Part shown: piece after piece, positions 1-35,988 of the stretch
Layout: the number at the start of each line of letters is the position of its first letter
How positions within the stretch are numbered: position 1 is the stretch's first letter
Assembly: GCA_030429345.1 (NCBI GenBank)
Contig: JAUIFJ010000014.1
Span: 1 to 35,988 of the forward strand
Origin: a bacterium
Lineage (GTDB): Bacteria > CAIWAD01
Reading direction: 5' to 3'
DNA length: 35,988 nucleotides
Notes under the pieces: model-generated
What the model was told of the DNA's origin: nothing
The model's input: the letters and a program-made list of their open reading frames with translations, nothing else
The model's database searches: none
Made by a program: the position numbers and the translations under genes

Positions 1-2
1 GG

Positions 3-323
3 CTGGAGCTGGAACTGCACCGGGCAGCGCAGGACGAGCGCAGCGAGTTCCACTCATTCATCCTGGACTTCGAGGGCCGGGCGGCCGAGATGCCGAAATC
101 GGTCCAGATCATCCGGGCGTTGATCCGCCCGCTGATCACTGTGCTCGTGGTCTTCGGCTACCTGTGGGGCTTTCTGCACCCGCAGGACGGCTTCACTCCC
201 GACCAGATGGCCATGCTGCACACCTGGGGGCTGCTGATCCTCGGCTTCTGGTTCGGAGAACGGGCGCTGAAGAACCTGGGGGCCAACTTCAAGTTCCTTG
301 CGCCCAAGGGCCAGCAGGACTGA
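3..323 (+). CDS. Phage holin-like membrane protein (5' end outside window)
   Basis: The frame is open from the window edge, so the true start is upstream; 106 residues are visible. An acidic/basic N-terminal part is followed by a hydrophobic segment (LIRPLITVLVVFGYLWGFL), a short loop and a second hydrophobic segment (GLLILGFWFG), ending with a basic tail. This layout and the RSEFHSFILDFEGRA-type lead resemble phage and gene-transfer-agent 3TM holins, which open the inner membrane so endolysin can reach the wall. The amidase at 631 supports a lysis-module reading. An ATG at 90 lies in frame but would start just before the first membrane segment and drop conserved-looking sequence. The family assignment is by resemblance; membrane topology is only partly visible. 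Confidence 0.7.
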   Translation: MELELHRAAQDERSEFHSFILDFEGRAAEMPKSVQIIRALIRPLITVLVVFGYLWGFLHPQDGFTPDQMAMLHTWGLLILGFWFGERALKNLGANFKFLAPKGQQD

Positions 324-424
324 GATTTGTGTAGCTATCAAAGCGTTTGAATGTCAACGGTATTCATCCGAAATCGCTTCAAAATGGCCGAATTCGTGTA
401 CCTATGCGCAGCTCAATCACTGAG

Positions 425-619
425 ATGGATCAGCCCATGTGTTACGGCCACGGCCGCCCATCACCCATGGTGCCGGCGGCGCCGCGGCTGATTCCAGGAC
501 CCGGGGGCATTCGCCTGGCGGAGTGGATCTACTGCCCCCTGTGTGGCCATGCCAGGCCAACAGGCAGGGTCCGCCGGCAGGACCGGGGCTACGAAGTCCG
601 CCGGCCCGCCCAGACCTAG
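425..619 (+). CDS. Small Cys/His-containing phage-region protein, unknown function
   Basis: A 64-residue product lies between the holin-like and amidase genes. It holds a CYGH motif near the N-terminus and an IYCPLCGHAR motif in the middle, so a small zinc ribbon is possible. The tail is Arg-rich. Its TAG stop sits directly before the purine-rich ribosome binding site of the amidase, as expected for packed phage genes. No strong Shine-Dalgarno decides the start: ATG codons at 404, 425 and 437 are all in frame. An overlapping frame is also open through the region, so coding is plausible rather than proven. Confidence 0.42.
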   Translation: MDQPMCYGHGRPSPMVPAAPRLIPGPGGIRLAEWIYCPLCGHARPTGRVRRQDRGYEVRRPAQT

Positions 620-630
620 AAAGGGGAACC

Positions 631-1122
631 ATGCGCGAGCGACCGCTGGACCGGATCGATGAACTGATCATCCACTGTTCGGACTCCCCCTACGGGGACG
701 TGGAGACCATCGACGGTTGGCACCAGGAGCGATTTAGAGAACCCTGCGGCTACCACTTTGTCATTTGTAACACCTACCCCACGCAGGCGGACTATGCGCG
801 CCGGTCACCCTGTCTTGAGTTCGATGGGATGATTCAGCACGGCCGGCCGCTGGACATAATGGGCACCCATGCCGGCCCTTTTACGGATGCGCAGGGTGAG
901 AGGCACCCGGGCCACAACTGGCGATCCGTCGGCATTTGCCTGATCGGCAAAAAGGTTTTCTCGGCAGCGCAGCTGCAGTCCCTGCAGAAAGTGGTTGCGG
1001 ATGTTCGGCAGAAGCTGGGCCGGACGGTCCCGATCGTGTGCCACCACCAGGTGAATCCGGGGAAGACTTGCCCCAACCTTTCCTGGCCGTTCTTGCACCA
1101 GCTACTGGACAAAGAGCTCTGA
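631..1122 (+). CDS. N-acetylmuramoyl-L-alanine amidase (T7 lysozyme-like endolysin)
   Basis: The 163-residue protein is a zinc amidase that cuts the bond between MurNAc and L-Ala in peptidoglycan. Motifs follow T7 lysozyme: IIHCSDSP (first zinc His, residue 15), CGYHFVI (the Tyr beside the active site), THAGP and GHNWRSVGICLIG in the core, and a C-terminal CHHQVNPGKTCPN block that supplies the second His, the catalytic Lys and the zinc Cys. There is no signal peptide, fitting holin-dependent release. The start at 631 has a good site (AAAGGGGAACC) just upstream. Length is close to the phage family norm. No lysis spanin is seen after it. Confidence 0.92.
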   Translation: MRERPLDRIDELIIHCSDSPYGDVETIDGWHQERFREPCGYHFVICNTYPTQADYARRSPCLEFDGMIQHGRPLDIMGTHAGPFTDAQGERHPGHNWRSVGICLIGKKVFSAAQLQSLQKVVADVRQKLGRTVPIVCHHQVNPGKTCPNLSWPFLHQLLDKEL

Positions 1123-1287
1123 TTCACCTCTATCTGCCGGAGTGTGCATTGGTCCGTGAATTTCGGCAGATCCATTTCTATGGACTCGAACGTGAAACGA
1201 CGGTGGCCAAGGAGCCATCCGGGGTTTGCTCGTATGTGGTACTCAACGTGTACATGAAGGTCTCCATAGACTCTTGCATAGTGCTCA

Positions 1288-1322
1288 ATAAAAACGGGAG
1301 CACCAAGTCTTGGCGCTCCCGT
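1288..1322 (-). terminator. Rho-independent terminator of the 1344-1562 gene
   Basis: Read on the minus strand, an 11-bp stem (ACGGGAGCGCC pairing with GGTGCTCCCGT, one G-T wobble) is followed by TTTTTATT. It lies 22 bases past the stop codon of the minus-strand gene. Confidence 0.75.
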
Positions 1323-1343
1323 ATTAAGAAGGCTGGATAATTT

Positions 1344-1562
1344 CTAACGCAGCTTCTGTTCCAGGCCACCCAACTGCTGGCCGTAGTTCTGTTGCATGCG
1401 ATTCACAGAATCATACATGCTATTCGGCAGCTGGTTGGACATCTTGAATTCATTGATCGAACCCGAAAGCTGGTTGTAAAAACCTTGAGTCGGATTGTCG
1501 AAAGTAGCGTCGTACTGATTCCGGATTTGGATGAACGGCTGGTCAAGATTCGGATTACGCAT
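1344..1562 (-). CDS. Small Asn/Gln-rich protein, unknown function
   Basis: The 72-residue product (begins MRNPNLDQPFIQIRNQYD) is rich in Asn, Gln and Tyr and has no membrane segment or recognised motif. The start at 1562 is chosen because GGAGAAG lies about five bases upstream; a longer in-frame start at 1580 would cover this site. A clean terminator follows. Composition is less GC-rich than the surrounding chromosome, consistent with the phage-derived island. It is transcribed against the lysis genes. Function unknown; a phage virion or morphon protein is only a guess from location. Confidence 0.6.
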   Translation of the reverse strand: MRNPNLDQPFIQIRNQYDATFDNPTQGFYNQLSGSINEFKMSNQLPNSMYDSVNRMQQNYGQQLGGLEQKLR

Positions 1563-2033
1563 GACACTTCTCCTTCTCAAATGGATTGTGGAACTGGGAC
1601 TAGAAGAAGTGTGAGAGCCGATCGGAAAACAAGAAGAAATTGCTGTTAAAAAGAAAACATTGTATCCGTTTGGTTCTTTCAGGCTCGGCTTGGTGCTAAA
1701 AGAGAACGCCCGGGAGACGTGGTGCCCGGGCGCTCAACATTGATCGGTTGCCGCGTGGGGACGCGGCGGTTTCAGGGAAAAGAGTAGCCTTGTGCAGGAA
1801 CACTTTCAACCGAATTCGGAACGACTTGGATTCCGTGCTGAACTAGCCCATCGTACTACCTGCTGGTCCAGCTGAGCCGGCAGTCCCACCCTATAGCTGT
1901 GTGTTGAAGGGGTCATCGTTGCGGGACGATGGCCCTTTCTAGTGCTTAGTAATTTTGGTCGAGTCTATGGGACCGGTATGGGACCGACGACTTTTCCGCA
2001 ACTTAAAAACTCCGTAAGTCATTCTAAAACAAA
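1563..2033. other. Gene-free stretch between orphan gene and tRNA; candidate prophage edge
   Basis: No credible coding frame. It holds a plus-strand hairpin at 1910-1935 (GGGTCATCGT pairing with ACGATGGCCC, loop TGCGGG) followed by TTTCT, which may be a terminator. At 1967-1986 there are two direct copies of ATGGGACCG spaced by two bases. The stretch abuts the 3' end of the tRNA, where tyrosine integrases often insert, so an attachment site may lie here. The partner att copy would be outside the window. Confidence 0.45.
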
Positions 2034-2107
2034 TGGGCCCAGAGGGACTCGAACCCCCGACCTAGTGATTATGAGTCACCTGCTCTAACCAACTGAGCTA
2101 TAGGCCC
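2034..2107 (-). tRNA. tRNA with CAU anticodon (probably tRNA-Ile2, otherwise elongator Met)
   Basis: On the minus strand the cloverleaf is complete: acceptor GGGCCTA/TGGGCCC with discriminator A, D arm GCTC/GAGC, anticodon stem GGTGA/TCACT with loop CTCATAA, and T arm GGGGG TTCGAGT CCCTC. CCA is not encoded. CAU can be tRNA-Met or the lysidine-modified tRNA-Ile that reads AUA. The AGGTGACTCATAATC region resembles tRNA-Ile2 more than elongator Met, but this is not decisive. It is not an initiator, since the anticodon stem lacks the three G-C pairs. No good promoter is seen close upstream. Confidence 0.93.
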
Positions 2108-2112
2108 GATGG

Positions 2113-2253
2113 CTCGAAGGCGCTGCGCGCCTTCGGCCATCTCGGGAGTTTCGCTGCGCGAAACTCTCAAGGAATTTTTGAAACGATCTCGAAGGCGCTG
2201 TGCGCCTACGGGCATCTCGAGAGTTTTGCTGCGCAAAACTCCCGAGAAGTGCG
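2113..2253. repeat. Tandem pair of double-hairpin repeats (REP-like)
   Basis: Two adjacent units (2113-2187 and 2188-2253) each start CTCGAAGGCGCTG and each fold into two hairpins with a three-base loop. In unit 1 the first stem is GAAGGCGC/GCGCCTTC with loop TGC, the second GAGTTTCGC/GCGAAACTC with loop TGC. In unit 2 the second stem is GAGTTTTGC/GCAAAACTC, a compensated base-pair change relative to unit 1. They lie immediately upstream of the tRNA on its strand. Confidence 0.8.
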
Positions 2254-2348
2254 CGATGCGTACTCGATGGCCCGATGCTCGCTGTCGGCGGCCGGGCCAA
2301 GGAGGGCCCTCAATATAGAAAGGCTTCGCCGCCTCCGCCGGGAATGTG

Positions 2349-2384
2349 AAAAACCAAAGGAGCCCGTGCACGCACGGGCTCCTT
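2349..2384 (-). terminator. Strong minus-strand terminator with no recognised gene upstream
   Basis: A perfect 12-bp stem (AAGGAGCCCGTG pairing with CACGGGCTCCTT, loop CACG) at 2357-2384 is followed on the minus strand by TTTGGTTTTT. On the plus strand there is no T tract. It would end a transcript coming from the gene-free region to the right. Confidence 0.65.
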
Positions 2385-2556
2385 CGTGAACGAAAGGCAG
2401 TTGTCCCCCGCTGACAAGGCCGCTACTCCCCCGCGAAGGCACCCATAGAGTACGCCCTTCCGGGGCTGTCGAATGTGCCGTGAGGCGAGGGGGAATTGTG
2501 AAGGGGATCACAGCCCAGCTTTGTCGGACCCATTCGGGTTCTTGAAGGCTGCTCGA

Positions 2557-2620
2557 ATCGCTATCGGGATCGCTGCGCGCTCGCCTGTGTGCGCGCAGCG
2601 ATCCCGATGGCGATAGCGAT
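2557..2620. repeat. Long inverted repeat with 24-base arms
   Basis: The left arm at 2557-2580 (ATCGCTATCGGGATCGCTGC then GCGC) is matched by 2591-2620 except for six extra bases in the right arm; the loop is ten bases. It shares the CGCTGCGC core of the double-hairpin repeats at 2113-2253. Confidence 0.8.
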
Positions 2621-2631
2621 GGAAGAGAGAT

Positions 2632-2662
2632 CCGCCCCCGGTGAGGAGTGAACCGGGGGCGG
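2632..2662. repeat. Perfect GC-rich hairpin
   Basis: An 11-bp perfect stem, CCGCCCCCGGT pairing with ACCGGGGGCGG, closes a nine-base loop GAGGAGTGA. No T tract follows on either strand, so it is not an obvious terminator. Confidence 0.7.
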
Positions 2663-2834
2663 GATCGTTGTGTTGGGCAAGCATGGAAGTCGAAGGCTGT
2701 CGCCCTGGGAGCCGGGCCACTACCGGCCCCCTGGCGATGGTTATAGGGTAGCTCGATTCCGTGGGCTGCGGAGTGTCCCGAATGGTCATGCGGGTGTGAC
2801 GGTTCGCACAGCGGATACCGCTTGCCACCACGCC

Positions 2835-2979
2835 TGTCATCCCGCGGCTTGACCGCGGGATCCTTGTCCGCGTCGAAGACTGCAGTAGTCCCAGCTACGT
2901 TTTCCCATCGCGCTACCCCTGAGGACACTTCGGCCTGCGGCCCCCTCGAAGGATCCTGCGGTCAAGCCGCGGGATGACA
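2835..2979. mobile_element. MITE-like element, copy A (145 bp)
   Basis: The ends are ~29-base inverted repeats (outer TGTCATCCCGCGGCTTGACC) with one mismatch between them. Each end is itself palindromic (CCCGCGG...CCGCGGG type). Inside the left end is TTGTCCGCGTCGAAGACTG; inside the right end is CACTTCGGCCTGCGG. The same two blocks occur, in reverse orientation, in copy B at 14665-14807. No coding capacity. This is a non-autonomous mobile or REP-type repeat; the mobilising enzyme is not in the window. Confidence 0.75.
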
Positions 2980-3440
2980 GCAATGGGTGGCGGACTCAAG
3001 GCCAAGCCGGGCTGGAACGAGAACTCCCCCACCGCACAGGCAGTGGGGGAGAAAAGGTGGGCGGGTACCCCCCCCAGGGACCCGCCCGGTGGCCACCTTC
3101 CGGTGACCGCATTTGGTTCCGTGCCCAGCGGGGCATTGCCCGGGAAGCACGGTTTCATCGCAAGCCTAGGCTACCCCCTGGTGTTCCGGACTTGAAATCC
3201 CGGGCTGTTGGCTTGCGGGTACAACAAGGCAGTCTTTGGTGGCCGGCGCGGTGGGGTTGGCCACACAAGCCGAGTGATGGTCGTCACAGGCTTCTCTTCG
3301 AGGGTGGCGGGAGCGAAAGAGTCCCTAAGGCTGAAAGCCTGTTTTCATTTGACTTGGATAGTTGCTGCGCTTTCCAGCTTTGCGATGGACACTAAGTGGC
3401 TATTGGGGCGAACAAGGTTAGGATCCTGTAAGAGCCGCGT

Positions 3441-3468
3441 TTGCGATTGTCGATTTTTCCTCTATTAT
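3441..3468 (+). promoter_or_regulatory. Sigma70-type promoter for the 3727 gene and perhaps the hpn genes
   Basis: TTGCGA at 3441-3446 and TATTAT at 3463-3468 are separated by 16 bases in a locally A+T-rich stretch. Initiation would be near 3475, giving a leader of about 250 bases before the ATG at 3727. The leader has a hairpin ACCATCGG/CCGATGGT close to the ribosome binding site. Confidence 0.55.
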
Positions 3469-3726
3469 TGGGCGCCAAATGCGCCGGAAGGGATCCCGGA
3501 TCCCGAAGCACAGGATGGCCGCCCCCAAGGCAGGAAGGGGTGGAACAAGTCTTCAAGCGAATTGGTTGATACCTGACAACGAATCCTGAACTCATCCAGA
3601 AGTTGTAACGCCGTTTTCAACAGCGAGCGAGGCCTCTGAGCCCGGCGCGGGGATCGGATGTGCTTGTAGCAAATGGATAGGCAAGGTGGACCATCGGGCT
3701 CCGATGGTTCGAAGCAAGGAGAGAAC

Positions 3727-3939
3727 ATGAGCCACTCATGCTGTCACTGCGGGAGGGAGATCCGGAAGAAAGACACCAAGTACGAGTCCGTGCAACGCGG
3801 CATGGAAGGTGTCTACCATTGGAACTGCTTCATCAAGGTGACCAAGGAAGCGAATCGTGTCGGCAGCCTGAAGCTGGAAAACAACATCCAGTCCACCGGC
3901 AACCTGCACAACAACACTCCCATGGACATGTTCTCCTAG
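3727..3939 (+). CDS. Small zinc-finger-like protein (half-LIM pattern)
   Basis: The 70-residue protein begins MSHSCCHCGREIRKK. Cys5, Cys8, His31 and Cys34 form a C-x2-C-x22-H-x2-C pattern like one zinc site of a LIM or other treble-clef finger, with YHWNCF around the second pair. The C-terminal half is polar and ends in PMDMFS, with no other motif. A very good site, AAGGAGAGAAC, precedes the ATG. It ends seven bases before hpnC and is probably cotranscribed with it. I do not recognise the family; roles in protein or nucleic-acid binding are only possibilities. Confidence 0.72.
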   Translation: MSHSCCHCGREIRKKDTKYESVQRGMEGVYHWNCFIKVTKEANRVGSLKLENNIQSTGNLHNNTPMDMFS

Positions 3940-3946
3940 GACGCAG

Positions 3947-4891
3947 GTGACTTTCAAGTCCCTTCTTCCCAGGGAATTGCAGAGGCTGGAACCCGGCATC
4001 GGGGATCCAGCCTCTTCTTTTTCCCACTGTCGCGCTTTTCTCGCGCACTACGAGAATTTCACCGTCGGCAGCCGCTTCTTTCCGAAGCGCCTCCGTCCGG
4101 CCCTGGCGGCGATCTACGCCTTTGCCCGATTCAGCGACGATCTGGCGGATTGCCCCTTGCCCTCGGAAACAGGCCTGCCCGCCGAGCAGGGCCTGGCGCT
4201 GCGGCGCGCCGTGCTCGCCCGCTGGAGGGAATTGCTGGAAGGAGAAGGCGAGGAGCGTCATCCGATCCTCCATGCCCTGGCCATATCGCGGCGCGAACAG
4301 GATCTGCCGTTGTCCCTTTTCAGCGACCTGCTGACCGCCTTTGCCCGTGATCTGGAGCAGCAGCGCTGGCAGGATCGCGAAGAACTGCTGTCCTACTGCC
4401 GCTGCAGCGCGGATCCGGTGGGGCGCCTGATGCTGCGCCTCTTCGGTTTTCGCGATCCGGAGCTGGACGCGCTCAGCGACAGCATCTGCACGGCCCTGCA
4501 GCTGGTCAACTTCTGGCAGGATTTCAGCCGCGACCTGCCGGAGGGCCGGCTCTATGTCCCGCTGGCGGATTTGCGCCGCCACGGTCTGCCCAAAGAACCA
4601 GGCGCCTTCCAGCATGCCGGTCCCGCAGCTGCGCCTTTGCTGGAGGAGCTATTCGACTGGGCCGAGGAGCTCTTCGCCCGCGGCGAGTCCTTGCCCGGAC
4701 GGATTAGCGGCCGCCTGGCCTTCGAGGTGCGGCTGTTCATCGGCGGCGGACGGGCCGTCGCGGCCCGAGGCCGCGCGCTGGGAGTGGACATTTTGCGGGT
4801 ACGGCCCCATCTTTCCCGCTTGGGAAAACTGGCCGTCGGGGCAGGGGCCCTGCGAGCCGGCCTTTTCGCGTCCCGCGCGGAAAAAGGCTAG
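3947..4891 (+). CDS. hpnC: Hydroxysqualene synthase
   Basis: In the three-enzyme HpnCDE route, this enzyme converts presqualene diphosphate to hydroxysqualene. The family hallmarks are present: HYENFTVGSRFFPKRLRP, then AIYAFARFSDDLADC with the first Asp-rich motif at residues 64-68, and a second Asp site in NFWQDFSRDLPEGRLYVP at about residues 187-204. Length is 314, close to the family norm. GTG at 3947 is the likely start; the extra ~20 residues before the conserved block are normal. It is followed after 39 bases by hpnD. Assignment over hpnD rests on the HYENFTVGS signature and gene order. Confidence 0.93.
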   Translation: MTFKSLLPRELQRLEPGIGDPASSFSHCRAFLAHYENFTVGSRFFPKRLRPALAAIYAFARFSDDLADCPLPSETGLPAEQGLALRRAVLARWRELLEGEGEERHPILHALAISRREQDLPLSLFSDLLTAFARDLEQQRWQDREELLSYCRCSADPVGRLMLRLFGFRDPELDALSDSICTALQLVNFWQDFSRDLPEGRLYVPLADLRRHGLPKEPGAFQHAGPAAAPLLEELFDWAEELFARGESLPGRISGRLAFEVRLFIGGGRAVAARGRALGVDILRVRPHLSRLGKLAVGAGALRAGLFASRAEKG

Positions 4892-4930
4892 GCAGGGGCA
4901 TTCGGCGGCCGGGCAAACAGGGGTCCGGAA

Positions 4931-5803
4931 GTGAACCAGGCACTGACAGCAGGCGCCGTAAGCCAGGCGCCCGACCTGCGCGAAGCCTATCGCGCCTGCA
5001 CGGCCTTTACCCGCGAACACGCCCGTCATTTCTACTACGCCTTCCTGATCCTCCCGCGCGCCAAGCAGCAGGCGATCCACGCCGTATACGCCTTCTGCCA
5101 GCGGGCCGACATGACCGTCGACCTGGCCGCGGATCCGCAAGAGAAGAGGCGTCGCCTGGCGGAGTTCCGCGCCCAGCTCGACAGCCTCGAGCAGAGCGCC
5201 GATCCGGTCCTGGTCGCCCTGCGCGATACGCTGCAGCGTTTCCCCATCCGCCGCGAGCTGCTCTACCAGCTGCTCGACGGCATGCAGATGGACCTGGAGT
5301 GTCACACCTATCCCGACTTCTCCAGCCTGCGCAATTACTGCTACCATGTCGCCTCCGTCGTCGGCCTGATGAGCATCGAGATCTTCGGCTACCGTGATCC
5401 ACGGGTGCGGGACTTCGCCGAGACCCTCGGCCTGGCGATGCAGCTGACCAACGTGGCCCGCGATGTCCGCGAGGATGCCGAGGAGGGCCGTGTATACCTT
5501 CCCGCCGACGAGCTTCAGCGGCATTCGCTGAGCGCGGAGGAGATCCGCCAGGGCAAGGATTCCAGCGAGTTCCGCCGCTTCATGCGCGCCTTCTGCGAGC
5601 GTTCGGACCGTTTGTACGACGAGGCCCTGGCGCTCCTGCCGGGAAGCGAGCGGCGCAACATGCGCCCGGCGCTGATCATGGCCAATCTCTACCGCAGGAT
5701 CCTGGTGGAGATCCGGCGCCGCGACTACGACGTGCAGGCCGGGAAGGTGCGCTACCCCGCCTGGCGCAAGCTGCTGATCACGGCGCGCACGCTCTTCGCG
5801 TGA
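4931..5803 (+). CDS. hpnD: Presqualene diphosphate synthase
   Basis: Condenses two farnesyl diphosphates to presqualene diphosphate, the first step of the HpnCDE squalene route. The 290-residue protein has ARHFYYAFLILPRAKQQAIH at its start, YAFCQRADMTVD (first Asp site, residues 60-64) and NVARDVREDAEEGRVYLP (second Asp site, about 173-190), all as in the trans-isoprenyl synthase fold. The usual VDDIVDE is ADMTVDL here, but both outer aspartates of the DxxxD motif remain. The start is GTG. Its stop overlaps the hpnE start (GTGA), so the two are translationally coupled. Confidence 0.93.
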   Translation: MNQALTAGAVSQAPDLREAYRACTAFTREHARHFYYAFLILPRAKQQAIHAVYAFCQRADMTVDLAADPQEKRRRLAEFRAQLDSLEQSADPVLVALRDTLQRFPIRRELLYQLLDGMQMDLECHTYPDFSSLRNYCYHVASVVGLMSIEIFGYRDPRVRDFAETLGLAMQLTNVARDVREDAEEGRVYLPADELQRHSLSAEEIRQGKDSSEFRRFMRAFCERSDRLYDEALALLPGSERRNMRPALIMANLYRRILVEIRRRDYDVQAGKVRYPAWRKLLITARTLFA

Positions 5804-7074
5804 CACGGGCCGATGTGCTCGTCGCCGGGGCCGGGCTTGCCGGCCTGGTCGCGGCCCGCGAACTGGCCCGGGCCGGTCGGCGCGTACTCCTGCTCGAGCG
5901 TCGCGCCCGGCCGGGAGGCAGCGCCTGCAGCCTGCCCTCGCCCATGGGGGAGGTGGACAACAGCTTCCACCTGATGCTGGGGTGCTACAAGGCCTGCCTG
6001 GATCTGTGTGACAAGCTTGGAAGCGCGGGACACCTGCTTCGCGCTCCGGCGGTCTACCCCTTGTCACACATGGGAAAGGCCGGAGGGGAGCTACGGCTGC
6101 ATCCCCTTGCCGGTCCCCTGGCACTTCCCTTCGCCCTGCCGGGCTGGAGCACCTATTCCCCGGCGGAGCGCCTGGGCCTGGCCCGGGACGGTCTGCGCCT
6201 GCTGAGGCATCCGCCACGCGCCGGGCAGACGGTCGGCGACTGGCTGGAGGACAAGGCGCAGGGGAAGTTGACCCGGCGGTTCTTCGACGAGTGGTCGCGG
6301 AGTGTCTTCAATGCGGAGGCGCAAGGCATGGACGCGCCGCTTTTCCTGCGCAGCCTGCGCACCATGTTCGCCTCCGCCCGCGCCGCGCAGCCGGTTCTTT
6401 GCCGGCGCCCCTTGAGAGAGGTCTTCCTGGATCCACTGCTCAGGGACATTCACGAGGCGGGCGGCGAAGTCCGCTTCGGCAGCGCCCTGAAGGCGATTCA
6501 GCGGGAAGGGCGAGGCTTTCGACTGGGAACAACGGAAGGCGATGTTGCCGCCAGCCGGCTTTTGCTTGCCCTGCCGCCGGAAGCGTTGCCGGCCCTGGCC
6601 GACGGCAGGCCCTGGCGCTCGGCGCTGCCGCCATTGCAACCGACGGGCGCGATCGTCACACTGCATGCCCGTCTACGTGGCTGGTCCGGGCAGCGATTCC
6701 TGCAGGGCTTCTTCGGCTCGCCCTGGCAATTCGCCTTTCGCACGCGGATCCAGCCGGTGGTGCAGGAAGTACAGCTCGTCGGCAGCGCCCTGGAGGGCAA
6801 CGACCGGGAGGCATGGCGCCGGAGCGCGCAGGACCTGTTCCGGCAGATGGGCTGGCAAGTGCTGGAGGAGCCCTGGCTGATCGCCCAGCAGCGGCCTTTT
6901 CCCTTGCAGAGCCCGGCCTTCCAGGCCTGCCGCCGGGGAGAAATCGAAGCAGAGCCCGGGCTGTGGCTGGCGGGCGCCTGGTGCGATCCGGACTTGCCGC
7001 TGACCCTGGAGGCGGCGGTCGGTAGCGGACAGCGGGCGGCCCGCAAGATGCTCGCCGATTCCGTCAGAGAATGA
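5800..7074 (+). CDS. hpnE: Hydroxysqualene dehydroxylase (FAD)
   Basis: Reduces hydroxysqualene to squalene, the last step of the HpnCDE route. The FAD-binding motif GAGLAGL is at residues 10-16, with the ribose-binding Glu in LLLERRARPGG. The family signature VDNSFHLMLGCY follows near residue 50, and the C-terminal GLWLAGAWCDPDLPLTLEAA closes the FAD site. At 424 residues it is of normal length. GTG at 5800 overlaps the hpnD stop. No squalene-hopene cyclase or other hopanoid gene follows, so the fate of squalene is not shown here. Confidence 0.93.
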   Translation: MTRADVLVAGAGLAGLVAARELARAGRRVLLLERRARPGGSACSLPSPMGEVDNSFHLMLGCYKACLDLCDKLGSAGHLLRAPAVYPLSHMGKAGGELRLHPLAGPLALPFALPGWSTYSPAERLGLARDGLRLLRHPPRAGQTVGDWLEDKAQGKLTRRFFDEWSRSVFNAEAQGMDAPLFLRSLRTMFASARAAQPVLCRRPLREVFLDPLLRDIHEAGGEVRFGSALKAIQREGRGFRLGTTEGDVAASRLLLALPPEALPALADGRPWRSALPPLQPTGAIVTLHARLRGWSGQRFLQGFFGSPWQFAFRTRIQPVVQEVQLVGSALEGNDREAWRRSAQDLFRQMGWQVLEEPWLIAQQRPFPLQSPAFQACRRGEIEAEPGLWLAGAWCDPDLPLTLEAAVGSGQRAARKMLADSVRE

Positions 7075-7182
7075 AACCGAGGCTCCGGGCCCCGGTCAAA
7101 GGGAAGCCTTGACGGAGACGGGGAGTCGCCGCGAGGCCGGCGGCGGGACACTCCCGGCCGTCGCGGGGAAGTAAAGGAGAAC

Positions 7183-8232
7183 ATGGTGAAGAGCCTGATG
7201 CAAGCCCTTCTGATTCTGGCTCTCTGCGCCAGCGCCTTCGCGGGATCCTTTCTGGGCGTGGTCCTGGATGACGACTCCGTCGAACTGGAGCGCTACGGCG
7301 AAGAGGGCCTCGGGGTTCGCGTTACACGAGTGGTGGACGAGTCCCCCGCCGAGGAGGCGGGCATGGAGCGCGGGGACATCCTGATGCTCTTCGAGGACAA
7401 GCCGGTCAGCGATGACGAGGACCTGGCCTTCTATCTGCGCAAATACGAACCGGGCAGCAAGGTCGAAATCATCGTCCTGCGGGACGGGGATCGCGAAACC
7501 CTGCGCGTGGAGCTGGCGGAGAAGGAAGAGCAGAAGTCCGTGCTCATCTGGCCCGGCAAGCAGAATGAAGAAGGCTTCCTGGGCGTGACGACCCAGGAGA
7601 TCAACGCCAACCTGCTGGAATTCTTCGGCGTCAAGGACGGCTACGGCGTGCTGGTCGACGGCGTGGTGCGCGGTTCGGCGGCGGAGCAGTACGGCATTCG
7701 CGTCGGCGACGTGATCGTCCGCATGCAGGGCAAGAACGTGGACAGCATCGGACGGCTGGGGCGCATTGCCCGCAGCTGCGAACCGGGCGAGACCATCGAG
7801 ATCCTGCTGGTGCGCGACCGCAAGGCCCGCACCCTGGAAGTTCAGATGGGCAGCCGGGATCGAGGCCAAGCGCCGGACGTGGAGTACTTCGGTCCCTGGC
7901 CGGAAGAGGAATCCCTGCATGCTTCCCTGGAAGCCGGCCGCATTGGCGCAGAGTGGGGCATGGACATTGCCGAAGCCACTTTGCAGGGCATGCGTGTCGG
8001 AGTCGAGCCCTGGCTGAGTCCGGAAGAAGCCGCGGAGCTGCGCGAAGACATGCGCGAGGCCGAAGAGGAACTGGAAGAAGCCCGGCGTGAACTGCGCGAA
8101 GAACTGGAAGAAGCCCGGCGCGAATACGACGAGGAGATGCGCGAAGCCAGGGAGGAAGCCCGCGAAGCGGCCCGCGAGGCGCGTCGGGAGCGGGCGCAGG
8201 CTTTCGTCTCCAGCGAAGAAGGCATCCACTAG
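7183..8232 (+). CDS. Secreted two-PDZ protein with charged C-terminal coiled coil
   Basis: The 349-residue protein has a signal peptide (LMQALLILALCASAFA), then two PDZ domains. The first covers about residues 25-125 (GVRVTRVVDESPAEEAGMERGDIL), the second about 125-225 (VDGVVRGSAAEQYGIRVGD). There is no protease domain, unlike DegP or CtpA. From about residue 275 to 340 the sequence is almost only Glu, Ala and Arg in heptad-like repeats, predicted to be a long helix or coiled coil. AAAGGAG precedes the ATG. It is followed after 31 bases by a TolC-type gene and is probably cotranscribed. A periplasmic scaffold or adaptor is a reasonable inference. Confidence 0.85.
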   Translation: MVKSLMQALLILALCASAFAGSFLGVVLDDDSVELERYGEEGLGVRVTRVVDESPAEEAGMERGDILMLFEDKPVSDDEDLAFYLRKYEPGSKVEIIVLRDGDRETLRVELAEKEEQKSVLIWPGKQNEEGFLGVTTQEINANLLEFFGVKDGYGVLVDGVVRGSAAEQYGIRVGDVIVRMQGKNVDSIGRLGRIARSCEPGETIEILLVRDRKARTLEVQMGSRDRGQAPDVEYFGPWPEEESLHASLEAGRIGAEWGMDIAEATLQGMRVGVEPWLSPEEAAELREDMREAEEELEEARRELREELEEARREYDEEMREAREEAREAAREARRERAQAFVSSEEGIH

Positions 8233-8263
8233 GCCAACAGTCCACAGCAGGAAGAACCCCCCA

Positions 8264-9598
8264 ATGAGATGGACCTGGATTCTGGCGCTGCTCGGCGTCA
8301 CCGGCAGTGCCCTGTCCGACAGCCTGGAAGAAGGGCGTCGCTATAGCTTTGACGAACTCTACGCCATTGGCCTGAAGCACAATCTGCAGGTGGAGACGGC
8401 GCGCATCGGCGTGGAGGGCCTGGACTGGGACCGCATGGAGGCCATCGGCACCTTCCTGCCCAGCCTCAGCCTGAGTACGGGCTTCAACCGCTCGGAACAG
8501 GAAATCGCCGACTACCAGGACGATGACGGCAGCATCGTCACTCTCCCCCAAAGCATCAAGACGGAGCAGGCCGGCAACAGCTGGTCCTTGAGCGCCAGCC
8601 AGGATCTCTTCAAGGGCTTCAAGACCTGGTCCGATTACCGCCAGGCCTCGCTGGTCCGCGATGAAGTACTGGCCGGCGAAGGACAGGCCGAGTTGCAGCT
8701 GCGTCATGACCTTCTGAAGCAGGCTCATTGGATCATCGCCAAGAGCGAACTGCTGGTCCGGGATCAGGAACTGCTCAAGCAGGTGGAAGAGCAGCACCGC
8801 CTGGCCACGGCGCGCTTCGAGGTCGGCGCCGTCACCGAACTGGATGTGCTGCAGACGGAGATCGACCTGGGCAACCAGCAGATCACGGTGGAACGATCGC
8901 AGCAGGACCTGGCCGAAGCCTGGGACGGCATGGCCGTCCTGCTGGGGCTTGAGCCGGGCGGCATGCCCGTGCTGGAAATGGACCTGGAGACCTTCGAACC
9001 CACCTGGCAGAGCGAGCGCCTGGTGGAAATGGCCGAAGAGACCCGCCCGGAAATCGCCACCGGCCGCCGCAACGTGGAAATCGCCCGTTGGGCCACCCGC
9101 AGTACGCGCTCGGCTTTCCTGCCCACCTTGAGCCTGGACTTCCAGTACTCGCGCTTTTCCAATCGCCAGGAATTCGGCGACCTGGATTTCTTCCCGGAAA
9201 ACAACAGCACCTGGATCGGCCTCAACGCCCGCCTGCCGCTCTTCACCGGTTTCGCGACCACCAATGCCTGGCAGCACAGCAAGGCCGACGAGCGCCGCCG
9301 CCAGATGGAGCTTGCCCAGGAACGGCGCGTGACCCGCGCGGCGATCATCGACGCCCTGCGGCGCCTGCGTTCGAGTTACGAGCAAAGCCGCCTGACCGCC
9401 AAGAACCGCGAACTGGCCGAGCGCAGCCTGGACATGGAACAGGAGCGCTACCGCCAGGGCCTGGCGACGCTGCTCAATGTGCAGAGCGCCCGCGCCACCT
9501 TCCGCGAGGCGGAGGCCGGGCACATTCAGCAGCAGCTCGATTTCCGCGACCGCCTGGCCGCGCTGGAATTGAGCATCGGGAGGAAACTGACGCCTTAG
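8264..9598 (+). CDS. TolC-family outer-membrane protein
   Basis: The 444-residue protein has a signal peptide (WILALLGVTGSALS) and two repeats of the outer-membrane efflux protein fold: long amphipathic helices (TARFEVGAVTELDVLQTEID and RYRQGLATLLNVQSARATF) alternating with strand segments (PSLSLSTGF, PTLSLDFQYSRF). These trimeric channels carry substrates across the periplasm and outer membrane with an inner-membrane pump. The ATG at 8264 is chosen for the signal peptide; the frame is open further upstream inside the PDZ gene. No membrane-fusion protein or RND/ABC pump gene lies next to it; the adjacent PDZ protein takes that place. Confidence 0.92.
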   Translation: MRWTWILALLGVTGSALSDSLEEGRRYSFDELYAIGLKHNLQVETARIGVEGLDWDRMEAIGTFLPSLSLSTGFNRSEQEIADYQDDDGSIVTLPQSIKTEQAGNSWSLSASQDLFKGFKTWSDYRQASLVRDEVLAGEGQAELQLRHDLLKQAHWIIAKSELLVRDQELLKQVEEQHRLATARFEVGAVTELDVLQTEIDLGNQQITVERSQQDLAEAWDGMAVLLGLEPGGMPVLEMDLETFEPTWQSERLVEMAEETRPEIATGRRNVEIARWATRSTRSAFLPTLSLDFQYSRFSNRQEFGDLDFFPENNSTWIGLNARLPLFTGFATTNAWQHSKADERRRQMELAQERRVTRAAIIDALRRLRSSYEQSRLTAKNRELAERSLDMEQERYRQGLATLLNVQSARATFREAEAGHIQQQLDFRDRLAALELSIGRKLTP

Positions 9599-9699
9599 GG
9601 TTCTCACGCGGGTATGACCCGATGAGGGGCGACTGCGGATCGTAGAACCTCGCCGCGCTTCTCCTATATTCCCTTCATGATCACAGTGGACACAACCGC

Positions 9700-10398
9700 A
9701 TGATGCCTTCGCCGGACAAGCTGGCCCTGGTGCTGGACAGCTCCGGCCCGCAGGGAGGCGTGGCGCTCTATCGCGATGGCCTGCTCGAGGAGCGCGCCTG
9801 GGGCGAAGGGCGTCGCTCGGGCAGCCTGCTGCTTCCCGTGATCCACGAGCTGCTGCAGGCCGCCGGGCTGGAGGCGGCGGCAATCGAGCTGATCGTGATC
9901 GCCAACGGGCCCGGCTCCTTCACCGGCCTGCGCGTCGGCCTGGCCACCGCCAAGGGGCTGGCCTTCGCCCACGGCATTCCCATTGTCCCCCTTTCGACTC
10001 TCGACATCCTGGCCCAGCAGGCGCCTCTGCTCGACGGCAGCGTCGTCTCGCTGATGCCCGCCCGCAAGGGCGAGGTCTTTCGCGCCGAGTATCGCCGCCA
10101 GGACTTCTTCTGCCAGCGGCAGAGCGACTACGGCTGCCAGGTCGAAGAGGACCTGCTGGCAAGCCTGCCGCCGGAAACGCTGGTGATCGGTCCGCCCGTG
10201 GCCGGCCTGCGGCAGAAGGCGGTCCGGCTCGATCGCGGCATCCGCTTTGCCGATCCTCCCTGCAACCGGCTGAGCCTGGAATGGATGAACCGCATGGGGC
10301 AGGACCGCAGCCGGCTGGAAGGGGATGTGGACACGGCCAGCCTCGAGCCCTGGTACCTGCAGGAGTTTCAACCGACACGTGGAAAGATCCGCCTCTGA
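9700..10398 (+). CDS. tsaB: tRNA t6A synthesis protein TsaB
   Basis: TsaB is the inactive Kae1-like partner that, with TsaD and TsaE, transfers threonylcarbamoyl to A37 of ANN-reading tRNAs. The 232-residue protein begins LALVLDSSGPQGGVALYRDG and carries the signature ANGPGSFTGLRVGLATAKGLAF at about residues 68-89, the dimerisation and nucleotide-fold region. Length is usual. Two ATG codons at 9700 and 9703 are possible. A TATATT at 9665-9670 may be a -10 element but no good -35 is seen. Its stop overlaps the next start by one base (TGATG), so it is coupled to cdaA. Confidence 0.93.
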   Translation: MMPSPDKLALVLDSSGPQGGVALYRDGLLEERAWGEGRRSGSLLLPVIHELLQAAGLEAAAIELIVIANGPGSFTGLRVGLATAKGLAFAHGIPIVPLSTLDILAQQAPLLDGSVVSLMPARKGEVFRAEYRRQDFFCQRQSDYGCQVEEDLLASLPPETLVIGPPVAGLRQKAVRLDRGIRFADPPCNRLSLEWMNRMGQDRSRLEGDVDTASLEPWYLQEFQPTRGKIRL

Positions 10399-11165
10399 TG
10401 GCTGACGTCTGGGACATCATACAGATCGGCTGGCGCGACCTGGTGGACATCCTCCTGGTCAGCATCCTCTTCTACCAGGTCTACCGCATGATGCGCGGCA
10501 CGCGCGCCGTGCCGATGTTCGTCGGCATGATGCTGCTGTTCTTCGTATACATCGTCGTGCAGCTGCTCGAACTGACCCTGGTCTCGACCATCTTCCGCGA
10601 GTTCACCACGGTCTGGGCCGTGGCGATCGTGATCCTCTTCCAGCCCGAACTGCGCCGCTTCCTGATCCAGATGGGCAACAGCCCGATCTTCTCGCGCCTT
10701 TTCCAGATTCGTGCGACAGGCACCTACGAGATCCTGGCCGACGCGGCCCGCGATCTTTCGAAACGCCAGTACGGCGGCCTCTTCGTGCTCGTGCGCGAAG
10801 TGGGCCTGAAGAGCATCCAGGAGACCGGCGTGAGACTCAGCTCGGAGCTGACGAAGGAGACCCTGGTCACGATCTTCTTTCCGCGCACGCCCCTTCACGA
10901 CGGCGCCGTGCTCATCTCGGGGTCGATCATCCAGTCGGCGAAATGCCTGCTTCCGCTGTCCACCAATCCGGAGCTGGACGTGACCATGGGCACGCGCCAC
11001 CGCGCGGCGATCGGTGTCACGGAGGAGTCCGACGCCATCGTGCTCGTCGTTTCCGAGGAGAGCGGCGCGATCAGCATCGCCCAGGACGGCCGCCTGCAGA
11101 CCGTCGAGGACCCGGAGATGCTCGCCGATCTGCTCGAGGAGCGCATGAAGCAGAGGACGAGCTGA
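10398..11165 (+). CDS. cdaA: Diadenylate cyclase, membrane type (c-di-AMP synthase)
   Basis: Makes cyclic di-AMP from two ATP. The 255-residue protein starts with three hydrophobic helices (about residues 10-90), then the DAC domain. The catalytic DGA motif is in PRTPLHDGAVLI (about residue 167) and the RHR motif in MGTRHRAAIGVTEESD (about 200), both intact. This is the CdaA/DacA architecture of 3 TM helices plus DAC. It is coupled to tsaB in front and the MFS gene starts one base after its stop. No CdaR (YbbR) or GlmM gene follows, unlike the Firmicute operon. Confidence 0.94.
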   Translation: MADVWDIIQIGWRDLVDILLVSILFYQVYRMMRGTRAVPMFVGMMLLFFVYIVVQLLELTLVSTIFREFTTVWAVAIVILFQPELRRFLIQMGNSPIFSRLFQIRATGTYEILADAARDLSKRQYGGLFVLVREVGLKSIQETGVRLSSELTKETLVTIFFPRTPLHDGAVLISGSIIQSAKCLLPLSTNPELDVTMGTRHRAAIGVTEESDAIVLVVSEESGAISIAQDGRLQTVEDPEMLADLLEERMKQRTS

Positions 11166-11166
11166 G

Positions 11167-12543
11167 GTGGAGCAGGCCCGGTCCCCGGAGGCCGTGAGAC
11201 AGGACCCCGGTGGCCGCCTCTTCACGCGCCCGATGCTGGGCTGGATCCTCTACGATTTCGCCAACAGCGCCTACGCCGTCGTGATCCTTGCCGTGATCTT
11301 CAATGTCTGGTTCGCCAATGTGATCGCCGGCGGCGAGGCCGGCACGCGCTTCGAGCTCTTCGGCCGCGCCTTCCAGGTGCCGGGTGTCACGATCTTCAGC
11401 TTCGTCAATTCGGCGGCCCTGGTGCTGGTCGCCCTGGCGGCTCCCGTGCTCGGCGCCCTGGCCGATTATTCCGGCCGCAAACGGCGCTACCTGGCCTACG
11501 CCTGGCTGCTGGGAGCGCTCAGCACGGGCTGGCTGAGCTTCTTCAGCGGCCCGGAGGACCTGCTCTGGGTCGGGCTGCTCTTCGTGATCAGCAACCTGGG
11601 TTTTTCCGGCGGCAGCGTGTTCTATGACGCCTTCCTGCCGGAGGTCTGCGAGCCCGGCAGCGAGGGACGCGTCAGCGGTGCCGGCTACGCGGCGGGCTAC
11701 CTGGGCGGCGGACTGCTGCTGGTGGTGATCTTTGCCGTCAAGGGCATCTGGCCCGGCTTCGATTTCCGCTGGTCCTTTGCCATGACCTCGCTCTGGTGGC
11801 TGCTCTTCGCCCTGCCGACCTTCCTCTGGCTGCCGAAGCGGGAGCCGCGGCCCCAGCGTGCGGGAGAGCTGGGCGGCTACCTGAAGATCGGCTTCCGGCG
11901 CGTGGCGCGCAGCCTGAAACACATGAAGCGCCTGGCGACCCTTCGCTGGTTCCTGCTGGCCTACCTTGTATACGGCACCGGCATCGAGACCGTGATCCGC
12001 CTGACCTCGATCTTCGGCGCCGTGGAACTGGGCATGGAGCAGGAACAGCTGATCCTCTATTTCCTCGTGATCCAGGGAACGGCGCTGATCGGCGCCATGG
12101 TCTTCGGCTGGCTCGCCGACCGCGCCAGCAACCGCCGCGCGCTGGTGATCGCGCTGGTCGTCTGGGTCCTCGTGCTGGTCTGGGCCTGGTTCCTGGGCCT
12201 TTTCTTCAGCGAGATCCGCGAGTTCTGGCTGCTGGGCATGCTGGCCGGCACGGCCATGGGCGGCAGCCAGGGAGTTTCCCGCAGCCTGCAGGCCCTCATC
12301 CTGCCCGAAGGCATGGAGAGCGAGTTCTTCGGCTTCTTCACCCTGAGCGGGCGCATGGCCAACATCCTGGGCATGCTCAGCTTCGGCCTGATCACCTGGA
12401 TCACGGGCGACATGCGCACGGGCATTGTCAGCCTGCTGCTCTTCTTTGTCGCCGGCCTGCTGCTTCTCTTGCGGGTCCATGAAAAACGCGGTTCCGCGGA
12501 GGCGAAGCAGTTCCTCGCCGAACTGGAAGCGGACGCGGCCTGA
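11167..12543 (+). CDS. MFS transporter, UMF1/Atg22-like
   Basis: The 458-residue protein has about twelve hydrophobic helices and the family signature LYDFANSAYA in the first helix (near residue 28), plus the loop motif ALADYSGRKRRYLAY after helix 2 and GWLADRASNRRAL in the second half. These mark the UMF1 group related to the yeast vacuolar amino-acid effluxer Atg22; bacterial substrates are unknown. GTG at 11167 is used because it sits one base after the cdaA stop. The C-terminal tail is charged. Operon position with c-di-AMP synthase may be only convenient packing. Confidence 0.88.
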   Translation: MEQARSPEAVRQDPGGRLFTRPMLGWILYDFANSAYAVVILAVIFNVWFANVIAGGEAGTRFELFGRAFQVPGVTIFSFVNSAALVLVALAAPVLGALADYSGRKRRYLAYAWLLGALSTGWLSFFSGPEDLLWVGLLFVISNLGFSGGSVFYDAFLPEVCEPGSEGRVSGAGYAAGYLGGGLLLVVIFAVKGIWPGFDFRWSFAMTSLWWLLFALPTFLWLPKREPRPQRAGELGGYLKIGFRRVARSLKHMKRLATLRWFLLAYLVYGTGIETVIRLTSIFGAVELGMEQEQLILYFLVIQGTALIGAMVFGWLADRASNRRALVIALVVWVLVLVWAWFLGLFFSEIREFWLLGMLAGTAMGGSQGVSRSLQALILPEGMESEFFGFFTLSGRMANILGMLSFGLITWITGDMRTGIVSLLLFFVAGLLLLLRVHEKRGSAEAKQFLAELEADAA

Positions 12544-12717
12544 TCCGCCGGACTTTGTTCATGGCCGCGCTTATCCTATCCTGCGGTGCGGAATCACAGC
12601 GACTTCCATCTATTCATCTGCACGACCCTTGGTCGCGCCTTCTTAGCCGCCAGGCGGCCCATTCTTTTCCTCGAGTCCGGCGGGGGGGACTGGACAGACC
12701 CCGGACCAGGAAACACC

Positions 12718-14160
12718 ATGACCCACACTACACGCGCTCCCCGCGAGCGCAAGGAATCAACTCCCTCTGCCCGTCCGGCCCGCCAGGCCGAGGGCGCCTT
12801 CACCCTGCTGCGGCCCGAGCTGCAGAAAGCCGTTCTTTCCCAGGGCTACCAGCGCCCGACGCCGATCCAGGAGCAGGCGATCCCGCCCCTGCTGGAAGGC
12901 CGGGACATGATCGGCATGGCCCAGACCGGCACCGGCAAGACCGCCGCCTTCTGCCTGCCCCTGCTGCAGCGCCTGGAGGAGGAGGACCAGCCCGCGCGCC
13001 CCTCGTCGCCGCAGGCGCTTGTGCTCGCTCCGACGCGGGAACTGGCCTCGCAGATCAACGAGAGCGTCCATGTCTACGGCCGCTACCTCCGCATCCGCCA
13101 TGCCGTGCTCTTCGGCGGCGTGAGCCAGCGGCCGCAGGAGGCGGCCCTGCTGCGCCGGCCGAAGATCCTCGTCGCCACTCCGGGGCGCCTGCTCGACCTG
13201 CTCAACCAGCGCCTGCTGCACCTGGATGATGTGCGCTACTTCGTGCTCGACGAGGTGGACCGCATGCTCGACATGGGCTTCATCCACGACATCCGCAAGG
13301 TCGTCGCGGCGATTCCAAGTGAGCGTCAGACGCTCTTCTTCAGCGCGACCCTGCCGCCGGCGCTGCTGCGCATGGCGCAGGGCCTGGTGAAGGACCCGGT
13401 CCAGGTGCAGATCGAGCCCGAGGCCCCCGCCGTCGAGCGCATCGACCAGAAGGTGCTCTTCGTGCGGAAGGAGGACAAGGTCCGCCTGCTGGTGGATGTA
13501 TTACAGGGCGAGGGCTATTCCAAGGCCATCGTCTTCACGCAGATGAAACACGTGGCCAACCGCGTCGTCAAGAAGCTGGCCGGCGCCGGCATCGAGGGCG
13601 CGGCGATCCACGGGAACAAGAGCCAGGGAGCGCGAACGCGGGCGCTGGACAGCTTCCGCTCCGGCAGCCTGCGCGTGCTCGTCGCCACCGACCTGGCGGC
13701 GCGAGGCCTCGACGTGGACGAGGTGACACATGTCATCAACTACGATCTGCCGGTGGAGGCGGAGACCTATGTGCACCGCATCGGCCGCACGGCCCGTGCC
13801 GGGGCCGACGGGGACGCGATCTCCTTCTGCTGCGAAGAGGACCACGAGCAGCTGCACGCCATCGAGAAGCTGCTCGGCAAGGCCGTGCCCCGCGAGCTGG
13901 AGCACGCCTTCCACAGCGAGGCCTGCGTCGCCCCGGCCTACACGCCCTCGGCCCGGAGCGGCCGAAGCGCCGGCGGAAACGCCCCTGCCGCCGGACGACC
14001 GCGGGGAAGCGGATCACGGGCCGGCGATTCCAGGGGCGGTGCATCACGCGGAGGCGATGACCGCGGAAAGGCCTCCGGCGCGGCCCGTTCCTCCAGTCGC
14101 CGACGCCGCGGCCGCCGCAGGCAGGGAGGAGGCGGAGGTGGAGCGGCTGGCCAGGCCTAG
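12718..14160 (+). CDS. DEAD-box RNA helicase (DEVD variant) with basic tail
   Basis: The 480-residue ATP-dependent RNA helicase resembles RhlE. Motifs in order: Q motif GYQRPTPIQ (residues 43-51), Walker A AQTGTGKT (68-75), PTRELA, TPGRLLD, motif II LDEVD (about 177) where Val replaces the usual Ala, SAT in FFSATLP, and VHRIGRTARAG (about 350) in domain 2. After residue 415 the tail is Gly, Ser and Arg-rich (RRRRGRRRQGGGGGG), typical for nonspecific RNA binding. Start ATG at 12718 follows AGGAA. A weak promoter (TTGTTC 12555, TATCCT 12577) would give a leader of about 130 bases. Confidence 0.93.
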   Translation: MTHTTRAPRERKESTPSARPARQAEGAFTLLRPELQKAVLSQGYQRPTPIQEQAIPPLLEGRDMIGMAQTGTGKTAAFCLPLLQRLEEEDQPARPSSPQALVLAPTRELASQINESVHVYGRYLRIRHAVLFGGVSQRPQEAALLRRPKILVATPGRLLDLLNQRLLHLDDVRYFVLDEVDRMLDMGFIHDIRKVVAAIPSERQTLFFSATLPPALLRMAQGLVKDPVQVQIEPEAPAVERIDQKVLFVRKEDKVRLLVDVLQGEGYSKAIVFTQMKHVANRVVKKLAGAGIEGAAIHGNKSQGARTRALDSFRSGSLRVLVATDLAARGLDVDEVTHVINYDLPVEAETYVHRIGRTARAGADGDAISFCCEEDHEQLHAIEKLLGKAVPRELEHAFHSEACVAPAYTPSARSGRSAGGNAPAAGRPRGSGSRAGDSRGGASRGGDDRGKASGAARSSSRRRRGRRRQGGGGGGAAGQA

Positions 14161-14258
14161 CCGGCAGAAGAACAATCTCGCGTCTGCGTTGATCCCTGCG
14201 GCAGGCGCGTAGCCGGCTGAGCGTGCATCCATCCCCGCTTGCCGAATTGGAGGTGCCC

Positions 14259-14642
14259 ATGCGTGTTACACCCCGAGAGACCGTGATCCTGGCCGATGAC
14301 GTCCCCTCGCTTGCCGACTGGTACCGGCGTGTCTTCGACATGCGGGTCAGCCGCGACTACAGCGAGGACTACCATTACATCAACCTGGACAACGACCAGG
14401 GACTGGCCCTCGGCATCGCCAGCGCCACGGAGATGGGCGTGAGCGCCGGGGAGCGTTCCAGCAACACGGTGCTGCTGCAGGTCCAGGTGGATGATGTCAA
14501 GGCCTTCTTCGCCCTGCTCGAGCAGGAAGGCGGCGCGGCCACCTTCGGCCCCTCCTTCGACGAGAAGCACGGCTTCTGGTACGGCGGATTCAACGACCCC
14601 GAGGGCAATCCCTGCTGGGTCGTGGATTCGAACTGCCCCTAG
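14259..14642 (+). CDS. Glyoxalase/VOC-fold protein
   Basis: The 127-residue protein shows the two beta-alpha-beta-beta-beta modules of the vicinal oxygen chelate fold: LADDVPSLADWYRRVFDMRV at the start and VQVDDVKAFFALLEQEGG in the second half, ending with the usual FNDPEGNPCWVVDS strand. Members are dioxygenases, lyases, or binding and resistance proteins. Metal-site residues cannot be fixed by eye, so the reaction is unknown. Start ATG at 14259 has TTGGAGG seven bases upstream. It appears to be a single-gene unit, followed directly by a MITE-like element. Confidence 0.85.
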   Translation: MRVTPRETVILADDVPSLADWYRRVFDMRVSRDYSEDYHYINLDNDQGLALGIASATEMGVSAGERSSNTVLLQVQVDDVKAFFALLEQEGGAATFGPSFDEKHGFWYGGFNDPEGNPCWVVDSNCP

Positions 14643-14664
14643 CGAAAAAGGCCCCGCCCACCTT

Positions 14665-14807
14665 TGTCATCCCGCGGCTTGACCGCGGGATCGGTATCAC
14701 CGCCGCAGGCCGAAGTGCTCCAGCGTGTCGTGATGTCCAAGGTGAGACGAAGAGCACTTCAGTCTGCGACGCGGACAAGGATCCCGCGGTCAAGCCGCGG
14801 GATGACA
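14665..14807. mobile_element. MITE-like element, copy B (143 bp, opposite orientation to A)
   Basis: The ends are 28-base inverted repeats starting TGTCATCCCGCGGCTTGACC. Read in reverse it carries TTGTCCGCGTCGCAGACTG and CACTTCGGCCTGCGG at the same places as copy A at 2835-2979, while the central ~40 bases differ. Inner arms GAAGTGCT and AGCACTTC could pair. It sits 22 bases after the VOC gene stop and would fold as a long hairpin in a transcript. Confidence 0.78.
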
Positions 14808-14887
14808 GCGGGGTGGCGGGATGACAGCGGGGTGACGGGATGATAGTGGGGTTGCGGGATGATTACGGGGTTGCGGGATGGGGGGCG
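14797..14887. repeat. 19-bp tandem repeat grown from the end of MITE copy B
   Basis: Four full units start at 14797, 14816, 14835 and 14854 (first two identical: GCGGGATGACAGCGGGGTG) with a partial fifth unit at 14873. The first unit overlaps the outer end of the MITE inverted repeat, so the array is an extension of it. Units decay gradually with distance from the element. Confidence 0.85.
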
Positions 14888-14945
14888 TGGCCATGCGTTC
14901 CGTGTCCCTTGTAACACGGGATATGCCCAACACTGTTTCAAGAAT

Positions 14946-14970
14946 ATAGCCGCGGTCGTAAGCCCGCGGC
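14946..14970 (-). terminator. Likely terminator of the ABC operon
   Basis: A GCCGCGG/CCGCGGC stem (14949-14970) with an eight-base loop is followed on the minus strand by TATATTCTT. It lies about 25 bases past the stop of the LolA-like gene. Confidence 0.6.
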
Positions 14971-14992
14971 GGATCAATGACCCGCGAGACCC

Positions 14993-15652
14993 CTATCGAT
15001 CCGGATCCCGCAATTCGTAATCCCCGTATACAATGTCGATCCGGCCCAGTCCTTCCTGCAGCTGCTTGCGGCGGCGCATGGGCATCTTCAGCTTCTCGTA
15101 GAAATCCTGCAGCTCCGTGTCGAGCTTCATGCGCATCTCGCTTCGCCTTGGCAGCCAGGCCTCCCCGTTGACCTGCGTATACTCCGTATCCATCATCAGG
15201 ACCGGCTCTCCGCGCAGGCTCAGGCTGAAATGCAGCGGGACCAGGCGTTCCTCGTCGACCCAGAACTCGGCCTCGGCCGTTTCCCCGCCTTCGCGATAGC
15301 TGCCGGCAAGGCGCGTGACGCCGGGCAGGCTGTCCAGGGGCGCCAGCAGCCGCGTGTCGGCCAGCCCCTCGAAGAGGCTGCGCGGGCTGAAGCTCACGCT
15401 GCGCTTCGGCAGCAGGGCGAAGCCCTTGGCCTTGTAGCGGAAGGAATCGGGCTGCATGAAATCCAGGCGGATTCGTTTGCCGCTGACCTTCATGCCCGGC
15501 ATGTCGATGGCGACGGTCATCTCGACGCGGTAATCGGGCACGCGGTCGAAGGCCGCCATCATGCGCGCGCGCAGGCTGTCTACCTCCCCGTCCGCGGAGG
15601 CCAGCAGCGGCAGCAGCAGGCAGGCGAGCATCCAGGAGAATCGCTGTCTCAC
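14993..15652 (-). CDS. LolA-like outer-membrane lipoprotein-sorting family protein, secreted
   Basis: The 219-residue protein has a signal peptide (FSWMLACLLLPLLASA) and a beta-rich body with MTVAIDMPGMKVSGKRIRL, MQPDSFRYKAKGFALLP and FWVDEERLVPLHFSLS, the repeating strand pattern of the LolA/LolB and DUF4292-type fold that binds lipid chains in the periplasm. The GTG at 15652 overlaps the permease stop (GTGA), so it belongs to the ABC operon. A role in handling the exporter's substrate is inferred from operon position. Exact subfamily uncertain; substrate unknown. Confidence 0.72.
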   Translation of the reverse strand: MRQRFSWMLACLLLPLLASADGEVDSLRARMMAAFDRVPDYRVEMTVAIDMPGMKVSGKRIRLDFMQPDSFRYKAKGFALLPKRSVSFSPRSLFEGLADTRLLAPLDSLPGVTRLAGSYREGGETAEAEFWVDEERLVPLHFSLSLRGEPVLMMDTEYTQVNGEAWLPRRSEMRMKLDTELQDFYEKLKMPMRRRKQLQEGLGRIDIVYGDYELRDPDR

Positions 15653-16497
15653 GTACGAATGTCCTTCCGTAGAAAAATGACCCAGGAAAGGCCGTTGAGC
15701 ACAAGAATGTAGCCCAGGTGCACGAGCAGGCTGTCGCGCACCAGGTCCATCGGCACCGGGTTCTCCAGGACCAGCGTCCACAGGTCGAAGTGGCTGGTGA
15801 AGAGCCAGGGCCGCAGCCAGTCGAAGCTGCTGATCGGCAGGCCGGAAATGGCCAGGCAGACAACGATCACCGCCATGGCCGCGATCACCGGCGTAAGCGA
15901 ATTCTCGGCGAGCACGCCGAAGAAGAAGGTCAGGGATGCCACGGTCATCATGGCCAGGGCACCCGTGGCCAGGGCCAGCAGCAGGCGGCCGAAGGCTTCC
16001 TGCTCGCCGAGCATGCTGATGCCGTAGCCGGTCAGGACCATCAGGTCGCCGCCTCCCATCAGCAGCTGCCCCAGCCCCAGCGCCAGCAGCCCCAGCAGGA
16101 AGACCAGGGCGATGGCGTAACACAGGCTGACCACGAGCTTGGCCGAGAGCACCAGGCCGCGTCCCGGGCGCCGGGACAAGGTGATACGCAGCGTTCCCGT
16201 CGCCGCCTCGCCGGCGACGGTGTCTCCGGCGACCAGTGTGACAAGCAACGGTACGTGCACCCAGAGGAAGTTGAGCACCAGGATCGTCGCCGTGTTGCCG
16301 TTCATCAGCGAACCGAGCACGAGGAACTGTTCGGAGAGTCCGCGGGCGAATTCCTTCTCGATGGCCTCTCCGCCCGTGGCAATGCCGATCATCACCACCG
16401 GGATCACCACCAGCACGGCCAGGAATCCGACGATCGCCCGGGGCTTGCGGAAGGTCTTGTGGAACTCGACCGCCAGCTGGAAGAGCCAGAGCTTCAT
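15649..16497 (-). CDS. ABC-2 type permease
   Basis: The 282-residue membrane protein has about six hydrophobic helices: an N-terminal one (AIVGFLAVLVVIPVVMIGIA), a cluster in the middle including LVAGDTVAGEAATGTLRITL, which is the usual ABC-2 cytosolic segment after helix 2, and a last helix ending FLRKDIRT. It would form the transmembrane part of the exporter, probably as a dimer. Its ATG overlaps the ATPase stop (ATGA) and its own stop overlaps the LolA-like gene. Confidence 0.9.
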   Translation of the reverse strand: MKLWLFQLAVEFHKTFRKPRAIVGFLAVLVVIPVVMIGIATGGEAIEKEFARGLSEQFLVLGSLMNGNTATILVLNFLWVHVPLLVTLVAGDTVAGEAATGTLRITLSRRPGRGLVLSAKLVVSLCYAIALVFLLGLLALGLGQLLMGGGDLMVLTGYGISMLGEQEAFGRLLLALATGALAMMTVASLTFFFGVLAENSLTPVIAAMAVIVVCLAISGLPISSFDWLRPWLFTSHFDLWTLVLENPVPMDLVRDSLLVHLGYILVLNGLSWVIFLRKDIRT

Positions 16498-17429
16498 CGG
16501 CCCATCTCCCCGCTTTCGGTTCGGTCGAGGAAGAGATCCTCCAGGCTGTCGGCGGCGCGGAACTCGGCCAGCGGAAAGCCCTCGCGAAAGAGCAGCTGCG
16601 GCAGTTCCGCCAGCTCGGGCGCCTGCCCGCGATGCACCTTCAGGAGCAGGCGCTCCTCCTGCCGATTGAGCACCTCCAGCCCCGGCCGGGCCCGCAGCCA
16701 GTCCGCGATCTCGCCGGCCCGCGCGCTGCGCACCTCGACCAGGCGGTAGGGCAGATGCTCGAAAAGGTCCTCCAGACGCCCCTCGGCCACCATGTGCCCC
16801 AGGTTGATGATCTGCACGCGGTCGGCCAGCAGTTCCACTTCGCGCAGGATGTGGCTGGAGAAGAGGACGGCCATGCCGCTTTCCTTGGCCAGGGAACGGA
16901 TGCCTTCCCGCATTTCCCGCATGCCGGCGGGGTCGAGGCCGGTGGTCGGTTCGTCCAGGATCAGCAGTTCGGGCTGGTGCAGAATGGCCTGGGCCAGGCC
17001 GAGACGCTGGCGCATGCCCTGGGAGAAGCCGCCGACCTTGTCCTTGCGGCGATCGTAGAGCCCGACCCAGCGCAGCACCTCCTCCAGCCGGCCGGGGTCC
17101 CGCACGCCCTGCATGCCGCCCAGCATGCGCAGGTTCTCCCAGGCGCTCAGGTGTTCGAAAAGCTCTGCGCCCTCGACCAGGGCGCCGACTCGCCCATAGA
17201 CGCTCCGCTTGCCCCCGGGGAAGTGCTGGTCGAGGATGCGGAAGCTGCCCGAGTCCGGAAAAACCAGCGAGAGCAGGATGCGGATCGTCGTCGACTTGCC
17301 CGCGCCATTGGCGCCCAGGAAGCCCAGGATCTCGCCGGCATGCAATTCGAAGCGGATGCCGTCGAGCACCTGGCGGCGGCCATAGCGCTTTCGCAGGGAA
17401 TCGACTTCGAGGATGGGAGTGCCGCTCAT
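16494..17429 (-). CDS. ABC transporter ATPase
   Basis: The 311-residue ATPase shows Walker A GANGAGKST (residues 39-47), a Q loop after GRVGALVEGAELF, signature FSQGMRQRLG, Walker B LLILDEPTTGLDP and the switch His in VLFSSHIL. It is of the CcmA/ABC-2 drug and polymer export type, with a C-terminal extension of about 90 residues. ATG at 17429 is preferred over further upstream starts because AAGGAG lies just before it. First gene of a three-gene coupled minus-strand operon; its promoter must lie in the ~130 bases shared with the divergent tRNA-Asn promoter. Confidence 0.94.
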   Translation of the reverse strand: MSGTPILEVDSLRKRYGRRQVLDGIRFELHAGEILGFLGANGAGKSTTIRILLSLVFPDSGSFRILDQHFPGGKRSVYGRVGALVEGAELFEHLSAWENLRMLGGMQGVRDPGRLEEVLRWVGLYDRRKDKVGGFSQGMRQRLGLAQAILHQPELLILDEPTTGLDPAGMREMREGIRSLAKESGMAVLFSSHILREVELLADRVQIINLGHMVAEGRLEDLFEHLPYRLVEVRSARAGEIADWLRARPGLEVLNRQEERLLLKVHRGQAPELAELPQLLFREGFPLAEFRAADSLEDLFLDRTESGEMGR

Positions 17430-17504
17430 CGGGCTCCTTGCGTCGGTGAACAAACCCAGAAGGTATGGAAGGCGGGGTGGAATGTTCCCGCAAGACGGAA
17501 GATC

Positions 17505-17533
17505 TTGACAATTCCCAACAGCCCTGCTATACT
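17505..17533 (+). promoter_or_regulatory. Sigma70 promoter of tRNA-Asn
   Basis: TTGACA at 17505-17510 and TATACT at 17528-17533 are 17 bases apart, an almost ideal promoter, 28 bases before the tRNA. Confidence 0.85.
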
Positions 17534-17560
17534 TTGCGCTCTTCCCTTGAAGGGAATCCT

Positions 17561-17632
17561 TCCTGAGTAGCTCAATGGTAGAGCGGGTGGCTGTTAACCA
17601 CTAGGTTGGGGGTTCAAATCCCTCCTCAGGAG
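17561..17632 (+). tRNA. tRNA-Asn (GUU)
   Basis: Acceptor TCCTGAG/CTCAGGA with discriminator G, D arm GCTC/GAGC, anticodon stem GGTGG/CCACT with loop CTGTTAA (anticodon GTT), T arm GGGGG TTCAAAT CCCTC. CCA is not encoded. It is transcribed alone from its own promoter. Confidence 0.96.
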
Positions 17633-17639
17633 CTTGAAA

Positions 17640-17665
17640 GCCCCCGGTCTTGCCGGGGGCTTTTT
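17640..17665 (+). terminator. Rho-independent terminator of tRNA-Asn
   Basis: A perfect 8-bp stem GCCCCCGG/CCGGGGGC with loop TCTTG is followed by TTTTT. Confidence 0.92.
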
Positions 17666-17735
17666 CTCTTTCTCCACATTTTCATGGTTGTTGTACTGGG
17701 TGCAGTCAATTCATCACCGATCCCCGGGAGCTTCC

Positions 17736-18182
17736 ATGCCTGATGCCTCAAGCCACATCCAGTCCCTGCTCGATCGCGAGGCCCGTGCCTGGCAGGCCGG
17801 CGACGCCGAGGCCATTGTCGATTTGTGTCACCCGGACATGCTCTGGCCGCTGACCGGCGGACCGATGAATCACGATCCCGCCACGTGGAGCCTGGCCTGG
17901 GGGCGCTTCGACCGGCAGCGCTGGACAGCTCTTTGGCAAGGGCTGTTCGACGGCTTCACCCTGGAACACAACCGCTGGAGCACGGTGAAGATCGAGCTCT
18001 CCGCCAAAGGAGACGCCGCCCTCGCCGTCGTCGACATCGATGCCCTCTGGCGCGAGCGGGATGGTGACGGCGTGCAACACTGGAAGGGGCTGGCCGCCAA
18101 GGGCTACAGCCTGTGTGGTGGAGAATGGAAGCTGATCCTCCAGCACGGGCTGCTGGAGTATCCGCCCGCTGGGCCTGCCTGA
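17736..18182 (+). CDS. NTF2-like (SnoaL/ketosteroid-isomerase fold) protein
   Basis: The 148-residue protein has the fold's N-terminal helix and strand pattern: LLDREARAWQAGDAEAIVDLCHPDMLWPLTGG, then a beta-rich body ending WKLILQHGLLEYPP. These small cone-shaped proteins serve as isomerases, hydratases or nuclease-immunity-like binding proteins; the catalytic Asp/His set cannot be assigned here. Start ATG at 17736 follows CGGGAG. It stands alone between tRNA-Asn and the MarR operon. Confidence 0.8.
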   Translation: MPDASSHIQSLLDREARAWQAGDAEAIVDLCHPDMLWPLTGGPMNHDPATWSLAWGRFDRQRWTALWQGLFDGFTLEHNRWSTVKIELSAKGDAALAVVDIDALWRERDGDGVQHWKGLAAKGYSLCGGEWKLILQHGLLEYPPAGPA

Positions 18183-18293
18183 TCCCCTTTCCCTTGTGTG
18201 GTCCACCAGTCGGCCCTCTGCGGGAATTTTCCATTCGCAGCAATAGGTTTGTCTATTCGAAGAGGGTAGAGCAATCGACCTAAGTGGTTGAAA

Positions 18294-18347
18294 TCCAGCC
18301 ACCAGTTGACATGGCTGGATCGAAAATTGTATTGTGTCGAATGCAAT
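18294..18347 (+). promoter_or_regulatory. Promoter of the MarR operon with two overlapping inverted repeats
   Basis: TTGACA (18306-18311) and TATTGT (18330-18335) form a promoter with an 18-base spacer. TCCAGCCA (18294-18301) and TGGCTGGA (18312-18319) are a perfect inverted repeat around the -35. ATTGTATT (18326-18333) and AATGCAAT (18340-18347) form a second, 7 of 8 matched, over the -10 and start codon. MarR proteins often repress their own operons from such sites. Confidence 0.62.
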
Positions 18348-18882
18348 GAAAAATTCCCCAATCAACCCGGATACTCCGGACCGCGTCCTGGTGGCGATCC
18401 GCCAGATCCACCGCGCCATCGACCTGCATTCCCGCAAGCTGATCCAGGAGCACGGCCTGACCGTGCCGCAGCTGCTCGTGCTCAAGGAAGCCCTGCGACA
18501 CCCGGGTTCGAGCGTCGGCCGCCTGGCCGAACGGGTCCAGCTGAGCCAGGGCACGGTGACACAGATCCTGACCCGCCTCGAACAGCGCGGCATGCTGCTG
18601 CGCACACGCAGCGACGAGGACCGGCGCCGCGTGGTGGTGACGGTCACGCCCCTGGGCGTTTCCGTGCTCGACCGCGCTCCCATGCCTCTGCATGACCGCT
18701 TCCTGCACTCCTTCGACAGCCTGGAGGAGTGGGAGCAGACCTTCCTGCTTTCGGCCCTGCAGCGTGTAGCGCGCATGATGGGCGCCGGCGGCATGGATGT
18801 CGCGCCCCTGCTGGCGCCGGGCGAGATTCGCGAACCGGGATCGACGGAGACCGAAGGAGAGGAAATCTGTGATGCAACCTGA
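18346..18882 (+). CDS. MarR-family transcriptional regulator
   Basis: The 178-residue regulator has the winged-helix pattern: LTVPQLLVLKEALRHPGSSV, then recognition region LAERVQLSQGTVTQILTRLEQRGML and the wing RTRSDEDRRRVVVTVTPLG, which carries the conserved DxRxxR-type Arg. Flanking helices would form the dimer. ATG at 18346 is favoured; a GTG at 18334 is also in frame but lies in the -10 region. There is no Shine-Dalgarno and the predicted transcription start is only a few bases upstream, so the message may be leaderless. The 3' end overlaps the GNAT gene by 11 bases. Confidence 0.93.
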   Translation: MKNSPINPDTPDRVLVAIRQIHRAIDLHSRKLIQEHGLTVPQLLVLKEALRHPGSSVGRLAERVQLSQGTVTQILTRLEQRGMLLRTRSDEDRRRVVVTVTPLGVSVLDRAPMPLHDRFLHSFDSLEEWEQTFLLSALQRVARMMGAGGMDVAPLLAPGEIREPGSTETEGEEICDAT

Positions 18883-19312
18883 ATTCTGCATCGTGCGCGG
18901 GAACGACGGATTCCCCGACTGGATCACGCGGGAGGAGGTCGTGCGCCTCTTCCACGAAACGATGAAACCCTACGAGGACACGCCGACGGATGTCGGCCGC
19001 GCCCTCGACTATGCCTTCTCGAAAGAGCGGGGCGGATTCCTGGCCCTCTGCCGCCTGGAAGACAAGTGGGCAGGCCAGCTGCTGATGCTCGACACGGGCA
19101 TGGGCGGCTACATTCCCGAACACATCCTGCTCTTCGTCACAGTCTCGCCGGAAATGCGCGGAAAGGGAATCGGCCGCAAGCTGATCGAGCACTGCATCGA
19201 TCTTTGCCCGGGCGACGTCAAGTTGCACGTGGAGTACGACAATCCGGCCAAGCGCCTCTATGAGCGGGTAGGCTTCACGACCGATTACGCGGAAATGAGG
19301 TTCAAGAAGTGA
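18872..19312 (+). CDS. GNAT-family N-acetyltransferase
   Basis: The 146-residue protein transfers acetyl from acetyl-CoA to an amine. The acetyl-CoA motif A is clear in LLFVTVSPEMRGKGIGRKLIEHC (about residues 87-109, with the RGKGIG loop), followed by motif B in VEYDNPAKRLYERVGF. Start ATG at 18872 has GAAGGAGAGG upstream, inside the marR end. Its stop overlaps the racemase start (GTGA). A substrate related to the racemase, for example a D-amino acid or ornithine, is an inference from the tight coupling. Confidence 0.92.
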   Translation: MQPEFCIVRGNDGFPDWITREEVVRLFHETMKPYEDTPTDVGRALDYAFSKERGGFLALCRLEDKWAGQLLMLDTGMGGYIPEHILLFVTVSPEMRGKGIGRKLIEHCIDLCPGDVKLHVEYDNPAKRLYERVGFTTDYAEMRFKK

Positions 19313-20478
19313 ATCGTCTCGTAATCGATCTGGACCGCATGCTGCACAACATCCAGACCGTCGACACCTGGATGAAGATGCATGACGCCTCGTGGACCTT
19401 CGTGACCAAGGCGCTCTGCGGACACGCCGAGACCCTGCGCGCCCTGCAGGCGCTGGGCGTACGCTCGATGGCCGATTCGCGCATCGAGAACCTGCAGGTC
19501 ATCGACCGCATGGCGGAGGATTTCGAGACCTGGTACCTGCGCCTGCCCAACCTCTCCGAACTGGAAACGATCCTCGCCCTTACGGACGTGAGCCTGAATT
19601 CCGAATTGCGGATTATTCGCGAGATCAACCGCGTCTCGGGCGAACTGGGAAAAACGCACCGCGTGATCATCATGATCGAGCTCGGGGACCTGCGCGAGGG
19701 CATCCTGCCCGGCAACCTGATCGAGTTCTATGACCAGATCTTCCGCCTGGAACACATCGAGGTCGTCGGCATCGGCGCCAATATCGGCTGCCTGGCGGGT
19801 GTCGTACCCAGCGTCGACCAGCTGATGCAGCTTGTGCTCTACAAGGAGCTGCTCGAGCTGAAGTTCAAGCGCGAACTGCCGATGATCTCCGCCGGATCTT
19901 CTTCCGTGCTGCCCATGCTCCTGGAGGGGCGTGTACCGAAATCGATCAATCATTTCCGCATCGGGGAAGCGGTCCTGCTGGGTACCGACCTGATCAACGG
20001 GGGCCTGCTCAAGGGTCTTCGGGACGATGTCTTCACGCTGGAGGCGGAAATCGTCGAGATCAAGGAGAAGAGCCTCATACCGCTGGGCGAGACGACCTCG
20101 ATGACGCCCTTCGAGGTACTCGACGAGTCCGACTACACCCCCGGCCAGCGAGGCTATCGGGCGATTATCACTGTAGGACAGCTGGACACGAACATCGCCG
20201 GACTGACCCCGGTCGATACGCGTTTCCAGATCGCCGGCGCGAGCAGCGATGTGGCGGTGGTCAACCTGGGAGACAACGACCGCCAGCTGCGCATCGGCGA
20301 TTCGATCCGCTTCCGTCCCGACTACGGGGCTCTGGTGCGCCTGATGATGGACCGCTACATCGAGAAGGTTGTCACACCGGAAATCCGCTCCTTCAGCCAG
20401 GGCCTGGCCCCCTCCGACGAAGTCGAAGTGCCGCCGGCCATCACCCCGCTGGACGAGCAGGGAAGCGAAGCCAGCTGA
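19309..20478 (+). CDS. Fold-III PLP racemase, ornithine/alanine racemase-like
   Basis: The 389-residue protein belongs to the alanine-racemase N-terminal barrel group. The PLP Lys is Lys34 in FVTKALCGH. GASSDVAVVNLGD, LTPVDTRFQIAG and the final RFRPDYGALVRLMM strongly resemble the ornithine racemase (Orr) branch, which interconverts L- and D-ornithine or other amino acids. The GTG start overlaps the GNAT stop, and its own stop overlaps the symporter start (TGATG). No ornithine aminomutase genes are present, so the Orr fermentation pathway is not implied. Amino-acid specificity unknown. The last ~35 residues are an unusual Pro/Glu-rich tail. Confidence 0.86.
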   Translation: MNRLVIDLDRMLHNIQTVDTWMKMHDASWTFVTKALCGHAETLRALQALGVRSMADSRIENLQVIDRMAEDFETWYLRLPNLSELETILALTDVSLNSELRIIREINRVSGELGKTHRVIIMIELGDLREGILPGNLIEFYDQIFRLEHIEVVGIGANIGCLAGVVPSVDQLMQLVLYKELLELKFKRELPMISAGSSSVLPMLLEGRVPKSINHFRIGEAVLLGTDLINGGLLKGLRDDVFTLEAEIVEIKEKSLIPLGETTSMTPFEVLDESDYTPGQRGYRAIITVGQLDTNIAGLTPVDTRFQIAGASSDVAVVNLGDNDRQLRIGDSIRFRPDYGALVRLMMDRYIEKVVTPEIRSFSQGLAPSDEVEVPPAITPLDEQGSEAS

Positions 20479-21905
20479 TGTCGGAGAACACGATCCTCTG
20501 GGGCATCATCGTCGCCTACGTGTCCTTCATCTTCATCAAGGGCGTGCTGCAGAGCCGGCGCATCCACGACTCGGACGACTACCTCGTCGCCGGACGCAAC
20601 GTGGATTGGCTGCTGCTCTTCACGACCCTGGGCGCGACGGTGATCGGCGGAGGCTACTCGGTGGGCGCGGTCGGCCGCACCTACGACTGGGGCCTGCTGA
20701 TGGTGCTGGTCTCGGTCGGCGGGTACCTGCATTTCGTCTTTTCCGGACTGGTGGTCGCGCCGCAGTTCCGCGAGGCCGAGTTGTATACGGTGGCCGGCTG
20801 GTTCCGCGAGCGCTTCGACGAACGCAGCCGCTCCCTGGCCATGGTGCTCTCGATCATCTTCTCGGTCTTCATCGTCGCCGCGCAGATCGCCGCCATCGGC
20901 AGCGTGCTCGCATCGCTGCTGGGCGAGCACCTGCAGAACGAGAACCTGCTGACCTGGGCGATCCTGCTCGGCGGGCTGGTGGTCATCGTCTACAGCACGG
21001 CGGGCGGCCTGATGGCCGTGATCCATACGGATGTCTACCAGTTCGTCGTGCTGATCTTCGGCTTCCTGCTGACCCTGGCCTTCATCCTGCCCGACATGCT
21101 GTCTCACCTGCCGGAGGTGAAGGCCAGCCTGCCCGAGGAGTTCCTGATGCCGACGGGCGGCAAGGGCTGGCTGTTCCTGCTGACGACCTTCCTGGCCTTC
21201 CTGCTGGGGGAGACTTTCGCCCCGGGCTACGCCACACGCTATTGCATCGGCAAGGATGTGCGGGAGACGAAGAAGGGCATCGCCGGAGTGGGCCTCGCGC
21301 TCAGCCTGACCTTTCCCTTCATCATCCTGGTCATCGCCGTCTACGCGCGCTACCACTTTCCCGACATCGAGCCGCAATACGCCTTGTCGCACGTGATCTT
21401 CAACCTGCATAATCCCGTCATCGCCGGACTGATGATCGCCGCCCTGCTCAGCGCGGTAATGTCCTCGGCGGACTCGGGCCTCAACAGCTCGACGACGATC
21501 TTCTGCAAGGACCTTTTCGAGGACCAGTTGGGCCTGACCGGCTGGAGCGAAGAGAAGAAGCTGCGCGTGGCGCGACGGCTGACGCTGGTTCTGGGCAGCC
21601 TGTCCACGCTGATCGCCGTGCTCTGGCCGGACATCATCGACCTGCTGCTGTTCACCTATCACATCTGGGCTCCGGCGATCATCCTGCCGGTCGTGCTCGG
21701 TGCGCTCGATCGCCGCAAAAGGCCCGGACAGGACACGGCCATCTTCTGGACCATGCTGCTGTCCGTGCTTGCGACCCTGGTCTACCGCATGAGCGACGCG
21801 GCGGAGACCCTGGACCCGGCGGTCTTCGGGGTGCTGCTCTCGATCGCGATCTACCTGCCGCTGGCCGCCTTCCTCGGCCGATCCGCGAAAGGAGAGGCCT
21901 CCTAG
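20478..21905 (+). CDS. Sodium:solute symporter (SSS family)
   Basis: The 475-residue membrane protein has about twelve to thirteen helices. SSS features: SDDYLVAGRNVDWLLLFTTLGATVIGGG at helices 1-2, where the first sodium site lies, YSTAGGLMAVIHTDVYQF in the middle (the classic SSS signature), and LLSAVMSSADSGLNSSTTIF for helix 8 with the Ser/Thr pair of the second sodium site. Substrates in the family include amino acids, sugars and carboxylates. Last gene of the MarR operon and coupled to the racemase, which favours an amino acid. It converges on the MBL-fold gene with one base between stops and no terminator. Confidence 0.92.
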   Translation: MSENTILWGIIVAYVSFIFIKGVLQSRRIHDSDDYLVAGRNVDWLLLFTTLGATVIGGGYSVGAVGRTYDWGLLMVLVSVGGYLHFVFSGLVVAPQFREAELYTVAGWFRERFDERSRSLAMVLSIIFSVFIVAAQIAAIGSVLASLLGEHLQNENLLTWAILLGGLVVIVYSTAGGLMAVIHTDVYQFVVLIFGFLLTLAFILPDMLSHLPEVKASLPEEFLMPTGGKGWLFLLTTFLAFLLGETFAPGYATRYCIGKDVRETKKGIAGVGLALSLTFPFIILVIAVYARYHFPDIEPQYALSHVIFNLHNPVIAGLMIAALLSAVMSSADSGLNSSTTIFCKDLFEDQLGLTGWSEEKKLRVARRLTLVLGSLSTLIAVLWPDIIDLLLFTYHIWAPAIILPVVLGALDRRKRPGQDTAIFWTMLLSVLATLVYRMSDAAETLDPAVFGVLLSIAIYLPLAAFLGRSAKGEAS

Positions 21906-21906
21906 T

Positions 21907-23172
21907 CTAGGGGCGTGATCCATTCGCCTGCAGGCCCCTGACCTTCATCCGGGGGGCATGCTCTGCGCAGGAAGCGCCAGTCGGGCGAAGAAGAGTGGCG
22001 TGATCCATTCCGGAGCTGCGGATCTCGTGCTCCTCGACGCTTTGCCAGGGTAGATCCGGCCACCAGCGACTGATTGCCGGCGGGGCCAGGGGGTCGATGC
22101 TTTCGCCCGGGCGCGGAATCACCAGCGCCTGCCCGGCCTCCTCGCAGGCGGCGAGCAGGCGTTCGGCAGGCTCGATCCAGCTGTGCATCGCCAGGTCGAA
22201 AGTGGCCCAGTGCACGGGAATCAGGATCCCCCCCTTTGCCTGTCGTACGGCCTCGACGGCCTGCTCCGGCCCCAGGTGGACATCCGCCCAGAGCCGATGG
22301 TAGGCTCCGACCTCGACCAGGGTCGCGTCGAAGGGGCCCAGCTTCTCCCCGATCTCGCGGAAGCCGGGAAACATCGAGGTGTCGCCCGTGTAGTACAGGT
22401 TGTGCCGCGGGCCGCTCAGGGCGAAGCCGGTCCAGAGGGTCCGGTCGCGGTCGTGGATCACGACCGATCGGCCGGAAAAATGCCGCGCCGGCGTCGCGCG
22501 CACCCGCAGATCGTCCAGATCATGGTATTCCCACCAGTCCAGCTCGCGGATGCGCTCCCAGGAGATTCCCCAGTCGGCGAGAATCCGGCCGATCCCGAGA
22601 GGCACGATGTAGAAGAGATCCCGCCCGGCGAGCCTTTCGATCGTGGGCTTGTCGAGGTGGTCGTAGTGGTCATGGCTGATCAGGACGGCGTCTACATCCG
22701 GCAACTCGTCCAGGGGCAGGGGCGGCTGGAAAAAGCGCTTGGGCCCGGCGAAACGGAAGGGCGAGACGCGCTGCCCCCAGACCGGATCGATCAGGATCCG
22801 CTTGCCGTCGATCTCGACCAGCGTGGTCGAGTGGCCGAGCCATGTCACACGCAGCCCGCTTTCGGGAAGCGTGTCGAAGTCCCCGCCCTTTCGCTGCAGC
22901 ACGGGCAGGGCCTGTTGCGGCGTCGTGTGATCCCCGCCCTTGATCCACTCGATGGTCGTCTCGATGAAAGGCGGTTCCTCGTTGGGGAGGCTGTTGACGA
23001 ATTTCCCCTCGCGGTAGTTGGGCGAGGACTGGATGCGTTCCAGGCTTGCCTTCGTTCCGGCTTCTGTTTCCACGCGGTTCTCCCGGTTCATCCATCCTCC
23101 AGCGATCAGCAGCAGTCCCAGAACCAACGGGATTCCGAACTGCTTCCATCTTCTGTATAACCTTCGTGCCAT
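21907..23172 (-). CDS. Membrane-anchored metallo-beta-lactamase-fold hydrolase (NAPE-PLD-like)
   Basis: The 421-residue protein has an N-terminal hydrophobic anchor (GIPLVLGLLLIAGGW) with no lipobox Cys. The metal site is complete: TWLGHSTTLVEIDGKRILIDPVWG at the start of the domain, SHDHYDHLD (the HxHxDH motif), the later His in ATPARHF, Asp in YYTGDTSM and His in IPVHWATFD. The VWGQRVSPF and HWATFDLAMHSW segments match the NAPE phospholipase D/UlaG group, which cut phosphodiester or lactone bonds. The last ~35 residues look unrelated to the family. AGGGAAA precedes the ATG. It diverges from the tetR-like gene. Confidence 0.88.
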   Translation of the reverse strand: MARRLYRRWKQFGIPLVLGLLLIAGGWMNRENRVETEAGTKASLERIQSSPNYREGKFVNSLPNEEPPFIETTIEWIKGGDHTTPQQALPVLQRKGGDFDTLPESGLRVTWLGHSTTLVEIDGKRILIDPVWGQRVSPFRFAGPKRFFQPPLPLDELPDVDAVLISHDHYDHLDKPTIERLAGRDLFYIVPLGIGRILADWGISWERIRELDWWEYHDLDDLRVRATPARHFSGRSVVIHDRDRTLWTGFALSGPRHNLYYTGDTSMFPGFREIGEKLGPFDATLVEVGAYHRLWADVHLGPEQAVEAVRQAKGGILIPVHWATFDLAMHSWIEPAERLLAACEEAGQALVIPRPGESIDPLAPPAISRWWPDLPWQSVEEHEIRSSGMDHATLLRPTGASCAEHAPRMKVRGLQANGSRP

Positions 23173-23199
23173 TGGCTTGCGTTTCCCTGTTCAATCGAT

Positions 23200-23261
23200 T
23201 ACACTGCACAGTGTAGTTTCACTGCTGAAGCGAGTCAAGAAAAATTGCACTGCACGGTGTA
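23200..23261. promoter_or_regulatory. Two TetR-type operator palindromes between divergent genes
   Basis: TACACTGCACAGTGTA at 23200-23215 has perfect 7-base arms. TGCACTGCACGGTGTA at 23246-23261 is a near copy in direct orientation. Both are followed by GTTT(T). The first palindrome contains the -10 (TACACT) of a minus-strand promoter whose -35 is TTGACT, 17 bases upstream, driving the MBL-fold gene. The second lies just ahead of the tetR-like start. Repression of both genes by the adjacent TetR protein is the natural reading. Confidence 0.75.
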
Positions 23262-23277
23262 GTTTTCGGAGAGCACG

Positions 23278-23880
23278 ATGTCTGCAAAGCCATCCTCGAC
23301 CTCCCGCAAGCGGGAAGACATACTGGATGCCGCGGTGGAAGCCTTCCAGCAGGATGGCTACGAGAAGACCAGCATGGACCGCATTGCCGATCTCGCCAAC
23401 GCTTCCAAACGTACGGTCTACAACCACTTCGACAGCAAGGCCGAGCTCTTCCAGCAGGTCTTGACGCGCCTTTTTGCCGAACTCAGCGTCTTGAAGGACA
23501 TTCCGTGGAACAGCGAGCTGCCGCTGGCGGAACAGCTGGAAGCCTTCGCCCGCGCCAAGCTGGCCATGCAAAGCAATCCTTCCTGGCTTCGCCTGTCCCG
23601 TGTCGCCTTCGCCGAGTTCATCCATCAGCCGGACCTGGCTCGCGAAACCATGGAACGGATTCACGAGCGGGAAGACAGCCTGGTGCAATGGTTGCGCGAA
23701 GCCCACAAGGCGGATGGTCTTCGTGTCCCGGACCCCGAGCTCAGCGCCCAGGTCTTCTGGGGCGCTGTCAGCGGCAGCGTGGTCTGGCCGGCGATCCTGG
23801 GGCAGGAGCTGCCGGAGCACCAGGTCGATCGACTGGTCGCGGCTCTCGTGGATACCTTCCTGCGCGCGCACCGGGCCTGA
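23278..23880 (+). CDS. TetR-family transcriptional regulator
   Basis: The 200-residue protein has the family N-terminal HTH: REDILDAAVEAFQQDGYEKT, then SMDRIADLANASKRTVYNHF (recognition helix about residues 41-52) and DSKAELF. The C-terminal ligand domain is helical and contains LSRVAFAEFIHQPDLARETM, seen in the AefR/TetR_C group; the ligand is unknown. Start ATG at 23278 follows CGGAGAG. It is divergent from the MBL-fold gene across twin palindromes. Confidence 0.94.
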   Translation: MSAKPSSTSRKREDILDAAVEAFQQDGYEKTSMDRIADLANASKRTVYNHFDSKAELFQQVLTRLFAELSVLKDIPWNSELPLAEQLEAFARAKLAMQSNPSWLRLSRVAFAEFIHQPDLARETMERIHEREDSLVQWLREAHKADGLRVPDPELSAQVFWGAVSGSVVWPAILGQELPEHQVDRLVAALVDTFLRAHRA

Positions 23881-23985
23881 ATTCCCCTGGATCGTCCGGA
23901 TGCCTTCATCTTGCGCTGCCCTTGGGCTTCGGCCTTGCTATCTTGTGTGCACCTGAACAGAACAAAACGAAATCTGGCGGACCCC

Positions 23986-25032
23986 ATGACGGCACCCCAG
24001 GCCGGCGAGACCGGCACTCCCGAACGCAAGCCGGTGATCCTTTCCGGCATCCAGCCCAGCGGCGATCTGATGATCGGCCATTACACCGGCGCGCTCCGCA
24101 ACTGGAAGAAGCTGCAGGAAAGCCACGAGTGCTTCTTCGCCCTCGTCAACCTGCACGCAATCACCGTATACCAGAAACCGGCGGAACTACGCCGAAGAAG
24201 TCTCGAGCTGCTGGCGCTCTACATGGCCTGCGGCATCGACCCTGAACGCTCGACGCTCTTCGTGCAGAGCCATGTGCCGCAGCATGCGGAGCTGGGCTGG
24301 ATCCTGAACTGTATTACGCCGATCGGACAGCTGCAGCGCATGACCCAGTTCAAGGACAAGTCGCGACGCAACGAGAAGAACATCAACGCCGGCCTGCTGA
24401 ACTACCCGGTGCTGATGGCTGCAGACATCCTGCTCTACCAGGCGGACTGTGTACCGGTCGGCGACGACCAGAAGCAGCACCTGGAGCTGACGCGGGACCT
24501 GGCGATCCGCTTCAACAGCATGTACTCCGAAACCTTCAAGGTGCCCGAGCCCTACATCGCGCCTCGCGAGGAGGGCGCGCGCATCATGAGCCTGCAGGAT
24601 CCGACGGCGAAGATGTCCAAGTCGGATCCCGACCGGAACGCAAGCCTGATGCTGCTCGACCCGCCGGATGTGATCCGCGCCAAGCTGCGTCGCGCCGTCA
24701 CCGACAGCGGCAGCAGCATCGCCTACGATCCCGACGAGCGCCCCGGCATCAGCAACCTGATGACGCTTTACCGCATCGTGACGGGCATCGGCTTCGAGGA
24801 ACAGGAAGAACGCTACTCGGGCCAGGGCTATGGACCCTACAAGAAGGACCTGGGCGAAGCCATCGTCGCCTTCCTGGAACCCGTGCAGGAGCGCTTCAAG
24901 GAGATCATCGGCGACCGCAAGGCCCTGGAGGAGATCCTCGATGCCGGCGCGGCAAAGGCTCGCGATCGGGCGCGTCGCACGCTGGACAAGGTCCACCGCA
25001 AGATCGGCCTGCTGGGCGGCCGGCGCTACTGA
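23986..25032 (+). CDS. trpS: Tryptophanyl-tRNA synthetase
   Basis: Charges tRNA-Trp. The 348-residue class Ic enzyme has ILSGIQPSGDLMIGHYTGAL (HIGH-type motif, here MIGH), FALVNLHAIT, NYPVLMAADILLYQADCVPVG with the Trp-binding Asp, the DDQKQHLELTRDLA segment and KMSKS at about residue 208. Length and order are normal. ATG at 23986 is preferred; an upstream in-frame extension lacks family sequence. TGCTATCTT near 23937 may be an extended -10. The stop overlaps the next start (TGATG). No T-box or Trp leader is seen. Confidence 0.96.
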   Translation: MTAPQAGETGTPERKPVILSGIQPSGDLMIGHYTGALRNWKKLQESHECFFALVNLHAITVYQKPAELRRRSLELLALYMACGIDPERSTLFVQSHVPQHAELGWILNCITPIGQLQRMTQFKDKSRRNEKNINAGLLNYPVLMAADILLYQADCVPVGDDQKQHLELTRDLAIRFNSMYSETFKVPEPYIAPREEGARIMSLQDPTAKMSKSDPDRNASLMLLDPPDVIRAKLRRAVTDSGSSIAYDPDERPGISNLMTLYRIVTGIGFEEQEERYSGQGYGPYKKDLGEAIVAFLEPVQERFKEIIGDRKALEEILDAGAAKARDRARRTLDKVHRKIGLLGGRRY

Positions 25033-26165
25033 TGGGTTCCGCGGACCCGGGGTATACGGTTGTCATCGGCGCCGGAGCCTGCGGGCTGGCCGCAGCCATG
25101 GAACTGGCCGCGGAGACGGAGGTCCTGGTGCTGGAATCCGCCGACGGCATCGGCCGCGGAGCCTCCAGCCGCAACTCGGAAGTGCTGCACGCCGGCCTGT
25201 ACTACACGCCGGGATCCCTGAAGGCGCGGCTCTGCATCGAGGGCGCCCGCGTGATCCATCAGCTGGGTGCGGAGGGCAGGATCGGCATTGATGTCTGCGG
25301 CAAGGCCGTGATCGCGCTCGGGGAAGAGGAACTCCCCGCCCTGAAGGCCCTTCAGCGGAATGCCGAAGAGAATGGTGTCACGGATCTTCGCCTGCTGGAT
25401 GTGTCCGCCCTGCGGGAGCGTTTGCCGCGGATTCGTGCCGCCGCGGGCCTCTTCAGCCCCCGCACCGCCGTGCTGGACAGCCATTCCCTGCTCGAGCATT
25501 TTCGCCGCAGCGCGCTTTCCCGGGGTGCCGAGCTGCTGTTCCATCACCGTGTGACAGGTGTCGAGCGGCGCGGCGATTCCTGGCTGCTCCGCGGGCAGGG
25601 CCCGGAGGGCGCCTTCGAGCTGCCTGCTGCCGCTGTCGTCAACGCTGCCGGCTTGTATTCGGATCGATTGGCCGAAGCGGCCGGGCTGGACCTGGATCGG
25701 CATGACCTGCGCCTGCGCTGGAACCGCGGGGAGTATTTCGCGGCCGCGCGCTGGACCGCCGCCGATTTCGCCCACCTGGTCTATCCCATGCCTTCGGCCG
25801 ACGGGCACCTGGGAATCCACCTGACCCGTGATACAGGAGGAGGGATCCGCTTCGGCCCTTCCCTGGAGAAGTGGCCGGGCGAGGAGGACTATCGGCAGGA
25901 TCTGCGCCTGCGCCCGGCCTTCTGCCGGGACCTGGCGCGCTGGCTTCCGGATCTGCGCGAGGAGGACCTGCAGCCTGCCGGAACGGGCCTGCGCGCTCGT
26001 CTGATGCGCTTCGGCGCAGGGCGTCCGCGGGATTTCCACATTGCGGAAGAAAGCGAAGCGGGGCTGCCGCGTTGGATCAACCTGATCGGCATCGAGAGCC
26101 CCGGTCTGACCGCCTCGCCGGCGATCGGCCGAAGGGTGCGCGAACTATGGAAGACGACCGCGTGA
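25032..26165 (+). CDS. FAD-dependent oxidoreductase, L-2-hydroxyglutarate oxidase-like
   Basis: The 377-residue DAO-fold flavoprotein has the FAD motif VVIGAGACGLAAAMEL at residues 10-25 and the family block GASSRNSEVLHAGLYYTPGSLKA, highly typical of LhgO-type enzymes, which oxidise L-2-hydroxyglutarate to 2-oxoglutarate. Later PLAAA/VVNAAGLYSD and the C-terminal NLIGIESPGLTASPAIGRRV close the FAD site. It is coupled to trpS by a one-base overlap, probably for transcription only. Substrate by resemblance; another 2-hydroxy acid is possible. The cupin gene follows after 34 bases. Confidence 0.87.
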   Translation: MGSADPGYTVVIGAGACGLAAAMELAAETEVLVLESADGIGRGASSRNSEVLHAGLYYTPGSLKARLCIEGARVIHQLGAEGRIGIDVCGKAVIALGEEELPALKALQRNAEENGVTDLRLLDVSALRERLPRIRAAAGLFSPRTAVLDSHSLLEHFRRSALSRGAELLFHHRVTGVERRGDSWLLRGQGPEGAFELPAAAVVNAAGLYSDRLAEAAGLDLDRHDLRLRWNRGEYFAAARWTAADFAHLVYPMPSADGHLGIHLTRDTGGGIRFGPSLEKWPGEEDYRQDLRLRPAFCRDLARWLPDLREEDLQPAGTGLRARLMRFGAGRPRDFHIAEESEAGLPRWINLIGIESPGLTASPAIGRRVRELWKTTA

Positions 26166-26199
26166 TGCAACACGCGGAGGATAGAGGAAAGGAAGCATC

Positions 26200-26535
26200 A
26201 TGTCGGAACTGAAAGCGGCCAGCTGCGAATCCCTGGCCGGACTGGTCGAAGTACAGACGGAAGCCGTTGTCAGCCGGACCCTGGTCAAGAACCCTGCGGG
26301 AACCGTGACTCTCTTCGCCTTTGATCGCGGGCAGGAACTGAGCGAGCACAGTGCGCCCTTCGACGCCCTGGTGCAGGTGCTGGACGGCGAAGCGACGATT
26401 CGCATTGCCGGGGAAGAACACCGGGTGAGCGCGGGCCAGGTGATCCTGATGCCGGCCAACGTGCCTCACGCCGTCCAGGCGCCTGTGGCATTCCGCATGC
26501 TGCTGACCATGCTCAAGCACAAGGTCCAGGCCTGA
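26200..26535 (+). CDS. Small cupin-domain protein
   Basis: The 111-residue single cupin barrel has LSEHSAPFDALVQVLDGEATIRI (motif 1; G..H.H-type but reduced, with one His and Asp) and VSAGQVILMPANVPHAV (motif 2 with its His). The metal site is incomplete compared with classical cupins (only two clear His), so binding rather than catalysis is possible. GAAAGGAAG-type sequence precedes the ATG. Last gene of the trpS transcript. Confidence 0.88.
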   Translation: MSELKAASCESLAGLVEVQTEAVVSRTLVKNPAGTVTLFAFDRGQELSEHSAPFDALVQVLDGEATIRIAGEEHRVSAGQVILMPANVPHAVQAPVAFRMLLTMLKHKVQA

Positions 26536-26592
26536 GGACAAAACCTCCCTTTGTACATATAGGGTTGAGAGTGTCTGGAATGCCGGAGTGAT

Positions 26593-26645
26593 TGTTAGCG
26601 CTTTTTGTGGCAATAAAGCTGTGCACTGTGAGTAGGAGCGTGCAC
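26593..26645 (-). repeat. Repeat R, copy R1
   Basis: Read on the minus strand it starts GTGCACGCTCCTACTCACAG and ends in GCTAACA. Its first 37 bases match copy R3 at 35374 except for the first base. It lies in the 175-base gap between the cupin gene and the GH13 gene. Two GTGCAC palindromes sit 13 bases apart within it. Confidence 0.85.
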
Positions 26646-26710
26646 GGCTCGGCACCTCTGTCAACCGACAGCAGGGTTCACCCCCGCTCAATGTCACTAG
26701 TTCTCTCGTT

Positions 26711-28984
26711 CTAGTCCGCCGGAAGAGGGAGCACTCGTCCTTCCCAAGCCTCCAGTTTCAGATCGTGGCTGGCAAGACCCAGAGGCAGATCCACCCGGAT
26801 GGTGCGTGTCTCGCCGCTGCGATTCAGCGCGACCAGGCTGCGGCTGATCCTCCCGCTCGCGTTTTCCGCGCTCCGCAGCCAGGCCAGGCAATGGGACCCC
26901 CTGTATACGATCTCGAAATCCCCGCGCCGCAGTTCTGGCCGCTCCCGCCGCAGGCGGATCAGGTCGGCGATGTCCTCCTTGAGAGAGCGCTCCGCGGCAG
27001 TGACGTCCTTGCCGAAGCGCATCTTTCGCCGGTTGTCCGGGTCGCCTGCGCCGCTCATGCCGATCTCGTCCCCGTAGTACACGAAGGGGATGCCGGGGAT
27101 CGTCATCATGTAGGTCATGTAGAGGCGGATCTTGTCGTAGGTTTCCATGTGATCCACCACGTGGTGGTGGGCCCAGCCGACCTCTTCCGTGTCCACTCCG
27201 CTCAAGGGCATGTCGCCATCGGCGAAGACAGCGTAGCGCGCCTTGTCGTGGCTGTCCATCAGGTTGCCCATCAGGTGCAGACGACCGCAGACGGCCAGGT
27301 TCTGCTCCAGGGTCGCCGCCAGGTCCGAGAACGGACTGTCCGTGTCCAGGAACAGCGCTCGCGCCGGATGATAGAGGTTGAAGTTGAACTGGGCGTCCAT
27401 GGCCTCCGGCGAGACGTAGGACAGGATCAGCTCGTCGCTGCCGAAGGTCTCGCCGATCTGGTAGATCTGGCGATCGGCGAGTTCCGGATCCGTCCGTATA
27501 CGACGCGTCAGTTCGACCCAGAAGGGGCGCGGGACGTGCTTCACCGCATCGTGGCGGAAGCCGTCCAGGTCGAAGGTCTTCAGCCACCAGAGCGCATTGT
27601 CGCACATGGCGTCAACAACTTCCGGATTGGCAAAGTCCAGGTCCGGCAGAAAGGGCTCGAACCAGGTGCTCAGGCGGTACTCGTCCCACAGTCTCAGGTT
27701 GCGGCGGCCGTCTTCCAGTTCCAGCGCCGTGAACCAGTCCGGATGCTCGCTCGCCCAGGGGTGGTCCTGGTGGATGTGGTTGCTGACGAAATCCAGCAGC
27801 ACGCGCATGTCGCGGGCATGGGCCTCGGCAACGAGCTCCTTGAGCAGGGACTCGTCTCCGAAGCGCGGTTCGATGGCCCGATTGGCTACCGGCCAGTATC
27901 CGTGGTAGCCCGTGTAATACCTGAAGGGCTCCAGGTATTCCTGCCAGGCGCCCTCCGCCGCGTCGACCACGGGAAAGATCCACAGCGTGTTTACACCCAG
28001 ATCCTCGAAATAACCCTCGCGCAGCGCGTCGAGGATGCCCTGCAGGTCCCCGCCGTTCCAGTTGGCGGGGGGCAGGATCTCCGGGTGTTCCACCGGGTCG
28101 TTGTTGGCCGGATCCCCGTCGCGGAAACGATCCGGCATGACCGAATAGACGACGGCATCCTCCCAGCGGAAATCGTCGCCGAAAGTGATTCGCTGGAGTG
28201 CGGAGGCGCCAGAGCGTTGTGTGACAGCCACCAGGAGATCCTCCGCTTCGTCCAGCGGCAGTTCGACGATCAGGGTGCCCTTCTGCAGGATCATAGATTC
28301 ATCCGGAATGGCCCTTCGGCCCTGGACAGCGAGGATCTCGGCCTCCGCTTCCAGGTTCTCGACGGCGAAGCGCACCTGGCGCACCTCCTTCCACGCCGTC
28401 CAGCCCAGGCGACGTATCACAGGATTCCGTTCCTTTGGTCCCTCGACGATCACGAGGCTGTTGTGTCCGCCCAGCCCGTTGCCCACCGAGTCCGGGTTGG
28501 CCGGATCCAGTAATTCCCGCGTGTCCACCTTGAACAGGTATTCATGGCGACCGGGATCCAGGGCCACGGTGGCTTCGTATACGCCTGGCCGGGTCTCTTC
28601 GAGAGGATGCTGGGACCGGTTCCAGCTGTTGAAACTGCCGAAGACCGTCACACGAAGCCCGGGTAGCGTCTGCAGCCTGAATTCGACCGGCTGGCGGCTG
28701 CCGCCTTTCAGCAGGAAACTGCCGGCTGTCGTGTCGAGACGCTTCCAGCCGAAGCTGGTACTGCTTTGCAGGGTGAAACCGTCCTCGGACGGCATGCATT
28801 CCAGCCCGGCGGGGCACTCTTCCAGGCCAAGTGCTCCATGAAGCGGCAGGCCAAGGGTGGCCGTGTTGACTTCCAGCGGCGTACCGGCCTCCAGCCGCAG
28901 AATTTCGGGTCGTGCCAGGAGTGCGGCAGGCATCAACAGGATCACCAGCCACAGGTGGCCAGAGGGGAAAAGGCGGGTAGGCAT
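26711..28984 (-). CDS. Secreted GH13 alpha-amylase-family glycosidase with CBM48/20-like domain
   Basis: The 757-residue protein has a signal peptide (LWLVILLMPAALLA), then a glycogen-binding-like immunoglobulin domain at about residues 105-155 (VTVFGSFNSWNR...YLFKVD), a linker domain, and the GH13 barrel from about 290. Catalytic residues are intact: nucleophile Asp in DGFRHDAVKH (about 478), acid/base Glu in QIGETF (about 510) and the stabilising Asp in MDSHDKAR (about 579). Calcium-site FVSNHIHQDHP is also present. It hydrolyses or transfers alpha-1,4-glucans outside the cytoplasm; neopullulanase or cyclomaltodextrinase type possible. CGAAAGGAA precedes the start. It diverges from the T9SS protein gene. 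Confidence 0.92.
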   Translation of the reverse strand: MPTRLFPSGHLWLVILLMPAALLARPEILRLEAGTPLEVNTATLGLPLHGALGLEECPAGLECMPSEDGFTLQSSTSFGWKRLDTTAGSFLLKGGSRQPVEFRLQTLPGLRVTVFGSFNSWNRSQHPLEETRPGVYEATVALDPGRHEYLFKVDTRELLDPANPDSVGNGLGGHNSLVIVEGPKERNPVIRRLGWTAWKEVRQVRFAVENLEAEAEILAVQGRRAIPDESMILQKGTLIVELPLDEAEDLLVAVTQRSGASALQRITFGDDFRWEDAVVYSVMPDRFRDGDPANNDPVEHPEILPPANWNGGDLQGILDALREGYFEDLGVNTLWIFPVVDAAEGAWQEYLEPFRYYTGYHGYWPVANRAIEPRFGDESLLKELVAEAHARDMRVLLDFVSNHIHQDHPWASEHPDWFTALELEDGRRNLRLWDEYRLSTWFEPFLPDLDFANPEVVDAMCDNALWWLKTFDLDGFRHDAVKHVPRPFWVELTRRIRTDPELADRQIYQIGETFGSDELILSYVSPEAMDAQFNFNLYHPARALFLDTDSPFSDLAATLEQNLAVCGRLHLMGNLMDSHDKARYAVFADGDMPLSGVDTEEVGWAHHHVVDHMETYDKIRLYMTYMMTIPGIPFVYYGDEIGMSGAGDPDNRRKMRFGKDVTAAERSLKEDIADLIRLRRERPELRRGDFEIVYRGSHCLAWLRSAENASGRISRSLVALNRSGETRTIRVDLPLGLASHDLKLEAWEGRVLPLPAD

Positions 28985-29250
28985 AGAAATTCCTTTCGGT
29001 TCCGTTCTGCCCGGTCAAAGTACCAAAGCGTTGCCCTTACCGTCTGAAATCCAGCACTTCCGCCCGATCCGATACAGGATCCCGTTTGCCATGACTGTTT
29101 TTTCAGTTCTTAGAACAGGTATTGTTTTTGCAAGAAATTGCATGTTCTCAGCCTTGGCTGCGTTCCGAAGCGGGTGCCCTGCCTGTTTCGTTGTGCCATG
29201 AAGACCTGTTACCTACACCCTAAACAAAGGAAGCTCTAAAGGAGACCTCC

Positions 29251-30267
29251 ATGCGTCTGATTCATCTCTTCGGATCCGCTGTCCTGCTGGGCGGCATGGC
29301 CCTGCAGGCCCAGGCCACCATCGGCTGGGGCAACATCCAGTGGCCTCCCGTCGGCAGCAACCAGCCGAGCAACGCGGACATCACCGTCTACAGCCAGGTC
29401 TGGAAGGCCGGTTGCACGGATACGGCCGGCCCCTGCACCGACATCGTCGGCACCCTCTACTACAAGAAGCCCAGCGATGGCGCATTCACCTCCGTGGCGA
29501 TGTCCTACAACACCGATTCCGGCTCGAACGACGAGAACATGGGCATGATCCCCATGGCCGCGTTGACCGAGGCCCAGGTGCAGTTCTACATCGAGTACCT
29601 GGACACGAGCGACAGCAGCCTGTATTACCCGGATGGCTACGATTCGACTTCGCCCGCGTTCTACAATGTCGTTCCGACCACTTCGGTCGATTTCACGCTG
29701 AGCGTGTGTGTCGACCTGAGCTGCGTCGGCGTCGGTGATCCGGGCATTGCCGGAACCTTCAACGGCTGGGGATTCACCGGACTGAACGCCACGGGCGATC
29801 CGGATGTATACTGCGGCGAGATCGTGATCCCCGCCGGCAGCTCTCCGGAACTGTACTTCAAGTTCCGCAACCCCGGCGTGGAAGACTGGGAAGGAATTGG
29901 AGACCGCCAGTACGTGATTGCCCAGAGCGCGACAGCCGGCAGCTACGATGCCTTCTGGAACAACGACGACAGTTGCCTGAGCGCGAATACGGAAGACCTG
30001 CCTGGCGCCTTCGCGCTGGGGTCGGCCTATCCCAATCCCTTCAATCCGAGCACATCGATCGATTTCTCGCTGGCCGAGACCGGCGAGGTCAGCCTGCGTG
30101 TGACGGACCTGCTGGGCCGCACCGTGTCGACCCTGGTCGAAGGCATGACCTCCGCCGGCGAACACAGTGTGACTTTCCATGCCGAGGGCCTGGGCAGCGG
30201 CGTCTACTTCTACACCCTGGAAGCCGCCGGCCAGTCGCAGACCCGCAAGCTGGTCCTGCTCAAGTAG
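29251..30267 (+). CDS. T9SS-exported starch-binding-like surface protein
   Basis: The 338-residue protein has a signal peptide (LFGSAVLLGGMALQAQA). Residues ~22-145 form a beta domain (ITVYSQVWKAGCTD..., FYIEYLDTSDSSLYY) similar to accessory domains of alpha-glucan enzymes. Residues ~160-235 resemble a CBM20/48 fold (IAGTFNGWGFTGLNATGDPD, then LYFKFRNPGVEDWEGIGDRQ). The last ~80 residues are a T9SS type A sorting domain (SAYPNPFNPSTSIDF ... GVYFYTLEA ... KLVLLK), which directs export and surface attachment or release. There is no catalytic domain. TAAAGGAGACCTCC is an ideal ribosome site. Probably holds starch at the cell surface for the neighbouring GH13 enzymes. Confidence 0.85.
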   Translation: MRLIHLFGSAVLLGGMALQAQATIGWGNIQWPPVGSNQPSNADITVYSQVWKAGCTDTAGPCTDIVGTLYYKKPSDGAFTSVAMSYNTDSGSNDENMGMIPMAALTEAQVQFYIEYLDTSDSSLYYPDGYDSTSPAFYNVVPTTSVDFTLSVCVDLSCVGVGDPGIAGTFNGWGFTGLNATGDPDVYCGEIVIPAGSSPELYFKFRNPGVEDWEGIGDRQYVIAQSATAGSYDAFWNNDDSCLSANTEDLPGAFALGSAYPNPFNPSTSIDFSLAETGEVSLRVTDLLGRTVSTLVEGMTSAGEHSVTFHAEGLGSGVYFYTLEAAGQSQTRKLVLLK

Positions 30268-30324
30268 TTCTTTCTTGAGGGCATTTCAGTCCTTTCGATT
30301 ACACTCCATCGAGGGTGAGGAACC

Positions 30325-30354
30325 GGGGTCGCTTCCGATCGAGGAAGCGGCCCC
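30325..30354 (+). terminator. Hairpin between the T9SS gene and the CotH gene
   Basis: A 12-bp stem (GGGGTCGCTTCC pairing with GGAAGCGGCCCC, one wobble, loop GATCGA) precedes TCTTCG. The T tract is weak, so it may be a partial terminator or an mRNA end stabiliser. Confidence 0.5.
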
Positions 30355-30396
30355 TCTTCGCTCCCCTCCCTGCACTCCGTTTGCCAGATTGCCGCC

Positions 30397-32637
30397 ATGT
30401 TGCACACCTTCCTTTTCCTGCTGCTTCTGCCTGCCACCCTGGTCGCCGACGAGAGCGCCCGCATCTACGACGACAGCCAGGTGGCCGAGGTTCATGTCAG
30501 CGTGGATCCGCTGGCCATGGAGTGGATGTACTCGAATCCCTTCAGCGATTCCCTCCACCTGGCATCCTACACCTTCCAGAACGCGACCATCGACACGCAG
30601 TTGACGCAGGTCGGATTCCGCCTGCGTGGAAACACCTCGCGCACCTCCGCGAAGAAGAGCTTCAAGCTGGACCTGAATCACTTCGTCGATGGCCGCGAAT
30701 GGCTCGACGTGGACAAGCTCAACCTGAACGGAGAACACAACGATCCGGCTGTTTCCCGAAGCAAGCTGGTCTGGGACCTCTATCAGCGTGTCACCTGGCT
30801 GGCTCCGCGCGCCTCCCACGCGGCGCTCCACGTCAACGACCTCTACATGGGGCTTTATGTCAACGTGGAACACATCGACAAGGACTTCCTCAACAAGCGG
30901 CCCCTCGACAGCTCGGGCAACCTCTGGAAGTGCCTCTGGCCCGCGGATCTGCGCTGGCGCGGGCCGGATCCGGAGAACTACAAGCACGTTTCCGGCGACC
31001 GGCGCGTCTACGAGCTGAAGTCCAACGAGGAGGCGGACGACTACTCCCAGCTGGTCCGGCTGATCCGGATTGCCGCGACCACTCCGGCCGATCGCATGCG
31101 CGACAGCCTGGAAGCCGTGATCCATATCGAGGATGTGGCGCGCTACTTCGCGCTGAATGTCCTGACGGGCAGCTGGGACAGCTACCGCTTCCTGCGCAAC
31201 AACTTTTATCTGTATCACGACCCCTCGGAGGATCGCTTCCGTCTCATTCCCTACGACATGGACAACGTACTCGGCATCGACTGGTTCAGCATCGACTGGA
31301 CAAGCACGGACCCCCTGGACTGGCCGCGGGCCGACGGGGACGATCGACCGCTCGCGGATGCCTTCCTCTCCGTGCCGGCTTTCCGCGACCTGTTCGTGTT
31401 GCATCTGGAACACTACGCCGATCGCCTGTTCGACGCTCTCGACTGGCAGCAGCGCTGCCAGCAGCTCTACGACCAACTCTGGCCCCACGCCCGCCCGGAC
31501 AGCTTCCGCACGATGGACTACGGCTTCGACAGTACGGATTTCGCCGATGCCTTCGGTCCCGGTCCGCACCAGCAGGATCATGTCACGCACGCCATGCGCG
31601 AGTTTCTCGCCCAGCGCCTGGCGGGCCTGGCGGAACAGCTCGAGTACAGCGACGGCGGCCCCGTGCTCTGGAATTCAGCCTGGGAGGTGACTGGGGGTGA
31701 GCTTTCATTCTCCGTTTCCGCCTGGTCGCACACGGGGATCGACTCCCTCGAGCTGGCTCTATCCCGCGAGGGCGAGGAGCTGGCCCGCCTGCGGCTGGAG
31801 GATCCCGGTCCGGCCCTGGACAACCTGGACTCGACCTGGCTGTATACGGGCCTGCTGGACCTGGAGGGGATCGGCGGCGAATGCCTGCTGCGACTCTCTG
31901 TGTACCGTCCCGACGGCGAGACCATGGAGTGGCCCGGAAGAGGACTTGCGCTTGCCCTGCCGTTGCATCATGCGCAGAACCTGCGTGTCACAGAGCTCAT
32001 GCCCCGCAACGATGCAACGATCGCCGATGGGCAGGGCGACTACGACGACTGGCTGGAGCTGGCCAACCTGGGCCCGGAAACGATTGCCCTTGCGGGTTTC
32101 GGCATGAGCGACAATCCGGATACCCCCTTCGAGTATGTGTTCCCCGACACGAGTCTTGCGCCCGGAGAACGCCTGCTGCTCTGGTGTGACAATGACGAGA
32201 CGGATCCCGGGCTGCATGCCCCCTTTGCCCTGTCGGGAAGCGGCGACGACATCGTGCTCAGTGACCCCTCCGGCGGGAGGCTGCAGCTGATCGAGTTCGG
32301 CTCCGTCGCCGTGGACCAGAGTCTTCATCTGCCCTGCGACGCTCAGGTGGACACGGAGGGGCAGCTCTTGGCCTTCGTGGTCAGCGAGGAGCCCACCCCT
32401 GGCGAGCCCAATGCCTGCCCTCCTCCGGCGGGACTCTGGGTCCGGCGCCAGGGAAACGACTTGTTGCTGGAGTGGGATCCCGGTCCGGCAACTCAATGGC
32501 AGGTCTTCTATATGGAACATCCCTGGGATTCCGAAGGCGAGGTCCTGGGAAACACCCTGGAGCCTTTCTTCCTTGTGGAAGGAGCGTTGCAGGCGGGCAG
32601 TCAAAGCGGTTGGTATCGCGTTGCGTTACTGTACTAG
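30397..32637 (+). CDS. Secreted CotH-kinase-fold protein with lamin-tail domain
   Basis: The 746-residue protein has a signal peptide (LFLLLLPATLVA) and a CotH domain at about residues 30-430. Kinase-like landmarks are RLRGNTSRTSAKKSFKLDL near residue 75 (with the Lys cluster for ATP), LYVNVEHIDKDFL, and FRLIPYDMDNVLG near 285, which is the metal-binding DxD-like segment. A lamin-tail domain (LRVTELMPRND...GDYDDWLELANLG) is at about 530-650. The C-terminal ~80 residues form a fibronectin-like end without a T9SS sorting domain. CotH proteins phosphorylate proteins or act in the envelope; the target is unknown. Its start is at the beginning of the signal peptide. Confidence 0.9.
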   Translation: MLHTFLFLLLLPATLVADESARIYDDSQVAEVHVSVDPLAMEWMYSNPFSDSLHLASYTFQNATIDTQLTQVGFRLRGNTSRTSAKKSFKLDLNHFVDGREWLDVDKLNLNGEHNDPAVSRSKLVWDLYQRVTWLAPRASHAALHVNDLYMGLYVNVEHIDKDFLNKRPLDSSGNLWKCLWPADLRWRGPDPENYKHVSGDRRVYELKSNEEADDYSQLVRLIRIAATTPADRMRDSLEAVIHIEDVARYFALNVLTGSWDSYRFLRNNFYLYHDPSEDRFRLIPYDMDNVLGIDWFSIDWTSTDPLDWPRADGDDRPLADAFLSVPAFRDLFVLHLEHYADRLFDALDWQQRCQQLYDQLWPHARPDSFRTMDYGFDSTDFADAFGPGPHQQDHVTHAMREFLAQRLAGLAEQLEYSDGGPVLWNSAWEVTGGELSFSVSAWSHTGIDSLELALSREGEELARLRLEDPGPALDNLDSTWLYTGLLDLEGIGGECLLRLSVYRPDGETMEWPGRGLALALPLHHAQNLRVTELMPRNDATIADGQGDYDDWLELANLGPETIALAGFGMSDNPDTPFEYVFPDTSLAPGERLLLWCDNDETDPGLHAPFALSGSGDDIVLSDPSGGRLQLIEFGSVAVDQSLHLPCDAQVDTEGQLLAFVVSEEPTPGEPNACPPPAGLWVRRQGNDLLLEWDPGPATQWQVFYMEHPWDSEGEVLGNTLEPFFLVEGALQAGSQSGWYRVALLY

Positions 32638-32703
32638 CTTGATCCGCGAGACTGCCAATCCGGCTGCGCGAGGCGCTTGTGTACTCGAGACGAAAGGAAA
32701 CCC

Positions 32704-34065
32704 ATGCGTACGACAATGGCTGCCGCCTTGCTGGCGGCGGGAGTGCTGCTGATGCCCGGTGATCCAGGCGCCTGGGAAAAGATTCCCGAAGACGTCCGGA
32801 TCCTCGAACAGGTCCCTCACCCCGATTGGTGCCACGACCTGAGTATCTATGAGGTCAACCTGCGGCAGTATACGCCCGAGGGCACCTTCGCCGCCTTTCG
32901 CGAGCACCTGCCCAGGTTGAAGGACATGGGCATCGGCATTCTCTGGTTCATGCCGATCCATCCTATCGGGGAGGAAAACCGCAAGGGCACACTGGGCAGC
33001 TATTACTCTGTCAAGGATTACCAGGCAGTCAATCCGGAACTGGGAACCTTCGAGGAGTTCCGCGAGCTGGTGCGCGAGATCCATGCCCTGGACATGTACG
33101 TGCTCATCGACTGGGTCGCCAACCACTGCGCCTGGGACAATGCCGTCGTCGAAGAACACCCGGACTGGATCACGCGGGACGAGAAGGGCCAGCCGCAGCC
33201 GCCTGTCGCCGACTGGCATGATGTCGTCGATTTCGACTACTCGCAGCCCGGGCTGCACGAGTGGATGACGCAGAACCTGGAGTTCTGGATCCGCGAGGCG
33301 GACATCGACGGCTACCGCTGCGACGTGGCCGGCATGGTGCCGACGGAGTTCTGGGATAGCGCGCGTCCCCGGTTGGAGGCCATCAAGCCGGTGTTCATGC
33401 TTGCCGAATGGGCGGACCCCCGCCTGCATCCCAGGGCCTTCAACATGAGTTACGGATGGGGAGTGCACCGGGCGATGAACGACATTGCCCAGGGAAAGCG
33501 CGCAGTGGCGGGCCTGGACGAGGAGCTGGCCCTGCTGGGCAAGTTCCCGCCGGAAGGCATTGTGATGCACTTTATCACCAACCACGACGAGAACTCCTGG
33601 AACGGCACGGTCTACGAGCGCATGGGAGCGGCGGCCGAGGCCTTCGCGGTCCTGAGCTATACGCTGCCCGGCATGCCTCTCGTCTACAGCGGGCAGGAAG
33701 CAGGCCTGGACAAGCGGCTTGAGTTCTTCGAGAAGGACCTGATCCCCTGGAAGCCCACTCCGTGGGAAGAGCTATTCACCGTGCTCAACACCCTGAAGAG
33801 GGAGCATGAAGCCCTGTGGCACGGAGGAAAGGGAGGGGAGTTGCAGAGGCTGGATGCGGAAGGCGAAACCGTCTATGCCTTCCAGAGGAGTTCGGGCAGC
33901 TCTCTTGTGCGTGTCACTTTGAACCTGGGAACAGAGGCGCAGGAGCCCCGCTTGCCGGGCCTTCCCGGGGGACGGCGCCTGGTCTTCAGCTCGGCGGGTG
34001 CAGAAGAGACCTCAACCAGCCTGCCCGCCTGGGGCTGGCGCGTGGAGGCCGTCCGCCTGCCTTGA
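32704..34065 (+). CDS. Secreted GH13 alpha-amylase-family glycosidase, short form
   Basis: The 453-residue protein has a signal-like N-terminus (TTMAAALLAAGVLLMPGDPGA) followed directly by the GH13 barrel. Catalytic residues are Asp207 in YRCDVAG, Glu235 in MLAEWADP and Asp295 in ITNHDENSW; WVANHCAWDN is the calcium-site region. There is no CBM, and the C-terminal beta domain is short. The LAEWADP acid/base context differs from the first GH13 gene, so the two are likely of different subfamilies. AAGGAAA precedes the ATG at 32704. The final 54 bases overlap the convergent DUF5677-like gene. Confidence 0.92.
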   Translation: MRTTMAAALLAAGVLLMPGDPGAWEKIPEDVRILEQVPHPDWCHDLSIYEVNLRQYTPEGTFAAFREHLPRLKDMGIGILWFMPIHPIGEENRKGTLGSYYSVKDYQAVNPELGTFEEFRELVREIHALDMYVLIDWVANHCAWDNAVVEEHPDWITRDEKGQPQPPVADWHDVVDFDYSQPGLHEWMTQNLEFWIREADIDGYRCDVAGMVPTEFWDSARPRLEAIKPVFMLAEWADPRLHPRAFNMSYGWGVHRAMNDIAQGKRAVAGLDEELALLGKFPPEGIVMHFITNHDENSWNGTVYERMGAAAEAFAVLSYTLPGMPLVYSGQEAGLDKRLEFFEKDLIPWKPTPWEELFTVLNTLKREHEALWHGGKGGELQRLDAEGETVYAFQRSSGSSLVRVTLNLGTEAQEPRLPGLPGGRRLVFSSAGAEETSTSLPAWGWRVEAVRLP

Positions 34066-35043
34066 GGGTGTTTCCGTGCCAGGGCTGAACTGGCTTTCCT
34101 CGTGGAAGACGGATTCGATCTCGAGGATCGGCCCCCGGGACAATTCAGCGTAGAGAGGAAGCAGTTCGCGGCCGAACCAGTCCTCCAGCACAGGCTCCAT
34201 GTCCGGCATCCGCTTCGCTACATAGCACTGGAAGAGCTGGATCACCAGCCACAAGCTGTGCTGTGTGACAGGCTGAACGTTGTCCAGGGCTCGCAACTGG
34301 GTGATGTAGCGGGTGCCATCCCGCCCCTGCAGCTTTCCCTCGAAGACTTCCAGACCGTGCACGCTCGCGCTCCAGCGCCGGTAGAGAAAGTCGTAGAGGC
34401 CCGGAAGCCTGACCTGGGCCGCCAGGGTCTCCAGGTTTCGCGGACCGCCGAACATGGAATACCAGATGGGTGTGCGGTTCGTGCGCTTCCGCTGTTCGTG
34501 ATACTCCCGCTCCACTTCCTCCATTCCGGTATCCTGCAGCAGCGTGGCAAGCTGCTCTTCACGCAGGCGCAGCGCGGCGCCTTCGGGCAGGCGCAATCCG
34601 TGCAGGATCTTGTCTTTGCCCAGGCGGCGACGGAATTTCCGGCCGCGGGCACTCGTCGGATCCAGGCGACGCGTCATGTCGACTTCCCAGTGCAGATAGC
34701 CCGCCAGGAAACAGAGCGCGCGGCGATCGCTGTCCTCGTTCAGAATGTATTCGCAGGAAAGCAATGTCTCGAAGAGTCCGCGCAGCAGCATTTTCGTCGG
34801 TTCGACAGCGCCGATCCGGATCAGGCAGCGAATCGCATCGACGGTCTCGAGGGCGTGGCGGAACAGCAGAAGGAGGGGCACTTCGTGGATCTGACCGGTA
34901 CTGCGCGCCGCGCTCCAGAGCAGCAGGTGGCTTCCGAATGACACTGTCTCGCCGACACCCTCCGAAAGCCTGGCGAGAAGCTGGTCCAGTTCCCCACCAT
35001 GCGGGTGTGGGTTGAAGATTTCGGGTACTGGCGTCGTCGGCAT
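34012..35043 (-). CDS. DUF5677-like protein, unknown function
   Basis: The 343-residue, mostly helical, cytosolic protein has RGLFETLLSCEYILNEDSDRRALCFLAG near residue 90-118 and YDFLYRRWSASVHGLEVFEG near 220. The LRGLFE and S..VHG motifs are the pattern I associate with DUF5677 (no known activity). GCGAGGAA precedes the ATG. The last ~18 codons run antisense through the end of the GH13 gene, so the natural C-terminus may be recent. Its direction is opposite to its neighbours. Function cannot be inferred from context. Confidence 0.72.
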   Translation of the reverse strand: MPTTPVPEIFNPHPHGGELDQLLARLSEGVGETVSFGSHLLLWSAARSTGQIHEVPLLLLFRHALETVDAIRCLIRIGAVEPTKMLLRGLFETLLSCEYILNEDSDRRALCFLAGYLHWEVDMTRRLDPTSARGRKFRRRLGKDKILHGLRLPEGAALRLREEQLATLLQDTGMEEVEREYHEQRKRTNRTPIWYSMFGGPRNLETLAAQVRLPGLYDFLYRRWSASVHGLEVFEGKLQGRDGTRYITQLRALDNVQPVTQHSLWLVIQLFQCYVAKRMPDMEPVLEDWFGRELLPLYAELSRGPILEIESVFHEESQFSPGTETPSRQADGLHAPAPGGQAG

Positions 35044-35174
35044 GCGGATTCCTCGCTTGGATCTGCCATGTCCATCGGCAGTCGCCGGAAATCCTTCAGT
35101 TGTACGCCAAGCCTGACAAGAGTCAGGAAAACTGTGGGCTGGCGTGTAGGGGTGGTTTAGGGGTGGTATAGATT

Positions 35175-35284
35175 GTGCACGCTCCTACTCACAGTGCACA
35201 GCTTTGATGCCAAAAAAGTCCCTAACACGCAATCTATGTATCTGGACAGGTACAAGCTTCCCGGCAGATTTTCCTGAGTGTCAC
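35175..35284 (+). repeat. Repeat R, copy R2 (~110 bp)
   Basis: Starts GTGCACGCTCCTACTCACAG, runs through GCCAAAAAAGTCCCTAACA and ends near GAGTGTCAC. It aligns over its whole length with R3, with the first 50 bases nearly identical and the rest about 70 percent by eye. Confidence 0.85.
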
Positions 35285-35373
35285 CGCTGGGCAACAGTTA
35301 CAGGAGACTGGAATCCCTTTTGGACCGGCAGATCTGGAAAGGCCAGGCGCTAGAGCTTCTGGAAAGGGAAGAT

Positions 35374-35484
35374 CTGCACGCTCCTACTCACAGTGCACAG
35401 CTTTATTGCCAAAAAAGTCCCTAACACTCCATCCACGAAACTGGACAAAATCCATGCTTCGGGCAGAATTGCCGGAGTGTCAAC
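35374..35484 (+). repeat. Repeat R, copy R3 (~111 bp)
   Basis: Same orientation as R2, 199 bases downstream of it, and inverted relative to R1 at 26593-26645. It shares 36 consecutive identical bases with R1. Confidence 0.85.
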
Positions 35485-35514
35485 CACACGCGGCATCCGC
35501 GCAGGGCGGCCTGG

Positions 35515-35988
35515 CTACTCCCGCCGCAAGGCCTTCTGCCGCACCTGCATCTTCTCTTCGTCTTCCAGGCCGAAGTAGCCCTCTGCCAGGGCGCCTTCCC
35601 ATGCGCCGTACATGGGATTGGGCAGCATGACGAAGCGGCTGCCGAATTCCTGCTTCAGCTCATCGACCGCCTGGTTTCGTTCGACGGTGCCTCCCTCGAA
35701 GACCTCGGCGAAGTCCCCCAGGTTGTCGCCGGCCAGCAGGACGATGCGGTGTGTGTCACGGATCTGTTCGCGGCGCGGTTCCTTGTCGCTGGTGCCGGTA
35801 CGGAAGAGGCAGTGCTCCGCATCCGCCTGCGGAAAGCCGGCCTTTCGCAGGTTGTGTATGCTTTCCTCGAGGACAACCGCCTTGCGGTTGCTGACGTAAT
35901 ACACGGTGACACCCTGGCTGTCGGCCCAGTTCAGGAAGTCGAGCGCGCCGGGCATGGGGCGCGCCTTCGCTTCGCGGCACCACTCGAG
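35515..35988 (-). CDS. HAD acid phosphatase, lipoprotein e(P4)/class B type (5' end outside window)
   Basis: The last 157 residues of a HAD phosphatase are visible; the frame is open to the window edge, so the catalytic DxD N-terminus and any signal peptide are beyond it. WCREAKARPMPGALDFLNWADSQGVTVYYVSNR is the family cap/motif 2 region (SNR), VLLAGDNLGDFAEVF is motif 4 with GDN.xDF, and RFVMLPNPMYGAWEGAL is the characteristic C-terminal end of acid phosphatase e(P4) proteins. These are usually secreted lipoproteins that dephosphorylate nucleotides. The ATG at 35955 is internal, not a start. Its neighbour is the R repeat region. Confidence 0.9.
   Translation of the reverse strand, partial: LEWCREAKARPMPGALDFLNWADSQGVTVYYVSNRKAVVLEESIHNLRKAGFPQADAEHCLFRTGTSDKEPRREQIRDTHRIVLLAGDNLGDFAEVFEGGTVERNQAVDELKQEFGSRFVMLPNPMYGAWEGALAEGYFGLEDEEKMQVRQKALRRE

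What the first reader, a model, noticed from the sequence alone, without database searches (positions are those of the whole stretch)
18346..21905. Regulated acetyltransferase-racemase-symporter operon: candidate undescribed amino-acid system
MarR, GNAT, an Orr-like fold-III racemase and an SSS carrier overlap at every junction, so they are made together. A plausible scheme is sodium-driven uptake of an amino acid, stereo-inversion and N-acetylation, for D-amino-acid detoxification or use, with MarR sensing the substrate. Known Orr operons encode ornithine fermentation enzymes, which are absent.
Basis: inference. Interest (0 to 1): 0.62.

Follow-up and report, generated by a model that had tools for sequence, protein, structure and literature searches.

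The report
Racemase–acetyltransferase gene pair with symporter
A four-gene bacterial operon encodes a regulator, an acetyl-adding enzyme, an enzyme that flips amino acids between mirror-image forms, and a sodium-driven importer; the two enzymes travel together in about 40 genomes from several uncultured phyla, which points to an undescribed way of handling D-amino acids.

Summary
The operon is real: MarR, GNAT, an Orr-like PLP racemase and an SSS symporter overlap at all three junctions, behind one promoter-like site. The same four-gene order recurs in six genomes of another phylum. The GNAT lies directly upstream of the racemase in 41 of 42 loci (the other starts inside the racemase), usually with a 4-nt overlap, and these racemases form one clade with full support. 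The symporter and MarR are optional. A YxeP-like M20 deacylase and a second, Alr-type racemase recur instead or in addition. It is not an ornithine-fermentation Orr: the family score is far below cut-off and OraE is absent from the whole genome. Elsewhere the Orr family is paired with D-ornithine mutase, with a D-amino-acid dehydrogenase in an arginine-degradation cluster, or (a separate clade, also co-translated) with a DgcN/DUF1611 N-acetyltransferase. By analogy I infer that the GNAT N-acetylates the D-amino acid made by the racemase, probably a basic one. Substrate and direction are not shown. A new variant of a known kind.

The parts
18293..18320 (.). inverted repeat ATCCAGCCA-N10-TGGCTGGAT overlapping the -35 box; candidate MarR operator
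   Evidence: found in 0.34% of first-order shuffles; the sequence is not conserved upstream of the MarR orthologues, so a weak candidate
18306..18335 (+). sigma-70-like promoter TTGACA-N18-TATTGT
   Evidence: 10 of 12 matches; consensus match only
18346..18882 (+). MarR-family regulator (178 aa; GTG start at 18334 possible)
   Evidence: Pfam PF01047 4e-15; orthologues upstream of GNAT-Rac-SSS in L101, L102, L103, L105, L106, L108 (47-55% id)
18872..19312 (+). GNAT N-acetyltransferase (146 aa), partner of the racemase
   Evidence: Pfam PF00583; AlphaFold2 pLDDT 87, GNAT fold; upstream of the racemase in 41 of 42 loci
19309..20478 (+). Orr-like fold-III PLP amino-acid racemase (389 aa), GTG start overlapping the GNAT stop by 4 nt
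   Evidence: Pfam PF01168, NCBIfam racem_Orr 305 bits, cut-off 480; AlphaFold2 pLDDT 85, Bar/Lyr/VanTg/BsrV/Alr fold; family-wide invariants K34, N158, C161, R217, K252, K254 kept
20478..21905 (+). SSS-family sodium:solute symporter (475 aa), 1-nt overlap with the racemase
   Evidence: Pfam PF00474 5e-42; best solved relatives SiaT, CHT1, vSGLT; 57-73% identical copies at other GNAT-Rac loci

Best explanation
The operon's core is a two-enzyme cassette: an amino-acid racemase of the Orr family, co-translated with a GNAT that N-acetylates the same amino acid, most likely its D-enantiomer. Substrate is brought in by the sodium symporter, the racemase interconverts L and D forms, the GNAT pulls the D form off as N-acetyl-D-amino acid, and MarR switches the operon on when substrate is present. 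Where the M20 deacylase and the Alr-type racemase are also present, the acetyl group can be removed again and the free amino acid returned to metabolism. Shown: gene content, overlaps, conservation, the clade, fold, kept PLP lysine and family invariants. Inferred: that both enzymes use the same substrate, that the GNAT takes the D form, that the substrate is a basic amino acid (Orn/Lys/Arg type), the direction of flux, and the MarR signal.
For: GNAT immediately upstream of the racemase in 41 of 42 loci, 28 with exactly a 4-nt overlap; the one exception begins inside the racemase. In one phylum, 9 of 39 genomes hold the GNAT; 8 are next to the racemase and the ninth ends 85 nt from a contig end. 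The linked racemases are one clade (100/100; 40 rows including cultured Persicobacter). Independent parallel: a second clade (97 SH-aLRT) is co-translated with DUF1611/DgcN-family N-acetyltransferases in Vibrio, roseobacters and two uncultured phyla; DgcN is a D-glutamate N-acetyltransferase (EC 2.3.1.312, PMC11747546; that DgcN is this family is NCBIfam's naming). Other Orr-family partners also use D or basic amino acids: OraE (PMC8803604), D-amino-acid dehydrogenase plus 2-ketoarginine decarboxylase with a racemase-arginase fusion in Shinella, Orn/Arg decarboxylase-like gene in Salmonella. argBDCJ follow the cassette in L009. L104 carries Rac-SSS-M20-Alr in one run.
Against: No activity is shown for either enzyme. 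GNAT structure hits are generic. The SSS and MarR are missing from most GNAT-Rac loci, so uptake and regulation are not part of the core. A racemase alone would already convert a D-amino acid, so the purpose of acetylation is unexplained. The window genome has no match to the M20 query used. One relative (L108) keeps GNAT, MarR and SSS but only the C-terminal third of the racemase.
Confidence: 0.5

Rival explanations
1. The cassette is biosynthetic: the racemase and GNAT, with an amino-acid ligase and Alr encoded elsewhere, build an N-acetylated D-amino acid or small peptide (osmolyte, cell-wall or secreted compound), and the symporter supplies the precursor or recovers the product.
For: In L015/L100 the cassette and an SSS are followed in one run by an ATP-grasp protein, a conserved unknown 661-aa protein, Alr and the start of an M20. 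The same ATP-grasp/unknown/Alr triad lies unlinked in the window's own genome (contig C46; 60, 50 and 57% id), and that ATP-grasp protein's best solved relative is an L-amino acid ligase.
Against: The ligase triad was seen next to the cassette in one lineage only; the M20 deacylase and importer fit scavenging better; MarR control of an importer is typical of uptake (general knowledge).
Confidence: 0.2
2. A variant of Orr ornithine fermentation: the racemase makes D-ornithine for an aminomutase encoded elsewhere.
For: Closest named family is ornithine racemase (305 bits); family invariants shared.
Against: Below the curated cut-off (305 vs 480); no OraE in the window genome or in 19 other cassette genomes beyond short, weak partial matches in three (positive control matched); separate clade.
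Confidence: 0.05
3. The GNAT is a protein-modifying regulator (for example it acetylates the racemase lysine or another protein), and the pair is a regulated racemase rather than a two-step pathway.
For: GNATs often modify proteins; fold search returns GCN5 and RimI among the hits; strict co-translation fits an enzyme-modifier pair.
Against: The parallel DgcN/DUF1611 pairing is with a family known for a free D-amino acid; an M20 deacylase recurs next to the pair. A same-type GNAT fused to another amino-acid PLP enzyme in Acetoanaerobium fits either reading.
Confidence: 0.12
4. The racemase is a broad-spectrum or alanine racemase for wall or D-Ala catabolism, and the GNAT detoxifies stray D-amino acids without pathway coupling.
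For: Best structural matches include broad-specificity racemases, VanTg and Alr; racemases of the DUF1611 clade are in two cases fused to a VanX-like D-Ala-D-Ala dipeptidase.
Against: The genome already has three Alr-type genes elsewhere; sequence places it in the Orr family, whose other partners handle basic amino acids.
Confidence: 0.13

Closest known systems
Ornithine racemase Orr (NCBIfam NF040742) of the oxidative ornithine pathway
   Same: Same PLP fold-III family, 31-38% identity to Bacillota members, shared invariants including the PLP lysine
   Different: Below cut-off; own clade; no OraE in the genome; coupled to a GNAT and often to SSS, M20 or Alr instead
DgcN-DgcA D-glutamate pathway (DUF1611 N-acetyltransferase plus N-acetyl-D-glutamate racemase)
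   Same: Couples N-acetylation of an amino acid with racemisation
   Different: DgcN is unrelated to GNAT; DgcA (from general knowledge an enolase-superfamily enzyme) acts on the N-acetyl form, whereas a PLP racemase needs the free amine
DUF1611-Orr-like racemase pairs in Vibrio, roseobacters and two uncultured phyla (found here)
   Same: N-acetyltransferase gene overlapping an Orr-family racemase gene
   Different: Non-homologous acetyltransferase and separate racemase clade; no MarR or SSS
Bacillus yxe / S-(2-succino)cysteine route (YxeL GNAT, YxeP M20 deacetylase; PMC9706529)
   Same: Acetylate, convert, deacetylate logic; the recurring M20 is closest to YxeP among solved structures
   Different: No monooxygenase or lyase; a racemase is the converting enzyme; M20 is absent from the window operon
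Broad-spectrum racemases Bar, Lyr, BsrV and VanTg
   Same: Two-domain fold of the AlphaFold2 model
   Different: 13-19% identity; C-terminal domain not matched by PF00842

Membership tests
Ornithine racemase Orr | Curated NCBIfam NF040742 score of 480 bits | tested here: not met
   305 bits
Ornithine racemase Orr | PLP fold III with family-invariant residues | tested here: met
   K34, N158, C161, R217, K252, K254 and others shared; fold
Ornithine racemase Orr | Linked to D-ornithine aminomutase OraSE / Ord / Ort | tested here: not met
   OraE absent from the own genome, control matched; Ord and Ort not searched separately
Ornithine racemase Orr | Racemises ornithine | not testable with these tools
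   needs enzyme assay
Alanine racemase Alr (TIGR00492) | Family model and Ala_racemase_C domain (PF00842) | tested here: not met
   only PF01168 and racem_Orr match
GNAT superfamily | Acetyltransf_1 domain and fold | tested here: met
RimI and other named GNAT equivalogs | Curated cut-offs | tested here: not met
   rimI 30.7 bits, cut-off 86
SSS sodium:solute symporter family | PF00474 | tested here: met
PutP / PanF equivalogs | Curated cut-offs | tested here: not met
   83 of 515 and 78 of 328 bits
DgcN-DgcA D-glutamate pathway | DUF1611 N-acetyltransferase in the operon | tested here: not met
   the operon has a GNAT instead; DUF1611 only in the other clade
DgcN-DgcA D-glutamate pathway | DgcA N-acetyl-D-glutamate racemase | not tested
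   no genome-wide search made; not in the operon

The most novel reading that the evidence does not exclude
A previously undescribed D-amino-acid route in which an Orr-family racemase and a dedicated D-amino-acid N-acetyltransferase form an obligate pair, assembled at least twice with unrelated acetyltransferases (GNAT and DUF1611), and extended in some phyla into a larger system with symporter, amino-acid ligase, second racemase, M20 deacylase and an unknown 661-aa protein.
Probability: 0.35. Interest if true: 0.7.

Novelty: new variant of a known kind. Interest (0 to 1): 0.52.

Why it matters
D-amino acids are a large, slowly used pool in sediments and from cell walls, and few routes for them are known outside cultured groups. 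A strictly paired racemase and N-acetyltransferase in many uncultured phyla, with a parallel pairing in Vibrio and roseobacters, would be a specific and testable route. It would also give a function to an unassigned GNAT subfamily and to the poorly described DUF1611-racemase pairs.

Tried and rejected
Solved relatives of the racemase by sequence: none at E<=0.1. GNAT fold search: generic hits, no substrate hint. A 22-bp near-palindrome over the MarR start was derived from the sequence itself and is not evidence. No shared operator sequence was recognised upstream of the MarR orthologues. Specificity-determining positions between GNAT-linked racemases and true Orr: only three positions are fixed differently (E124/D, P134/E, V317/I), too few to name a substrate. 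Profile alignment with Alr to place the second catalytic base covered only the N-terminal domain. A class-III aminotransferase next to the cassette in L102 and another next to an Alr in the own genome are only 23% identical, so not treated as the same part. Literature: two searches pairing 'ornithine racemase' with acetyltransferase or GNAT found nothing relevant; the library lacks most subscription papers, so absence is weak evidence of novelty.

Full report
OBSERVATION. The four ORFs lie at the stated coordinates on the + strand and overlap by 11, 4 and 1 nt. Pfam assigns MarR, GNAT, Ala_racemase_N and SSF. A promoter-like site (18306-18335) precedes MarR and no terminator-like site was found up to 22100. 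Flanking genes look unrelated: a SnoaL/DUF4440 protein upstream, and a metallo-hydrolase on the other strand and a TetR regulator downstream.

GENOME. The window is contig C51 of a 98%-complete 4.2-Mb genome in a phylum of which only five genomes are held; the other four lack the racemase. The genome carries four other fold-III genes: three Alr-type (one housekeeping-like) and a fourth, shorter hit on C13 that was not examined.

CONSERVATION. A scan of 84,980 species genomes returned 30 relatives of the racemase; the 11 closest (55-65% identity: WOR-3, UBP7, Eisenbacteria, Effluviviaceae, Fermentibacteria, unnamed MAGs) all carry the same GNAT (47-62%) directly upstream, while Bacillota Orr genes (31-38%) do not. 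Searching the phyla of those relatives gave more loci. In 42 loci examined, including the window, the GNAT is directly upstream on the same strand in 41; the exception starts inside the racemase. The overlap is exactly 4 nt in 28 and 8 nt in five. A converse search for the GNAT in one phylum found it in 9 of 39 genomes: eight at racemase loci, one 85 nt from a contig end.

WIDER ANATOMY. MarR-GNAT-Rac-SSS in the window's order occurs in L101, L102, L103, L105, L106 and L108, all in another phylum, with 47-55, 54-64, 59-62 and 59-73% identity; in L108 the racemase is internally deleted, so its identity is not counted. Window-type SSS genes are near 10 cassettes; a different SSS (25-27% identity) is beside L009 and L015/L100. 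An M20 amidohydrolase (nine loci) and an Alr-type racemase (eleven loci) recur. In L104 Rac-SSS-M20-Alr form one run with overlaps between SSS, M20 and Alr. The M20 matches TIGR01891 above cut-off, with YxeP as nearest solved relative. WOR-3 and Fermentibacteria cassettes mostly stand alone. In L009 the cassette is followed by argB-argD-argC-argJ (argC named by eye).

A SPLIT SYSTEM. In L015/L100 the run is GNAT-Rac-SSS-ATP-grasp-unknown(661 aa)-Alr-M20 (start only, 46% identity over 52 aa). The window's genome has the ATP-grasp/unknown/Alr triad at 60, 50 and 57% identity on contig C46. That ATP-grasp protein's best solved relative is an L-amino acid ligase; the unknown has no Pfam match. Whether the triad works with the window operon is not shown.

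RACEMASE. AlphaFold2 (16-row alignment, pLDDT 85) gives the two-domain fold of Bar, lysine racemase, VanTg, BsrV and Alr, too generic to name the substrate. Residues invariant across the Orr family are kept. The racem_Orr cut-off is not met, and OraE is absent from the window genome and 19 cassette genomes, apart from short weak partial matches in three, while the control genome matched fully. The protein is Orr-like, not Orr.

PARTNERS OF THE FAMILY. Two trees place all GNAT-linked racemases in one clade (100/100; 100 SH-aLRT with Persicobacter). Cultured Persicobacter JZB09 carries the GNAT (35%) and racemase (39%) in the same direction, about 330 bp apart. Racemases linked to DUF1611 proteins form another clade (97): in Vibrio and roseobacter plasmids the DUF1611 gene overlaps the racemase gene by 4 nt, and in L095/L108/L109 a DUF1611 protein related to DgcN (155-173 bits, cut-off 480) overlaps a racemase that in two cases is fused to a VanX-like dipeptidase. 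In Shinella the racemase is fused to an arginase-family domain beside a D-amino acid dehydrogenase and 2-ketoarginine decarboxylase. In true Orr operons OraE precedes (named by eye and by the pathway in PMC8803604).

MECHANISM. Characterised or annotated partners of the family consume the D-enantiomer or a basic amino acid, so the GNAT is most simply a D-amino-acid N-acetyltransferase acting on the racemase's product, with SSS import and MarR control in the window's version. This is inference from gene partnership. It does not explain why acetylation is needed; recurring M20 genes suggest reversible protection (as in the yxe route, PMC9706529), and the ligase triad suggests a biosynthetic alternative.

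VERDICT. The finding is best restated as a conserved GNAT-racemase cassette with optional MarR, SSS, M20 and Alr, a new variant of the known acetyltransferase-plus-racemase theme.

Noticed in passing
L123 (G000:C46:82000-93500) 1870-6292: ATP-grasp amino-acid-ligase-like protein, an unknown ~660-aa protein (conserved PTCQ motif) and Alr in one run in the window's own genome; the same triad is joined to GNAT-Rac-SSS in L015/L100.
   Followed up: partly
L108 5372-8181, L109 5403-8341, L095 4994-7137: Orr-family racemase overlapping a DgcN/DUF1611-type gene; in L108 and L109 the racemase is fused to a VanX-like M15 dipeptidase.
   Followed up: yes
L108 12819-13229: The GNAT-linked racemase is reduced in frame to its C-terminal third while MarR, GNAT and SSS are intact; assembly error or real deletion not decided.
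   Followed up: no
L132 8116-9393 (Acetoanaerobium noterae): The same kind of GNAT (29% id) is the C-terminal part of a PALP-family PLP protein, a natural fusion of a GNAT and an amino-acid PLP enzyme.
   Followed up: partly
L125 6989-8776 (Shinella), L130 (Sinorhizobium): Orr-family racemase fused to an arginase-family domain in an arginine-degradation cluster with D-amino acid dehydrogenase.
   Followed up: partly
L012 213-1052, L014 2202-3029, L088 1415-2242, L112 3578-4351: A 250-280-aa protein family without Pfam match recurs near the cassette in several phyla (58-75% id to L012).
   Followed up: no
window 3947-7074: Three consecutive genes that by eye look like squalene/hopanoid synthesis (HpnC, HpnD, HpnE type); not checked with a profile.
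   Followed up: no
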